Positions 1 through 64,000 of a stretch of 64,000 nt of DNA are shown here, one piece after another (within the stretch, counting starts at the first letter, position 1; each line of letters starts with the position of its first letter). Source of the DNA: Variovorax boronicumulans (lineage in GTDB: Bacteria; Pseudomonadota; Gammaproteobacteria; Burkholderiales; Burkholderiaceae_C); contig NZ_JAAAFX010000009.1 in the NCBI RefSeq assembly GCF_019352895.1, positions 824,764-888,763 of the forward strand. Direction: 5' to 3'. A program made the translations under genes and the position numbers. Under the pieces are notes generated by a model. That model saw only the letters and a program-made list of their open reading frames with translations. It was not told the DNA's origin and ran no database searches.

Positions 1-457
1 GTCAGGAAACGGGAAGTCCGCCTTTGGATTGCGCGCGCGAGTGGGTTGTCTGGCATGAGTGGCTGGACGGAGCGGCCGAACAGGGCAAGGCGCCGATTCG
101 CCTCGCGCCGGTCGAGATATTCAACGCTGGGCGGGGGGAGCCTGAACGAGACCCGCATTGCCGACTGCGCCGTAGCGGCTTGCTGTGGCCTGCAATCTTG
201 CAGGGATGGCCTGTCTCGCTGAAGCACCGCCGCACGCGGAGCCCGACGGTCTCGACGCCCCGATCCAAAACCGAGCTTTCAAACTGGCCCCCCTTTCGCG
301 GGACGCCGATGTCGCGAGGCAACTTGGATCTCACGCCCCAAGGGATCCTGGTTGGAGTGACTAAAGTCATCCCGCCCCTTTCCCCTCGCCCCTAGAATTT
401 TCGTAGAGCGCCGCACCTGCGACGACAGCCACAGCCTTCACGAAACCCTCAGGACAC
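1..457. other. Stretch without a convincing gene
   Basis: Open frames exist on both strands, but their predicted products are rich in Arg, Ser and Pro and resemble no family I know. None has a good ribosome binding site. Positions 94-116 match 1489-1511 at 21 of 23 bases, so part of this stretch is a dispersed short repeat. The last 60 bases should hold the promoter of the OmpA-like gene, but I see no clear consensus boxes. Confidence 0.5.
94..116. repeat. Short dispersed repeat, copy 1
   Basis: This 23-base stretch matches 1489-1511 at 21 of 23 positions, and weak similarity continues for a few bases downstream. Both copies lie outside genes, one on each side of the OmpA-like gene. Confidence 0.4.
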
Positions 458-1420
458 ATGCATCCGATCCATCGCCTCATCCTCTCGGCCTGTGCGGCCC
501 ACGCACTGTTCGCCAGCCCATGGGCGGTCGCAGCGGACGCGGCCGGCGCGAAGGACCATCCCTTGCTCAGCCGCTTCAAGGGCGCGGCGATCCTGGACTA
601 CAAGGTCAGTGCGTTCGATGAAGCCGTCTTGCCCGCCAAGGCGATTCTTGCGGTCGACAAGATCGGCGCGGGCGAGCTCGCGAAGGTCGAGGGGAAGATC
701 ACCCGCATCGGCTACGCCATCGAGGGCGAGAAGACCGCGCTGGAGGTGATGCGCAACTACGAGCAGGCGTTGAGCCGCGGCGGCTTCCAGACGGTGTTCC
801 AGTGCGCAGCGGACGCGTGCGGCCGGGACATGGGCGGCTATCTCGCCAACAGCGCAAGGGTGATGCCGGCGGGCTTCGCGGCGAGCTTCGACGAGAAGAA
901 TCGCTACCTGCTCGCTCGGCGGTCGGGCCCCGAGGGCGATGTGCATGTGCTGCTGTGGGTGGTGGAAGACCCCGCCAACAAGCGGACACTCGTCTACCAG
1001 CAGATCGTCGAGGGTCGACCCATGGCCACTGGGCAGGTGAGCGTGCTCAGCGCGTCGGAGTTGAAGAAGGGCCTCGATGCCGACGGCCGGGTCGCCATCT
1101 ACGGCGTCTACTTCGACACGGCCAAGGCCGATGTGAAGCCGGAGTCCCGGCCGTCGCTCGACGAGATGGCCCGGCTGCTCGCGGCAAACCCCGCGCTGCG
1201 CGTCTACGTTGTCGGCCACACGGACAACCAGGGCGGGCTCGCCGCCAACCTCGAACTCTCGCAACGGCGCGCCGACGCGGTGATCAAGGCGCTGGCGGCG
1301 CTGAAGATCGATCCACAGCGCATGGTGGCCAAGGGCGTTGCATCGCTCGCGCCGCTCGGCAGCAACATGAACGATGCCGGGCGCGCGCGCAATCGACGGG
1401 TCGAATTGGTGCAGCAGTAG
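458..1420 (+). CDS. OmpA family outer-membrane/peptidoglycan-associated protein
   Basis: The 320-residue product starts with a signal peptide (residues 1 to about 25, ending AVA). A middle domain with a conserved Tyr and a Cys pair (about 30-130) resembles DUF4892. The C-terminal OmpA domain begins near residue 212 and contains YFDTAKADVKP, the GHTDNQG loop and the closing NRRVEL segment that binds diaminopimelate in this family. The inferred role is anchoring the outer membrane to peptidoglycan from the periplasm. An AGGA box sits just before the ATG. The gene stands alone, and no partner gene suggests a more specific job. Confidence 0.9.
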   Translation: MHPIHRLILSACAAHALFASPWAVAADAAGAKDHPLLSRFKGAAILDYKVSAFDEAVLPAKAILAVDKIGAGELAKVEGKITRIGYAIEGEKTALEVMRNYEQALSRGGFQTVFQCAADACGRDMGGYLANSARVMPAGFAASFDEKNRYLLARRSGPEGDVHVLLWVVEDPANKRTLVYQQIVEGRPMATGQVSVLSASELKKGLDADGRVAIYGVYFDTAKADVKPESRPSLDEMARLLAANPALRVYVVGHTDNQGGLAANLELSQRRADAVIKALAALKIDPQRMVAKGVASLAPLGSNMNDAGRARNRRVELVQQ

Positions 1421-1488
1421 ATGCCGCGGTGAAGAACGTTGGCGAGAGGGGTGTCGGGCCCATGGCTGCCCTTGTTCAGGCCCCCCCG

Positions 1489-1511
1489 CGATGCGCCTGG
1501 CGCCGGTCGAG
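1489..1511. repeat. Short dispersed repeat, copy 2
   Basis: This is the second copy of the 23-base element at 94-116, with two mismatches. It lies in the 277-bp gap between the OmpA-like gene and the next small gene. Confidence 0.4.
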
Positions 1512-1697
1512 GCGTTCGAAACGGCGCCAGGTGAGGGCGCGTGGCCCTCAACGTCAGGCAACGTGCCGGCGTTCCACTCGCAACAGGCGGTCGCCTCCCT
1601 CTCTGCTGGTGAAAAACTTCACGCCGCGTGGCTGCGGCCGAAGGAGGATGAAACCGTTTTCAAGGCGACTGCGTACAGCAGGGTCCAGGAAGAACAG

Positions 1698-1877
1698 ATG
1701 ACCTATACCCAAATTTTCGCAACCTTGGCTTTGGTTGCCTTGTTCATTGCAGGCATTCGCTTGCGAAGGCGGCAGGCAAAGCGCCTGAACGCCAGACTGT
1801 CCGAGCGGGTCGAGCTCACCCAATCGGTGCTCGATGCATTGAATCAAAGCCAGCCATCCGGACGGCGAAGACGCTGA
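1698..1877 (+). CDS. Small single-span membrane protein, unknown
   Basis: The 59-residue product has one hydrophobic segment (about residues 5-20) followed by a very basic cytoplasmic tail (RLRRRQAKR) and a short amphipathic stretch ending in four Arg. AGGAAG lies about 8 bases before the ATG, which is why I start here rather than at upstream in-frame ATGs. I do not recognise a family. The hydrophobic-then-basic arrangement and the ribosome binding site argue for a real gene. The small size and the solitary position keep confidence moderate. Confidence 0.45.
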   Translation: MTYTQIFATLALVALFIAGIRLRRRQAKRLNARLSERVELTQSVLDALNQSQPSGRRRR

Positions 1878-2251
1878 CGGCTTCCTTCACACGGCCCACA
1901 GCGTGGCACGCGCAATGAACAGCCGGCTCGCTCAGAATGCCAGCAGGGGAAATCGCCCAAGGATGGCCGACAGCCGCGTCACGCCGACCGACCGCACGCG
2001 CATTCGATGTTTCCGGTCCTGTTCCTGGAGCCACGCCGCCGCGGTCGGTTGCCGGGTGCCTTCCTCTGCGGACAGGGCTTGGATGCGGGCAATCTTCTCT
2101 AGGCGGCGTGACATCTGCGCAGTGTGTTGTAAGAAGACACGCGTCCGTGTAAGGGAAAGGCCCGGCGACAGCAGGACTCTTGCGTGGTCGCTGCCACAGG
2201 GCCTTCGTCGGTGCGCATCGGCGAGAGGCTACGCGGGATGGGGTGACGACA
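1878..2251. other. Mostly empty stretch
   Basis: I see no gene I would defend here. A 60-residue minus-strand frame (1932-2114) has fairly protein-like composition but no ribosome binding site before its ATG, so I leave it uncalled. Confidence 0.35.
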
Positions 2252-2380
2252 CTAGAGCCGAAAAACGAAACCCATCACCAGCGTTGCGATGAAAGCCGCC
2301 AGAAATACCCTTCGCTCCCTGGCAAGCTGAGCGGGCGAGTCTTGTGTGAATGAACCTCTCTCCGCCTCCAAGAACCGCAT
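2252..2380 (-). CDS. Putative 42-residue membrane peptide
   Basis: The frame starts at an ATG whose upstream sequence contains AAGGGG about 9 bases away. It encodes a charged N-terminal half followed by a hydrophobic helix (about residues 26-41) that ends with FRL at the stop. This soluble-head, C-terminal-helix layout is common in genuine small membrane proteins. I recognise no family and have no neighbour that explains it. Confidence 0.35.
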   Translation of the reverse strand: MRFLEAERGSFTQDSPAQLARERRVFLAAFIATLVMGFVFRL

Positions 2381-2528
2381 CCCGTATCCCCTTTTTGATA
2401 CTGAAGAGTGCCTCAGCGTGCGGCCGCCAGATGTAGGCGCTTTTCCAGTGCGACCGTCCTGCTGTCCACGCCCTCGTCGAGGAAGAGGGCGCAAGTGATT
2501 TGTCGCTGGTCTCGGGATACCATGGCCC

Positions 2529-3056
2529 ATGCCCACTGCCTCAACGCCCTCGACGGCGCCTTCGACACCGCCCCCACTGAGCCCCGAAGCGCGCGCAGCC
2601 TTCGCTGATTTTGTGGTCACGCTGAGGAGCGACGGCCTGCGTCCAGCGCTCGCGAAGCTGGCGAGACGCTCCGACTTTCGCTTCATCGGCATTTGGCGTT
2701 TCAAGGACGGGAAGGCCAACGCAGCCGTGCACTATGACCGCGAGGACCCGTCGGTCGAGACGGCGTCCGAGGTTGCGGACACCGCGACGTACTGCTGCTA
2801 CGTCCGCGAAAGCGGTGAACCGTTCAAGACCCCCAACGCGATGGTGGACGAGCGCCTCGCTCGGCATCCTGCTCGGCAGGCCGTGCTGAGCTACTCGGGG
2901 GTTCCGGTGCTGGACAACGCGGGGCAGGTGGTTGGCACGCTCTGCCACTACGACCTGGTTCCCCGTGACACCAGCCAGGTCGACATTCCCCTGATGCTGA
3001 GCGTTGCGAGCTATCTCTCCTTGGGTGGACACGTGCCGCCCTATCCCGAGGGCTGA
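2529..3056 (+). CDS. Stand-alone GAF domain protein
   Basis: The 175-residue protein is a Pro/Thr/Ser-rich N-terminus of about 20 residues followed by one GAF domain. Family hallmarks are visible: TYCCYVRESG, DERLARHPA, YSGVPV, and GTLCHYD, where the GTLC strand is typical of GAF folds. GAF domains bind small ligands such as cyclic nucleotides or heme, or mediate dimerisation. No ligand can be read from the sequence, and no kinase, cyclase or HTH domain is attached. A second GAF-only gene follows about 330 bp downstream. Confidence 0.8.
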   Translation: MPTASTPSTAPSTPPPLSPEARAAFADFVVTLRSDGLRPALAKLARRSDFRFIGIWRFKDGKANAAVHYDREDPSVETASEVADTATYCCYVRESGEPFKTPNAMVDERLARHPARQAVLSYSGVPVLDNAGQVVGTLCHYDLVPRDTSQVDIPLMLSVASYLSLGGHVPPYPEG

Positions 3057-3382
3057 GTTCCCGGAAGTGCTGCGCGCACGGTGCCGGCTTGAACCAGGCA
3101 CAAACGATTTCGCAAATCCCCGAGTGGAAGGCCGCTGGCAGTGCGATGCCGGTGGATTGAGGCTGGCGGCCGCTGAAGACGGCCGTCGACCATCTCGACA
3201 TGAACGGCGACACCTGCGAGGCAGATCGGGTGGCCCTGCCTGGCCGATGCCTGCGCCGGCCGTGGCGCTGCTGATTGCGTCGATGGACCGACAGCCTGGG
3301 TCATAGAGAGAACTATTGCGTGACAACGATGTGATGACTTCCTTGAAAGTCACCTAGAAAGACCTTTTTCGGCAGCGAAAGC
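3057..3382. other. Gap between the two GAF genes
   Basis: No gene or terminator hairpin is evident. The frames present on both strands have unnatural composition. Confidence 0.4.
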
Positions 3383-3991
3383 ATGCATCGGACGTCTTCC
3401 AACGCTTACGATCCGCGCCTGCCCATGACCACCGCCGCGCCCGCCCACCCCGCACCAGCGCCCGAACACGGCCGCGATGCGGGCGTGCACCTGGTCTCCG
3501 CCGATGCCGCTTTTCTTGCGGGAGAAGTCTCGGTGGCGCGTGCGGTCGGCGAACTGCTGCAGGTCGTGCGCGAATCGATGCAGCTGGAAGTCGTCTTCGT
3601 GGGGAAGATCGCCCAGGGGCGACGGTTCTTCAGCTATGTCAGCTCGTCGCTGGCCAAGCCGCCCATCGAACACGGCGCCTCGAACGCGCTCGAAGAGACC
3701 ATCTGCCAGCGCATTCTGGACGGCCGCTTGCCGGCATGGATTCCCAGCGTCCAGGCCATCGCGGAAGGGCAGGGGCTGTCGGCCGACCACAAGGCGCTGG
3801 CCGCGCATATCGGCGTCCCCGTGCACCTGCCCGACGGTCGGCTCTATGGAATGCTGTGCGGCTTCAACCTCCAGGCGAACACGACCCTCGATGCGCGCGA
3901 CGTCAAGCGCCTGGAGATTGCCGCAACCGCTGCGGCCCGGCTGCTGTCGCAAGCCGATGGCAGGGAAGAAGGCACCGAGACCCGGCGCTGA
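3383..3991 (+). CDS. Stand-alone GAF domain protein
   Basis: The 202-residue protein carries a disordered, Ala/Pro-rich start and a GAF domain from about residue 45 to 190. Motifs include EETICQRILDG, IGVPVHLPDGR and YGMLCGFN, the arrangement seen in GAF modules that precede EAL or GGDEF domains. No output domain is attached here. An internal ATG (MTTAAP) at 3425 is an alternative start. With the GAF gene upstream it forms a pair of sensor-like proteins, and a shared role is only an inference. Confidence 0.75.
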   Translation: MHRTSSNAYDPRLPMTTAAPAHPAPAPEHGRDAGVHLVSADAAFLAGEVSVARAVGELLQVVRESMQLEVVFVGKIAQGRRFFSYVSSSLAKPPIEHGASNALEETICQRILDGRLPAWIPSVQAIAEGQGLSADHKALAAHIGVPVHLPDGRLYGMLCGFNLQANTTLDARDVKRLEIAATAAARLLSQADGREEGTETRR

Positions 3992-4038
3992 CCGGACGCG
4001 CCCAGGAACAGCGGCGGTCCAGCGCCAGCACGGCGCGC

Positions 4039-4743
4039 TCAGGCCGGCGAAGGGCGGATGCGCCAGGCCTGCGTCCAGAGGGCCCATCCATCCAGGACCT
4101 CGTCGAGGACGTCCTCGTCGTTCCGCCCGCTGCGCTTGAGCACGTGGAACGTGTGATCCGCCTCTGCGATGTCGAAACGGGACGCCATGGCGCCCAGCTG
4201 CGCCATCACCGGATCGAACTGCGGGGCCTCCGCCAACGCGTCACGCGTCCCACGGATGAAGAGCATCGGGATGTCGATCGAGGCCAGGTGCTGCGCACGT
4301 ACCGTGCCGGGTTGGCCCGAGGGGTGCAGCGGGAAACCAAGAAAGATCAGGCCGGCGACACCAGGCAAGGGCGCGATGGCCTGCGCCTGCGAGGTCATGC
4401 GCCCGCCGTACGACTTGCCCCCGGCAAACAGCGGCAGCGGCCCCCAGAGCGAAGCCGCTGCGGCAACGGCCGCGCGCACGGCGGCGTGGGCGACGGGGGC
4501 GGCATCGACGCGCCGTCGGGCCGCCTGCATGTAGGGGAACTGGTATCTCAGGCACGCGATGTGCCGCTCGGCCAGGCCTTGTGCGACCGCCGTCATGAAG
4601 GGATGGGCCATGCCCGCGCCTGCGCCGTGTGCGAACACGAAGGCCGCCTCGGCCCGAGGCGGCCGTGTCGCCTCCGCGGAAACGGTGTCACCTGCGTCGG
4701 TGGTGATCTCCAGTCTTTCAACGCTGCTCGTCCGGGCTTGCAT
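4039..4743 (-). CDS. Alpha/beta-hydrolase, KANL3/Tex30-like
   Basis: The 234-residue protein has the hydrolase oxyanion motif HGAGAG (from residue 39). The nucleophile is S111 in GGKSYGGRM, the acid D168 in RGTRD, and the histidine H197 in ADHTFH, so the catalytic triad is complete. The GGKSxGGR nucleophile elbow is typical of the KANL3/Tex30-type branch often annotated as dienelactone-hydrolase-like. There is no signal peptide, so it is probably cytoplasmic. The substrate is unknown. It is convergent with the second GAF gene. Confidence 0.85.
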   Translation of the reverse strand: MQARTSSVERLEITTDAGDTVSAEATRPPRAEAAFVFAHGAGAGMAHPFMTAVAQGLAERHIACLRYQFPYMQAARRRVDAAPVAHAAVRAAVAAAASLWGPLPLFAGGKSYGGRMTSQAQAIAPLPGVAGLIFLGFPLHPSGQPGTVRAQHLASIDIPMLFIRGTRDALAEAPQFDPVMAQLGAMASRFDIAEADHTFHVLKRSGRNDEDVLDEVLDGWALWTQAWRIRPSPA

Positions 4744-4758
4744 GCCGCTCCTGTCTGC

Positions 4759-5007
4759 TCACGTACGCTTTCCGTCAGATGCGGCCTCCGCCGCCTCGAT
4801 CTCTGCCTCCGCGGCAAGCCAATCCTCGACCTCATGGCCGCTTTCCGCGCCACGGTCCTGGTAGCGGGCATAGGCGGCGTCCCGTATCAGCGCTTCGCGG
4901 CCTGCCGATTCATGCGCGCGCGGGGGCGCCGCGGGTCGATTTTCCCCGGTCGGGGGAGGGGCTTCTGCATCACCCGCTTCGTTGCCTTCGTTGCGCTTTT
5001 CGCTCAT
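4759..5007 (-). CDS. DUF2934 domain protein
   Basis: The 82-residue protein has an acidic, Pro-rich N-terminal half. The C-terminal half (about residues 38-72) fits DUF2934: IRDAAY, then GAESGHEVEDWLAAEAEI. These proteins are small, soluble and of unknown function, and are frequent near stress genes. A strong AGGAGA box sits 6 bases before the chosen ATG. It lies 15 bp downstream of the start of the hydrolase gene, reading the same way, and is divergent from the three-gene small cluster at 5188-5818. Confidence 0.75.
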   Translation of the reverse strand: MSEKRNEGNEAGDAEAPPPTGENRPAAPPRAHESAGREALIRDAAYARYQDRGAESGHEVEDWLAAEAEIEAAEAASDGKRT

Positions 5008-5187
5008 GGGCTTCTCCTGGAGTTGAAGCCAAACCCTATGCCTGCGCCGTAAAGATGCAAGAGGAGGGCGCGCCGCCTTGGTCGCTGCACCTCCTCGAAC
5101 GTGGCGACACGGCAGGCGCGCGCAATTCCTACAGGGTCGGCGCAGTCGACCGAGGTAGCGTGAGCCATCAACCAGGAGACGCACACC

Positions 5188-5355
5188 ATGCCATTGACAA
5201 CCCCGCAAGACGAGAACGCCGTGACCGAAGAACGGGTGGCGCAGGCGCGCACCGAGGCAGAACTTCGATTGGAGCAGATCGACCTCGAAGAAGCGCATGC
5301 CGCCGGAAACACCGAACCGGTCGCGTCCACCGTGGCCGCGGAGAAGGTGCATTGA
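5188..5355 (+). CDS. Small acidic protein, first of three overlapping genes
   Basis: The 55-residue, Glu/Ala-rich, probably helical product is preceded by AGGAG 9 bases before the ATG. Its TGA stop shares a base with the next ATG (TGATG at 5353-5357), the usual sign of translational coupling. I do not recognise a family. It begins about 180 bp from the divergent DUF2934 gene, and both are likely to use promoters in that gap. Confidence 0.6.
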   Translation: MPLTTPQDENAVTEERVAQARTEAELRLEQIDLEEAHAAGNTEPVASTVAAEKVH

Positions 5356-5549
5356 TGCCGACCCCCGACAAGCTGACCGAGGCCCACGAGGCCTGGAAGC
5401 GCGCGAACGACGAACACGCCGAGATGATGCGCAGCGTCACGTCGGGCGCCAGGCTCGACGCCGAGGCGATGACGCTGAAGGTCGGTGAACTCGACGTGCT
5501 GCATGCCACCTGGATGGACATGGCGATGCGGCGCGACGGGAGCGCCTAG
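5355..5549 (+). CDS. Small helical protein, second of three
   Basis: The 64-residue protein consists of two predicted amphipathic helices rich in Glu, His, Met and Trp (HEAWKRAND, then DVLHATWMDMAMRR). It overlaps the genes on both sides by one base. No family is recognised. It has no membrane segment or signal peptide, so it is probably cytoplasmic. Confidence 0.6.
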   Translation: MPTPDKLTEAHEAWKRANDEHAEMMRSVTSGARLDAEAMTLKVGELDVLHATWMDMAMRRDGSA

Positions 5550-5818
5550 TGGCCTCGCCAGATGCAGAAGGTCATCCCTTCGACGCCATGGACGAGTTCC
5601 GGCATGACGGGTGGGTTTTCCTGTGCAGCGCCGAACAGCTGCCGGATGGCAGCTTTCACGCGACGGTGCGCTACCGCGTGCCGCCCACGAACGACATCCG
5701 GACGCTCCAACTCGATCAGCAGCGATTTTCCGTGGCCTCGGAGGCGGTGCTTCGGGCCCGGGAATTGGCGGTGCAGTGGGTGGCGGACCGCTCCGGTGAC
5801 GGGCGTGGCGAAGGCTAG
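5549..5818 (+). CDS. Small unknown protein, third of three
   Basis: The 89-residue product starts at GTG overlapping the preceding TAG by one base. It contains alternating hydrophobic and polar stretches that suggest a small beta-rich fold (WVFLCSAEQL, SFHATVRYRV) followed by a helix (SEAVLRARELAVQW). I do not recognise the family. Its value is mainly its tight coupling to the two genes upstream. Confidence 0.55.
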   Translation: MASPDAEGHPFDAMDEFRHDGWVFLCSAEQLPDGSFHATVRYRVPPTNDIRTLQLDQQRFSVASEAVLRARELAVQWVADRSGDGRGEG

Positions 5819-5980
5819 GGACGTTCGGCGCGCCAGACAGGTGAGCGCATGAAGACGGCCAGCCGCCCCGGCCGGTCCAAGGCATCGGCTTTCTCCCACA
5901 CCGATGCCGCTGCGGGCTGACACGCGCGGCATGCGCGCCGGCGCAGAGTCGCGCTTTTCACATCGCCCCGGAGCCCCAGC

Positions 5981-6745
5981 ATGCAGCGTTTCACGGACAA
6001 GGTCGTCATCGTCACGGGGGCCGGCAGCGGCATCGGAGAGGCCACCGCGAGGCGCTTCTCGCAGGAAGGCGCCAGCGTGGTGCTGGCCGGTGACCACCGG
6101 GCCAAGCTCGAGCAGGTGGCGCAAGACCTCCCGCCGGAGCGCACGCTGGTCAAGGTGACCGACGTGTCGAAGTACCGGCAGGTGCAGGCGCTGGTGGATG
6201 CCACCGTCAAGCGCTTCGGCGCGCTGCACGTGCTGTTCAACAACGCCGGCATCGCCATCGACGGCAACGTCACCGAGGCGCCACTGGACGGTTGGGACCG
6301 GATCATGGCGATCAACGCGGGCGGCGTGTTCCACGGCTGTCGTGCGGCCATGCCGCACCTGATCGCGAGCAGGGGCTGCATCGTCAACACCGGCTCGGTC
6401 TCGGGCCTGGGGGGCGACTGGGGCATGGCGCTCTACAACGCCTCCAAGGGCGCGATCGTGAACCTCACCAAGGCGCTGGCGCTCGACCACGGAAAAGACG
6501 GCGTGCGCATCAACGCCGTGTGCCCGAGCCTCACCTTCACCCCCATGACCGCGGACATGAAGAAGGACCGCAAGCTCATGGCGAAATTCCGCGAGCGCAT
6601 CCCGCTGGGCCGCGGCGCCGACCCGTCGGAGATCGCGGCGGTGGTCGCCTTCCTGGCCAGCGACGACGCGAGCTTTGTTTCCGGCGTCGCGCTGCCGGTC
6701 GACGGCGGCCTGAGCGCGTCCAACGGCCAGCCGAACATGGCCTGA
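5981..6745 (+). CDS. SDR family oxidoreductase
   Basis: The 254-residue classical short-chain dehydrogenase has the cofactor motif TGAGSGIG (12-19), NNAG (87-90), the catalytic Ser at 139 or 141, Y152 and K156 in YNASK, and the C-terminal PVDGG. The aspartate at position 38 (AGDHR) at the end of strand 2 suggests NAD rather than NADP preference. It likely oxidises or reduces a hydroxy/keto group, with unknown substrate. It sits 45 bp before the PoxB-type gene and could be cotranscribed with it. Confidence 0.9.
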   Translation: MQRFTDKVVIVTGAGSGIGEATARRFSQEGASVVLAGDHRAKLEQVAQDLPPERTLVKVTDVSKYRQVQALVDATVKRFGALHVLFNNAGIAIDGNVTEAPLDGWDRIMAINAGGVFHGCRAAMPHLIASRGCIVNTGSVSGLGGDWGMALYNASKGAIVNLTKALALDHGKDGVRINAVCPSLTFTPMTADMKKDRKLMAKFRERIPLGRGADPSEIAAVVAFLASDDASFVSGVALPVDGGLSASNGQPNMA

Positions 6746-6790
6746 AGACGCCGCTGCCCCACACCACCCCACTCACAAGGAAATCCCTCC

Positions 6791-8509
6791 ATGGCCCACC
6801 GCAAAGTCGCCGACCTCGTCATCGAAACCCTGCAACACGCCGGCGTCAAGCGCTGCTACGGCATCGTCGGCGACACCCTCAACCATGTCACCGATGCCAT
6901 CCGGCGCAGCGAGATCGAATGGGTGCACGTGCGCCACGAAGAGGCCGCGGCCTTTGCTGCCGGCGCGGAGTCGTACCTGTCGGGCGAACTCACGGCCTGC
7001 GCCGGGTCGTGCGGACCGGGTGGGCTGCACTTCATCAACGGGGTGTTCGAGGCCAACCGCAACCGCGCGCCGATGGTGCTGATCGCGAGCCAGATCGTGA
7101 CCACCGAACTCGGCATGGACTTTCCGCAGGAGGTGGACTTCAAATCGCTCTACGCCGGCTGCAGTGTGTTCTGCGCGCAGGTGCATTCGGCCGACCAGGC
7201 GCAGCGCGTGACGGCCCTGGCGGCGCAGGCCGCGCTCTCGCGCCGCGGCGTGGCGGTGGTGATCCTGCCGAGCGACATCGCGCAGACCGAGGTCAAGGAG
7301 GGCCTGACCTTTGCCGTGCACCGTGCCGCGCCCGTGGTGCGGCCCAACGACGCCGAACTCGCCCAACTGGCCGACTTGATCGGCAAGGGCCAGAAGATCG
7401 CCATCTACGCCGGCCATGGCTGCGAGGGCGCGCACCGGATGCTGCTGGCGCTGGGCCAATGCCTGAAGGCGCCGATCGCCCACACCTCGCGCGCCAAGGA
7501 TTTCGTGGAGTACGACAACCCCTTCAACATGGGCATGACCGGCATCTTCGGCGTGGAGTCGGGCTACCGTGCGCTGCAGGAGTGCGACACCTTGCTGCTG
7601 CTGGGCGCCGATTTCGCATGGAGCCAGTTCTATCCCTCGAAGGCCACCATCCTGCAGATCGACACCGACGGCAGCCACCTGGGGCGGCGCCATCCGGTCG
7701 CGCTGGGGCTGGTGGGCGACGTGGCCCACACCATCGAAGCGCTGATCCCGCTGCTCGAGGAGCGCACCGACCGCAGCTTCCTCGACGCGTGCCTGCGCCA
7801 TCGCAAGGATGCGGTTGACACGCTGCGCCGCGACGAGCGGCCGGGCAAGGAAGGGCTGATCCACCCGCAGCACCTCACGCACATCCTCGACGAGTTGGCG
7901 TCAGACGACGCGATCTTCACGGCCGACGGCGGCAGCCCCATGGTGTGGTCGCTGCGGCACCTGCACATGAACGGCCGGCGCCGCACGCTGGTGAGTCTGC
8001 TGCACGGCACCATGGCCAACGCGATGCCGCAGGCGCTGGGCGCGCAGAAGGCCTATCCGGGCCGGCAGGTGATCTCGCTCTCGGGCGACGGCGGCATCGC
8101 GATGCTGCTGGGCGACCTGATGACGGCGGTGCAGGAGAAGCTGCCGATCAAGGTGGTGGTCTACAACAACGCCAGCCTGAACTTCGTCGAGCTCGAGCAG
8201 AAGGTCGAAGGACTGCTCGACAACTACACCGACCTGCTGAACCCGGACTTCGCGCGCCTGGCCGAGGTGATCGGCTTCTACGGCCAGAAGGTCGAACGCG
8301 CGGAGCTGCTGCCCGACGCGGTGCGCGCCTTCCTGGCCCACCCGGGACCGGCGCTGCTGGACGTGAAGGTCAACCGCACCGAGCTCGTGATGCCGCCCAA
8401 GGTGGAGTTCAGCCAGGTCGCGGGCACGATGCTGTACTCGGCCAAGGCCGTGCTGAGCGGCCGCTCGGGCGACGTGGTCGACCTGCTGAAGGAAAACTTC
8501 ACCGAGTGA
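6791..8509 (+). CDS. poxB: Pyruvate dehydrogenase (quinone), PoxB type
   Basis: The 572-residue thiamine-diphosphate enzyme matches the PoxB length. It has the catalytic glutamate E50 (RHEEAAAF) in the N-terminal domain, GSCGPGGLHFING in the first domain, a central FAD-type domain, and the ThDP/Mg site beginning SGDGG (around 433) and closing with YNNASLN. PoxB converts pyruvate to acetate and CO2 and passes electrons through FAD to ubiquinone at the inner membrane. Other ThDP enzymes such as acetolactate synthase are less likely from the motifs and the C-terminal VVDLLKENF tail. A purine-rich stretch precedes the ATG. Confidence 0.88.
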   Translation: MAHRKVADLVIETLQHAGVKRCYGIVGDTLNHVTDAIRRSEIEWVHVRHEEAAAFAAGAESYLSGELTACAGSCGPGGLHFINGVFEANRNRAPMVLIASQIVTTELGMDFPQEVDFKSLYAGCSVFCAQVHSADQAQRVTALAAQAALSRRGVAVVILPSDIAQTEVKEGLTFAVHRAAPVVRPNDAELAQLADLIGKGQKIAIYAGHGCEGAHRMLLALGQCLKAPIAHTSRAKDFVEYDNPFNMGMTGIFGVESGYRALQECDTLLLLGADFAWSQFYPSKATILQIDTDGSHLGRRHPVALGLVGDVAHTIEALIPLLEERTDRSFLDACLRHRKDAVDTLRRDERPGKEGLIHPQHLTHILDELASDDAIFTADGGSPMVWSLRHLHMNGRRRTLVSLLHGTMANAMPQALGAQKAYPGRQVISLSGDGGIAMLLGDLMTAVQEKLPIKVVVYNNASLNFVELEQKVEGLLDNYTDLLNPDFARLAEVIGFYGQKVERAELLPDAVRAFLAHPGPALLDVKVNRTELVMPPKVEFSQVAGTMLYSAKAVLSGRSGDVVDLLKENFTE

Positions 8510-8554
8510 GGACCGGCCGCTTCAGCCTGACGAAGCTGTCGCTCGACGAACCTG

Positions 8555-8845
8555 TCAGCCGGCCCGTTTCTCGACCTCTCGAGCCAGCGCCTCATTGACC
8601 TTGGCCAGCTCCTGTGCCGACTGCGCCAATTGCTTCTCGAGCTGGTTGGCGTGTTCGATGGCCTGCGCGACGTCGCCGACCTGGACGTGGTCGGGCAGTT
8701 CCTGCTCGAGCACGGTGGCGACCACTGCCAGATCCTCGGACGCGCTCTGCACCTCGGCGGCGATCGCCTGGTTCTTCTCGAGCGTGCGGCCAAGTGGCGC
8801 CGTGCCCGTGGAGGGGGCGTGGGATGGGGAGGACATGGGTGCCAT
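8555..8845 (-). CDS. Small coiled-coil protein, unknown
   Basis: The 96-residue product has a disordered Ser/Pro start and a long helical remainder (about residues 20-94) with heptad-like spacing of Leu, Ala and Val, ending ALAREVEKRAG. I see no signal peptide or membrane segment. The start is uncertain: MAPMSS at 8845 and MSSP at 8836 are both possible, and neither has a strong ribosome binding site. No family is recognised. Confidence 0.5.
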   Translation of the reverse strand: MAPMSSPSHAPSTGTAPLGRTLEKNQAIAAEVQSASEDLAVVATVLEQELPDHVQVGDVAQAIEHANQLEKQLAQSAQELAKVNEALAREVEKRAG

Positions 8846-8893
8846 GGTAGCAATTCGGCCGTCGGCGGGGGAGGGCCACGTTCCGTGAAGGGC

Positions 8894-8919
8894 AAAAAAA
8901 AGGCCCCGTGAGGGGCCTT
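8894..8919 (-). terminator. Intrinsic terminator for tRNA-Ser
   Basis: An 8-bp perfect stem (arms 8900-8907 and 8912-8919, GTGA loop) is followed on the minus strand by a run of eight T. It lies about 46 bp past the tRNA 3-prime end. Confidence 0.85.
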
Positions 8920-8964
8920 CATGAACTTGCTGTGTCCAGGTGGAAGGTCTGGACATCATTTTTT

Positions 8965-9054
8965 TGGCGGAGCAGGCGGGATTCGAACCCGCGGAGGGTT
9001 TTACCCCTCACACGCTTTCCAGGCGTGCGACTTAAACCGCTCATCCACCGCTCC
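8965..9054 (-). tRNA. tRNA-Ser (anticodon GGA)
   Basis: The acceptor stem GGAGCGG pairs with CTGCTCC (one G-U). The anticodon stem CACGC/GCGTG encloses loop CTGGAAA, giving anticodon GGA for UCC/UCU codons. A long variable arm (type II) is present, the T arm is GCGGG-TTCGAAT-CCCGC, the discriminator is G73, and CCA is encoded. All these are serine identity features. The gene is 90 bases including CCA. Confidence 0.95.
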
Positions 9055-9090
9055 GCGAAGCCTCAGATTGTAGCAGTTTGAAAGGGCGTT

Positions 9091-10020
9091 TCAGCTCGAT
9101 GCCGCGGGTTTGCCTGCCTGCACCATGCGCATCGCCGACGCGATCAGCGCCGCGGTCTCGCTCATGTTGCTCGGCACGATCAGCGTGGTGGTCGCATCGG
9201 CGGCCACCTTGCCGTAGGCGTCGACGGCGCGCTCGGCCACCTTGAGTTGCACCGCCTGCTCGCCGCCGGGCTGGCGGATGGCGGCGGCCACGCGTTCGAT
9301 GGCACCGGCAGTGGCTTCAGCCACCGCGGTGATGGCCGCGGCCTCGCCCTGCGCGTTGTTGATCTGGGCCTGCTTCTCGCCTTCGGAGCGGGCAATGAAG
9401 GCCTCGCGTTCACCGGTGGCGATGTTGATCTGTTCCTGGCGACGGCCTTCCGACGCGGCGATCAGGGCGCGCTTGCCGCGCTCGGCGGTGATCTGTGCCT
9501 GCATGGCCAGCAGGATTTCCTTCGGCGGCGTCAGATCCTTGATTTCGTAGCGCAGCACCTTCACACCCCAGTTCAGGGCGGCTTCGTCGATGGCCGCCAC
9601 GACCTGCGCGTTGATGATGTCGCGTTCCTCGAAGGTCTTGTCGAGTTCGAGCTTGCCCACCACGCTGCGCAGCGAGGTCTGCGCCAGCTGCGTCACGGCC
9701 ACGATGTAGTTCGACGAACCGTAGCTCGCACGCATCGGGTCGGTCACCTGAAAGTACAGGATGCCGTCGACCTGCAGCTGCGTGTTGTCGCGCGTGATGC
9801 AGATCTGGCTGGGCACGTCGAGCGGGATTTCCTTCAGGCTGTGCTTGTAGGCCACCTTGTCGATGAAGGGGATCAGGAAGTTGGCACCGGGCGTCATGGT
9901 GCTGTGGTACTTGCCGAGGCGCTCACGCACCCAGGCGTTCTGCTGCGGCACGAACTTGACCGATTGGCTGATGAACAGAATGGCGATGACCAGAATGACC
10001 AGAGGTACTGCGAAATCCAT
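9091..10020 (-). CDS. SPFH/band-7 membrane protein, QmcA-like (paraslipin)
   Basis: The 309-residue protein has an N-terminal membrane segment (about 3-20), an SPFH domain (RERLGKYHSTMTPG to about residue 190) and a long Ala/Glu/Gln-rich coiled coil (GERGKRALIAASEGRRQEQI onward). This is the QmcA/paraslipin architecture of membrane scaffolds that form large rings at the inner membrane. I place the start at ATG 10020 because AAGGAG lies 8 bases upstream; a longer frame to 10104 lacks such a site. The NfeD-like gene lies 28 bp upstream, the usual partner of SPFH proteins. Confidence 0.9.
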   Translation of the reverse strand: MDFAVPLVILVIAILFISQSVKFVPQQNAWVRERLGKYHSTMTPGANFLIPFIDKVAYKHSLKEIPLDVPSQICITRDNTQLQVDGILYFQVTDPMRASYGSSNYIVAVTQLAQTSLRSVVGKLELDKTFEERDIINAQVVAAIDEAALNWGVKVLRYEIKDLTPPKEILLAMQAQITAERGKRALIAASEGRRQEQINIATGEREAFIARSEGEKQAQINNAQGEAAAITAVAEATAGAIERVAAAIRQPGGEQAVQLKVAERAVDAYGKVAADATTTLIVPSNMSETAALIASAMRMVQAGKPAASS

Positions 10021-10048
10021 AGGGATGCTCCTTTTCGGGGGTTTGCTG

Positions 10049-10474
10049 CTAAATCTTGGTGACGACGAGGCGGCTGCCCACGACTTCGACCACACGGTGT
10101 TCACCGGTCTGCAGGTCGGTGCCGGCCTTCGCCACCGCCGTCCACTGCGCGCCGCGGTAGCGCACGGAGGCGGTGCCGTCCGGGTTCCAGGCCTCGACGT
10201 GGACGCTCTGTCCGATGTCGAGGTTGCCCCCGCGGTTGGCCTGCGCGGGCAAGCGCGCCACGCGACGACGCTTGATCAGGTACCAGCCCAGGACCGCGCC
10301 CACGCCGACCGCCGAAGCCACGATGAGCTGCGTGATCACGCTGGCGCCCAGGTGGCCTGCGATGGCGGCGGCAGCGAAGCCGGTGGCCAGCAGCAGCAGG
10401 TAGACGGTGCCGGACAACAGCTCGACCACGATGGTCGCCCCCGCGATCAGCCACCAGATGGTGGAACTCTCCAT
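10049..10474 (-). CDS. NfeD-like membrane protein
   Basis: The 141-residue protein has two or three hydrophobic segments in its first 70 residues (IWWLIAGATIVVELL, YLLLLATGFAAAAIAG, ASAVGVGAVLGWYLI), then a small beta-barrel (OB-like) domain with GQSVHVEAWNPDGTASVRY, typical of the NfeD C-terminal fold. NfeD proteins pair with SPFH proteins and modulate membrane organisation. The short form lacks the ClpP-like protease domain of long NfeD. AAGGAGG precedes the ATG. It is the first gene of a two-gene operon with the QmcA-like gene. Confidence 0.88.
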   Translation of the reverse strand: MESSTIWWLIAGATIVVELLSGTVYLLLLATGFAAAAIAGHLGASVITQLIVASAVGVGAVLGWYLIKRRRVARLPAQANRGGNLDIGQSVHVEAWNPDGTASVRYRGAQWTAVAKAGTDLQTGEHRVVEVVGSRLVVTKI

Positions 10475-10509
10475 ACAGCCTCCTTTGTGTCGTATCCACC
10501 CCATTCTGC

Positions 10510-10521
10510 GATACCTGTATC
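10510..10521. promoter_or_regulatory. Short inverted repeat in a divergent promoter region
   Basis: GATAC-CT-GTATC is a perfect 5+2+5 palindrome between the NfeD-like gene (minus) and the decarboxylase gene (plus). Its use as an operator is only an inference. Confidence 0.25.
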
Positions 10522-10582
10522 AGCACTTGTCTTTTGAATTCCTTACACTTCGCGCCTCTTCTCCCTGTCCGAGCCCCTGCAC

Positions 10583-12880
10583 ATGAAATTTCGCTTCCCG
10601 ATCGTCATCATCGACGAGGACTTCCGCGCCGAGAACACCTCGGGTCTTGGCATTCGCGCGCTGGCGCAAGCCATCGAGAGCGAGGGCTTCGAAGTGCTGG
10701 GCGTCACCAGCTACGGCGACCTGTCGCAGTTTGCCCAGCAGCAAAGCCGCGCGAGCGCCTTCATCCTGTCGATCGACGACGAGGAATTCACGCCCGGCCC
10801 GGACCTCGATCCGGCCGTGCTGAGCCTGCGCAGCTTCATCGAGCAGGTGCGGCGCAAGAACGCCGAGGTGCCGATCTACATCTACGGCGAAACGCGCACC
10901 TCGCGCCACATCCCGAACGACATCCTGCGCGAACTGCACGGCTTCATCCACATGTTCGAGGACACCCCCGAATTCGTGGCGCGCCACATCATCCGCGAGG
11001 CCAAGAGTTACCTCGAAGGCGTGCAGCCGCCGTTCTTCAAGGCGCTGATCGACTACGCGGAAGACGGCTCGTACTCGTGGCACTGCCCGGGTCACTCGGG
11101 CGGCGTGGCGTTCCTCAAGAGCCCCGTGGGCCAGATGTTCCACCAGTTCTTCGGCGAGAACATGTTGCGCGCCGACGTCTGCAACGCCGTGGAAGAGCTC
11201 GGCCAGCTGCTCGACCACACCGGCCCGGTGGCGGCCAGCGAACGCAATGCAGCGCGCATCTTCAATGCCGACCATTGCTTCTTTGTGACCAACGGCACCA
11301 GCACCAGCAACAAGATGGTCTGGCACCACACGGTGGCGCCCGACGACGTGGTGGTGGTGGACCGCAACTGCCACAAGTCGATCCTGCACGCGATCATCAT
11401 GACCGGCGCGATCCCGGTCTTCATGAAGCCCACGCGCAACCATTTCGGCATCATCGGCCCGATCCCCAAGAGCGAGTTCGAGCAGAGCGCGATCAAGGCC
11501 AAGATCAAGGCCAACCCGCTGCTGGCGGGCGTCGATCCCGACAAGGTCAAGCCGCGCGTGATGACGCTCACGCAGTCGACCTACGACGGCGTGATCTACA
11601 ACACCGAGACCATCAAGAACATGCTCGACGGCTACGTCGACACCTTGCACTTCGACGAAGCCTGGCTGCCGCACGCCGCCTTCCACCCGTTCTACGGCGC
11701 CTACCACGCGATGGGCAAGAACCGGGTGCGGCCCAAGGAATCGCTGGTGTTCTCGACCCAGTCGACGCACAAGCTGCTGGCCGGCATCAGCCAGGCCAGC
11801 CACGTGCTGGTGCAGGACTCGCAGAACCGCGCGCTCGACCGCGACCTGTTCAACGAGGCCTACCTGATGCACTCGTCGACCAGCCCGCAGTACGCGATCA
11901 TCGCGAGCTGCGACGTGGCCGCGGCCATGATGGAGCCGCCCGGCGGCACCGCGCTGGTGGAGGAGAGCATCCTGGAGGCGCTCGACTTCCGCCGTGCGAT
12001 GCGCAAGGTCGAGGCCGAGTTCGGCAAGGACGAGTGGTGGTTCAAGGTCTGGGGTCCCGAGAAGCTGGTCGACGAAGGCATCGGCCGCGCCGAGGACTGG
12101 ATCATGAAGGGCGAGGGCAGCACCGACAGCAAGGCCAAGAGCGCGAAGCGCAACTGGCACGGCTTCGGCAAGCTGGCCGATGGCTTCAACATGCTCGACC
12201 CGATCAAGTCGACCATCGTGACCCCCGGCCTGGACCTGCAGGGCAAGTTCGCCGAGACCGGCATCCCGGCCAGCGTGGTGACCAAGTTCCTGGCCGAGCA
12301 TGGCGTGATCGTGGAGAAGACCGGCCTCTACAGCTTCTTCATCATGTTCACCATCGGCATCACCAAGGGCCGCTGGAACACGCTGCTCACGGCGCTGCAG
12401 CAGTTCAAGGACGACTACGCACGCAACCAGCCGATGTGGCGCATCCTGCCGGAGTTCTGCCAGCAGCATCCGGGCTACGAGAAGCTCGGCCTGCGCGACC
12501 TGTGCCAGCACATCCACAAGCTGTACGCGCGCTACGACGTGGCGCGCCTCACGACCGAGATGTACCTGAGCGACCTGACGCCGGCCATGAAGCCCAGCGA
12601 CGCCTTCGCCCACATCGCGCACCGCAAGACCGAGCGCGTGGAGATCGACCAGCTCGAAGGCCGCATCACCACCAGCCTGATCACGCCGTACCCGCCGGGC
12701 ATCCCGCTGCTGATCCCGGGCGAAGTCTTCAACAAGAAGATCGTCGACTACCTCAAGTTCGCGCGCGAGTTCAACAAGGAGTGCCCGGGCTTCGAGACCG
12801 ACATCCACGGCCTGGTGGCGCGCATCGACGAGACGGGCAAGAAGCGCTACTACGCGGACTGCGTGCGCCAGCAGGCCTGA
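10583..12880 (+). CDS. Orn/Lys/Arg decarboxylase, PLP-dependent (AdiA/LdcC superfamily)
   Basis: The 765-residue protein has the family layout. An N-terminal wing/response-regulator-like domain (about 1-140) begins with IVIIDEDFRAEN. The central PLP aminotransferase fold contains TNGTSTSNKM, and the cofactor lysine (about K397) sits in STQSTHKLLAG. A C-terminal domain carries TPYPPGIPLLIPGE. It removes CO2 from a basic amino acid to give a polyamine or diamine for acid resistance or polyamine supply. The length is closest to AdiA, but I cannot settle arginine versus lysine versus ornithine. It is probably a cytoplasmic oligomer. Confidence 0.88.
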   Translation: MKFRFPIVIIDEDFRAENTSGLGIRALAQAIESEGFEVLGVTSYGDLSQFAQQQSRASAFILSIDDEEFTPGPDLDPAVLSLRSFIEQVRRKNAEVPIYIYGETRTSRHIPNDILRELHGFIHMFEDTPEFVARHIIREAKSYLEGVQPPFFKALIDYAEDGSYSWHCPGHSGGVAFLKSPVGQMFHQFFGENMLRADVCNAVEELGQLLDHTGPVAASERNAARIFNADHCFFVTNGTSTSNKMVWHHTVAPDDVVVVDRNCHKSILHAIIMTGAIPVFMKPTRNHFGIIGPIPKSEFEQSAIKAKIKANPLLAGVDPDKVKPRVMTLTQSTYDGVIYNTETIKNMLDGYVDTLHFDEAWLPHAAFHPFYGAYHAMGKNRVRPKESLVFSTQSTHKLLAGISQASHVLVQDSQNRALDRDLFNEAYLMHSSTSPQYAIIASCDVAAAMMEPPGGTALVEESILEALDFRRAMRKVEAEFGKDEWWFKVWGPEKLVDEGIGRAEDWIMKGEGSTDSKAKSAKRNWHGFGKLADGFNMLDPIKSTIVTPGLDLQGKFAETGIPASVVTKFLAEHGVIVEKTGLYSFFIMFTIGITKGRWNTLLTALQQFKDDYARNQPMWRILPEFCQQHPGYEKLGLRDLCQHIHKLYARYDVARLTTEMYLSDLTPAMKPSDAFAHIAHRKTERVEIDQLEGRITTSLITPYPPGIPLLIPGEVFNKKIVDYLKFAREFNKECPGFETDIHGLVARIDETGKKRYYADCVRQQA

Positions 12881-12889
12881 GGCACGAAC

Positions 12890-13741
12890 TCAGGGCCTCA
12901 GGTCGCCGCGCACGCGCAGGAAGCGGGCGAAGCGCGGCAGGCCCTTGGCGGTGGTGCCGTTGAAGCGGTAGCTGACCCAGCTGCCGACGGCCGGTGGATC
13001 GTCGCGCTGCGCGTCGCTGAAGCCGCCGCCCAGCTTGAAGCGGCGGCCGTCGGGCATCTCGACCATCAGCGCGCCCATGCGGCCCTCGTGGCGGCCCTTG
13101 CCGGGCAGGTGCGCGACGACCCGCGCATCGGCGTCCTCGTAGGGCTTGAGCTTGAGCAGGTCCTGGTTGCGCTCGGCGCGGTAGAGCGAGGCGCCGCGGT
13201 GCAGCACCAGGCCTTCGCCGCCCATCTTCACGACTTCCTTCATCTGCGCCAGCAGCGCGGCATGGGTGGTGGCGCGCTGCTGGGCCACCGGCAGCACCCA
13301 GGGTGCGGCAGGCAGCGGCAGCAGGCGGCGCAGCGCGGCCAGGCGCGTCGTGAAGTCGCCCGGCTCGGCGGGCAGGTCGAAGACCATGAAGCGCATCTCG
13401 CGCCAGGCCGCGTCGAGCGGCACCTGGCTGCGCACCGTGGAGGTCGCGAACTCGAAGCGGCCGCGGCCGGCCCAGAGCTCGCCGTCCATCGGCACGGCCG
13501 GCAGCGGGGCGGTGAACCAGGCCGGCGCCATCACGCGCTCGCCGCCGCGCGTCCAGAGCTGGCGGCCGTCCCAGTAGCCGCGCAGGCCGTCGTATTTCTC
13601 GCTGACCCAGTAGTCGTCGAGCGCGATGCCCTGCCGGTAGACCTCGGCCAGCATCAGCGCGGGCGCCGCCGCGAACACCGGCGAAGCGCAGCCCGCCCAG
13701 GCCAGCAGGCCCGTCAGCAGGAGGCTTCGGCGATCCGGCAT
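12890..13741 (-). CDS. Exported ATP-dependent DNA ligase, Lig E type
   Basis: The 283-residue protein has an N-terminal signal (about residues 1-24: basic MPDRRS, a hydrophobic core, PVFA). It is followed directly by the minimal ligase catalytic core: motif I SEKYDGLRGYW with adenylated K49, MDGELW (motif III), GGEGLVLH (motif IV), LLKLKPY (motif V), and an OB-fold tail. It lacks extra domains, which fits Lig E enzymes of proteobacteria that act on nicked DNA in the periplasm, possibly in extracellular DNA or uptake. The RRSLLL stretch hints at Tat export, but Sec is equally possible. It is convergent with the decarboxylase gene. Confidence 0.88.
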   Translation of the reverse strand: MPDRRSLLLTGLLAWAGCASPVFAAAPALMLAEVYRQGIALDDYWVSEKYDGLRGYWDGRQLWTRGGERVMAPAWFTAPLPAVPMDGELWAGRGRFEFATSTVRSQVPLDAAWREMRFMVFDLPAEPGDFTTRLAALRRLLPLPAAPWVLPVAQQRATTHAALLAQMKEVVKMGGEGLVLHRGASLYRAERNQDLLKLKPYEDADARVVAHLPGKGRHEGRMGALMVEMPDGRRFKLGGGFSDAQRDDPPAVGSWVSYRFNGTTAKGLPRFARFLRVRGDLRP

Positions 13742-13765
13742 CGCGCCGCTCGGCGTCGTCGGACG

Positions 13766-14548
13766 CTATTCCTGGATGCCGCCGACGACCTGGCTGAAGC
13801 CGCCGTCGACGTAGGTGATCTCGGCCGAGACGCCGCTGGCCAGGTCGCTCAGCAGGAAGGCTGCGACGTTGCCGACCTCTTCGATGGTCACGTTGCGACC
13901 GATCGGCGAGACCTCGGCCACGGCCGAGAGGATCTTGCTGAAGCCCTTGATGCCACTGGCCGCCAGGGTCTTGATCGGACCGGCGCTGATGCCGTTCACG
14001 CGCATGCCCTTGCTGCCCAGCGACTGCGCCAGGTAGCGCACCGAGGCCTCGAGGCTGGCCTTGGCCAGGCCCATGGTGTTGTAGTTCGGCATCGCGCGCT
14101 CGGAGCCCAGGTAGGTCAGCGTGAGCAGCGCCGACTTCTCGCGCAGGAAGGGCAAGGCGGCCTTGGCCATCGCGGGAAAGCTGTAGGCGCTGATGTCGTG
14201 CGCGATGCGGAAGCCTTCGCGCGACAGGCCTTCGAGGAAGTCGCCGGCGATGGCCTCGCGCGGCGCGAAGCCGATGCTGTGCACGAAGCCGTCGAATTGC
14301 GGCCAGGTCTGCGACAGGTCGGCGAACAGTTTCTCGATCTGCGCGTCGTCGCCCACATCGCAATCGAAAATCAGCTTCGAGTCGAAATCCGCGGCGAATT
14401 CGGTGATACGGTCCTTGAATCGCTCGCCGACATAGCTGAAGGCGAGCTCGGCGCCTTGTTCGTGACAGGCCTTGGCGATGCCATAGGCAATCGAGCGATT
14501 GCTCAATACGCCGGTAATCAACAGTTTTTTGCCGGAAAGAAAGCCCAT
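13766..14548 (-). CDS. fabI: Enoyl-[acyl-carrier-protein] reductase (NADH)
   Basis: The 260-residue protein has the FabI cofactor loop [15 protein letters not shown] and the catalytic pair Y156 and K163 in NYNTMGLAK, with Y146 as the second active-site tyrosine. [13 protein letters not shown] is the segment that closes over the substrate. It catalyses the last reduction in each fatty-acid elongation cycle, using NADH in the cytoplasm. I use ATG 14548 because the longer frame adds 36 poor residues and AAGGCA precedes this ATG. The Lig E gene follows 24 bp downstream on the same strand, and the yejA-like gene diverges only 37 bp away. Confidence 0.95.
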
Positions 14549-14585
14549 GAAGTTGCCTTGTGAAAATCTTGGGCAGAATTCTCGC

Positions 14586-16421
14586 ATGCGAGGTTGGCTG
14601 CTCCTGATATTGGCTTTCTTGGCGCCGCCCTCGTGGGCGGCGCACGGACTGGGCATGGGCTATGAACCCAAGTACCCGGCGTCCTTCACGCACTTCGACT
14701 ACGTGAACCCCGATGCCCCCAAGGGCGGCGAACTCACGCTCTCGGCCAGCGGCAGCTTCGACAAGCTCAACCCCTTCACGCTGCGCGGCCGCCCGCCGGT
14801 CGGCATGGGCTACAGCGCCAACGGCTTCGTGTTCTCGGAATACGGATTGATCTTCGACTCGTTGATGACCCCCAGCGAGGACGAGCCCTTCTCGAACTAC
14901 GGCCTGCTCGCACAGGACGCGGCGCTGGCGCCCGACCGCCTGAGCATCACCTTCAGGCTCAACCCCAAGGCCCGCTTCTCCGACGGCAGCCCGGTGCTGG
15001 CGCAGGACGTGAAGCACTCCTTCGACACGCTGATGAGCAAGCAGGCCGGGCCGACCTTCCGCTCGTACTGGGTCGACATCAAGGCGGCCGTGGTGGTCGA
15101 CGATCGCACGGTGCGCTTCGACTTCAAGCGCCGCAACTCCGAGCTGCACATGATCATCGGCCAGCTGCCGGTGTTCTCGCGCGCCTGGGGCCAGGGCAAG
15201 CCCTTCGACCAGCTCGTGACCGAGCCGCCGATCGCGAGCGGCCCCTACGTGATCGACAAGGTCGACTTCGGCAAGTCCATCACCTACCGCCGGCGCGCCG
15301 ACTACTGGGCGGCCGACCTGCCGGTGCGCAAGGGCATGTTCAATTACGGCAGCGTCAATTACCAGTACTTCAAGGACCGATTGGGCGAAGAGGAGTCGCT
15401 CAAGGCCGGTTCGCTCGACGCGCTGGAAGAGGTCTCCATCATCGCCTGGGTGCGCCGCTACAAGGGCCGGCGCTTCGATTCGGGCGAGCTCATGAAGGAA
15501 GAGATCTCGCACCGGCGCTTCACCGGCATGCAGGGCCTGGCCGTGAACCTGCGCCAGCCCCGCTTCGCCGACGCCCGTGTGCGCCAGGCGCTCGCGCTGG
15601 CCTTCGATTTCGACTGGCTCAATGCGCACCTGTTCTACGGCCGCCGTGCACGCACCCAGAGCTATTTCCAGAACAGCGACGACCTGATGGCGCAGCCGGT
15701 GATCAGCGCCGAAGAGCAGGTGCTGCTCGATGGTTTGAAGACGAAGCAGCGCTATCTGGACAACACCCATGGCGAACTGCCACGGCCGGCCACCACCGGC
15801 GACACCGCCGAAGGCCTGCGGCGCAACCTCGTGCGTGCCCAGGCCCTGCTGCGCGAAGCGGGCTGGACCTACCGCGACGGCGCGCTGCGCGATGCGGCCG
15901 GCACGCCGCTGTCGATCGACATCGACATCGCCGACCGCAGCTCGGAAACCGTGCTCGCGCCCTATGCGCGCAACCTGGGCAAGCTGGGCATCACGCTGCA
16001 GTACCGGCTGCGCGACGCCAGCCTGATCAAGAAGAAGCTCGACGATTTCGATTTCGACATGGCGATCAGCCTGCAGGGCGGCTCCTCGAGCCCGGGCAAC
16101 GAGCTCTACGACGACTTCGGCTCGAAGGCCGCGGCCGAGAAGGGCAGCCAGAACCTGAGCGGCATCAGCGATCCGGTGATCGACGAGATCCTCGAACTGA
16201 TCGTCGACAGCCCCGACCGCGCCTCGCTGGCGGCCGCGGCGCGGCTGCTCGACCGCTACCTGCTGCACCAGCACTACGTGACGCCGATGTACTACGGCAA
16301 GCAGTATTTCATGGCCCACAAGCAGTACCTGCGCCATCCCGAGGCCGCGCTGCCGCAGCGCCTGCTGGCCGGCTCGGCGCTGCTGACCATGTGGTGGATC
16401 GACCCATCGAAGAAGAAGTAG
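14586..16421 (+). CDS. Extracellular solute-binding protein, family 5 (YejA-like)
   Basis: The 611-residue product starts with a signal peptide ([18 protein letters not shown]) and continues as an SBP family 5 protein ([20 protein letters not shown], ending in [13 protein letters not shown]). YejA proteins capture oligopeptides, including microcin C in enterics, in the periplasm for the YejBEF channel. The start is chosen at ATG 14586, where the signal peptide begins. Upstream in-frame ATGs overlap the divergent fabI start and add no recognised sequence. No strong ribosome binding site is visible. Confidence 0.88.
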
Positions 16422-16443
16422 ACCGAGACTCCGACCCCACCGC

Positions 16444-17457
16444 ATGGCCGCCTACATCCTCCGACGCCTTCTCCTCATCATTCCCACCTTGCTGGGCGTG
16501 CTGATCCTCAATTTCGTGGTGGTGCAGTTCGTGCCCGGCGGGCCGGCCGAGCAGCTGCTCTCCCAGCTCAACGACAAGGAAAGCCGGGTTTCCGGCGGCC
16601 CCGCGGGCCGTTCGCTGGACCCGAAGCAGGTGGCCGAGATCAAGGCGCTCTACGGCTTCGACAAGCCCGCGCCCGAGCGTTTCTGGCAGATGCTGACCCA
16701 GTTCGCACGCTTCGACCTGGGCAAGAGCTTCTTCCAGAGCAAGGACGTCTGGGAGCTGATCAAGGAGAAGCTGCCGGTCTCGATCAGCCTGGGCCTGTGG
16801 ACCTTCTTCATCAGCTACCTGATCGCGGTGCCGCTGGGCGTCGCGAAGGCGGTGCGGGCCGGCTCGAGCTTCGACTTCTTCACCACGCTGATCGTGCTGG
16901 TGGGCTATGCGATCCCGGGCTTCGTGCTGGGCGTGGCGCTGCTGGTGATCTTCGGCGGACAGTTGCAGTGGTTCCCGCTGCGCGGCCTGACCTCGCCCAA
17001 TTGGGAGTCGCTGAGCTGGGGCGCGCGCATCACCGACTACCTCTGGCACATCACGCTGCCGGTGACGGCGATGGTGCTGGGCAGCTTCGCCGTCACGGCC
17101 ATGCTGACCAAGAACTCCTTCCTCGAGGAGATCCGCAAGCAGTACGTGCTGACCGCGCGCGCCAAGGGGCTGTCGGAGCGGGCGGTGCTCTGGAAGCACG
17201 TGTTCCGCAATGCGCTGATCCCGATCATCACGGGCTTCCCGGCCGCCTTCATCGGCGCCTTCTTCACCGGCGCACTGCTGATCGAGACCCTGTTCTCGCT
17301 CGACGGCCTGGGCCTGCTGAGCTACGAGAGCGTGATCCGGCGCGACTATCCGGTGTTCCTCGGCACGCTCTACATCTTCACGCTCATCGGTCTGCTGACC
17401 AAGCTGATTTCCGATCTCTGCTACGTATGGGTGGATCCGCGTGTCAAGTTTGATTGA
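16444..17457 (+). CDS. ABC peptide transporter permease (YejB-like)
   Basis: The 337-residue inner-membrane protein has about six membrane segments and a large periplasmic loop (residues 30-100). It carries the EAA cytoplasmic loop (QYVLTARAKGLSERAVLWKH) that contacts the ATPase. The C-terminal FSLDGLGLLSYESV segment is typical of DppB/OppB-type permeases. It is the second gene of the yejABEF-like operon and overlaps the next gene by 17 bases. Confidence 0.92.
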   Translation: MAAYILRRLLLIIPTLLGVLILNFVVVQFVPGGPAEQLLSQLNDKESRVSGGPAGRSLDPKQVAEIKALYGFDKPAPERFWQMLTQFARFDLGKSFFQSKDVWELIKEKLPVSISLGLWTFFISYLIAVPLGVAKAVRAGSSFDFFTTLIVLVGYAIPGFVLGVALLVIFGGQLQWFPLRGLTSPNWESLSWGARITDYLWHITLPVTAMVLGSFAVTAMLTKNSFLEEIRKQYVLTARAKGLSERAVLWKHVFRNALIPIITGFPAAFIGAFFTGALLIETLFSLDGLGLLSYESVIRRDYPVFLGTLYIFTLIGLLTKLISDLCYVWVDPRVKFD

Positions 17458-18529
17458 GACCCCCATGACGCCTGTGACGCCCGTTGTGGCGAGCGCGCCG
17501 ACCACCTCGCTGAGCCCGGGCCGGCGTGCCTGGTTGCGTTTCAAGCGCAACCGGCTGGGCTTCTGGAGCCTCGCGGTGTTCAGCGTGCTGGTGGTGCTGA
17601 GCCTGTTCGCCGAGGTGCTGTCGACCGACCGCCCGCTGCTGCTGCGCTACGAGGGGCAGACCTATGTCCCGGTGCTGCGCGACTACCCCGAGACCACCTT
17701 CGGCGGCAACTTCGAGACGCCGACCGACTTTCTCGACCCCTTCATCCAGGAGCGCATCACGCGCGGCGACAACTGGGCGATCTACGCGCCCAACCGCTAC
17801 GGTCCGCGCACGCTCAACTATTTCGCCAAGCAGCCCAACCCGGCGCCGCCCTCGAGCGAGAACCTGTTCGGCACCGACGACCGCGGCCGCGACCTGCTGG
17901 CCCAGCTGATCTACGGCTTCCGCGTGAGCGTGCTGTTCGCGCTGGCGCTGACCTTCATCGGTGTGCTGCTGGGTGTGGTCACGGGCGCGCTCCAGGGTTT
18001 CTTCGGCGGCAAGACCGACCTGGCTTTCCAGCGCTTCATCGAGATCTGGGGCGCGATGCCCGAGCTCTACCTGCTGATCATCTTCAGCGCGATCTTCAAC
18101 CCCAGCGTGGCGCTGCTGCTGATCCTGCTGAGCCTGTTCGGCTGGATGGGCCTGTCGGACTATGTGCGCGCCGAGTTTCTGCGCAACCGCCAGATGGACT
18201 ACGTGCGCGCCGCCCGCGCGCTGGGCGTGTCGAACCTGCAGATCATGCGGCGCCACATCCTGCCCAACAGCATGACGCCGGTCGTGACCTTCCTGCCCTT
18301 CCGCATGAGTGCGGCCATCCTGGCACTGACCTCGCTCGACTTCCTGGGCCTGGGCGTGCCGCCGGGCACGCCCTCGCTGGGCGAGCTGCTGAGCCAGGGC
18401 AAGGGCAACATCGATGCCTGGTGGATCTCGCTGTCGACCTTCATGGTGCTGGTCGTGACCCTGATGCTGCTGACCTTCATGGGCGACGCGCTGCGCGACG
18501 CCCTCGACCCCCGAAAGCTGGACCGATGA
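17441..18529 (+). CDS. ABC peptide transporter permease (YejE-like)
   Basis: The 362-residue protein has a first membrane helix near residue 45, a long periplasmic insertion (about 70-150) and the membrane domain with EAA loop (MDYVRAARALGVSNLQIMRRH). The insertion, with ETTFGGNFETPTDFLDP and GTDDRGRD, is characteristic of YejE rather than DppC. It pairs with YejB to form the pore. It starts at GTG 17441 inside yejB; ATG 17465 is an alternative. Its TGA overlaps the next ATG. Confidence 0.9.
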   Translation: MSSLIETPMTPVTPVVASAPTTSLSPGRRAWLRFKRNRLGFWSLAVFSVLVVLSLFAEVLSTDRPLLLRYEGQTYVPVLRDYPETTFGGNFETPTDFLDPFIQERITRGDNWAIYAPNRYGPRTLNYFAKQPNPAPPSSENLFGTDDRGRDLLAQLIYGFRVSVLFALALTFIGVLLGVVTGALQGFFGGKTDLAFQRFIEIWGAMPELYLLIIFSAIFNPSVALLLILLSLFGWMGLSDYVRAEFLRNRQMDYVRAARALGVSNLQIMRRHILPNSMTPVVTFLPFRMSAAILALTSLDFLGLGVPPGTPSLGELLSQGKGNIDAWWISLSTFMVLVVTLMLLTFMGDALRDALDPRKLDR

Positions 18530-20154
18530 ACGCATTGCTGGATGTTCAGGGTCTTCACGTGGCCTTCGGCGGCAAGCCGGTGGTGCACGGCATCGATTTC
18601 TCGATCGCGCCGGGCGAAAAGCTCGCGCTGGTGGGCGAGTCGGGTTCGGGCAAGACCGTGACCGCGCTGAGCCTGCTGCGGCTGGTGCAGAACGCCGACA
18701 TCACGGGCGTGGCGCAATTCGCAGGCATGGCGGGCGCGGGGCAGGGCGCCGGCAAGAACGCCCCGCGCGACCTGCTCTCGATGCCCGAGCAGGCCCTGCG
18801 CGGCGTGCGCGGCAAGGAGATCGCGATGATCTTCCAGGAGCCCATGACCGCACTGAACGCGCTCTACACCGTGGGCGACCAGGTGGCCGAGGTGCTCGAG
18901 CTGCACGAGGGCCTCTCGAAGCGCGCCGCGCAGGAGGCGGCCGTGCAGCTGCTGGCCGACACCGGCATCGCCGAGCCGGCCCGGCGTGCGCGCGCCTTTC
19001 CGCACCAGCTCTCGGGCGGCCAACGCCAGCGCGCCATGATCGCCATGGCGCTGGCCTGCAAGCCGCGGCTGCTGCTCGCCGACGAGCCCACCACGGCGCT
19101 GGACGTCACGGTGCGTGCGCAGATCCTCGAGCTGCTCAGCGAACTGCAGCGCAAGCACGGCATGGCGGTGCTGCTGATCACCCACGACCTGAACCTGGTG
19201 CGGCGCTTCGCCGACCGGGTGGCGGTGATGGAGCGCGGCCGCATCGTGGAGCAGGGCGCCGTGGCCGAGGTCTTCGGCGCGCCGCAGCATGCCTACACCC
19301 GCAGGCTGATCGACAGCCGCCCGGTGCGCGACGTCGCGCCGGGCCGGACGGGCGCAGCGCCCGTGCTGTCGGCCCAGGCGCTGCGCGTGAGCTATCCCGT
19401 GCCGATCCCGGGCGTGCGTGGCTGGTTCCGCAAGGGCGCATTCGTGGCGGTGCAGGGGGCCGACTTCAGCATCGCGCCCGGCCAGACACTGGGCGTGGTG
19501 GGCGAATCGGGCTCGGGCAAGTCCACGCTCGCGCTGGCGACGTTGGGCCTGTTGCCGCACAGCGGCACCGTGGCCGTGGCGGGCCAGCGTTGGGGCCAGG
19601 GCCGCACCGAAGACCGGGCGCTGCGACGCACCATGCAGGTGGTGTTCCAGGATCCGTTTTCCTCGCTGTCGCCACGCATGACCGTCGAGCAGATCGTGGG
19701 TGAGGGTCTCACGGTCCATGCGCCCGAACTCGATGCGACCGAGCGCCGCGTGCGGGTGCTGGCGGCGCTGGCCGACGTCGGCCTGACCGAGACCCAGTTT
19801 CCCTCGTTGCTCGACCGCTATCCGCACGAGTTCTCAGGCGGGCAGCGCCAACGTCTGGCGGTGGCGCGCGCGCTGGTGGTCGATCCCCAGCTGCTGGTGC
19901 TCGACGAGCCGACCAGCGCGCTCGACGTCACGATCCAGAAGCAGGTGCTGGGCCTGCTGCAGCGGCTGCAGCGCGAGCGCGGCCTGGGCTACCTGCTGAT
20001 CACCCACGACGTCGAGGTGATCCGGGCCATGGCGCACCAGGTGATCGTGATGAAGGACGGCGCCATCCTCGAGCACGGCCCGGTCGACCAGGTGCTCGAC
20101 CAGCCCGAACATCCCTACACGCGCAAGCTGGTCGCGGCCGCGCTGGCCGACTGA
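18526..20154 (+). CDS. Dual-domain ABC ATPase of a peptide importer (YejF-like)
   Basis: The 542-residue protein is two fused nucleotide-binding domains. Each has a Walker A GESGSGKT/S (residues 37-44 and about 326-333), an LSGGQRQR or FSGGQRQR signature, and Walker B with LADEPTTALD or VLDEPTSALD. This fusion is the YejF arrangement, whereas Opp/Dpp systems usually have separate D and F subunits. It hydrolyses ATP on the cytoplasmic face to drive import. It completes the operon started by the solute-binding protein at 14586. Confidence 0.92.
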   Translation: MNALLDVQGLHVAFGGKPVVHGIDFSIAPGEKLALVGESGSGKTVTALSLLRLVQNADITGVAQFAGMAGAGQGAGKNAPRDLLSMPEQALRGVRGKEIAMIFQEPMTALNALYTVGDQVAEVLELHEGLSKRAAQEAAVQLLADTGIAEPARRARAFPHQLSGGQRQRAMIAMALACKPRLLLADEPTTALDVTVRAQILELLSELQRKHGMAVLLITHDLNLVRRFADRVAVMERGRIVEQGAVAEVFGAPQHAYTRRLIDSRPVRDVAPGRTGAAPVLSAQALRVSYPVPIPGVRGWFRKGAFVAVQGADFSIAPGQTLGVVGESGSGKSTLALATLGLLPHSGTVAVAGQRWGQGRTEDRALRRTMQVVFQDPFSSLSPRMTVEQIVGEGLTVHAPELDATERRVRVLAALADVGLTETQFPSLLDRYPHEFSGGQRQRLAVARALVVDPQLLVLDEPTSALDVTIQKQVLGLLQRLQRERGLGYLLITHDVEVIRAMAHQVIVMKDGAILEHGPVDQVLDQPEHPYTRKLVAAALAD

Positions 20155-20174
20155 CGACAACTCTTCGCCGCACC

Positions 20175-21380
20175 ATGTCGAATATCGGATACGACCGCCG
20201 CGGCGCCTGGCGCGCCGCCCTCGCGTGCATGGTCACGCTGGCGGTGGCCATGGGCCTCGGGCGCTTCGCCTTCACGCCCATGCTTCCGATCATGCTGCAC
20301 GAGGGCAAGCTGGACCTGCAGAGCGGGGGCGTGCTGGCTTCGCTCAACTACCTGGGCTATTTCCTGGGGGCGGTGTCCTGCGCAGCGATCCGCCTGCGAC
20401 CCGCCTTCATGGTCCGCAGCGGCCTGGTCGCGACCGCAGTGCTGCTGCTGGGCATGGGCCTGCTCAACGGATTCACGCTGTGGGGCGCGTTGCGCGGCGC
20501 GGCGGGCGTGGTGAGCGCCTGGACCTTCGTCTTCGCCTCGGGCTGGGGCCTGCGCCGGCTGGCCGAAACCGGTGCGCCGATGCTGGGCGGCGTGATCTAC
20601 AGCGGCCCGGGCCTGGGCATCGCGGCGACCGGACTGCTCGGCGGTCTGACCGGCCGCTGGGGCTCCGACTGGGCCTGGATCGGCTATGGGCTGGTGGCGG
20701 TCGTGCTGATCGCAGTGATCTGGCGGATCTTCGACGACGGCGTGCCGGCCGCGACGGCGGCGGGCGGCGCGCCGCAGGTGCCGGCGCCGACCGCGCTCAC
20801 GCCGGAGGCCCGCAACGATGCGCGCTGGCTGATCGCGCTGTACGGCCTGGCCGGCTTCGGCTACATCATCACTGCCACTTTCCTGCCGGTGATCGCACGC
20901 CAGGCGCTGCCGGGATCGCCCTGGCCGGATTTCTTCTGGCCGCTGTTCGGCCTGGCGATCGTTCCCGGCGCGCTGATCGGCGCACGCGCACCGCCCGAAT
21001 GGGACAACCGGCTGCTGCTGGCCATCGCCTACGCGCTCCAGGCCGTCGGCGTGGTGCTGTCGGTGGCATGGCCGACCATCGCCGGCTTTGCGCTCGGCAG
21101 CCTGCTGCTGGGCATGCCCTTCACCGCCATCACGCTGTTCGCGGTGCGCGATGCGCGCCGTTTGCGCGGCAATGCGGCCGCCGGCCTGATCGGCTACGCG
21201 ACGGCGTCCTATGGCGTCGGCCAGATCCTCGGGCCGCTGTTCGCTGCGCCTTTGGCACAGCGCACCGGCTCCTTTGAAGTGCCGCTGCTGGTCGCGGCCG
21301 CCGTTCTGGCGGTCGGTGCGATGCTTTTTGCATCGGTCTGGTGGCGTGCCCGAGCGAAAGCGCTGGCATTGGCCGGTTAA
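20175..21380 (+). CDS. MFS transporter, YbfB/YjiJ family
   Basis: The 401-residue protein has about 12 membrane segments. The N-terminal MGLGRFAFTPMLPIM motif, the SLNYLGYFLGA helix and the paired GxG-rich helices are typical of the YbfB/YjiJ branch of the major facilitator superfamily. The substrate is unknown. It follows the yejABEF-like operon by 20 bp and could be read through from it, though it does not belong to that system by function. Confidence 0.88.
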   Translation: MSNIGYDRRGAWRAALACMVTLAVAMGLGRFAFTPMLPIMLHEGKLDLQSGGVLASLNYLGYFLGAVSCAAIRLRPAFMVRSGLVATAVLLLGMGLLNGFTLWGALRGAAGVVSAWTFVFASGWGLRRLAETGAPMLGGVIYSGPGLGIAATGLLGGLTGRWGSDWAWIGYGLVAVVLIAVIWRIFDDGVPAATAAGGAPQVPAPTALTPEARNDARWLIALYGLAGFGYIITATFLPVIARQALPGSPWPDFFWPLFGLAIVPGALIGARAPPEWDNRLLLAIAYALQAVGVVLSVAWPTIAGFALGSLLLGMPFTAITLFAVRDARRLRGNAAAGLIGYATASYGVGQILGPLFAAPLAQRTGSFEVPLLVAAAVLAVGAMLFASVWWRARAKALALAG

Positions 21381-21409
21381 AGCCCCACACTTTTGAGCAC
21401 TTTTGGGCA

Positions 21410-21415
21410 TATAAT
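21410..21415 (+). promoter_or_regulatory. -10 box of the rimP-nusA-infB operon promoter
   Basis: A perfect TATAAT is placed so that transcription would start near 21422. The -35 region (about 21387-21392) is weak. The box lies in a small A+T-rich island just after the MFS gene stop, about 140 bp before rimP. Confidence 0.6.
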
Positions 21416-21431
21416 CCAAGGCTCACGACCA

Positions 21432-21460
21432 AACGGGCGGGTACCAACCGCCCGTTTTTT
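21432..21460 (+). terminator. Intrinsic terminator in the rimP leader
   Basis: Two perfect 9-bp arms (21432-21440 and 21448-21456) with a 7-base loop are followed by a run of T (to 21460). The hairpin lies downstream of the TATAAT box and about 100 bp upstream of rimP, so it would stop short transcripts of the operon unless read through. It could instead simply end the upstream MFS gene. Confidence 0.8.
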
Positions 21461-21559
21461 ATTGGGCGAAGCATTTCTCTCGAAGATTGGCAGGTGCACG
21501 GCGCAAAGAGCGGCCCGCATCGCAATTCAGAGAGCAACACCAAAGGCGCATTCAGACAC

Positions 21560-22207
21560 GTGGCATTGCAGCAAACAGTGGAACAAACCGTAGCCGGACT
21601 TGGCTACGACCTGGTCGAGATCGAGCGGTCGGCCGGTGGCTTGCTGCGCGTCACGATTGATTTGCCCTGGACCGCCCCCACCTCGGAAGAGATCGCGGCC
21701 GGCATTCCCGAGCCCTACGTGACGGTGGAAGACTGCGAGAAGGTGACGCGCCAATTGCAGTTTGCGCTCGAGGTGGACGGTGCGGAATACAAGCGGCTCG
21801 AGGTGTCCTCGCCGGGTATCGACCGCCCCTTGCGCAATGAACAGGATTTTCAGCGTTTCGTCGGCGATGTGATCGACCTGACGCTCAAGGCGCCCATGGG
21901 CGCGGCGGCAGGCGGCCAGGTGTCGGCCAGCCGCAAGAAGTTTCGCGGCACGCTGGAGCGTGCCGACAGTGGTGGCTGGCAGATCGTCTGGAGCGATGCC
22001 CCCGAACCCAAACCTGGACAAAGAGTGAGCAAGAAGCGCGCGCCTGCACCGTTGCATGCGCTGGGCTTCACGCTGGACGAATTGCGCGAAGCGCGGCTTG
22101 CGCCGATCGTGGATTTCAAGGGGCGCAGGCCCAGAACCCTAGAGGGTTCGCTGGACAAGGCCCCCGAAGGCCTTTCGGACATTGGCGGCACGGAAGTGTC
22201 GGACTGA
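21560..22207 (+). CDS. rimP: Ribosome maturation factor RimP
   Basis: The 215-residue protein starts at GTG (VALQQTVEQTVAGLG). It has the RimP N-terminal alpha/beta domain with LGYDLVEIERSAGG and YVTVEDCEKVTRQL, and the SSPGIDRPLR signature near residue 90, followed by the SH3-like C-terminal domain and a non-conserved tail. RimP assists maturation of the 30S subunit. It is the first gene of the rimP-nusA-infB operon. Confidence 0.93.
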   Translation: MALQQTVEQTVAGLGYDLVEIERSAGGLLRVTIDLPWTAPTSEEIAAGIPEPYVTVEDCEKVTRQLQFALEVDGAEYKRLEVSSPGIDRPLRNEQDFQRFVGDVIDLTLKAPMGAAAGGQVSASRKKFRGTLERADSGGWQIVWSDAPEPKPGQRVSKKRAPAPLHALGFTLDELREARLAPIVDFKGRRPRTLEGSLDKAPEGLSDIGGTEVSD

Positions 22208-22225
22208 CAAGAGGAGCGTAGTGGC

Positions 22226-23710
22226 ATGAATCGCGAAATGTTGATGTTGGTGGATGCGATATCGCGGGAGAAGAACGTCGAGCGCGACGTCGTCTTCGGC
22301 GCGGTCGAGTCCGCACTGGCGCAGGCTACCAAGAAGCTCCATCAGGGCGACGTGGACATCCGCGTCGCGGTCGACCGCGACAGCGGCGACTACGAAACCT
22401 TCCGCCGCTGGCATGTGGTCCCGGATGAAGCCGGCCTGCAACTGCCGGACCAGGAAATCCTGCTGTTCGAAGCCAAGGAAGAGATGCCCGACATCGAGGT
22501 CGACGAGTACATCGAAGAAGCGGTGGACTCGGTGCCGATCGGCCGTATCGGCGCCATGGCGGCCAAGCAGGTGATCCTGCAGAAGATCCGCGACGCCGAG
22601 CGCGAGATGCTGCTCAACGACTTCATGTCGCGCGGCGACAAGATCTTCGTGGGCACCGTCAAGCGCCTGGACAAGGGCGACATCATCGTGGAAGCCGGGC
22701 GCGTCGAAGGCCGCCTGCGCCGCAGCGAGATGATCGCCAAGGAGAACCTGCGCAACGGCGACCGCGTGCGGGCCATGATCATGGAGGTCGACCTGACGCT
22801 GCGCGGCGCGCCGATCATCCTGTCGCGCTCGGCCCCCGAATTCATGATCGAGCTGTTCCGCCAGGAAGTGCCCGAGATCGAACAAGGCCTGCTGGAGATC
22901 AAGAGCTGCGCCCGTGACCCGGGTTCGCGCGCCAAGATCGCGGTGCTCTCGCACGACAAGCGTGTCGACCCGATCGGCACCTGCGTCGGCGTGCGCGGCA
23001 CCCGTGTCAACGCCGTGACCAACGAACTCGCCGGCGAACGCGTCGACATCGTGCTGTGGAGCGAGGACCCGGCCCAGTTCGTGATCGGCGCCCTGGCACC
23101 GGCCAACGTGTCGTCGATCGTGGTCGATGAAGAAAAGCACGCCATGGACGTGGTCGTCGACGAGGAAAACCTCGCGATCGCCATCGGCCGCGGCGGGCAG
23201 AACGTGCGGCTGGCTTCCGACCTCACGGGTTGGAAGATCAACATCATGGACGCCAGCGAGTCGGCCCAGAAGCAGGCGCTCGAGACCGACTCGAGCCGCA
23301 AGCTCTTCATGGAAAAGCTCGATGTGGACGAGGAAATCGCCGACATCCTGATCAATGAAGGTTTCACCAGCCTGGAAGAAGTGGCCTACGTGCCGATCTC
23401 CGAGCTGCTGGAAATCGAGAGCTTCGACGAAGACACGATCAACGAGCTGCGCACGCGTGCAAAGGATGCGTTGCTCACGATGGAAATCGCCAAGGAAGAA
23501 AGCGCCGAAGGCATCTCGCAGAATCTGCGTGATCTCGAAGGCCTCGACGCCGAACTCATTCCGAAATTGGCCGAGGCGGGTGTTCACACCCGTGACGACC
23601 TGGCCGACCTTGCGGTCGACGAACTCACCGAGATCACCGGCCACAGCGCCGATGACGCCAAAGCCCTCATCTTGAAAGCCCGTGAACATTGGTTCTCGGG
23701 CCAAGAGTGA
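22226..23710 (+). CDS. nusA: Transcription termination/antitermination protein NusA
   Basis: The 494-residue protein has the NusA order: N-terminal RNA-polymerase-binding domain (1 to about 125), S1 domain ([20 protein letters not shown], near 140-200), two KH domains ([27 protein letters not shown]), and two C-terminal acidic HhH repeats (from about 360). It modulates pausing, termination and antitermination, and in many bacteria controls its own operon. It starts 18 bp after rimP, with GAGG upstream of ATG. Confidence 0.96.
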
Positions 23711-23734
23711 CGGTCATGGGAGCACGAAGCACAT

Positions 23735-26644
<2,910 letters not shown>

Positions 26645-26665
26645 GCGTTCGAAGCGAGAGCGTCC

Positions 26666-27037
26666 ATGCCGAAAAGAAAAGCAGCAGCCCCCAACCGGGC
26701 CTTCAAGGTCGCCGATCAGATCCAGCGGGATCTGACGGAGCTGATCGCGCGCGAGCTGAAGGACCCGCGGGTGGGCATGGTCACGATCCAGGCGGTCGAG
26801 GTCACGCCCGACTATGCGCACGCCAAGATCTACTTCAGCCTGCTGGTCGGCGACCCCGTCGTCACCACCGAGGCCTTGAACCAGGCCGCGGGCTTCCTGC
26901 GCAACGGCCTTTTCAAGCGCCTGCAGATCCATACCGTGCCGACGCTGCACTTCCTGTTCGACCGCACCACCGAGCGTGCGGCCGACATGAATGCACTGAT
27001 CGCTCAGGCCGTCGCCTCGCGCTCGAAAGACGAGTAG
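26666..27037 (+). CDS. rbfA: Ribosome-binding factor A
   Basis: The 123-residue protein has the KH-like RbfA fold with [26 protein letters not shown] and [19 protein letters not shown]. It acts late in 30S maturation on the 16S rRNA 5-prime helix. The gene lies 21 bp after infB and 2 bp before the next start, in the standard operon order. Confidence 0.95.
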
Positions 27038-27039
27038 GC

Positions 27040-27996
27040 ATGAACGCGCCACGCACCAGGGTGCAACGGCGCCCTGTGCATGGGGTGTTGTTGCTCGACA
27101 AGCCGCTGGGTCTCTCCAGCAACCAGGCCTTGCAGAAGGCCAAGTGGTTGCTGCGCGCCGAAAAAGCGGGCCATACCGGCACGCTGGACCCGCTCGCGAC
27201 CGGCGTGCTGCCGCTGTGTTTCGGCGCGGCCACCAAGTTCAGCCAGTTGCACCTCGACGCCGACAAGACCTATGTCGCGACGGCGCGCCTGGGCGTGAAG
27301 ACCTCGACCGGCGACGCCGAGGGCGAGGTGATCGCCGAGCGTGCGGTGCAGGTCACGGCCGACGACCTGATCCGCGTGGCGGCGCAGTTCACCGGCCCGA
27401 TCCGTCAGGTGCCGCCCATGCACAGCGCGCTCAAGAAGGACGGCAAGGCGCTCTACGAATACGCCCGCGAAGGCATCGAGGTCGAGCGCGCGCCGCGCGA
27501 CGTCGTGATCCATGAACTCGCGCTGACCGCGATCGAGCCGGACCTGGTCCGCATCGTGGCGCGGGTCAGCAAGGGCACCTACATCCGCACGCTGGGCGAA
27601 GACATCGGCGAAGCGCTGGGCTGCGGTGCGCACCTGCGTTCGCTGCGACGCACCGCGACCGGCGACTTCGTCGAAGCACAGTGCGTCACGCTCGAAGCGC
27701 TGGAGGCCATGGGCGAGGACGAGCGCCTGGCCCGGCTGCTGCCGGCCGAAGCGCTGGTGGCCGGCCACGAACGCGTCACGCTCGAGACCGAAGATGCGGC
27801 ACGCTTTCTCTCGGGCCTGCGGCGACGCGGCGACTGGGCCGATGCGGAGGAGGTGGCCGTGTTCGGCCGCGATCCGCCGGCCTTCCTGGGCTCGGCCCAT
27901 GTCAAGGCCAATGAACTGATCCCGGGGCGCTTGCTGAACCCCATCGAAATCCAGCAAATCCTTTTGAACGCATCCATCTGCGAAACGACACCATGA
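27040..27996 (+). CDS. truB: tRNA pseudouridine(55) synthase
   Basis: The 318-residue protein shows [14 protein letters not shown], the catalytic D50 in [14 protein letters not shown], and the [16 protein letters not shown] and C-terminal segments of the TruB family. It converts U55 of the T loop of elongator tRNAs to pseudouridine. I start at ATG 27040; an upstream start would overlap rbfA. Its stop overlaps the next start (ATGA). Confidence 0.95.
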
Positions 27997-29819
27997 GTAC
28001 CCAAAAGCAAATCCGCAATATCGCCATCATTGCCCACGTGGACCATGGCAAGACCACCATGGTGGACCAGCTGCTGCGCCAGTCCGGCACCTTTGCCGAC
28101 CACGAGAAGGTGGTCGACACGGTGATGGACAACAACGCCATCGAAAAAGAACGTGGCATCACGATTCTGGCGAAGAACTGCGCCGTGACCTGGGAAGGCA
28201 CGCACATCAACATCGTCGACACCCCCGGTCACGCGGACTTCGGCGGTGAAGTGGAACGCGCGCTGTCGATGGTCGACGGCGTGGTGCTGCTGATCGACGC
28301 CCAGGAAGGCCCGATGCCCCAGACGCGCTTCGTGACCAAGAAGGCACTGGCCCTCGGCCTCAAGCCCATCCTGGTCGTGAACAAGGTCGACAAGCCGGGC
28401 GCACGCCCCGATTTCGTGGTCAACGCGGCCTTCGACCTGTTCGACAAGCTCGGCGCGACCGACGAACAGCTCGACTTCCCGGTGGTCTACGCTTCGGGCA
28501 TCAACGGCTGGTCGTCGCTCGAAGAAGGCGCCCCCGGTGAACAGTGGGGTCCCGACATGTCGGCCCTGTTCAACACCGTGCTCAAGCATGTGCCGGCGCA
28601 GAAGGGCGACCCCGCCGCGCCGCTGCAACTGCAGATCTCCGCACTCGACTTCTCGACCTTCGTCGGCCGCATCGGCGTGGGCCGCATCAGCCAGGGCACC
28701 ATCAAGCCCATGATGGACGTGGTGGTCATGGAAGGTCCGGACGGCAAGGCCATCAAGGGCCGTGTCAACCAGGTGCTGACCTTCCAGGGTCTGGAACGCG
28801 TGCAGGCGACCGAAGCCGGCCCGGGCGAGATCGTGCTGATCAACGGCATCGCCGACCTGAACATCGGTGTCACCGTGACCGACTCGGCCAACCCGGCGCC
28901 GCTGCCCATGCTCAAGGTCGACGAGCCGACCCTGACCATGAACTTCTGCGTGAACACCAGCCCGCTGGCCGGCCGCGAAGGCAAGTTCGTCACCAGCCGC
29001 CAGATCTGGGACCGCCTGCAGAAAGAGCTGCAACACAACGTGGCACTGCGCGTCAAGGAAACCGACGAAGAAGGCATCTTCGAAGTCATGGGCCGCGGCG
29101 AACTGCACCTGACCATCCTGCTGGAGAACATGCGTCGCGAAGGCTTCGAAATGGCCGTGAGCAAGCCGCGCGTGGTGATGAAGGACGTCGACGGCGAGAA
29201 GTTCGAGCCCATCGAACTGGTGACGGCCGACATCGAAGAGCAGCACCAGGGCGGCGTGATGCAGGCACTGGGCGAACGCAAGGGCGAGCTGGTCAACATG
29301 GAACCGGACGGCCGCGGTCGCGTGCGCCTCGAGTACCGCATTCCGGCGCGTGGCCTGATCGGTTTCACCAACGAATTCCTGAACCTGACGCGCGGCTCGG
29401 GTCTGATCTCGAACATCTTCGACAGCTACGAAGCGCACAAGGGCGACATCGGCGGCCGCAAGCAGGGCGTGCTGATCTCGATGGACGACGGTGAAATCTT
29501 CACCTACGCGCTGGGCAAGCTGGACGACCGCGGCCGCATGTTCGTGCGCGCCAACGATCCGGTCTACGAAGGCATGATCGTCGGCATCCACAGCCGCGAC
29601 AACGACCTGGTGGTGAACGCCACGCGGACCAAGCAGCTGACCAACTTCCGCGTGTCGGGCAAGGAAGACGCGATCAAGATCACGCCGCCGATCGAACTCA
29701 CGCTGGAATACGGCGTGGAATTCATCGAGGACGACGAGCTGGTCGAAATCACCCCCAAGAGCGTGCGTCTGCGCAAGCGCCACCTCAAGGAAAGCGACCG
29801 CAAGCGCGCCAGCCGCTGA
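27993..29819 (+). CDS. typA: Translational GTPase TypA/BipA
   Basis: The 608-residue protein has the G1 motif AHVDHGKT (14-21), [22 protein letters not shown], and the TypA C-terminal domain with [15 protein letters not shown]. It binds ribosomes and supports 50S assembly and stress growth, notably at low temperature. It is translationally coupled to truB (4-base overlap) and closes the operon. No intrinsic terminator is evident before the next gene. Confidence 0.96.
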
Positions 29820-29846
29820 TCGGCAAGCCCGTCACCAGAGGCCACT

Positions 29847-30743
29847 GTGCGGCTGACCCACGGGTTTGCGGTCTGGCTCATGGTCGGCGTGACCCTCATG
29901 TGGGCCACCGCCGGCGTGGTGACGCGTCATCTCGAGCATGCGCGCAGCTTCGAGGTGACTTTCTGGCGCAGCGCCTTCACGGTGCTGGCGCTGCTGGTGA
30001 TCCTGCCACTGTGGCGCGGCCGCGCCGTGCTCACGACGCTGCGCCACGGTGGGCGCGCGCTGTGGGCCTCCGGCCTGTGCTGGAGCATCATGTTCACCGC
30101 CTTCATGATGGCGCTGACGCTCACCAGCACGGCCGACGTGCTGGTCACCATGGCGGTCGGACCGCTGCTCACGGCACTCGCCGCGCGGGTCTTCATCGGG
30201 CACCGCCTGCCCGCGCGCACCTGGTCGGCGATCGCCGTGGCCGGCCTGGGCATCGCCTGGATGTATGGCAGCCAGATCGGCGCCAGCCAATGGCTCGGCA
30301 CGCTGGTCGCGCTCTGCGTGCCGGTGGCCGCCGCGGCCAACTGGACCGTGGTGCAGCACGCCCACGCCCAGGGCCAGGATGTCGACCTGGTGCCCGCAGT
30401 GCTGGTCGGCGCCCTGATCTCGGCGCTGGTCACGCTGCCGCTGGCCTGGCCGCTGCAGGCCACGCCGCACGACCTCGGCCTGCTGGCTTTCCTGGGCCTG
30501 TTCCAGCTCGCGATTCCCTGTGTGCTGTCGCTGGCCTGCGCGCGCGCCCTGAAGGCGCCTGAGATGGCGCTGCTGGGCCTGCTCGAGGTGATCTTCGGCA
30601 TCGCACTGGCCTGGGTCGGCGCGGGCGAGGTGCCGGCCGCCAGCGTGCTGTTCGGGGGCCTGCTCGTGATCGGCGCGCTGGTGGCCAACGAACTGCTCGG
30701 GCTGCGCGAACGACAGGCGAGGGTGCGGCCCTTGCGCTCATGA
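29847..30743 (+). CDS. DMT superfamily (EamA) transporter
   Basis: The 298-residue protein has ten predicted membrane helices in two EamA repeats. The first repeat begins near residue 10 (LMVGVTLMWATAGVVTRH) and the second near 160. Conserved glycines in helices 4 and 9 match the family. It probably exports a metabolite, and the substrate is not readable. It starts at GTG; no strong ribosome binding site is seen. A bidirectional terminator follows the stop. Confidence 0.9.
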   Translation: MRLTHGFAVWLMVGVTLMWATAGVVTRHLEHARSFEVTFWRSAFTVLALLVILPLWRGRAVLTTLRHGGRALWASGLCWSIMFTAFMMALTLTSTADVLVTMAVGPLLTALAARVFIGHRLPARTWSAIAVAGLGIAWMYGSQIGASQWLGTLVALCVPVAAAANWTVVQHAHAQGQDVDLVPAVLVGALISALVTLPLAWPLQATPHDLGLLAFLGLFQLAIPCVLSLACARALKAPEMALLGLLEVIFGIALAWVGAGEVPAASVLFGGLLVIGALVANELLGLRERQARVRPLRS

Positions 30744-30745
30744 AA

Positions 30746-30767
30746 AAAGCCGGCGGATGCCGGCTTT
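30746..30767. terminator. Bidirectional intrinsic terminator
   Basis: A 9-bp perfect stem (30746-30754 and 30759-30767) with a GGAT loop has an A-run before and T-rich sequence after. It lies between the convergent DMT transporter and the COG4315-type lipoprotein gene, and can serve both. Confidence 0.85.
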
Positions 30768-30789
30768 CTTGTCTGCGGTGGTCGCTTGC

Positions 30790-31176
30790 TCAGGGACGTG
30801 CGAGCTTCCAGACGCCGCCGACGCCGTCACCGGTGCGGTCGCCGGCCTTGCTGTCCTTGGCCCAGTAGTAGAGCGGGGCGCCCTTGTAGGCCCACTGCTT
30901 CTTGCCGTCGTCACGCATCACCACGCTGTAGTCGCCCATGGGCTTGGCAGCTTCGGGTGCGTCGAGCGCGGGCCAGTTGGCGATGCAGGGACCGTTGCAG
31001 GCCGACTTGCCGCTGCCGACGGCGTCACGCCCGAAGGTGTAGAGGCTCATGCCGTTCGGTCCGACCAGCACGCCATCCGCGGTGCGCGTCGGCGTGTCGG
31101 CGGCCATCTTGGGGGCCATGCCGCCGCAGCCGGCGAGCAGGGCCGCGGCCAGAAGGGATGCGCTGAACAGTTTCAT
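30790..31176 (-). CDS. Lipoprotein with Y-x-F/W-x-x-D repeats (COG4315 type)
   Basis: The 128-residue product has a lipobox (LLAGC, lipidated C17) and two family repeat motifs, YTFGRD (about 46) and YYWAKD (about 104). A conserved CxGxC pair lies between them (CNGPC). These are hallmarks of the secreted repeat lipoproteins of COG4315. The function is unknown; such genes often follow ECF sigma factors. AAGGAG precedes the ATG. The gene is third in a minus-strand run with a sigma factor and an anti-sigma factor. Confidence 0.85.
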   Translation of the reverse strand: MKLFSASLLAAALLAGCGGMAPKMAADTPTRTADGVLVGPNGMSLYTFGRDAVGSGKSACNGPCIANWPALDAPEAAKPMGDYSVVMRDDGKKQWAYKGAPLYYWAKDSKAGDRTGDGVGGVWKLARP

Positions 31177-31232
31177 GGAGTTTTCTCCTTCGGTTAAAAA
31201 ATCGTGTGACGGGTCATGTGGAAGCGTCGGAA

Positions 31233-31958
31233 TCACAGCTGACGGTACACCACCGTGGCAAGCCGCAGCAAGGATTCGCGCGGCAGCTTGCCGGCCAGTG
31301 CATAGCCGAAGCCGCCCTCGACCCAATAGAAGCTGGGAACCGGCCCCTCGGCCGAAAAGCTGAAGGCCGATCCGCCGGACTGGACCACGGCCGCGCCACC
31401 GTTGAGGGCTCCGAGGTACAGCGTGATGCGCTGTCCGGCGCCGTCTTCGAACATGAACTGTGCGCGCGCACCCTGGTCCCCGGGCAGCAGCCGACCGCCT
31501 ACCAGCGTGTAGCCCTCGGCCGACAGATCGGGGACCTTGAGCGGCCGGTCGAGCCGGCGCGACAGCCACTGCACCAGGTGCTGCTGCTCGGCCGCGGCCA
31601 CCTCGACCGGGTGACGCTTCTCGGGCGCGTAGACCGCATGCGCCACGGCGGCCGCGTGGACGAACTCCGGCCCCAGCGGGCCGCGCGCCATGGCCCGGCC
31701 GTGCGCGCCCGGCGACCATTGGCCGCTGGCCAGCCAGCCGGCCGCGAAGGCCATCAGCAGGCCAGCCGCCATGCCGCCCCAACGCATCCAGCGCGTCTGG
31801 TCGGCGCGGCGCCCCTCGGCCCGCTCCGCCGCCGCCAGCAACGCCAGGGGCACGGGCTCGTCGAGCACCTCACGGTGCAACTGGCGCAGGGCGTCGCGCT
31901 GCCGAGCCCAGTCGGGCAGGGCGTCGTCGTCGTCGTCGGGTGGTGTGGCGTGGTTCAT
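31233..31958 (-). CDS. Anti-sigma factor (membrane-anchored)
   Basis: The 241-residue protein has a cytoplasmic N-terminal domain with a run of five Asp (positions about 8-12), one membrane helix (about 59-77, GGMAAGLLMAFAAGW) and a periplasmic C-terminal domain with beta strands. This is the topology of RsiW-like anti-sigma factors, which hold the sigma factor at the membrane until cleaved. It lies 19 bp after the ECF sigma gene. No zinc-finger HxxxCxxC motif is visible, so it is a non-ZAS type or a divergent one. Confidence 0.8.
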   Translation of the reverse strand: MNHATPPDDDDDALPDWARQRDALRQLHREVLDEPVPLALLAAAERAEGRRADQTRWMRWGGMAAGLLMAFAAGWLASGQWSPGAHGRAMARGPLGPEFVHAAAVAHAVYAPEKRHPVEVAAAEQQHLVQWLSRRLDRPLKVPDLSAEGYTLVGGRLLPGDQGARAQFMFEDGAGQRITLYLGALNGGAAVVQSGGSAFSFSAEGPVPSFYWVEGGFGYALAGKLPRESLLRLATVVYRQL

Positions 31959-31977
31959 GGCGGGATGGCGTCGGGGC

Positions 31978-32481
31978 TCATTTGAGTCGGCGAAGGCCGG
32001 GACGGGCCGTGAGAGGCGCAGCGCCTTCCATCAGTTCGTGCAGGCGCGAGCGCGCCCGCGACAGCCGCGACATCACCGTGCCGATGGGGATGTCCAGCAC
32101 CCGGGCCACCTGGGCATACGAGAGATCCTCGAGCGCGATCAGCAGCAGCACGGCCCGCTGGTCCTCGGGCAGCAGCAGCAGGCAGCGCTGCAGGTCCAGG
32201 GTGCGGTCCTGGCCCGCATCGGCGCCGGCCAGGTCGTGCGCGACCTCGTCGATGTCCACCGCACGCGGCGGCGCCCGGCGCAACTGGTTTGCGAACACGT
32301 TGTGCATCAGCGTGAACAGCCAGGCCCGCAGGTCGGTGCCGACGGTCCAGAGGCGCCATTTGACGCAGGCGCGCTCCAGCGTGTCCTGGACCAGGTCGTC
32401 GGCGGCCCAGGCATCGCCCGTCAGCGCGCGCGCATAGCGGCGCAGGCTGGGGATGTGGGCGACGAGGGGGCGGGTGTCCAT
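31978..32481 (-). CDS. ECF RNA polymerase sigma factor
   Basis: The 167-residue protein has sigma region 2 (VQDTLERACVKWRLW, then AWLFTLMHNVFANQLRR) and region 4 (LPEDQRAVLLLIALEDLSYAQVARVLDIPIGTVMSRLSRARSRL) with the HTH. Length and spacing fit the ECF group that is controlled by membrane anti-sigma factors. The operon ECF-anti-sigma-lipoprotein suggests an envelope or oxidative signal. Confidence 0.9.
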   Translation of the reverse strand: MDTRPLVAHIPSLRRYARALTGDAWAADDLVQDTLERACVKWRLWTVGTDLRAWLFTLMHNVFANQLRRAPPRAVDIDEVAHDLAGADAGQDRTLDLQRCLLLLPEDQRAVLLLIALEDLSYAQVARVLDIPIGTVMSRLSRARSRLHELMEGAAPLTARPGLRRLK

Positions 32482-32529
32482 GACTACAGGATGAACACCG
32501 GCGGCCCCCGGTTTATTCCATCGCGGCGA

Positions 32530-33006
32530 TCAACGGTTGTGCGTTTTCATCGCACGCTCGACTTCGCGCTTGCCTTCGCGGTCCTTGATGGTGTCGCGCT
32601 TGTCGTGCTCGGCCTTGCCCTTGGCCAGCGCCACCTCGCACTTCACCTTGCCGGCCTTCCAGTGCAGGTTGATCGGCACCAGCGTGTAGCCCTTCTGCTC
32701 GATCTTGCCGGTCAGGCGACGGATCTGCTCCTTGTGCAGCAGCAGCTTCTTGGTGCGCACCGAATCCGGCGTGGTATGGGTCGAGGCGCTGCGCAGCGGG
32801 TTGATCTGCAGGCCGACGATGAACATCTCGCCTTCGCGGATCACGACGTAGCCGTCGGTCAGCTGGACCTTGCCTTCGCGCAGGGACTTGACCTCCCAGC
32901 CCTCGAGCACGAGGCCGGCTTCGAAGCGCTCTTCGAAGAAATAGTTGTAGGCGGCCTTCTTGTTGTCGGCGATGCGGGAGGAGGTGTCTTGTTTCTTGGT
33001 AGCCAT
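32530..33006 (-). CDS. smpB: SsrA-binding protein SmpB
   Basis: The 158-residue OB-fold protein has [27 protein letters not shown] at its start, [16 protein letters not shown] in the middle, and a basic C-terminal tail ([13 protein letters not shown] onward) that mimics the codon-anticodon stem. It escorts tmRNA to stalled ribosomes. The genes on either side are not operon partners; the next gene diverges. Confidence 0.95.
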
Positions 33007-33067
33007 GGCGGTCTCATTTGGGGTCGCATGGCCTCAATACAATCGAAACGCACACACCGCCGATTCT

Positions 33068-33514
33068 ATGAAAACCGTTCACAAGTCCGTCCTCATCTGG
33101 TACAGCGCCGAGGAGATGTATGCCTTGGTCACCGATGTGGCGAAATATCCCGAGTTCCTACCCTGGTGCGACCGCTCGCGGATTGTCGATCAGGACGAGG
33201 CCGGCATGACCGCCGAGGTGGGCCTGGCCTTCGGGGGCATGCACCAGCACTTCACCACCCGCAACACCCATGTCCCGGGCCGCGAGGTGCGGCTCAAGCT
33301 GGTCGATGGCCCCTTCTCCAACCTCGACGGCACCTGGAAGTTCAACCCCGTGGGCGAACAGGGCGAGCGCGCCTGTCGCGTCGAGCTCGACCTGAGCTAT
33401 GGCTTCAGCAACTTCGCACTGCAGGCGCTGGTCGGTCCCGTGTTCGACAAGGTCGCCTCCACGCTGGTCGAGGCCTTCGTGAAGCGCGCCGAGCAGGTCT
33501 ACGGCAAGACCTGA
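33068..33514 (+). CDS. START/polyketide-cyclase-like protein (COQ10/RatA family)
   Basis: The 148-residue protein has the COQ10/RatA pattern: SAEEMYALVTDVAKYPEFLPWC, then VGLAFGGMHQHFTTRN and a C-terminal helix VASTLVEAFVKRAEQVYG. The fold makes a hydrophobic cavity; COQ10 binds ubiquinone in respiratory membranes, and E. coli RatA acts on ribosome assembly. It overlaps the RnfH gene by one base. Together with divergent smpB this matches the common ratA-rnfH-smpB cluster. Confidence 0.9.
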   Translation: MKTVHKSVLIWYSAEEMYALVTDVAKYPEFLPWCDRSRIVDQDEAGMTAEVGLAFGGMHQHFTTRNTHVPGREVRLKLVDGPFSNLDGTWKFNPVGEQGERACRVELDLSYGFSNFALQALVGPVFDKVASTLVEAFVKRAEQVYGKT

Positions 33515-33846
33515 TGGTCCAGATCACGCTGGTGTGCGCCATCGCGCCGCGCAAGGTATTCGAGCAGAGCCTGAGCCTGCCCGACGGTGCGACGGTGGAC
33601 GATGCGCTGGCTGCCAGCGGCCTCGCCGGCGCGCTGCCAAGCTTCGATCCCGAGGCGATGACCGCAGGCATCTGGGGTCGCGCCGCGCAAGGACGGCAGG
33701 TCCTGAAGGAGGGTGACCGGCTCGAATGGTGCCGCGCCCTGACGGTCGACCCCAAGGTGGCGCGGCGCGAGCGCTTCCAGCAGCAAGGCGCGCGTGGCAC
33801 GGGACTGTTCGCGCGCCGCCGCGAAGGCGGCAAGCAGGGTTATTGA
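33514..33846 (+). CDS. RnfH family ubiquitin-fold protein
   Basis: The 110-residue protein has a beta-grasp start (ITLVCAIAPRKVFEQSLSLPDGATVDDAL) and the RnfH core GIWGRAAQGRQVLKEGDRLEWCRALTVDPKVARRER. Function remains unclear in the family, which travels with ratA/smpB. TGATG at 33512 couples it to the upstream gene. The C-terminus is basic. Confidence 0.9.
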   Translation: MVQITLVCAIAPRKVFEQSLSLPDGATVDDALAASGLAGALPSFDPEAMTAGIWGRAAQGRQVLKEGDRLEWCRALTVDPKVARRERFQQQGARGTGLFARRREGGKQGY

Positions 33847-33888
33847 GCGTTCGGCGCGGCCGGCGGCGCGCGCCAGACAGCGCCCCGG

Positions 33889-34404
33889 CTACTTGCAGTC
33901 GCTGTCGATGACCGACTGCAGGCGCTGCTGCTCCGCGGTCCGTGCCTTGTCGTCCATGATCTCGCGCTCGCCCTGTGCATTGACACGCGCGACGCGGATG
34001 CCGCTGTCCATGGTCGCCTTGCCCTGACGCGCACGGCCGCAGTTGTCGGCCTTGGCCTTGGCCAGCTTCTGCGCTTCGGCCGCCTGCTTGGCCTTCTCGG
34101 CTTCCTCGGCCTTGCGGGCCTTCTCCTCGAGTTCCTTGTCGACGCCCGAGGGTTTGGGGCCGCTGGGCGCCGGGGCAGAGGGTTCGGAGGGCGTCGCGTC
34201 GGCTGCTGCAGGCGTCGGCGACACCCCGTGGCGTGCCACCGGGACGCCGGCACGGCGCACGATGTTCTTGTCGGGGATGTCCGGTGGCGGGGCCTGGTCG
34301 CTGAAAACCTTCCTGCCGTCCTTGTCGACCCATTGCCACTGCGCGGCTGCCGCGAGCGGCATGGCACACAGACACCCCAGAACCAGCCAATGCACGATTT
34401 TCAT
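33889..34404 (-). CDS. DUF4124 domain periplasmic protein
   Basis: The 171-residue product has a signal peptide (MKIVHWLVLGCLCAMPLAAAA), then a DUF4124 domain (about 22-60: WQWVDKDGRKVFSDQAPP), and a long Ala/Lys/Glu-rich helical stretch (about 88-125). A C-terminal pair of Cys is retained (NCGRA and DCK). The function is unknown. It is convergent with the RnfH gene. Confidence 0.85.
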   Translation of the reverse strand: MKIVHWLVLGCLCAMPLAAAAQWQWVDKDGRKVFSDQAPPPDIPDKNIVRRAGVPVARHGVSPTPAAADATPSEPSAPAPSGPKPSGVDKELEEKARKAEEAEKAKQAAEAQKLAKAKADNCGRARQGKATMDSGIRVARVNAQGEREIMDDKARTAEQQRLQSVIDSDCK

Positions 34405-34492
34405 GAGCGGCAGTTTAGCGCCGCCTTACGTTTTGCAATACCTTGGCGTTGCGCGGCCGCCGCCTCACGCCACGGCGCGCGCGGCGGCACGG

Positions 34493-34756
34493 TCAACGGC
34501 CCTTGGCGCGGCCGAAGATGAAGTCCAGGAATGCCAGTGCGAGCGCGGCCACGAGCAGCAACAGACTGACGTGATAGCTGCCCAGCGGGTGTTCGTGCAG
34601 CACCCCTGCGGCATTCGGTCCGCTCATGTCGAGCAACCCGAAGATCGCCACGAAGCCAAGGCAGAGCGCAAGAGCGAACGCCCAACCCCAATGGAAGTGC
34701 CACCTGCCCACAGTGGGGCCCGTCGGGCGCCGCGAGTTCGGTTCCTGGTTCTTCAT
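34493..34756 (-). CDS. Small two-helix membrane protein, unknown
   Basis: The 87-residue product has two hydrophobic segments, FALALCLGFVAIFGLLDM (about 27-45) and LLLLVAALALAFLDFIFG (about 65-82), with a short polar loop between. I use the ATG at 34756, where AGGA lies upstream, rather than a longer frame to 34873. The family is not recognised. It lies between a DUF4124 gene and a cupin gene on the same strand. Confidence 0.5.
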   Translation of the reverse strand: MKNQEPNSRRPTGPTVGRWHFHWGWAFALALCLGFVAIFGLLDMSGPNAAGVLHEHPLGSYHVSLLLLVAALALAFLDFIFGRAKGR

Positions 34757-34869
34757 GATGATGTCATTCCTGTACGGATCGATGCCGCGGGTGCCGCGGG
34801 CGGCCGGAGCCGGCGCTTCTTCCAGCCGCCGAAGCGGCATGTCTGGCGCACCGGGCACCAGCGTTGGTT

Positions 34870-35361
34870 TCACTTCTTGGCGACGGGCGTCGGCACCAGG
34901 TCGAAGTGGTCGTTCTGGTACTGGAACAGCAGGCAGTTGGTGCCCGGCTCGCAGCCGCTGAAGTGCGGCAGCTTGCCCGGGATGTAGTAATACGAGCCGG
35001 CCGGGTACTGCACCTTCTTGCCGTCCTCGAAGATCGCGTAGAACACGCCGCTCAGCACCACCGTGGGCAGCGCCTGGGTGTGGAAATGGTGCGGGTTGAC
35101 GTAGCCGGCCGGGAACTCCACGAAGGCCTCGTAGGGGCCCTTGCCGATGATGTCTCCGCGCACGTTCGCGGCGCGGATGCCGCCCGTGCCGGGGACTTCA
35201 TGCCATTGGAGGTCCTTGGCAGGCAGGGACACGAGGGCCTCGGTCGCGGCCGTCTTGCCTGCGTCCTTCCTGGCGGGTGGGGTGGCCCAGGCGGAGGCCG
35301 CGACACCGGCGACGGCGGCGAGGGTCAGGGCGCCGATCAGGCGATGGACATTGTTTTTCAT
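34870..35361 (-). CDS. Secreted cupin domain protein
   Basis: The 163-residue protein has a signal peptide (about 1-26, ending AWA) and one cupin barrel with metal-binding motif HHFHTQ (from residue 91) and a second motif GKLPHFSG. AAGGAAG precedes the ATG. It likely binds a metal in the periplasm; the substrate is not readable. A divalent-metal dioxygenase or isomerase role is possible but only inferred. Confidence 0.8.
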   Translation of the reverse strand: MKNNVHRLIGALTLAAVAGVAASAWATPPARKDAGKTAATEALVSLPAKDLQWHEVPGTGGIRAANVRGDIIGKGPYEAFVEFPAGYVNPHHFHTQALPTVVLSGVFYAIFEDGKKVQYPAGSYYYIPGKLPHFSGCEPGTNCLLFQYQNDHFDLVPTPVAKK

Positions 35362-35435
35362 GGTTCTTCCTTGTGTGACAGCAAAAAAAAGGGGAGGGAG
35401 CGGCGGGCCGGCCACCGCTCGAAGACTCAGGCCGC

Positions 35436-36050
35436 TCAGACTTCGAGGGGCAGGCCCAGGATGTCGGCGGTGGTGCGGATCTCGGCCACCACGTCGGACA
35501 CGCCGCGCAGCGCCGCGCGATGCAGGTCCTGGTGTTTCAGCACGCCGCCTTCCTCGAGGTCCAGGTCGCGCGTGGCGCAGGCATCGCTGACGATGATGCT
35601 GTGGTAGCCGCGCGGTGCCGCATCGAAGGCCGTGGCCGACACGCACATGTGCGTCATGAGGCCGGTGATGACCAGCGTCTTGATGCCGCGGGCTTCGAGG
35701 TGCGCCTGCAGGTCGGTGCCCGCGAATGCGCTGGGCGTGGGCTTGCGCAGCACCACGTGGTGCGGGGCAGGGCGGATGAGCGAGTGGATCTCGAAGCCCG
35801 GGCTGCCTTCGGCAAAGATCGGGCTGTCCGACGGCGCGATGTGCTGGGCGTGGAACACGGTGATGCCGTGCGCGTCGGCCAGGTCCACCAGCCGAGCGGC
35901 CTGGCGCATGGCGGCTAGGCCATCGGGAATGGGCATCCGGCCCTCGAAATATTCGTTCTGGAAGTCGATGGCGATCAGCGCCGTCGTGCGCGGATCGAGC
36001 CGCGTGGTGGGGGTCGCGCCAGTGATCTGGCGGATGCTGGGGTGCGTCAT
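35436..36050 (-). CDS. Isochorismatase-family cysteine hydrolase
   Basis: The 204-residue protein has the catalytic triad D29 (IAIDFQNEYF), K103 (RKPTPSAF) and C136 (THMCVSATAFDA). This family includes nicotinamidases and isochorismatases; the specific substrate is unclear. I start at ATG 36050, since the upstream 28 residues read as non-coding. It is divergent from guaB. Confidence 0.88.
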   Translation of the reverse strand: MTHPSIRQITGATPTTRLDPRTTALIAIDFQNEYFEGRMPIPDGLAAMRQAARLVDLADAHGITVFHAQHIAPSDSPIFAEGSPGFEIHSLIRPAPHHVVLRKPTPSAFAGTDLQAHLEARGIKTLVITGLMTHMCVSATAFDAAPRGYHSIIVSDACATRDLDLEEGGVLKHQDLHRAALRGVSDVVAEIRTTADILGLPLEV

Positions 36051-36237
36051 GAGCGGGTGCCTTGTGTGCTGAATGTGTGACGGGCTGAAGCGTAAAAGAG
36101 TGCGCCGCCGCGCGATAGCCGTGGCGCCGCACAAGATTTGTGCAGATCGCGCACCGCAGTGACGTTTGGCGCGATTCGCAGGGTTCGTTGCCGCAGGGAC
36201 ACTGCACCGGCGCGTGCGGTGTAGGCCGACGCCTCGC

Positions 36238-36243
36238 TACAAT
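36238..36243 (+). promoter_or_regulatory. Candidate -10 box for guaB
   Basis: TACAAT lies 22 bp before the guaB ATG. The expected -35 region is weak. A GGAG ribosome binding site follows at 36253-36256. Confidence 0.35.
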
Positions 36244-36264
36244 TCGTCTTTTGGAGCCTTCCCC

Positions 36265-37734
36265 ATGCGCCTTCTCGGCAAAGCGCTCACCTTCGACGAT
36301 GTGTTGTTGGTGCCAGCGTTCTCCCAGGTCCTGCCCAAGGACACCTCCCTCGCCACCCGACTTTCCCGCAACATCACGCTGAACCTGCCCCTGGTTTCCG
36401 CGGCGATGGACACCGTGACCGAGGCCCGCTTGGCCATCGCGATCGCGCAGGAAGGCGGCATGGGCATCGTGCACAAGAACCTCACGGCGCAGCAGCAAGC
36501 GGCCGAAGTGGCGCGTGTGAAACGCTATGAATCCGGCGTGCTGCGCGACCCGGTGGTGATCACGCCCACGCACTCGGTGCGCCAGGTGATGGCGCTGTCG
36601 GACCAGCTCGGCATCTCCGGTTTTCCGGTGATCGACGGCGGCAAGGTCGTCGGCATCGTGACCGGGCGCGACCTGCGCTTCGAGACCCGCTACGACGTGC
36701 CGGTCAGCGAAATCATGACGCAGCGCGACAAGCTCATCACGGTGCCCGACGGCACCACGCTGGCCGACGCCAAGGCGCTGCTCAACAAGTACAAGCTCGA
36801 GCGCCTGCTGGTCATCAACAGCGACTGGGAGCTCAAGGGCCTGATCACCGTCAAGGACATCACCAAGCAGACCACCTTCCCGAACGCCGCACGCGACGCC
36901 AACGGCCGCCTGCGGGTGGGCGCGGCGGTGGGCGTGGGTGAGGGCACCGAAGAGCGCGTCGAGGCGCTGGTCGCCGCGGGCGTCGACGCGATCGTGGTCG
37001 ACACCGCGCACGGCCACAGCGCCGGCGTGATCGAGCGCGTGCGCTGGGTCAAGAAGAACTATCCGCAGGTCGACGTGATCGGCGGCAACATCGCCACCGG
37101 CGACGCCGCGCGCGCGCTGGCCGACGTCGGCGCCGATGCGGTCAAGGTCGGCATCGGCCCGGGCTCCATCTGCACCACCCGCATCGTGGCCGGCGTGGGC
37201 GTGCCGCAGATCATGGCGGTCGACAGCGTCGCCACCGCGCTGCAGGGCACGGGCGTGCCGCTGATCTCCGACGGCGGCGTGCGCTACTCGGGCGACATCG
37301 CCAAGGCCATCGCGGCCGGCGCCAGCACCGTGATGATGGGCAGCATGTTCGCGGGCACCGAAGAGGCGCCCGGCGAGATCGTGCTCTACCAGGGCCGCAG
37401 CTACAAGAGCTACCGCGGCATGGGCTCCATCGGCGCGATGCAGCAGGGCAGTGCCGACCGCTACTTCCAGGAATCGACCACCGGCAACCCGAACACCGAC
37501 AAGCTGGTGCCCGAAGGCATCGAAGGCCGCGTGCCCTACAAGGGTTCGATCGTCTCGATCGTCTACCAGATGGCCGGCGGCGTGCGCGCCAGCATGGGCT
37601 ACTGCGGTTGCGCGACCATTGCCGACATGCAGAACAAGGCCGAGTTCGTCGAGATCACCACGGCCGGCATCCGTGAGAGCCACGTCCACGACGTGCAGAT
37701 CACGAAGGAAGCGCCGAACTACCGGGCAGAGTAA
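36265..37734 (+). CDS. guaB: Inosine-5-prime-monophosphate dehydrogenase
   Basis: The 489-residue protein has the IMPDH barrel with the catalytic cysteine C303 in GPGSICTTR, the flap loop [10 protein letters not shown], and two CBS domains in between (about residues 93-205). It oxidises IMP to XMP with NAD, the committed step toward GMP. GGAG is placed about 9 bases before the chosen ATG. A toxin-antitoxin pair separates it from guaA. Confidence 0.96.
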
Positions 37735-37740
37735 ACAGGC

Positions 37741-37810
37741 CCCACTGCGTGTGAGGCGCAGCCCCTCGAGGGGGCCACAGGCCGCCTCGGGGCGGCCCGG
37801 CGCCGGCCTG
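37741..37810. repeat. G+C-rich intergenic repeat, copy in reverse orientation
   Basis: The stretch with CCCCTCGAGGGGG and GCCGCCTCGGGGCGGC resembles, in reverse complement, the repeats at 51408-51567 and 61822-61909. It contains hairpin-forming palindromes. The role is unknown; it could act as a terminator for guaB or a repeat of REP type. Confidence 0.45.
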
Positions 37811-37818
37811 AAGCCTGA

Positions 37819-37872
37819 TCTGGCCAGACTTAAGAAATCTGGCCAGATTTGCTAGAATCCGGGCCAGATTCC
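37819..37872 (+). promoter_or_regulatory. Promoter and palindromic operator of the Phd/VapC pair
   Basis: Two palindromes share TCTGGCCAGA: one at 37819-37828 and a perfect 16-base one (AAATCTGGCCAGATTT) at 37835-37850. A half site GGCCAGATT lies at 37862-37870. A -35 (TTAAGA, 37830-37835) and -10 (TAGAAT, 37853-37858), 17 bp apart, flank the larger palindrome, so binding there would block transcription. This layout matches autoregulated toxin-antitoxin promoters. Confidence 0.7.
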
Positions 37873-37885
37873 ATTTTCTGGTCCC

Positions 37886-38134
37886 ATGCAATCCATCGGC
37901 ATCGCTGAAGCCAAGAACAACTTCTCGGCCCTGATCGACTCGGTCGAAAAGGGCGAGGAAGTTCGCATCACCCGCCACGGCAAGGAAGTCGTGCGCATGC
38001 TGCCGGTGCGCCGCAAGCCGGTGATCACCGACGAGCAGATCCAGCGCGAACTCGGCCAGATCGACGCGCTGCACGCCACCCTGCGCCCCGGCCCTTCGCC
38101 GCGCGCCCTGCGCGAAGAGGGCCGCCAGTCGTGA
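37886..38134 (+). CDS. Phd/YefM-family antitoxin
   Basis: The 82-residue protein has the Phd/YefM DNA-binding fold with IGIAEAKNNFSALIDSVEKGEEVRITRHGKEVVRMLP, and a C-terminal tail (about 55-82) that should bind the toxin. It starts about 20 bases after the predicted transcription start and has no good ribosome binding site. It overlaps the toxin gene by 4 bases (GTGA). Confidence 0.92.
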   Translation: MQSIGIAEAKNNFSALIDSVEKGEEVRITRHGKEVVRMLPVRRKPVITDEQIQRELGQIDALHATLRPGPSPRALREEGRQS

Positions 38135-38565
38135 CCGCCTTCGTCATGGACGCCTCGGTCACCGCCGCCTGGCTGCTGCCCGAGCACGCCACCGAACACA
38201 CCCGCAAGCTCTACGCCGCCATCCGCCGCGACGAGGTCGAGCCGCAGGCCCCCAATGCCTGGCAATGGGAGTGCGCCAACATCATTGCCAACGGCGTGCG
38301 CAGCGGCCGCATCCCCACGTCCGCGGTCGAAGGGCTGTGGAGCGTGCTCGACGCGATCCGCCACCGGGTCGAACTGCACGAGCTCGCGCCCGCGCAACAC
38401 AAGGCCGTGCTGGCCGTCGCCATCGATGCCGGCGTGTCGCAGTACGACGCGGGCTATCTGTGGCTCGCCAGATCGCTCAATCTTCCGCTCGCCACTTTCG
38501 ACGAGCACCTCCTCCAGGCCGCGCCCAAGGCGGGCGTGAAGCTGTTCGACATTTCAACGCTCTGA
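38131..38565 (+). CDS. VapC-type PIN domain toxin
   Basis: The 144-residue PIN protein has [15 protein letters not shown] at the start and acidic residues D7 and, further on, the [25 protein letters not shown] segment with the last Mg-binding Asp residues. PIN toxins cleave RNA, often tRNA or rRNA. It starts at GTG 38131. It ends only 10 bp before guaA. Confidence 0.9.
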
Positions 38566-38575
38566 GTCCAACGCC

Positions 38576-40192
38576 ATGCAACACGACAAGATCCTCATCC
38601 TCGACTTCGGCTCCCAAGTCACCCAGCTGATCGCCCGCCGCGTGCGCGACGCCCATGTGCTGAGCGAAGTGCATCCCTGCGACGTGAGCGACGAATGGGT
38701 GCGCGAATACGCCGCCGACGGCCACCTGAAGGGCGTGATCCTTTCGGGCAGCCACGCGAGCGTCTACGAAGACACCACCGACAAGTGCCCGCAGGCCGTG
38801 TTCGACCTGGGCGTGCCGGTGCTGGGCATCTGCTACGGCATGCAGACCATGGCGCACCAGCTGGGCGGCAAGGTCGAGGGCGGCCACAAGCGCGAGTTCG
38901 GCTTCGCGGCCGTCCGTGCCCATGGCCATACCGCGCTGCTCAAGGACATCGCCGACCGCACCACGGCCGAAGGCCACGGCATGCTCGATGTCTGGATGAG
39001 CCACGGCGACAAGGTCACCGAACTGCCGCCCGGCTTCAAGCTCATGGCCAGCACCGACAGCTGCCCGATCGCCGGCATGGCCGACGAGACGCGCCGCTAC
39101 TACGGCGTGCAGTTCCATCCCGAAGTCACGCACACCGTGCAGGGCCAGGCGCTGCTCAACCGCTTCGTGCTCGACATCTGCGAAGCCAAGCCCGACTGGG
39201 TCATGCGCGACCACATCGCCGAAGCCGTCGCGAAGATCCGCGAGCAGGTGGGCGACGAAGAGGTCATCCTGGGCCTGTCGGGCGGCGTCGATTCGAGCGT
39301 GGCCGCCGCGCTGATCCACCGCGCCATCGGCGACCAGCTGACCTGCGTGTTCGTCGACCACGGCCTGCTGCGCCTGAACGAAGGCGACATGGTGATGGAG
39401 ATGTTCGAAGGCAAGCTCAACGCGAAGGTGATCCGCGTCGACGCGAGCGATCTGTTCCTCGGCAAGCTGGCCGGCGTGAGCGACCCCGAAGCCAAGCGCA
39501 AGATCATCGGCGGCGAGTTCGTCACCGTGTTCAAGCAGGAAGCCGCCAAGCTCAAGGCCGGTGATGGAGGCCACAAAGGCGCGACCTTCCTGGCGCAGGG
39601 CACGATCTACCCCGACGTCATCGAGTCCGGCGGCGCCAAGAGCAAGAAGGCCGTCACGATCAAGAGCCACCACAACGTGGGCGGCCTGCCCGAACAGCTG
39701 GGCCTCAAGCTGCTCGAGCCGCTGCGCGACCTGTTCAAGGACGAAGTGCGCGAACTGGGCGTGGCGCTGGGCCTGCCGCCCGAGATGGTGTATCGCCACC
39801 CGTTCCCCGGCCCGGGCCTGGGCGTGCGCATCCTGGGCGAAGTGAAGAAGGAATACGCCGACCTGCTGCGCCGCGCCGACGCGATCTTCATCGAGGAACT
39901 GCGCAACTTCACCGACGAAAGCGGCAAGAGCTGGTACGACCTCACGAGCCAGGCCTTCACCGTGTTCCTGCCGGTCAAGAGCGTGGGCGTGATGGGCGAC
40001 GGCCGCACCTACGACTACGTGGTCGCGCTGCGCGCCGTGCAGACCAGCGATTTCATGACGGCCGACTGGGCCGAGCTGCCGTATGCGCTGCTCAAGAAGG
40101 TGTCGGGCCGCATCATCAACGAGGTGCGCGGCATCAACCGCGTGACCTACGACGTGTCGAGCAAGCCGCCGGCGACGATTGAGTGGGAGTGA
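38576..40192 (+). CDS. guaA: GMP synthase (glutamine-hydrolysing)
   Basis: The 538-residue protein has an N-terminal glutamine amidotransferase domain with C86 (GICYGMQTM) and its His/Glu partners (FHPEVTHT), then the ATP-pyrophosphatase domain with SGGVDSSV (about 236) and the dimerisation domain ([13 protein letters not shown]). It converts XMP to GMP. It follows the toxin gene by 10 bp and may be partly transcribed from the toxin-antitoxin promoter. Confidence 0.96.
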
Positions 40193-40196
40193 GCTG

Positions 40197-40212
40197 AGGT
40201 CCCTTGGGACCT
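40197..40212 (+). terminator. Possible guaA terminator
   Basis: A 6-bp perfect stem with a CTTG loop starts 4 bp after the guaA stop. The following sequence is only mildly T-rich, so termination is uncertain. Confidence 0.3.
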
Positions 40213-40418
40213 GTCGTTTGTTGAGAACCGACGTACCGTTTGGGCCCCCGAAGGCCATGCGGTGCGGCCGATGTCAGGACATCGGGAAGTCCCGATGAAC
40301 GCACGAACGCCACCCATCCAGTTCGACTGCGGTGTGGTGGGCCGTCGCGCATCGCGCTGGCCGCAGTCTTCCGTGAGCAGCAGGCGCAAACGATCGCCGT
40401 GGCGCGCATGCCGCAACC

Positions 40419-40811
40419 TCAGCTGTGCTGATACCGCCACTCCTGGGTGACGCCGCCATAGCCATAGGACGCGGCCAGGCAGTCCACGACATGAATGCTC
40501 GAATGCGGATGCACATTGCCCAGCAACTCGGCGAGCAGTTCATAGGCCGCCTTGTGATAGTCCGCCTTCTCCGTGCGTGTGTTGGTTTCGCCCGTGATCG
40601 TGACCTCGAGCTTGAACGAGCGCCTGCCGTCCTCGGCCAACGACGCGCCCGCGATGAACCACTGGTCGGCTGGCAGGTACTGAACGATCACCCGGGTACG
40701 CGAGCGTTCTTTCTTCAATACCCGGCAGGTGAGCTGCATGAGCCGTTCCGCGAGTTTCGGCGTCAAGGTCGCGTCCGAGGGGCCAGAGACAGTGATGTGA
40801 ATACCAGGCAT
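40419..40811 (-). CDS. Tautomerase-superfamily protein (4-OT-like)
   Basis: The 130-residue protein begins MPGIHI, which after Met removal leaves the N-terminal proline that serves as catalytic base in this superfamily. The length is roughly double that of a 62-residue 4-oxalocrotonate tautomerase, like the fused or longer members (EWRYQHS tail). The substrate is unknown. It diverges from the LysR gene, which is likely to regulate it. AAGGAG precedes the ATG. Confidence 0.85.
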   Translation of the reverse strand: MPGIHITVSGPSDATLTPKLAERLMQLTCRVLKKERSRTRVIVQYLPADQWFIAGASLAEDGRRSFKLEVTITGETNTRTEKADYHKAAYELLAELLGNVHPHSSIHVVDCLAASYGYGGVTQEWRYQHS

Positions 40812-40836
40812 GCTTTTCTCCTTGCTGTGTCCTGAA

Positions 40837-40853
40837 GCGCCAGTATCTGGCGC
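40837..40853. promoter_or_regulatory. Inverted repeat in LysR/tautomerase intergenic region
   Basis: GCGCCAG-TAT-CTGGCGC is a perfect 7+3+7 palindrome, near the tautomerase start and 60 bp from the LysR start. Its position and symmetry suit a LysR-type operator (T-N11-A arrangement), an inference. Confidence 0.55.
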
Positions 40854-40913
40854 CAACTGATCACGGAAAAGCGGGAAGTTATGATGATATCCATCGGAAA
40901 AACAGGTGGATAA

Positions 40914-41792
40914 ATGCCTCGCATCCTGGATCTGGAATTGCTCCACACCTTGGTGGTCGTCGCCGACGCGGGCAGCCTGTCGGCCGCAGCACCTCGCTTG
41001 CACCGTTCGCAGTCAGCGCTCAGCGAGCAGGTGCGCAAGCTCGAACAGATCTGTGGCGTGGCGCTCCTGGTCCGAGCAAAGACGGGAGTCCGTCTCACGA
41101 CGGCGGGCGAGCGGCTGGTAGGCCATGCGCAAAAGCTCCTCTCGCTCAGCGATGCGGCCTGGCGCGAAGTGCAAGGCGCTCAATTGACCGGGGATCTGCG
41201 ACTCGCGATCACCGATTACTTTCGCCCGCATGCATTGCCGATCATCATCAGACGCCTGCGTGAACAGTTTCCTCAACTGCGCCTCCACGTCAGCATTCGC
41301 AAGAGCGCGTGGATCGAAGAAGAGGCCAATGCCGCGAGTTTCGACATCGGGGTGTCGATGACGATATTGCACAAGAACCATTCGCCCAACGACATGGCCG
41401 CCGGGCGGATCGGGTTGCGTCGCGAGCCGCTGCACTGGATCGCCGACAAGTCCTTCGTGTTCGCATCCGACGCGCAAGCGCTTCCACTCTTGGTGTTGCC
41501 GGACACCTGCTCGCTGCAGCGATTTGCCCTTCATACGCTCGATGTGCACGGCACGGCCTACCGCATCGAGCACACGGCGTCGGACATCGGCGGCCTGCAT
41601 CTGGCATTGGCGGCGGGACTGGGCGTGGCCTGCCTCAATGCCTCGGCCATCCCGCCAACGGCCGCGCCGATCGATGGCGGCATGAGGCTGCCTGCGCTGC
41701 CGGAAGTGGCGTTCAGCCTCGCGCCTCCCCGGGCGGGTGAAGCTGTTTTCGTATCGCATGTCCGGGACATGCTCGCCGCGCAGTTGGGCTGA
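40914..41792 (+). CDS. LysR-type transcriptional regulator
   Basis: The 292-residue protein has the winged HTH (about 5-62: LHTLVVVADAGSLSAAAPRLHRSQSALSEQVRKLEQ) and a LysR effector-binding domain. It probably senses a small molecule and acts at the palindrome at 40837. It is divergent from the tautomerase gene. AGGTGG precedes the ATG. Confidence 0.93.
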   Translation: MPRILDLELLHTLVVVADAGSLSAAAPRLHRSQSALSEQVRKLEQICGVALLVRAKTGVRLTTAGERLVGHAQKLLSLSDAAWREVQGAQLTGDLRLAITDYFRPHALPIIIRRLREQFPQLRLHVSIRKSAWIEEEANAASFDIGVSMTILHKNHSPNDMAAGRIGLRREPLHWIADKSFVFASDAQALPLLVLPDTCSLQRFALHTLDVHGTAYRIEHTASDIGGLHLALAAGLGVACLNASAIPPTAAPIDGGMRLPALPEVAFSLAPPRAGEAVFVSHVRDMLAAQLG

Positions 41793-41821
41793 GGCTGGCC
41801 GGAGCGGGATGTACGTCCCGG

Positions 41822-42904
41822 CTATTCGTGGACACGCCTCCACCACGCTTCACCCGCATGCGGCGCGCTCACCGACAGCCGCTCCCCCATCACCGGCGTC
41901 GCGAGCTTCACGTCGCGCGCCTGCGCCAGCGCATGGATGCGCTCGAAGGGCTCGTTCCAGGGGTGCAGCGCCAGGTCGAAGGTGCCGTTGTGCACCGGCA
42001 GCAGCCAGCGTCCCTTCAGGTCGAGATGGGCCTGCAGCGTCTCCTCGGGCTGCATGTGGATGTCGGCCCACTGCCGGTCGTAGGCGCCGGTCTCGATCAT
42101 CGTCAGGTCGAAGGGACCGTAGCGTTCGCCGATGGTCTTGAAGTCGGCGTGGTAGCCGGTGTCGCCGCTGAAGAAGAGCCGCAGGCTGTCGGTCGCGATC
42201 ACCCACGAGGCCCACAGCGTGCGGTCACCGTCGCGCAGGCCGCGGCCGGAGAAATGCTGCGCGGGCACGGCGATCAGTTGCACGCTGCCGGCCTTCGTCT
42301 CGCCCCACCAGTCGAGCTGCCGGACCCGGGCCGGGTCGACGCCCCAGGCGATCAGGCGATCGCCCACACCCAGCGGCGCGATGAACACCTCGACCTTCGG
42401 CGCCAGCCGCAGGATCGCGGCATGGTCCAGGTGGTCGAAATGGTCGTGCGACAGGATCACGCCCTTGATCGGCGGCAGCGCGTCGATGTCGATCGGCGGC
42501 GCATGGAATCGCTTCGGTCCGGCCCACTGCACCGGTGAGGCGCGTTCGGAGAAGACCGGATCGGTGAGCCAGAACGCGCCGTCGAGCTTGAGCAGGAGCG
42601 TCGAGTGGCCCAGGCGATACAGGCTGCCGTCGGGCGCCGCGAGGAGCGCTTCGGGCGTCAGCGGCTGGACCGGAATCGGCACGCTGGGCACGCTCGCGTC
42701 GGTCTTGTGCGTCAGGAATTCCCAGCCAAGTGCGACCGTCTTCAGGAAGCCCGGCTGCACGCGCGGCACGACGTTGTGGAAGCGGCCATCGCGCTGCTGC
42801 GGCGACTCGGGATGGGCTGTCGGTCCGGCGCCGCAGGCGCACAGGGCGAAGGTGGACATGGCGATGATTCCGATCATGAAAGAGTGACGTGACGAGCGCT
42901 TCAT
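41822..42904 (-). CDS. Metallo-beta-lactamase-fold hydrolase, exported
   Basis: The 360-residue protein has an N-terminal hydrophobic signal (residues 8-24), possibly a lipoprotein signal (ALCAC). The metal motif is H153-x-H155-x-D157-H158 (SHDHFDHLD), with further ligands downstream (GDTGYHADF). It resembles the Lactamase_B_2/NAPE-PLD-type branch (RMR-type phosphodiesterases). The substrate is unknown. It is co-oriented with the TetR gene, with 7 bp between them. Confidence 0.8.
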   Translation of the reverse strand: MKRSSRHSFMIGIIAMSTFALCACGAGPTAHPESPQQRDGRFHNVVPRVQPGFLKTVALGWEFLTHKTDASVPSVPIPVQPLTPEALLAAPDGSLYRLGHSTLLLKLDGAFWLTDPVFSERASPVQWAGPKRFHAPPIDIDALPPIKGVILSHDHFDHLDHAAILRLAPKVEVFIAPLGVGDRLIAWGVDPARVRQLDWWGETKAGSVQLIAVPAQHFSGRGLRDGDRTLWASWVIATDSLRLFFSGDTGYHADFKTIGERYGPFDLTMIETGAYDRQWADIHMQPEETLQAHLDLKGRWLLPVHNGTFDLALHPWNEPFERIHALAQARDVKLATPVMGERLSVSAPHAGEAWWRRVHE

Positions 42905-42911
42905 TCGACGC

Positions 42912-43526
42912 TCACGATCCGGACGCGGCACGCCGCGTCGTCGGGCTCTGGGTGCTTTGACTGCCGCAAGTCAGGCGCACCGCGAGACGGATGCCGGCCT
43001 GGTACTCGGCGGACGTCCGGGCGTGGTGCTTGAGGCCGTGCGCGGCCGCCAGCAGATGCTGCGCGAGCGACTTGGCCGTCAGGCCGGCACCGTGCCACGG
43101 GATGGCGGCACCGTTGGCCTGGATCGCTCGCGTCAGCTCCTTCTGGACCGTCTGGTCGAAGGCTTCGAGCACCGGTCCGATGAGTTGCCGCGCGGTCTGG
43201 ACGATCTCGCTCATGTGTTCCAGGGACATCTGCGAACCGTCGCTCTGGGCATGCAGCGCCGCGAAGGCGCCGGTCAGGCGCTCTTCGAGCGGCAGATCCT
43301 CGCGTGCCAGCGCGCTGCGCATGGCATCGAGGCTCTGCTGCGCGAGCCATGTGGCCGCCTGCTTGAAGAGCTCGTCCTTCGACGGGAAGTGCAGATAGAG
43401 GCCCTGGCGGGAAATACCGGCGGCACGTGCGAGGTCGTCCATCGAGGTCTTCCTGTAGCCATAGCGCAGGAAGACGCCGATCGCCGCATCCAGGATGACC
43501 GTGCGCCGGTCCGGTCCGGTGGCCAT
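42912..43526 (-). CDS. TetR/AcrR family transcriptional regulator
   Basis: The 204-residue protein has an HTH (about 10-55: TVILDAAIGVFLRYGYRKTSMDDLARAAGISRQGLYLHFPSKDELF) typical of TetR. It probably represses itself and the metallo-hydrolase gene that follows. I start at ATG 43526; upstream extension to 43700 reads as low-complexity sequence. GGAG lies about 10 bases before the ATG. Confidence 0.9.
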   Translation of the reverse strand: MATGPDRRTVILDAAIGVFLRYGYRKTSMDDLARAAGISRQGLYLHFPSKDELFKQAATWLAQQSLDAMRSALAREDLPLEERLTGAFAALHAQSDGSQMSLEHMSEIVQTARQLIGPVLEAFDQTVQKELTRAIQANGAAIPWHGAGLTAKSLAQHLLAAAHGLKHHARTSAEYQAGIRLAVRLTCGSQSTQSPTTRRAASGS

Positions 43527-43725
43527 CAGCAGCACGCTCCGGCAAGCCCGGCGGACACGAACGCGGCAGCTGGCGCCGAACGGCGAGGAAGGCCAAGAGG
43601 GGGACGCAGGAGACCTGCGGTGATGGAGGAAAGAGGTGGCATGAAGCGAATTTGACGAAAGGGTCGGCAGGCGGGATGCCTTTCCGGCCGACCCGAGCAC
43701 GCAGCCTTGGCTGCGGATTCGTCAC

Positions 43726-43753
43726 ACTTTACGATATCGGCCTATTTTGTCAA
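43726..43753 (-). promoter_or_regulatory. Candidate promoter for the TetR gene
   Basis: On the minus strand a perfect TTGACA (43748-43753) and a TAAAGT (43726-43731) are separated by 16 bp. The spacer contains the palindrome CGATATCG. The start would lie about 190 bp before the chosen TetR ATG, so either a long leader or another start exists. Confidence 0.45.
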
Positions 43754-43850
43754 TCAGAAGGCAGGCTGCCTGATCCGCCAGGGCGCGGTCTTCAATGGCG
43801 TGGTTCGCGAAGCTGTGCCAGGGCGCCTCGCGCAGGCGCAGCCCGGCGTG

Positions 43851-43871
43851 TGCGTGCGTGCGTGCGTGCGT
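43851..43871. repeat. (TGCG)5 simple sequence repeat
   Basis: Five and a quarter copies of the TGCG tetranucleotide occur without interruption. They lie outside any gene I would call. Confidence 0.8.
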
Positions 43872-44014
43872 CCGCAAGCGTGTGGTTCGAATGGGAGGAC
43901 GGCGCTTCGCGGGCCTTGCATGGACCGCGCGTCGATCGCGATAAGCGCCGCTTTCTCGTGCAGACGCAGCAGGGCGCCGGTCGACAGCGGGAACGCCGCC
44001 TCAAGCCCCAGGCG

Positions 44015-44209
44015 CTAGCGTTCGACGCTGCTGCCCAGCGGGTCGAAAACGGCCGACCGCGAGGCCTTGGCGCGAACGGAATCGATGCTTTCCAGGGCCG
44101 CGCTCTTGTCCGCAAAGCCCGTCGGGCATTTGGCGATCACTTCACCGGACAGGGCCCGGAGTTCCCAATACCAGCGTCGATTGATGTCCATGAAAACGAC
44201 AAAGCGCAT
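44015..44209 (-). CDS. DUF1508/YegP-family protein
   Basis: The 64-residue protein has one DUF1508 repeat: WYWELRALSGEVIAKCPTGFADKSAALESIDSVRAKA. E. coli YegP carries two such repeats; function is unknown. The short C-terminal tail is not conserved. Confidence 0.75.
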   Translation of the reverse strand: MRFVVFMDINRRWYWELRALSGEVIAKCPTGFADKSAALESIDSVRAKASRSAVFDPLGSSVER

Positions 44210-44395
44210 ACGGTCTTTCGAGCTATGTGACGTTCAGATGGCGCCGTACCCTGCGACGGACCGACGGCATCGCCCCAGGCAATGGCTGGTGGGGAATGGC
44301 GGATCGCCATGCGCCGGGCCTGGAGGAAGGAGGCGGGGCACCGACATGGGGGAAAGGGGGAGGGGCGAAGATCGAGAAAAGGCCGCGCTGCGCCG

Positions 44396-44626
44396 TCAGG
44401 TGATCAGGTCGCTGTTGCCTGTCAGCGAACGCTTGCTGGCGCTGACCGAGCTCACGATGCCGATCGCACTCGCGCGAAGCAACTCGTTGCGCAGCGCAGA
44501 CTCGAGCTGCGCCCGCGCCGAATCCGGCCGGTCATGCTGGTACTCGTCGTCCAACTCGCAGTGCAAGTAGTAGTCGACTTTTGCCATCAGCCGTTCAATC
44601 GATGCCGCCAAGTCCGAATTGTTCAT
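44396..44626 (-). CDS. Small protein, unknown
   Basis: The 76-residue product has a helical N-terminal half (MNNSDLAASIERLMAKVDYYLHCELDD) and a Leu/Ala-rich second half. AAGGAAG is well spaced before the chosen ATG at 44626. The family is not recognised. Confidence 0.5.
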   Translation of the reverse strand: MNNSDLAASIERLMAKVDYYLHCELDDEYQHDRPDSARAQLESALRNELLRASAIGIVSSVSASKRSLTGNSDLIT

Positions 44627-44759
44627 CTGCCTGCTTCCTTCACCATGGACGGGCTCGCTCTTTATCTCCACTGATCGAAAAACTGCTTTCGCCGTTTCAA
44701 GCAATACCTCAGGTTAGCACGCTTGCACGGGACGTTCTCGCCATCGGATCCGGTCGATG

Positions 44760-44848
44760 CAAAATTGACCATTAAAGAATTCATTGAGCTCTCTCATCCG
44801 TCCTGAAATGAAAGAAAGAGCTTTTTAAAATAGGTCTTTAGTTTTCAA
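44760..44848. other. A+T-rich patch
   Basis: About 90 bp of clearly lower G+C than the surroundings, with runs such as TTTTTAAAA. It is likely regulatory, upstream of the 44626 gene. No clear hairpin is seen. Confidence 0.5.
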
Positions 44849-44849
44849 A

Positions 44850-45359
44850 TTAACGCAAAGAAGGCGTGACAGGTGCCGGCAGGACCATTTGCACAGCCTG
44901 TGCAACCCTGACGCAATCCTTGATATGTTGCTCGCCCAGGGCGCGCAGCGCCGCATAGCCCAGCGCCGCCGACACCATCTGGCCGGCGATCGGCACGTAC
45001 TTGGCAGCCTGCTTCGACGTCAGGCGGATGCCCGCATGCTTGGCCAGACCGATCAGAAGATCACGCGTGATCAGGCGGCCGACCAGCAGTGCCCCGACCG
45101 TGGTGGCGGCCTTCTGGATGCGCTCGCGCCGCTCGGGCGCCAGTTTCTCGATCTGGGTCACCGACAGCCCGAATTCGGCGCTGATCTGCGGCACCAGGCG
45201 CGACAGCAGGGCCGCGTCGGCCGCCCAGTCGACGCCCGGCAGCGGCACGGCGCTGGCCGCCGCCGACAGCAGCGCCTTGCGCGCAATCAGTTTCCGGCTG
45301 CGCTGCACCGCGGCGATCAGCGCCGGATCACCCTGGGCCAAATCGATCGCATTGGGCAT
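44850..45359 (-). CDS. Conserved hypothetical protein with DUF697-like segment
   Basis: The 169-residue protein has hydrophobic helices around residues 27-40 (KALLSAAASAVPLPG), 85-100 and 122-140. The VPLPGVDWAADAALLSRL segment recalls YcjF/DUF697 proteins associated with GTPases. This assignment is tentative. AAAGGAAA precedes the ATG. It ends the minus-strand run that starts with argA. Confidence 0.6.
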   Translation of the reverse strand: MPNAIDLAQGDPALIAAVQRSRKLIARKALLSAAASAVPLPGVDWAADAALLSRLVPQISAEFGLSVTQIEKLAPERRERIQKAATTVGALLVGRLITRDLLIGLAKHAGIRLTSKQAAKYVPIAGQMVSAALGYAALRALGEQHIKDCVRVAQAVQMVLPAPVTPSLR

Positions 45360-45373
45360 GCCGGCATTTCCTT

Positions 45374-47377
45374 TCAGGCGGCGAGGGCTTCCAGCTGACC
45401 GGACAGCGCCAGCCAGCGCTCCTCGAGTTGCTCGATTTCGTCGTTCAGCGCCTTCAGGCGCTTGCCCGCCTCGGCGATTTCCGCGGCCGGCAGCGACTGC
45501 GTGAGCCGGGTTTCGATCGCGTCCTTGTCCTTGCCGGCCGCAGCCAGCCGCTCGTCGATCTGGCCCAGCTCGCGCTTGAGCGGCTTGGCCTGGTCGTTGC
45601 GCTGCTGGCGGCCCTGCGCGTCCTGCTTGCGCTGGTCGCGGGACTCTGCGGGCGCCGCAGCCGCCGGTGCCGCGACCGCGGCAGGCTTGGGCGCGGGCGC
45701 CGCGGCCTTGTTGCGTACCGCCTCCTTGGCTTCCTCGCGCTGGCGCTTGGCTTCTTCCAGCAGGTAGCGCTGGTAGTCGTCGAGGTCGCCGTCGAAATCG
45801 GTGACCGCACCGCGGCCGACCATCCAGAACTCGTCGCACACTGAACGCAGCAGCGCACGGTCGTGGCTCACCAGCATCAGCGTGCCTTCGAATTCGTTGA
45901 GCGCCACGGCCAGGGCCTCGCGCGTCGCCAGGTCCAGGTGGTTGGTGGGCTCGTCCAGCAGCAGCAGGTTGGGGCGCTGCCAGACCATCATCGCGAGCAC
46001 CAGCCGGGCCTTTTCGCCGCCGCTCATGGTGCCCACCGGCTGTTTGACCATGTCGCCGGTGAAGTTGAAGCTGCCCAGGAAGCCGCGCAGCGCCTGTTCG
46101 CCCGTGGGCTCCTTGACGGCCGCACCGAGCTCGCGCGCCATGCGCACCATGTGCTCGAGCGGGTTGTCCTGAGGGCGCAGCACGTCGAGTTCCTGCTGGG
46201 CGAAGTAGCCGATGTTGAGGCCCTTGCCCTCGGTGACTTCGCCGGCCAGGGCGCCCATTTCGCGCGCGATGGTCTTGACCAGCGTCGACTTGCCCTGGCC
46301 GTTGGCGCCCAGGATGCCGATGCGCTGACCGGCCTGCACCGACTTGCTGACGTGGGTCAGGATGGTCTTGGGCTCGCCGTCCACCATGTAGCCGAAGTCG
46401 GCATGGCTGATCGAGAGCATCGGGTTCGGGATGTTGCCCGGCTCCTTGAACTCGAAGGTGAAGTCGGCTTCGGCCAGCAGCGGCGCGACCTTCTCCATGC
46501 GCTCCAGCGCCTTGACCCGGCTCTGCGCCTGCTTGGCCTTGCTGGCCTTGGCCTTGAAGCGGTCGATGAACTTCTGCAGGTGGGCGATCTTTTCCTGCTG
46601 CTTGCCGAAGGCGGCCTGCTGCTGCTCCATGTGCAGCGCGCGCATTTCCTCGAACTTGCTGTAGTTGCCGCCGTAGCGCGTGAGCATCGCATTGGCGATG
46701 TGCAGCGTGACGGTGGTCACGGCGTCGAGGAATTCGCGGTCATGGCTGATCACGATCATGGTGCCGGCGTACTTCTGCAGCCAGGCTTCGAGCCAGACCA
46801 GTGCGTCGAGGTCCAAGTGGTTGGTGGGTTCGTCGAGCAGCAGCAGGTCGCTCGGGCACATCAGTGCGCGCGCCAGCTGCAGGCGCATGCGCCAGCCGCC
46901 CGAGAAGCTGTTGACCGGCTGGTCGAGCTCGTGCGTCTTGAAGCCCAGGCCCAGGATCAGCGCCTGCGCGCGCGGCGCGGCGTCGTGCTCGCCGGCATCG
47001 GCCAGGTCGGTGTAGGCATGGGCCAGCGCCATGCCGATCTCGGCATCGTCGGGGTTGGCGGCGTAGGCCTCTTCGACCTTGGCCAGGGCCTCGCGCAGTT
47101 CGACCAGCCGGGTGTCGCCGCCGACCACGAAGTCGCTGGCCGATTCCTCGGTCTCGGGCATGTCCTGCGCGACCTGTGCCATGCGCCACTGCTTGGGCAG
47201 GTAGAAATCGCCGCCGTCCTCGTGCAGCGTGCCGTTGAACAGGGCGAACAGGGTGGATTTGCCGGCGCCGTTGCGGCCGACCAGCCCGACGCGCTCACCC
47301 GGGTTGAGGGTGACGGTGGCGCCATTCAGGAGCACTTTGGCGCTGCGGCGCAGGATGACGTTCTTCAGCGAGATCAT
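45374..47377 (-). CDS. ABC-F family ATPase (YheS/Uup-like)
   Basis: The 667-residue protein is two ABC domains with no membrane segment: Walker A GRNGAGKST and GANGQGKST, signatures SGGWRMR and SGGEKAR, Walker B LLDEPTNHLDLD and LLDEPTNHLDLA, and a Pro/Ala/Gln-rich linker before a C-terminal coiled coil. These features mark an ABC-F translation factor that clears stalled ribosomes. Its ATG overlaps the M14 gene stop (ATGA), so it may be translationally coupled to a gene that is now broken. Confidence 0.93.
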   Translation of the reverse strand: MISLKNVILRRSAKVLLNGATVTLNPGERVGLVGRNGAGKSTLFALFNGTLHEDGGDFYLPKQWRMAQVAQDMPETEESASDFVVGGDTRLVELREALAKVEEAYAANPDDAEIGMALAHAYTDLADAGEHDAAPRAQALILGLGFKTHELDQPVNSFSGGWRMRLQLARALMCPSDLLLLDEPTNHLDLDALVWLEAWLQKYAGTMIVISHDREFLDAVTTVTLHIANAMLTRYGGNYSKFEEMRALHMEQQQAAFGKQQEKIAHLQKFIDRFKAKASKAKQAQSRVKALERMEKVAPLLAEADFTFEFKEPGNIPNPMLSISHADFGYMVDGEPKTILTHVSKSVQAGQRIGILGANGQGKSTLVKTIAREMGALAGEVTEGKGLNIGYFAQQELDVLRPQDNPLEHMVRMARELGAAVKEPTGEQALRGFLGSFNFTGDMVKQPVGTMSGGEKARLVLAMMVWQRPNLLLLDEPTNHLDLATREALAVALNEFEGTLMLVSHDRALLRSVCDEFWMVGRGAVTDFDGDLDDYQRYLLEEAKRQREEAKEAVRNKAAAPAPKPAAVAAPAAAAPAESRDQRKQDAQGRQQRNDQAKPLKRELGQIDERLAAAGKDKDAIETRLTQSLPAAEIAEAGKRLKALNDEIEQLEERWLALSGQLEALAA

Positions 47378-49130
47378 GGAATCGGCGAAATGAGGCCCAG
47401 GGCTTCGACGGCGGCCAGAACCATCGCGGTCTGGGTGTCGTGGGCAAGGATGAAGGGAGCGCCGTGGATCGTCTCGTCGGGAAATTCCGAAATCAACGTC
47501 AGGGCGGGGCCCGGTCGATGCACTTCGCTGATCATGCAGGCGGTGCCGTGGATGAGCTCGAACGGTAGATCGCCGGCATGTGCATTGTAGCTGGCGAGCT
47601 GTTTGGCGTTGAAAGCCCTCAACGCCGGTCGCTCGGCCAGGCGCAGGCAGACGTGCTCGGCCAGTTGCCGGGCCCTGTCTCCCCAGCCCGGGTGATGGCG
47701 CAGGATCAGGAAAAAGCCCTTGGGCAGCATCCAGGCCTCGAAGCCACGCGGGATGTAGCCGCTGAAGGGCCGCGTCCATTCGTGGGCCGGATAGCCGTGG
47801 AGGTTGAGGTGCAGCTGGGCGCCGGACATCGCCAGGCCCTGTTCGCGTGCCGCGCGCTCGAACCAGGGCGGGGCATCGCGGTATTCCAGGTCGTCGCCCA
47901 GCGCCGTGTAGCGCGCCGCATGGTGCATGTGCCGCGGTGCCTGGGCGCACAGCGCGCGGTGCAGCGCAGCGCATAGCCGTCGGGGTTCTCCAGCGGGATC
48001 AGCGCGAAATGGGCCCGCTGGCGGACCAGCTGTTGCGCGGCGCGCAGCGCACCCACCACGCCCGAGGTCTCGTTGGCGTGCTGGGCGCCGGAGATCAGCA
48101 CCGCCGGGCCCTTGCCTGGATGGTAGACACCGCGGACCGCTCGGCCTTCGCGGCTGGCGACTTCGAAGCGCTGGCCCGGCACGCGCGCCAGTTCGGCCGC
48201 GATGCGCGCCGGCGCCAGCGGCGACGGGGTGTGTTCCAGCGGCAGCGCGTCGGCCGCGACGACGACGTCCGGCGCCAGGGCCGGGTAGGCCGAGGCCGTG
48301 ATGCGCAGGCGCGCAGCGCCTCTGCCGGCGCGCACGTCCGGCACGATCTGGCCCGGCCGCAGCCGGCGGTCGCCGGCCGGCCGGCCGCTGCGGTGCTGGA
48401 AGAACTCGAGCAGCGAGAAATACAGGTCCTCGTGCATCGCCTCGTGGGTGTTCATCCAGCCGCTCTCTGCCGCCGGCGCATGCGCGATGCCGGGCATGTC
48501 GACACGGAGTTCGAGCCGCTCGAAATACGGTTCGGTCTCGGGCCAAGGGTGGGCGTGCACCAGCGCCAGGGCCTCACGGAAGATCGCCTCGTGCTCCGAT
48601 TCATGCCGGCGCTCGGACATCGCCGAGCCCGGATACTGGACGCGCAGCCAGGCGGTCGGCGACAGCATGGGCCGGTCGAGGAAGTCGGCGTGGACGCGGT
48701 TGGGCGCAGGCACGGTGTCGCTGCGCTCACGGCCATCACGCCAACGCAGGTCGACGCGATAGCAGGGCAAGTCTTCGGATGCCGGCAGCGACAGCAGCTG
48801 CAGTTCGGCGCCGCCGAGCATCTCGGCCAGCGGATAGGCCTCGAGCAGGAAACGGCGCGGCGAGGCGGCCGGATGCACCGGGCAATGCACGATCACCCGC
48901 GCCAGCGCCTTGCGGTCGACCGCTTCGAGAAAGTGGTGCACCAGCGGCTTATAGGCGCTGTAAAGGCGGGCCTGGATGCCCCGCGCCGCCAGCTGCGCCT
49001 CGGCGCGGCGGCGGGCGCGGGTGCCCTCGAAGAGCCAGCCCTCGACCGCCGTGCCGGCCGGACTGCCGCTCAGCTCGCGCACCCACGCCTCCAGCATGCG
49101 CGACACCCGGACGTCGAGCAGAACGTCCAT
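47374..49130 (-). pseudogene. M14-family zinc carboxypeptidase, frameshifted
   Basis: Reading from 49130, the first 388 codons encode a protein with the M14 zinc motif GAQHANETSG (H351 and E354) and NPDGYAL. The frame then breaks near 47968. A second frame continues the family sequence with the third zinc histidine region (HLNLHGYPAHEW) and the likely catalytic glutamate (EFPDETIHG). Removing one copy of the AGCGC pair at 47963-47972 would restore a 583-residue product. As read, the protein would stop at 474 residues. This could be a real slippage mutation or a sequencing error. Confidence 0.85.
47963..47972. repeat. 5-bp tandem duplication at the frameshift
   Basis: AGCGC is present twice in a row, exactly where the M14 reading frame shifts. 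One extra copy explains the change. Confidence 0.75.
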
Positions 49131-49347
49131 GGCCGCGGCGCCTAGCGCAGGCCGCGCACGATGGCGTCGCGCGTGAGCAGCAGCACCTGGTCTTCACCGG
49201 CCGAGGTGTCGAGCCCACGCCTCCAGCATGCGCGACACCCGGACGTCGAGCAGAACGTCCATGGCCGCGGCGCCTAGCGCAGGCCGCGCACGATGGCGTC
49301 GCGCGTGAGCAGCAGCACCTGGTCTTCACCGGCCGAGGTGTCGAGCC
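49082..49347. repeat. Perfect 132-bp tandem duplication
   Basis: Positions 49082-49213 repeat identically at 49214-49345, with CC shared at the joint. The unit spans the 3-prime end of prmB and the 5-prime end of the M14 gene, so both genes stay complete and a duplicated fragment lies between. Confidence 0.95.
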
Positions 49348-50170
49348 AGATCGCCTCCAGCCGCGGGAAGGCGGCCTCGAAGTAGGCGCGCTCGTTGCCG
49401 ATCTCGAGCACCAGCGCCGCCTGTGCGCTCATGCGCGAAGGCGCGTCGGCCAGCAGGCCGCGGATGAAGTCCATGCCGTCGGTGCCGCCGGCCGCATTGC
49501 CCGACAGGGCCAGCGCGGGCTCGGCCTGGTATTCGGGCGGCAGCGCGGCCATGCTCTGCGCGTTGACGTAGGGCGGGTTGCACAGGATCAGGTCCCAGGG
49601 GCCGGGCAGGGCCGCCAAGCCGTCCGAGGCGACCAGCGTGATCCGGCTGTCGAGTGCGTGCCGCGTGATGTTGATCGCGGCCACTTCGAGCGCCGGCGCG
49701 GAGATGTCCGAGGCGGTCACCGTCACGTCCGGGTAGGTCATGGCGGCCAGCACCGCCAGGCTGCCGTTGCCGGTGCACAGGTCGAGCACCTGCTGCGTGT
49801 GCGGGCCCAGCCAGTAGTCGATGCCGCCGTCGATCAGCAGCTCGGCGATGAAGCTGCGCGGCACGATGGCACGTTCGTCGACGTAGAAGGGCACGCCCTG
49901 CAGCCAGGCCTCCTTGGTCAGGTAGGCGGCGGGCTGGCGCGTGCGGATGCGGGTGTCGACCAGCGCCTCGACCTGGGCCTGCTCGGCCGGCGACACCGGC
50001 CGGTCGGCCACGGCGTCGAGGTCGTCGATGGGCTGCCGCAGCTGCCACAGCACCAGCCAGGCGGCTTCGTCGAAGGCGTTGGCGGTGCCATGGCCGAAGG
50101 CCACGCCGGCCGCATCGAGGCGCTCGGCGGCGGCTTCGATCAGCGCGATCACGGTGACCGGGGTGCTCAT
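49274..50170 (-). CDS. prmB: Ribosomal protein L3 glutamine methyltransferase
   Basis: The 298-residue protein has an SAM-binding motif [10 protein letters not shown] (130-139) and the catalytic NPPY (198-201) of HemK-like methyltransferases. The PrmB branch modifies a Gln of L3. Its ATG overlaps the dapE stop. Its 3-prime end is inside the tandem duplication. Confidence 0.92.
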
Positions 50171-51345
50171 GCCGCGCTCCCGGCTTCGATCTGCTCCAGC
50201 CGCTCGATGGTGCGGCGGTAGACGTTCTTCATGGTCTCGATGGCATCGACCGCCACATGCTCGTCGATCTTGTGGATGCTGGCGTTGACCGGGCCGAACT
50301 CGATCACCTGCCTGCAGATGCGCGCGATGAAGCGCGCGTCGCTGGTGCCGCCGCTGGTCGAGAGCTCGGTCACGATGCCGGTCTCGTCGTGGATCGCCTG
50401 CTGCACCGCCTCGACCAACTCGGCCGGCGGTGTGAGGAAGGGCAGGCCGCCCACGGTCCAGGCCAGCGTGCAGTCGACGACGTGCGAGTCGAGCACCGCC
50501 TGCACGCGCTGCTGCAGCGATTCGGGCGTGGACTCGGTCGAGAAGCGGAAGTTGAAGTCGATCACCACCGCGCCCGGGATCACGTTGTTGGCGCCGGTGC
50601 CCGCATGGATGTTGCTGATCTGCCAGCTGGTGGGCTGGAAGAAGGCATTGCCCGCGTCCCAGCCGCCGGCCTCGTTGATCGCCACCAATTGGGCCAGCGC
50701 CGGCGCGAAGGCATGCACCGGGTTGCGCGCCAGGTGCGGGTAGGCGATGTGGCCCTGAATGCCGTTCACCGTCAGCCGCCCGCTCATCGAGCCACGGCGG
50801 CCGTTCTTGATCATGTCGCCGCAACGCTCGACCGAGGTCGGCTCGCCGACGATGCAGTAGTCGATCGTCTCGCCGCGCGCGGCCAGCGTGTGGCAGACCA
50901 CCACGGTGCCGTCGACCGACGGACCTTCCTCGTCGCTGGTGAGCAGCAGCGCGAGCGTGAGCTGCGGGTCGGGCTGCGCGACGAGGAACTCCTCGATGGC
51001 CACCACGAAGGCCGCCAGCGAGCTCTTCATGTCGCAGGCGCCACGGCCGTAAAGCTGGCCGCCGCGGTGGGTCGGCGTGAAGGGCGGGCTGGTCCATTGC
51101 TCGAGCGGGCCGGTCGGCACCACGTCGGTGTGGCCGGCGAAGACCAGCGTCCTGCCGCCTTCGGCACCGGCGCGCACCGCCCACAGGTTGGTGACACGGA
51201 AGTCGGCCGGGCCGCTCTCGATGGTCTCGAGGCGGAAGCCCAGGCGCGCGAGGCGCTCGCCCAGGATCTGCTGGCAGCCCGCGTCGTCGGGCGTCAGCGA
51301 GGGCCGGGAAATGAGTTGTTCGGCGAGTTGCAGGGTACGGGACAT
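50167..51345 (-). CDS. dapE: Succinyl-diaminopimelate desuccinylase
   Basis: The 392-residue M20 hydrolase has GHTDVVP (H72 metal ligand), the [11 protein letters not shown] region with catalytic/metal Glu residues, and [11 protein letters not shown] near the C-terminus. It hydrolyses N-succinyl-LL-diaminopimelate in the lysine/peptidoglycan pathway. A 228-bp gap with two repeats separates it from pilU. Confidence 0.95.
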
Positions 51346-51407
51346 GGTCAGGTCAGTTCTTCTTCAAGCGGCTGCATGAGCGTAGCTCGGCAGCCCGGTC
51401 GGGGAAT

Positions 51408-51483
51408 ACCGCGGAACCGGCTTTGCCGGGCCGCCGGTATTGCCCCCTTGAGGGGGAGGCGCCAAAGGCGCCTCGGGGGTGGG
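51408..51483. repeat. G+C-rich intergenic repeat, copy A
   Basis: The 76-bp unit (ACCGCGGAACCGG to GGGTGGG) contains CCCCCTTGAGGGGG and GGCGCCAAAGGCGCC palindromes. It repeats 84 bp downstream as copy B. Confidence 0.85.
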
Positions 51484-51491
51484 CCAATGAC

Positions 51492-51567
51492 ACCGTGGAA
51501 CCGGCTTTGCCGGGCCGCCGGTATCGCCCCCTTGAGGGGGAGGCGCCGCAGGCGCTTCGGGGGTGGT
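51492..51567. repeat. G+C-rich intergenic repeat, copy B
   Basis: A close copy of 51408-51483 with a few changes (TATC for TATT, and GCCGCAGGCGCTT for GCCAAAGGCGCCT). The pair fills most of the dapE-pilU gap. Confidence 0.85.
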
Positions 51568-51573
51568 GCAAGT

Positions 51574-52725
51574 TCAGTGGCGCACGTCGAGAGTGATGTC
51601 CGTGAAGCTCGGCGCCTCGGATTGCTCCATCAGCGCCTTCTCTTCCTCGCGCTTGCTCGCGGGCACCTGGCGGTTCTGCAGGCGCCACATGAGGTTGGTG
51701 GGGGAGTCGGCCTGGGCCAGGCCTTCCTCGCGCGTGACCCGGCCTTCGCCGATCAGCCGCGCAATGTCTTCCTCGAAGGTCTGCGAGCCCTCGGCCATTG
51801 ACTGGACCATGGCCTCCTTGACGGCGGAGAAGTCGCCTTTCTCGATCATCTCGGCGATCAGCGCCGTGTTGAGCATGACCTCGATCGTCGGCCAGCGTTC
51901 GCCCTTGGGCGTGCGCAGCAGCCGCTGCGCCACGATCGCGCGCAGCGCGCCCGACAGGTCGCCCAGCAGCGTGGGACGCACCTCGACAGGGTAGAAGCTC
52001 AGGATCCGGTTGAGCGCGCGGTAGCTGTTGTTGGCATGCAGCGTGGCCACGCACAGGTGGCCCGACTGGGCGTAGGCGATGGCGGCCGTCATGGTTTCGC
52101 GGTCGCGGATCTCGCCGATCTGGATCACGTCGGGCGCCTGGCGCAGCGCGTTCTTCAAGGCCACCTGCAGCGACTGCGTGTCGCTGCCGACGTCGCGCTG
52201 GTTCACCATCGACTTCTTGTTGGTGAAGGTGAACTCGATCGGCTCCTCGACCGTGAGGATGTGGCCCGAAGCGTTCTCGTTGCGGTAGTCCAGCATCGAG
52301 GCCAGCGTGGTCGACTTCCCCACGCCGGTCGCGCCGACCATCAGGATCAGGCCGCGGCGCTCCATTACCAGCGTCTTGAGCACGTCGGGCAGGTGCAGGT
52401 CGTCGAAGGACGGGATGGTGAGCGCGATATGCCGCACCACCACCGCATAGCTGCCGCGCTGGCGCATGCCGCTGATGCGGAAGTTGCCCGCGCCCTCGAG
52501 CTGGATCGCCATGTTGAGCTCGCCTGTGCGCTCGAGCTCGGCGATCCGGCTCTGGTGCACCACCTCGGACAGCAGGTTCAGCGGCGCTTCGGGCGGCAGC
52601 ACCTGGCTGTTGATCGGCAGGCAGTTGCCGTTGATCCGGATCAGCGCCGGCGAGTTCGCCGAGAGATAGATGTCGGAGGCCTTGCGTTCCGCCATCAGGC
52701 GAAGGATGCGTTCCATCGTATTCAT
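51574..52725 (-). CDS. pilU: Type IV pilus retraction ATPase PilU
   Basis: The 383-residue ATPase has Walker A GATGVGKST (131-139), the Asp box and His box region (TLHANNSYRALNR), and the PilU-type C-terminus. PilU helps PilT power pilus retraction. No other pil gene is visible in the window. It lies within the dap gene run between dapD and dapE. Confidence 0.92.
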   Translation of the reverse strand: MNTMERILRLMAERKASDIYLSANSPALIRINGNCLPINSQVLPPEAPLNLLSEVVHQSRIAELERTGELNMAIQLEGAGNFRISGMRQRGSYAVVVRHIALTIPSFDDLHLPDVLKTLVMERRGLILMVGATGVGKSTTLASMLDYRNENASGHILTVEEPIEFTFTNKKSMVNQRDVGSDTQSLQVALKNALRQAPDVIQIGEIRDRETMTAAIAYAQSGHLCVATLHANNSYRALNRILSFYPVEVRPTLLGDLSGALRAIVAQRLLRTPKGERWPTIEVMLNTALIAEMIEKGDFSAVKEAMVQSMAEGSQTFEEDIARLIGEGRVTREEGLAQADSPTNLMWRLQNRQVPASKREEEKALMEQSEAPSFTDITLDVRH

Positions 52726-52791
52726 CGGTCTCTCGCTCCTCGGGGCGTTCTCAGGGAGAAAAAAGACCGCCTTGCGGCGGCCGGGGCGGGA

Positions 52792-53612
<821 letters not shown>

Positions 53613-53616
<4 letters not shown>

Positions 53617-54833
53617 GAAGGAGCTCGGTTCTGGATGAAATCAACGATGCGGCGGGCGGCCTCGGTGCACTCGTCGGTGCCGGCCACCAGGGCCATGCGG
53701 ACACGGCCCCGGCCCGGGTTCACGGGGTGGGCGTCGCCGACGTCGCGTGCGAGGAAGCTGCCCGGCAGCACCGTCACATTGTATTGAGCGTAGAGCGCGC
53801 GGGCGAAGGCCTGGTCGTCGCCGTTCCAGGCCGCGGGCACGCCGGCCCAGAGGTAGAAGCCGGCATCGGGCAGGCGCACGTCCATCACCGCTTCCAGCAG
53901 CGGCGTGACGGCCGCGAACTTGGCGCGATAGAGCGCGCGGTTTTCCACCACATGCGTCTCGTCGCCCCAGGCCGCGATGCTGGCCGCGGCCACCGCGCCG
54001 CCCATGGCGCTGCCGTGGTAGGTGCGGTAGAGCAGGAAGGACTTGATCAGCGCCGCGTCGCCGGCCACGAAGCCGCTGCGCAGGCCGGGCACGTTGCTGC
54101 GCTTGGACAGCGAGGTCAGCATGACCAGGTTCTTGAAGTCGGTGCGGCCCAGGCGCGTGGCGGCCTCGAGCCCGCCCAGCGGCGCTTCCTCGCGGAAGTA
54201 GATCTCGCTGTAGCACTCGTCCGAGGCGATCACGAAGCCGTGGCGGTCGGACAGCGCGAACAGCTTGCGCCATTCGTCCAGCGGCATCACCGCGCCCGTG
54301 GGGTTGCCCGGCGAGCAGACGAACACCAGTTGGGTGCGGGCCCAGACGGCCTCGGGCACGCCGTCCCAGTCGACCGCGAAGTTGCGCTCGGCGATGCTGG
54401 GCACGTAGTGCGTATCGGCGCCTGACAGCAGGGCCGCGCCCTCGTAGATTTGATAGAAGGGGTTGGGCGACATCACGATGGGCGCGGCCGGCCCCGACGG
54501 ATCGACCACGGTCTGCGCCAGCGCGAACAATGCCTCGCGCGAGCCGTTGACCGGCAGCACCTGCGTCGCGGGATCGACCGCCACGTCGTAGCGGCGCTGC
54601 AGCCAGCCGGTGAAGGCGGCGCGCAGCTTGGCGTCGCCCGCGGTCGCCGGGTAGGCCGCGAGCCCGTCGAGGCCCTCGCTCAATGCGGTGCGGATGAAGC
54701 CCGGTGTCCGGTGCTTGGGTTCGCCGATGCCCAGGCTGATGGGCGCGAAATCGGCATTCGGCACCACGCCGGCGAAGAGTTGGCGCAGCCGCTCGAAGGG
54801 GTAGGGCTGCAGCTTGGCGAGCAGGGGATTCAT
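53613..54833 (-). CDS. dapC: Succinyldiaminopimelate transaminase
   Basis: The 406-residue class I aminotransferase has NPFYQIYEG, the PLP-lysine motif [14 protein letters not shown] and the C-terminal arginine region. Its position next to dapD supports the DapC assignment over other aminotransferases. It transfers an amino group to N-succinyl-2-amino-6-ketopimelate. Confidence 0.92.
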
Positions 54834-54841
54834 GGCGTCGT

Positions 54842-56191
54842 CTACTTGAGTTTCTTGACCAGGACCTGGCTCTTGCGGTCCCAGTTGTATTTGCGTTTGC
54901 GCGCCTCGGGCAGCCAGTCGGGGTCGACCGCCACGAAGCCGCGCTTGATGAACCAGTGCATGGTGCGGGTGGTCAGCACGAAGATGCTGTCCAGGCCCAG
55001 CGCCTTGGCGCGCTGCTCGACGCGCTTGAGAATGCGTTCGCCGTCGCCCTGCGACTGCGAGTGCGGCGACACCGTGAGCGCCGCCATCTCGGCGGTGCGC
55101 GATTCGGGGTACGGGTAGAGCGCCGCGCAGCCGAAAATGACGCCGTCGTGCTCGATCACCGAGTACTGGCTGATGTCGCGCTCGATCTCGGTGCGGCTGC
55201 GCTTGACCAGCGTGCCGTCGCGCTCGAAGGGCTCGATCAGCTGCAGGATGCCGCCGATGTCGTCGGCCGTGGCCTCGCGCAGCGACTCCAGCTTCTCGTC
55301 GACCACCATGGTCCCGATGCCGTCGTGCACATAGACCTCGAGCAGCAGCGAGCCGTCGACCGAGAAGGGAAGGATGTGGCTGCGCTCGACGCCCGCTTCG
55401 CAGGCCTTCACGCAGTGCTGCAGGTAGAAGGCGGTGTCGGTGGGGCGCTGCGCGGGCGGCAGCGTGGTCAGCAGCTTGCGCGCGGCGTCCAGCGGCAGCT
55501 CGGTGTCGATCGGGTTGTCCTCGCTCTCGGGCAGCTCACTGTCGACGCGGATGCCCGGCACCTCGGTCAGGAAGATCAGCTTGTCGGCCTGGATCGAGAT
55601 CGCCACGCTGGTCGCGACTTCCTCCATCGTGAGGTTGAAGGCTTCACCGGTCGGCGAGAAGCCGAAGGGCGACATCAGCACCATGGCGCCGAAGTCCAGC
55701 GTGCGCAGGATGCCCGCGCTGTCGACCTTGCGCACCAGGCCCGAATGCTTGAAGTCCACGCCGTCGATCACGCCCACCGGCCGCGCCGTGATGAAGTTGC
55801 CCGAGATCATGCGCACCGTCGAGCCCGCCATCGGCGTGTTGGGCAGGCCCTGGCTGAAGGCGGCTTCGATCTCGTAGCGCAGCTGGCCCGCGGCCTCCTG
55901 GGCCGAGTCGAGCGCCACCTCGTCGGTGATGCGCAGGCCGTGCGAGTAACGGGCCTCCTGGCCCTTGGCGCGCAGCTGCTCGTTGACCTGGGGCCGGAAG
56001 CCGTGCACCAGCACCACCTTGACGCCCATCGACTGGATCAGCGCCAGGTCCTGGGCGATGTTCTGCAGCTTCCCCGCGGCGATCGCCTCGCCCGTGAGCC
56101 CCACCACGAAGGTCTTGCCTCGGTGCATGTGGATGTACGGGGCGACGGAACGGAACCAGGGAACGAAGGTGAAGTTGAAGACGGTGGACAT
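54842..56191 (-). CDS. argA: N-acetylglutamate synthase (ArgA)
   Basis: The 449-residue protein has an amino-acid-kinase-like domain (about 20-280; VVLVHGFRPQVNEQL, ISGNFITARPVG) followed by a GNAT acetyltransferase domain (about 290-430, TVSPHSQSQGDGERIL). ArgA starts arginine biosynthesis and is normally feedback-inhibited by arginine through the kinase-like domain. It is the first gene of the minus-strand run, 8 bp from dapC, and diverges from hrpA. Confidence 0.92.
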   Translation of the reverse strand: MSTVFNFTFVPWFRSVAPYIHMHRGKTFVVGLTGEAIAAGKLQNIAQDLALIQSMGVKVVLVHGFRPQVNEQLRAKGQEARYSHGLRITDEVALDSAQEAAGQLRYEIEAAFSQGLPNTPMAGSTVRMISGNFITARPVGVIDGVDFKHSGLVRKVDSAGILRTLDFGAMVLMSPFGFSPTGEAFNLTMEEVATSVAISIQADKLIFLTEVPGIRVDSELPESEDNPIDTELPLDAARKLLTTLPPAQRPTDTAFYLQHCVKACEAGVERSHILPFSVDGSLLLEVYVHDGIGTMVVDEKLESLREATADDIGGILQLIEPFERDGTLVKRSRTEIERDISQYSVIEHDGVIFGCAALYPYPESRTAEMAALTVSPHSQSQGDGERILKRVEQRAKALGLDSIFVLTTRTMHWFIKRGFVAVDPDWLPEARKRKYNWDRKSQVLVKKLK

Positions 56192-56255
56192 TCGGCGGTG
56201 GCTGGCAGGGTGGCGAAGGAGGGTGAACGGCGCGAACCGGAGCGGGCTGGGATAA

Positions 56256-59200
56256 TTGTCAATTCTCTCCGATGTGCCTCGTGCCCGACTGACTGTCTTG
56301 TCTACCGATTCCCTGTCCGCCCCGCCCGCGCCCCTTCCGCCGAAGAGCACGCTGAAAATCGAATTCCCGGAGTCGCTGCCCGTCTCGGCCCGGCGCGTGG
56401 AAATCGCCGAGGCCATCGCCGCCCACCAGGTGGTGATCGTCTGCGGCGAAACCGGCTCGGGCAAGACCACGCAGCTGCCCAAGATCGCGCTGCTGCTGGG
56501 CCGCGGCAAGCTCAACAAGCCGCCGGGCCAAGGCAGGCTGATCGGCCACACCCAGCCGCGGCGCATCGCCGCCAGCTCGGTGGCCAAGCGCATCGCCGAG
56601 GAACTCAAGACGCCGCTGGGCGACGTGGTGGGTTTCAAGGTGCGCTTCCAGGACCGGCTGAGCCGCGACGCCTCGGTCAAGCTCATGACCGACGGCATCC
56701 TGCTGGCCGAGACGCAGACCGACCCGCTGCTCAAGGCCTACGACACCATCATCATCGACGAGGCGCACGAACGCAGCCTCAACATCGACTTCCTGCTGGG
56801 CTACCTGCGCGAGATCCTGCCGCGTAGGCCCGACCTCAAGGTGATCGTGACCTCGGCCACCATCGATGCCGACCGCTTCGCCACGCATTTCGCGTCCAGG
56901 AACGGACCCGCACCGATCATCTATGTGTCCGGGCGGACCTTCCCGGTCGAGCAGCGCTACCGTCCCTTCGAGGAATCGCGCGAGTACGACCTCAACAGCG
57001 CGATCGCCGACGGCGTCGACGAGCTCTGGCGCGACCCGCACAACGGCGGCGACATCCTGGTCTTCCTGCCGGGCGAGCGCGAGATCCGCGAGGCGGCCGA
57101 CCACCTGCGCCGCCACCTGGCCAACCAGCCGGTGATGCGCAATGCCGAGGTGCTGCCGCTGTTCGCGCGGCTCTCGCCGGCCGAGCAGGACCGCATCTTC
57201 GAGGGCCACACCGGCCGCCGCGTGGTGCTGGCCACCAACGTGGCCGAGACCTCGCTCACGGTGCCGGGCACGCGCTACGTGATCGACACCGGCACCGCGC
57301 GCGTCAAGCGCTATTCCTTCCGCAGCAAGGTCGAGCAGCTGCTGGTCGAGCCGATCAGCCAGGCCGCGGCCAACCAGCGCGCCGGCCGTTGCGGCCGGGT
57401 GGCCAACGGCATCTGCATCCGGCTCTACGACGAAAAGGACTTCCTGGGTCGGCCCCGCTTCACCGACCCGGAAATCCTGCGCTCCTCGCTGGCCGGCGTG
57501 ATCCTGCGCATGAAGTCGCTGCACCTGGGCGACGTGGCGCGCTTCCCCTTCCTCGAGGCGCCCGCGCCGCGCGCCATCGCCGACGGCTACCAGCTGCTCA
57601 ACGAGCTGGGCGCGGTCGACGACGCCAACGAGCTCACCGCCATCGGCCAGGAACTGGCCCGGCTGCCGCTGGACCCGCGCGTGGGCCGGATGATCCTGGA
57701 GGCACGCTCGCGCGGCGCGCTGGAAGAGGTGCTGGTGATCGCCTCGGCGCTGTCGGTGCAGGACGTGCGCGACCGCCCGATGGAGGCGCAGCAGCAGGCC
57801 GACCAGGCGCACGCCAAGTTCGACGACGACCGCAGCGAATTCAGCGGCTATCTCACGCTCTGGAAATGGATCGCAGACGCCCGCGGCGGCAACGCACCGC
57901 AGACCCGGCGCGAGCTGCACGGCGACCCGGGCAAGCGCGCGAGCGCCGCCGTGCTGCCGATCGCGCAGCGCATGGCCGCGGCGGCGCCCGCACCGGTGGC
58001 CGAGGCGCTGCCCACGCACAAGATCAGCAACCGCCAGTACGAGCAGCTGCTGCGGCAGAACTTCGTCAACATCCGCCGGCTGCGCGAGTGGCGCGACATC
58101 CATTCGCAGCTGCTCACGGTGGTCAGCGAGCACAAGTGGCAGCTCAATCGCCAGCCCGCGAGCTACGAGGCGCTGCACCTGTCGATGCTGGCCGGCCTGC
58201 TGGGCAACGTCGGCTGGAAGATGGAGGACGACGAGGCCTACCTGGGCGCGCGCGGCATCAAGTTCTACCGGCACCCGGGCGCGCACCTGCGCAAGAAGCC
58301 GGGCCGCTGGATCGTGGCCGCCGAGCTGGTCGAGACCACGCGCCTGTTCGGCCGCGGCATCGCCAACATCGAGCCGCAGTGGCTGGAAGAGGTCGCGGGC
58401 CACCTGCTCAAGAAGCAGCTGCTCGACCCGCACTGGGAAAAGAAGGGCGCGCAGGTCACGGCGCTGGAACGCGCCACGCTTTACGGGCTGGTGGTGTACA
58501 GCGGCCGGCGCGTCGACTTCACCAAGGTCGACCCGGTGGCCGCGCGCGAGATCTTCATCCGAGAGGCGCTGGTCGGCGGGCAGTGGGAGACCAAGTACCC
58601 CTTCCTGGCGGCCAACCGCAAGCTGGTCAAGGAGGTCGAAGGTCTCGAGCACAAGGCGCGCCGGCAGGACGTGCTGGTCGACGACGAACTGATCTACGCC
58701 TTCTACGACGCGCAGCTGCCACCCGATGTGGCGAGCGGCACGTCCTTCGAGCACTGGTACAAGGAATTGTCGCGCGCCCAGCCGCGCCTGCTGTTCCTCA
58801 CGCGCGACGAGCTGATGCGCCACCAGGCGGCCGGCATCACCACCCAGTCCTTCCCGCCGACGGTGCGGCTGGGCGGCGTGGACTGCGCCGCGACCTACCT
58901 GCATGCGCCCGGCGACGCCAAGGACGGCCTGACCGTGAGCGTGCCGCTGTTCGTGCTCAACCAGGTCAGCGAGGAGCGCTGCGAGTGGCTGGTGACCGGC
59001 ATGCTCAAGGACAAGATCCAGGCGCTGCTCAAGAGCCTGCCGCAGCGCCCGCGCTCGCGGCTGGTGCCGCTGCCCGAGTCGGCGAGCAAGCTGGCCGAGG
59101 CGCTGTCGGCGCCCGAGCTGTTCGGCGCGGGCTCGTTGACCGACGTGCTGCTCAGGCGCGTGCGCGAGCTGACCAGCATCGACGTGCTGCGCGCCGACTT

Positions 59201-60296
59201 CAAGCTCGACATGCTGCCGCCGCACCTGTTCATGAACCTGCGCATCGTCGACGAGCACGGCCGCCAGCTGGGCATGGGCCGCAACCTGGGCGCGCTCAAG
59301 GGCGAACTCGGCGCGCAGGCGCGCGGTGCCTTCCAGGCGCTGGCCGGGCTGAACGTGCGAGCCGCGCCCGCGGCACCGGCTGAAAAGAACACACCGGCGA
59401 CGGCACCGCGTGCCGCGGCACCGGCCGCCGCCCCAGCGCTGCCCGCGGGCGCGCGCTACACCGCCTGGACCTTCGGCGAGCTGCCCGAGCTGATGGAGGT
59501 GCGCCGTGGAGCGCAATCGCTGATCGGCTTCCCGGCGCTGCTCGACGGCGGCGACGGCGTCACGATCGAGGTCTTCGACGAACCAGCCGTGGCCGCCGCA
59601 AAGCACCGCGCAGGCCTGCGCCGCCTGTTCGCGTTGCAGCTCAAGGACGCGCTCAAGTACCTCGAGAAGAACATCCCGGACCTGCAGAAGATGGCCGTGG
59701 CCTACATGCCGCTGGGCACCTCCGACGAACTGCGCGCACAGCTCATCGACGTGGCGCTGGACCGCGCCTTCCTGCAGGAGCCGCTGCCGACCGACGAGTT
59801 CGCCTTCAAGCGGCGCATCGAGGAAGGCCGCGGCCGGCTCACCTTGATCGCCAACGAGGTGGCCCGGCTGGCCGGCGTGATCCTGGTCGACTACGCGACG
59901 GCGGTGCGCAAGATCAAGGACACCAAGATCCAGCCTGAAGCCACGGCCGATGCGGCGCAACAGTTGCAGAAGTTGATGGGCAAGCGTTTCATCATCGACA
60001 CGCCCTGGCCGCAGCTGCAGCATTTCTCGCGCTACCTCAAGGCGATCACCGCGCGGCTCGACAAACTGCGCGCCGACCCCGCACGCGACGCCGCCAAGCT
60101 GGCCGAACTGCGGCCGCAGGAGCAGCGCTACTGGCGGCTGGTGGCGGAACGCAAGGGCGCGGTCGACGATCGCATGCTGGAGTTCCGCTGGCTGCTCGAA
60201 GAGTTGCGCGTGAGCTTCTTCGCGCAGGAGCTGCGCACGCCGCAGCCGGTGAGCGTCAAGCGGCTGGACAAGGCCTGGGCCCAGCTGCAGGCATGA
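56256..60296 (+). CDS. hrpA: ATP-dependent RNA helicase HrpA
   Basis: The 1,346-residue protein (numbered from TTG 56256) has Walker A GETGSGKT (64-71), DEAH box (168-171), SATIDADRF, and a helicase C-terminal domain with QRAGRCGR. A long C-terminal region matching the OB/DUF3418 of HrpA follows. It remodels RNA and ribosomes. The start is uncertain: no ATG lies early in the frame, and GTG 56274 or a later TTG are alternatives. A bidirectional terminator follows. Confidence 0.93.
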   Translation: MSILSDVPRARLTVLSTDSLSAPPAPLPPKSTLKIEFPESLPVSARRVEIAEAIAAHQVVIVCGETGSGKTTQLPKIALLLGRGKLNKPPGQGRLIGHTQPRRIAASSVAKRIAEELKTPLGDVVGFKVRFQDRLSRDASVKLMTDGILLAETQTDPLLKAYDTIIIDEAHERSLNIDFLLGYLREILPRRPDLKVIVTSATIDADRFATHFASRNGPAPIIYVSGRTFPVEQRYRPFEESREYDLNSAIADGVDELWRDPHNGGDILVFLPGEREIREAADHLRRHLANQPVMRNAEVLPLFARLSPAEQDRIFEGHTGRRVVLATNVAETSLTVPGTRYVIDTGTARVKRYSFRSKVEQLLVEPISQAAANQRAGRCGRVANGICIRLYDEKDFLGRPRFTDPEILRSSLAGVILRMKSLHLGDVARFPFLEAPAPRAIADGYQLLNELGAVDDANELTAIGQELARLPLDPRVGRMILEARSRGALEEVLVIASALSVQDVRDRPMEAQQQADQAHAKFDDDRSEFSGYLTLWKWIADARGGNAPQTRRELHGDPGKRASAAVLPIAQRMAAAAPAPVAEALPTHKISNRQYEQLLRQNFVNIRRLREWRDIHSQLLTVVSEHKWQLNRQPASYEALHLSMLAGLLGNVGWKMEDDEAYLGARGIKFYRHPGAHLRKKPGRWIVAAELVETTRLFGRGIANIEPQWLEEVAGHLLKKQLLDPHWEKKGAQVTALERATLYGLVVYSGRRVDFTKVDPVAAREIFIREALVGGQWETKYPFLAANRKLVKEVEGLEHKARRQDVLVDDELIYAFYDAQLPPDVASGTSFEHWYKELSRAQPRLLFLTRDELMRHQAAGITTQSFPPTVRLGGVDCAATYLHAPGDAKDGLTVSVPLFVLNQVSEERCEWLVTGMLKDKIQALLKSLPQRPRSRLVPLPESASKLAEALSAPELFGAGSLTDVLLRRVRELTSIDVLRADFKLDMLPPHLFMNLRIVDEHGRQLGMGRNLGALKGELGAQARGAFQALAGLNVRAAPAAPAEKNTPATAPRAAAPAAAPALPAGARYTAWTFGELPELMEVRRGAQSLIGFPALLDGGDGVTIEVFDEPAVAAAKHRAGLRRLFALQLKDALKYLEKNIPDLQKMAVAYMPLGTSDELRAQLIDVALDRAFLQEPLPTDEFAFKRRIEEGRGRLTLIANEVARLAGVILVDYATAVRKIKDTKIQPEATADAAQQLQKLMGKRFIIDTPWPQLQHFSRYLKAITARLDKLRADPARDAAKLAELRPQEQRYWRLVAERKGAVDDRMLEFRWLLEELRVSFFAQELRTPQPVSVKRLDKAWAQLQA

Positions 60297-60321
60297 AAAA
60301 GCCCGCGCGAGCGGGCTTTTT
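60296..60321. terminator. Bidirectional intrinsic terminator
   Basis: Two 11-base arms (60296-60306 and 60311-60321) with a GCGA loop, including A-run and T-run, overlap the hrpA stop. It serves hrpA and, on the other strand, the DUF3309 gene. Confidence 0.9.
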
Positions 60322-60349
60322 CATGGCGCGGGTGAGGCGGCTCATGGCG

Positions 60350-60502
60350 TCATATGCGGCCCATGACCAGCAGCACGATCACGACGATCAGCACCAGGCC
60401 CAGGCCGCCGCTCGGTCCGTAGCCCCAGTTGCGGCTGTGACCCCAGGTCGGCAGCACCCCGATGAGCAACAGAATCAGGATGACCAGCAGTATTGTCGAC
60501 AT
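60350..60502 (-). CDS. DUF3309 family membrane mini-protein
   Basis: The 50-residue product has two hydrophobic helices (about 3-18 and 33-48) and the GVLPTWGHSRNWGYGPSGG loop that typifies DUF3309. AGGAGA lies 6 bases before the ATG. Function is unknown; it is often stress-related by context elsewhere. Confidence 0.9.
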   Translation of the reverse strand: MSTILLVILILLLIGVLPTWGHSRNWGYGPSGGLGLVLIVVIVLLVMGRI

Positions 60503-60609
60503 GAACTTCTCCTAAGGGCTTCGTATGGAAGCCCCATGGTCGCCCCGATCGGGGCGGCGGCAAAGGGAAAGCAGCCCCTGTGCCGGTCAGGCCAAACCGA
60601 CGCGCCGTG

Positions 60610-61782
60610 TCAGAGCTTCGCCAGTCGCTCCAGCGCGTGCACCAGGGTTTCGTCCTTCTTGGCGAAGCAGAAGCGCACCACGCGCTGGTCGAAGCCGCCA
60701 CCGTAGAAGGCCGACAGCGGAATGGCAGCCACGCCGATCTCGCGCGTGAGCCACTGGCAGAAGTCGGCTTCGCCCAGGTCGCTCACGGCCGTGATGTCCA
60801 CGCACTGGAAGTAGGTGCCGGCGCTGGGCAGCAGCTTGAAGCGGGTCTTGGCCAGCCCGGCGGCGAACAGGTCGCGCTTGCGCTGGTAGAAGGCCGGCAG
60901 TTCCAGGTAGGGCGTGGGGTCGGCCATGTAGCTGGCCAGCGCGTGCTGCATCGGCGTGTTGACGGTGAACACGTTGAACTGGTGCACCTTGCGGAACTCC
61001 GCCGTCAACGAGGCAGGCGCGGCCACGGTGCCGACCTTCCAGCCGGTCACGTGATAGGTCTTGCCGAAGCTGCCCACGATGAAGCTGCGGGCCGCCAGGC
61101 CCGGGTAGCGGGCCACGCTCTCGTGCGGCACGCCGTCGAACACCATGTGCTCGTAGACCTCGTCGCTGATCACCAGCACGTCGGTCGGTGCCAGCAACTC
61201 CTCAAGCGCGCGCATCTCTGCGGCGGTCCAGACCGTGGCGCTGGGGTTGTGCGGCGTGTTGATGACGATCGCGCGCGTCTTCGACGTGAGCGCGGCGCCG
61301 ATCCGGGCGAAGTCGGGCCTGAAGGTGCCCGGCGTGAGCGGCACCCGCACGACGACGCCGCCGGCCAGTTCGATGTTGGGCACGTAGCTGTCGTAGCAGG
61401 GCTCGAGCACGATCACCTCGTCGCCCGGGTGCACCACGGCCAGGATCGCGGTGATGATGGCCTGCGTCGCGCCGGCCGTGACGGTGATCTCGCTCGCGGC
61501 GTCGTAGCGGCGGCCGTAGAGTGCCTCGATCTTGGCGGCCATCGCCTCGCGCAACGCTGGTATGCCCGGCATCGGCGGGTACTGGTTGTGGCCCGCGGCC
61601 ATCGCGCGGTTCACCGCATCGAGCAGCTTGGGATCGCAATGGAAATCGGGGAAGCCCTGGCCCAGGTTGACCGCGTTCTTCTCTGCGGCCAGCGCCGACA
61701 TCACGGTGAAGATGGTGGTGCCGACGGCGGGCAGCTTGCTGGCGATCGCGGGCGTGCGGGCGGAGGAGAAATCGATGCTCAT
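60610..61782 (-). CDS. PLP-dependent aminotransferase, methionine type
   Basis: The 390-residue protein has the fold I features NLGQGFPDF, NTPHNPS, SDEVYEHMVFDG and the PLP lysine in SFGKTYHVTGWK. These match YbdL/KAT-type aminotransferases that prefer methionine, His or kynurenine. The substrate is not certain. The start is ATG 61782. Confidence 0.85.
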   Translation of the reverse strand: MSIDFSSARTPAIASKLPAVGTTIFTVMSALAAEKNAVNLGQGFPDFHCDPKLLDAVNRAMAAGHNQYPPMPGIPALREAMAAKIEALYGRRYDAASEITVTAGATQAIITAILAVVHPGDEVIVLEPCYDSYVPNIELAGGVVVRVPLTPGTFRPDFARIGAALTSKTRAIVINTPHNPSATVWTAAEMRALEELLAPTDVLVISDEVYEHMVFDGVPHESVARYPGLAARSFIVGSFGKTYHVTGWKVGTVAAPASLTAEFRKVHQFNVFTVNTPMQHALASYMADPTPYLELPAFYQRKRDLFAAGLAKTRFKLLPSAGTYFQCVDITAVSDLGEADFCQWLTREIGVAAIPLSAFYGGGFDQRVVRFCFAKKDETLVHALERLAKL

Positions 61783-61821
61783 GATGCTCGTGGGTTCGAT
61801 GATGCGATGGTCGTGGGACAG

Positions 61822-61909
61822 CGCGGCACCGGCTTCGCCGGGCCGCCGGTGTCGCCCCCGGAAAGGGGGAAGGCGCGCGCCGCACGAAGTGCGCGAAGCC
61901 CTCGGGGAG
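61822..61909. repeat. G+C-rich intergenic repeat, third family member
   Basis: The stretch GCCGGGCCGCCGGT followed by a CCCCC-GGAAA-GGGGG hairpin matches the 51408 and 51492 units. It lies between the aminotransferase and cysB. Confidence 0.7.
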
Positions 61910-61910
61910 C

Positions 61911-62852
61911 TTAAAGCTCGTAGTCCTGCTGCTGGCCGCTCAGCGCCTTGGCGATCAGGTTGCGGTCGAGCCGGTCGCTCAGCAACTCGGCGAACTTGAA
62001 GACGAAGTTGCGCAGGTAGGCGCTGCGCTTGAACGCAATGCGCGCGACGTTCTGGCCGAAGATATGGCCCATGGGCTTGACCACCAGGTCGGCATTGGTG
62101 TCGTCGCGCACCGCCATCTCGGCCACGATGCCCACGCCCAGCCCCAGGCGGACATAGGTCTTGATCACGTCGGAATCGATGGCTTCGAGTGCGATGCGCG
62201 GCGTGAGCTTCTTCTGCGCGAAAGCGTGGTCGATGCGGGTGCGGCCGGTGAACGACGGGTGGTAGGTGATGATCGGCTCGCTCGCCAGGTCTTCGAGCGA
62301 CACGCGCTCCTTGTCGGCCAGCGGATGGTCCTTGGGCAGCACCAGCACGTGCTGCCATTCGTAGCAGGGCAGGGTGACCAGTTCGGCGTAATCGGCCAGC
62401 GATTCGGTGGCGATGCCGATCTCGGCGATCTCGTCGATCACCATGCGCGCCACCTGGTCGGGCGAGCCCTGGTGCAGGCTCACGTTGACCTTCGGATAGG
62501 CCTCGCGCAACCTGGCCACCGGCACCGGCAGCACGTAGCGCGCCTGCGTGTGCGTGGTGGCGATCGACAGCGTGCCGCTGTCCTGCGCGCTGAACTGCTC
62601 GCCGATGCGCTTGAGGTTGCCGACCTCGCGCATGATGAGTTCGATGCTCGCGATCACGTGCTGGCCCGGCTCGGTCACGCGCTTGAGGCGTTTGCCGTGG
62701 CGCGCGAAGATTTCCACACCCAGCTCTTCCTCGAGCTCGATGATGGCCTTCGAGACACCGGGCTGCGAGGTGTGCAGGGCCTTGGCGGCCTCGGTCAGGT
62801 TCAGGTTGCGGCGCACGGCCTCCTGCACGAACTTGAATTGGTGGAGATTCAT
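61911..62852 (-). CDS. cysB: CysB-type LysR regulator of sulfur assimilation
   Basis: The 313-residue protein has the CysB HTH (MNLHQFKFVQEAVRRNLNLTEAAKALHTSQPGVSKAI) and a substrate domain with TTHTQARYVLP, GSPDQVARM and ITYHPSFTGR. CysB activates sulfate assimilation genes using N-acetylserine. The genes upstream include a sirohydrochlorin chelatase, which fits sulfite reductase cofactor supply. Confidence 0.93.
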   Translation of the reverse strand: MNLHQFKFVQEAVRRNLNLTEAAKALHTSQPGVSKAIIELEEELGVEIFARHGKRLKRVTEPGQHVIASIELIMREVGNLKRIGEQFSAQDSGTLSIATTHTQARYVLPVPVARLREAYPKVNVSLHQGSPDQVARMVIDEIAEIGIATESLADYAELVTLPCYEWQHVLVLPKDHPLADKERVSLEDLASEPIITYHPSFTGRTRIDHAFAQKKLTPRIALEAIDSDVIKTYVRLGLGVGIVAEMAVRDDTNADLVVKPMGHIFGQNVARIAFKRSAYLRNFVFKFAELLSDRLDRNLIAKALSGQQQDYEL

Positions 62853-62915
62853 AACAAATTCCGTCTTATTGTTCTATTCATTATGCCGTATCGGTCTATC
62901 GATTTGCGCAAAAAA

Positions 62916-63290
62916 TCAGTTGCGCAAGGCCACCCGTGCCAGCAGATCGATCACCTCGGCCGTCTCCCCCACGGCCGGCACCAAGGAAAAAGCCACCTCC
63001 GGATGCGCGGACCGCAGCGCGTCGAGCAGCTGCGGAAGGTCTTCGCGCACATGCTTGCCCATGCCCAGGAACAGCGGCACCACGCGCAAGCTGCGCGCGC
63101 CGTCCGCGATCAGCCGCGCGGCGGCCGTGGGCAGGTCGGGTTCGACCAGTTCGAGGTAGGCGCAGGCGACGGCCACCCCAGGCTGCAGTTCGCCCATGCG
63201 GCGCGCCACGGCCTCGACCGGTTCGCGCCAGCGCGCATCGCGCGAGCCGTGCGCGAACAGCACCACGGCGGATGTCTCCCGGTCTGCCAC
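62916..63290 (-). CDS. Sirohydrochlorin chelatase (CbiX/SirB-like)
   Basis: The 124-residue protein has the LFAHGSRDARW motif and VVPLFLGMGKHVREDLP with the metal-binding His residues. It inserts iron into sirohydrochlorin to make siroheme for sulfite/nitrite reductases. It starts at GTG 63290, one base after the lptG stop. Confidence 0.9.
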   Translation of the reverse strand: MADRETSAVVLFAHGSRDARWREPVEAVARRMGELQPGVAVACAYLELVEPDLPTAAARLIADGARSLRVVPLFLGMGKHVREDLPQLLDALRSAHPEVAFSLVPAVGETAEVIDLLARVALRN

Positions 63291-63291
63291 G

Positions 63292-64000
63292 CTAGCGCCT
63301 GAGCACCAGCCACCCGAAGGCGGCCAGCGACAGCAAGGTGTAGATCAGCCCCGGTGCGGCCGCCGTGAGCCAGGGCATCCAGTTGCTCAGGTTGCCGATG
63401 TAGCCGAAGACGTTGTTGAGCAGGAAGAAGCTGATGCCGATCAGCACGCCGCCGAAGACATAGCTGGTGATGCCGCTCTGGCGGAAATGCAGGTAGGCGA
63501 AGGGCAGGGCCAGCACCACCATCACCAGGCAGGACAGCGGGTAGAACACCTTGCGCCAGAACTGGATCTCGTAGCGCTGGGCGGTCTGGCCGTTGGCCTC
63601 GAGGTGGTTGATGTACTCGAACAGGTCGAGCGTGCGCATGCGCTCCGGCTTGAGCAGGGCCACCGACACCATTTCGCTGGTCAGCGAGGTCGGCCAGCGG
63701 TATTCGGGCACCTGGTCGGTCACCACGCGGGCCGTGTTGCCCGAGCGCGTGTCGTACTGCTGGTGCTCGGCATTGGCCAGGATCCAGGCGCCGTCGACGA
63801 TGCGGGCGCTCGGCGCCAGCGTCTGCGTCGTCACGAAGCCCTTGTCGTCGAACTCGAAGATGCGCGGCGACGTCAGCGAGCCGTCGCGGTTCATGGCCGA
63901 CACGTTGACCGCATAGGACATGGCGCCCTGCCGCTCCTTGAGCCAAGCCCCCGTGGCCCCGCCGGCCGCCAGGATGTCGCCCCTGAAGCTGGCCTTGAGG
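63292..64000 (-). CDS. lptG: LPS export ABC transporter permease LptG (partial)
   Basis: The C-terminal 235 residues are in the window; the N-terminal part lies beyond 64000. The periplasmic beta-jellyroll region is followed by three membrane helices (LPFAYLHFRQ, GGVLIGISFFLLNNVFG, and the last at the C-terminus). LptG, with LptF and LptB2, extracts lipopolysaccharide from the inner membrane. An ATG at 63921 is internal to this frame. Confidence 0.88.
   Translation of the reverse strand, partial: LKASFRGDILAAGGATGAWLKERQGAMSYAVNVSAMNRDGSLTSPRIFEFDDKGFVTTQTLAPSARIVDGAWILANAEHQQYDTRSGNTARVVTDQVPEYRWPTSLTSEMVSVALLKPERMRTLDLFEYINHLEANGQTAQRYEIQFWRKVFYPLSCLVMVVLALPFAYLHFRQSGITSYVFGGVLIGISFFLLNNVFGYIGNLSNWMPWLTAAAPGLIYTLLSLAAFGWLVLRR

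Follow-up and report, generated by a model that had tools for sequence, protein, structure and literature searches.

A probable recent frameshift at a 5-bp tandem duplication in an M14-type peptidase gene overlapping an ABC-F gene in Variovorax boronicumulans

In a 64,000-nt stretch of the Variovorax boronicumulans genome (hereafter the window), the third gene of a dapE-prmB-M14-ABC-F cluster cannot be read through in one frame. Is this gene, which resembles those for M14-type zinc peptidases, truly broken, by what kind of change, and with what consequence for the ABC-F gene that starts within its stop codon? The whole M14 region (positions 49130-47374, minus strand) is part of contig 3 in a 6.5-Mb assembly of 15 contigs. 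It was treated as two pieces, with 386 residues before the frame change and 195 after it (Table 1). The names of the two upstream genes are presumptive: prmB-like (from sequence and gene order) and dapE-like.

Table 1. Features of the M14 region and its neighbours (positions in the window).
Feature	Position	Strand	Remarks
dapE-like gene, 392 aa	50167..51345	-	intact; 4-nt overlap with prmB start; 97% identical in UMC13
prmB-like methyltransferase gene, 298 aa	49274..50170	-	upstream neighbour; intact
Perfect tandem duplication, 132-bp unit	49082..49347		absent from UMC13
M14 peptidase, 5' frame, 474 aa	47706..49130	-	ATG 49130; stop 47708-47706
5-bp tandem duplication, AGCGC x2	47963..47972	-	5-bp insertion relative to Variovorax sp. 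UMC13 (L019)
M14 peptidase, 3' part, other frame, 195 residues	47374..47961	-	stop TGA 47376-47374
ABC-F ATPase gene, 667 aa	45374..47377	-	NCBIfam NF007921 666 bits (cut-off 917); NF000355 395 bits (cut-off 380)

The frame change and the protein it interrupts

Translation of the open reading frames and comparison with homologues placed the switch of the M14 frame at a doubled AGCGC (AGCGCAGCGC). The 5' frame holds about 386 residues of normal sequence, including the HxxE motif (QHANE) and NPDG, followed by an out-of-frame tail. At the doublet the conserved protein resumes in another frame. This 3' part encodes the histidine of HGY and the glutamate of EFPDE and is 98% identical to Variovorax sp. 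UMC13, where it shares the frame of the 5' part. In Pfam comparisons the 386-residue piece scored slightly below the cut-off of PF00246 (21.0 bits versus 21.6), while the 5' frame scored above it (28.7 bits) in a six-frame search of the genome; the 3' part alone had no Pfam or NCBIfam match.

A doubled AGCGC alone proves nothing, because 5-bp doublets are common: about 1.75 start positions per kb were counted in 220 kb, and AGCGCAGCGC was found eight times there on the two strands together. The weight of the evidence comes from relatives, as none of the 11 homologues aligned there (UMC13 and 10 others) has the extra AGCGC, and from the conserved protein continuing in the other frame. UMC13 is the nearest relative among the loci found (91% identity for the protein piece), and its M14 gene encodes one protein of 582 residues, with neither duplication present. 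The dapE-prmB-M14-ABC-F cluster aligns throughout to this genome (BLASTN blocks of 91.3% and 95.7%). Relative to it, the window carries insertions of 9, 132, 3, 5, and 18 bases in the cluster, of which only the 5-base one shifts a frame. The preliminary description had placed the frame change exactly at the doublet, and the lack of the extra five bases in UMC13 confirms this.

From a scan of genome contigs, the best 80 of 92 homologous M14 loci were compared. A single open frame, defined as covering at least residues 30 to 555 of the UMC13 protein (573-653 residues), was present at 77 of them; two end at a contig edge and one has a frameshift of its own. The split arrangement might have been common to homologues, as the preliminary description had considered, and none of the 80 loci shares it; its claim that the gene is broken by a frameshift is supported by the 77 unsplit ones. 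Two further observations concern M14 genes elsewhere. Polaromonas sp. P2-4 (CP087965.1, a complete genome by title) has an independent frameshift at about 5250 of locus L028, with two bases fewer than its relatives, 57 alignment columns downstream of the break in the window. A distant M14 relative in Variovorax genome G029 (L011, 1025-2631; 36-44% identical in the 5' part) matches in two frames and may be frameshifted; its flanks contain no ABC-F match.

The M14 gene is an accessory one. With its 5' part as query, matches at E 0.001 were found in 8 of 61 genomes (its own, 36 of the genus, and 24 of the order), all within the genus, and the only match in three of the eight (G014, G029, and G030) is a distant relative, 40-42% identical. 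In all five congener stretches with both sides read, M14 has prmB on one side and ABC-F on the other. Outside Variovorax, the available flanks of the M14 loci contained no close ABC-F match; weak matches of 20-30% occurred in L088, L089, and L093. The M14-bearing Variovorax do not form one clade in the ABC-F tree, which covers part of the genus (34 rows, eight with M14) and implies three state changes; one gain of M14 with two losses is possible. As for a backup copy, when the own genome was searched at the protein level (E 0.001), the hits were this locus itself and the repeated copy of its duplicated start; at the DNA level they were this locus and four short stretches of 39-69 bases. Two other PF00246 genes are present in the genome, unmatched by the own-genome protein search.

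The intact UMC13 protein scored 23.9 bits with PF00246, above the cut-off. Its predicted structure (mean pLDDT 92.7, 41 sequences) shows a carboxypeptidase fold in residues 296-580, to which 2c1c_A (Z 21.9, rmsd 2.6, 230 residues aligned) and 7eqx_C (Z 21.9) both align, and the best Foldseek match of the model was the bacterial 4a37 (E 1.4e-9). By sequence, the protein had no significant match among M14 proteins of known structure (best 4oko, E 0.37). Five residues are invariant in the 41 sequences (UMC13 numbering): H350, E353, N381, H442, and E546. From the M14 motifs, we take H350, E353, and H442 to be the zinc ligands and E546 the catalytic base. The 5' frame in the window retains H350, E353, and N381, while H442 and E546 are gone; the window's own product does not unite all zinc ligands and the catalytic glutamate in one chain. 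Since the presumed third ligand and the catalytic glutamate are lacking, the locus would not be expected to yield an active peptidase, judging from the sequence.

Age of the break and the second duplication

Substitution patterns bear on the age of the lesion. Against UMC13, dN/dS was 0.177 for the 5' part of M14 and 0.038 for the 3' part. Polarisation with L020 gave the window lineage, as synonymous versus nonsynonymous changes, 31 versus 18 in the 5' part and 15 versus 1 in the 3' part; the corresponding counts for the UMC13 lineage were 29 versus 14 and 12 versus 3. No clear nonsynonymous excess, as a sign of relaxed selection after the break, was seen in either half on the window lineage. 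As neither half has decayed, the lesion is either very young or a sequence error. Synonymous divergence itself was higher in M14 than in its neighbours: dS to UMC13 was 0.273 in the 5' part and 0.240 in the 3' part, compared with 0.131-0.147 for dapE, prmB, and ABC-F, and the contrast was smaller toward L020 (0.61-0.72 versus 0.45-0.54). Past exchange with another strain in one lineage, or weaker codon constraint, would give such a pattern, which has no bearing on the frameshift.

The ratio of 15 to 1 in the 3' half looks as if this half were still under selection, as it would be if full-length M14 protein were made by a -1 slip on the mRNA through programmed or tolerated frameshifting. One X XXY YYZ heptamer, GGGCCCG at 48111, lies in the right phase where both frames are open; we do not know it as an efficient slippery heptamer. 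Against such slippage, 77 of the 80 homologues need no frameshift, and the frame change coincides with a duplication. We consider this explanation highly improbable. As a leading idea, a programmed frameshift was rejected on the 77 unsplit loci and on the position of both in-phase heptamers (48111 and 47484), which lie away from the break.

The second duplication, with a unit of 132 bp and 134 bp identical at that spacing, covers the region where prmB ends and M14 starts, about 1.1 kb upstream of the AGCGC doublet. Both prmB and the start of M14 are unbroken by it, with one complete end copy kept for each gene. Two duplications in the same gene region had been pointed out beforehand; both are indeed present here and absent in UMC13, but the longer one breaks no gene. 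Inspection of the sequence showed microhomology at both, of 3 bp for the 5-bp unit (within GCA-GC-GCA) and of 2 bp for the 132-bp unit (between CC and CC).

The rarity of such changes was estimated from an alignment to UMC13 comprising 10 blocks and 122,758 bases (about 97 kb of the 220 kb fell outside the blocks). It contained 271 indels, of which 219 were dropped because identity in either flank was below 85%. Of the 52 that remained as well placed, 39 were not multiples of three. A list of frame-breaking candidates over the aligned bases mixes genes with noise, as the high G+C content leaves long chance open frames on both strands. Only two of the 52, the 5-bp and the 132-bp ones, duplicate 4 bp or more in tandem. 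Searching for perfect tandem duplications with units of 25-600 bp gave one (the 132-bp one) in 620,000 bases sampled from the own genome and none in 202,462 bases of UMC13. In 122.8 kb, the chance that two randomly placed sites lie no more than 1.16 kb apart is about 2% (estimated as 2 x 1.16/122.8); the clustering, which was spotted before being tested, is suggestive and not strong. An older repeat lies further upstream at 51408-51566 (84-bp unit, 1.9 copies, 93%), covering the end of the gene that precedes dapE and extending past it; this repeat predates the 132-bp duplication, as the UMC13 alignment passes through it without a large gap.

Could a single event account for both duplications? 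Each has 2-3 bp of microhomology, the distance between them is 1.1 kb, and the well-placed indels include no others. On these grounds, one episode of error-prone repair or replication may have produced both, the frameshift being a natural uncoupling of ABC-F in a genus with at least three modes of starting this gene; we regard this combined reading as unlikely. A literature search for microhomology-associated tandem duplications together with frameshifts or pseudogenes in bacteria returned no such case by title among the matches listed.

The main rival, and a serious one, is a sequencing or assembly error. The M14 gene would then be intact in the strain, and the extra five bases, perhaps also the 132-bp duplication, would exist in the assembly only. 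An error would equally leave both halves undecayed, and two odd changes about 1.1 kb apart, in an alignment whose 52 well-placed indels include no further tandem duplication of 4 bp or longer, could mark a locally bad assembly. Sequencing errors in homopolymers, however, are typically not 5-bp duplications. Moreover, the site lies deep inside a 1.55-Mb contig, and both junctions carry the 2-3 bp of microhomology that real duplications often have. A general assembly artefact, as distinct from a local one, finds no support in the 620-kb sample, where no other perfect duplication with a 25-600 bp unit occurred. Taken together, we give an error a modest chance, well short of an even one.

The perfect 132-bp repeat and the 2.6 copies of the 5-mer could in principle be lost again, and both halves of the gene are undecayed, as they might be if expansion and contraction of the repeats switched M14 and its coupling to ABC-F on and off within a population. 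No variation of the repeat was seen among the 11 homologues that align over this position, and contingency loci are typically longer than 2.6 copies of a 5-mer. A reversible switch thus appears very improbable.

The overlap with the ABC-F gene

The ABC-F protein fell short of the cut-offs set for NF007921, Uup, and EttA and exceeded that of the general ribosomal-protection ABC-F model. Its ATG (47377-47375) shares four nucleotides (ATGA) with the M14 stop. The overlap of the two genes, from which the preliminary description derived a possible effect on ABC-F expression through coupling, holds as a matter of anatomy, and it is kept in all seven M14-bearing congener junctions examined. Where M14 is absent (49 junctions, L151-L204), other arrangements were found: GATAAT within 35 nt of the ABC-F start in 30 junctions (the hexamer alone was sought), a 4-nt overlap of the prmB stop with the ABC-F start in nine, and neither feature in 10. 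In the window, no sigma-70-like promoter was found at 47300-49400, and no clear Shine-Dalgarno sequence was seen on inspection before ABC-F. We know of no functional link between the M14 and ABC-F proteins, and a literature search on the Variovorax M14 carboxypeptidase with ABC-F found nothing on the pair in titles and the starts of abstracts.

Ribosomes translating the 5' frame of M14 in the window stop 328 nt ahead of the ABC-F start. In a study of Escherichia coli gene pairs, reinitiation at a distance of 38 nt fell by 80-90% in two pairs and was lost altogether in a third (PMC10666635). Because first-frame ribosomes stop so far short, termination-reinitiation coupling should fail here and ABC-F synthesis should be lower, as expected by analogy with these pairs. 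Independent initiation at ABC-F, or entry into the second frame at ATG 47928, 47829, or 47730, could soften the drop.

Proposed course of events and comparison with known systems

Our preferred explanation, which we hold to be probable, is that the accessory M14-type peptidase gene of the dapE-prmB-M14-ABC-F cluster was inactivated very recently by the 5-bp tandem duplication. Short direct repeats (GCA..GCA) most likely gave rise to the duplication, through slippage or template switching between them. The shifted frame would yield a 474-residue product that diverges after about residue 386 and should not be an active peptidase. Its stop would no longer lie inside the ABC-F start but 328 nt before it, and reinitiation at ABC-F would drop. 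The 132-bp duplication would be another young change, one that leaves both frames as they were.

By itself the finding means little, as it concerns either the loss of an accessory peptidase gene or a sequence error; frameshifts of this kind are ordinary, and more use can be made of the conserved M14/ABC-F overlap. If real, the lesion offers a natural test of whether an ABC-F protein whose gene starts inside the stop codon of its neighbour is still made once that neighbour is frameshifted. The comparison would be easy, since Variovorax ABC-F genes lie behind a GATAAT promoter-like element, a 4-nt prmB overlap, or a 4-nt M14 overlap.

Three known systems resemble the locus. Short tandem duplications are a known cause of recent bacterial pseudogenes, which likewise have one frameshift, no further decay, and an intact orthologue in the nearest relative; the window differs in its second, neutral tandem duplication 1.1 kb away and in a downstream gene that overlaps the broken one. 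With M14 zinc carboxypeptidases (PF00246; 2c1c, 7eqx, and the bacterial 4a37 and 4b6z), the UMC13 protein shares the fold, HxxE, the HGY histidine, and the late glutamate, but it has about 290 extra residues before the catalytic part, and the gene in the window is frameshifted. Finally, the ATGA overlap of 4 nt is shared with coupled overlapping gene pairs that use termination-reinitiation, as described by Huber et al. (PMC6728339, PMC10666635); in contrast to those pairs, the coupling of M14 and ABC-F is a prediction from the overlap.
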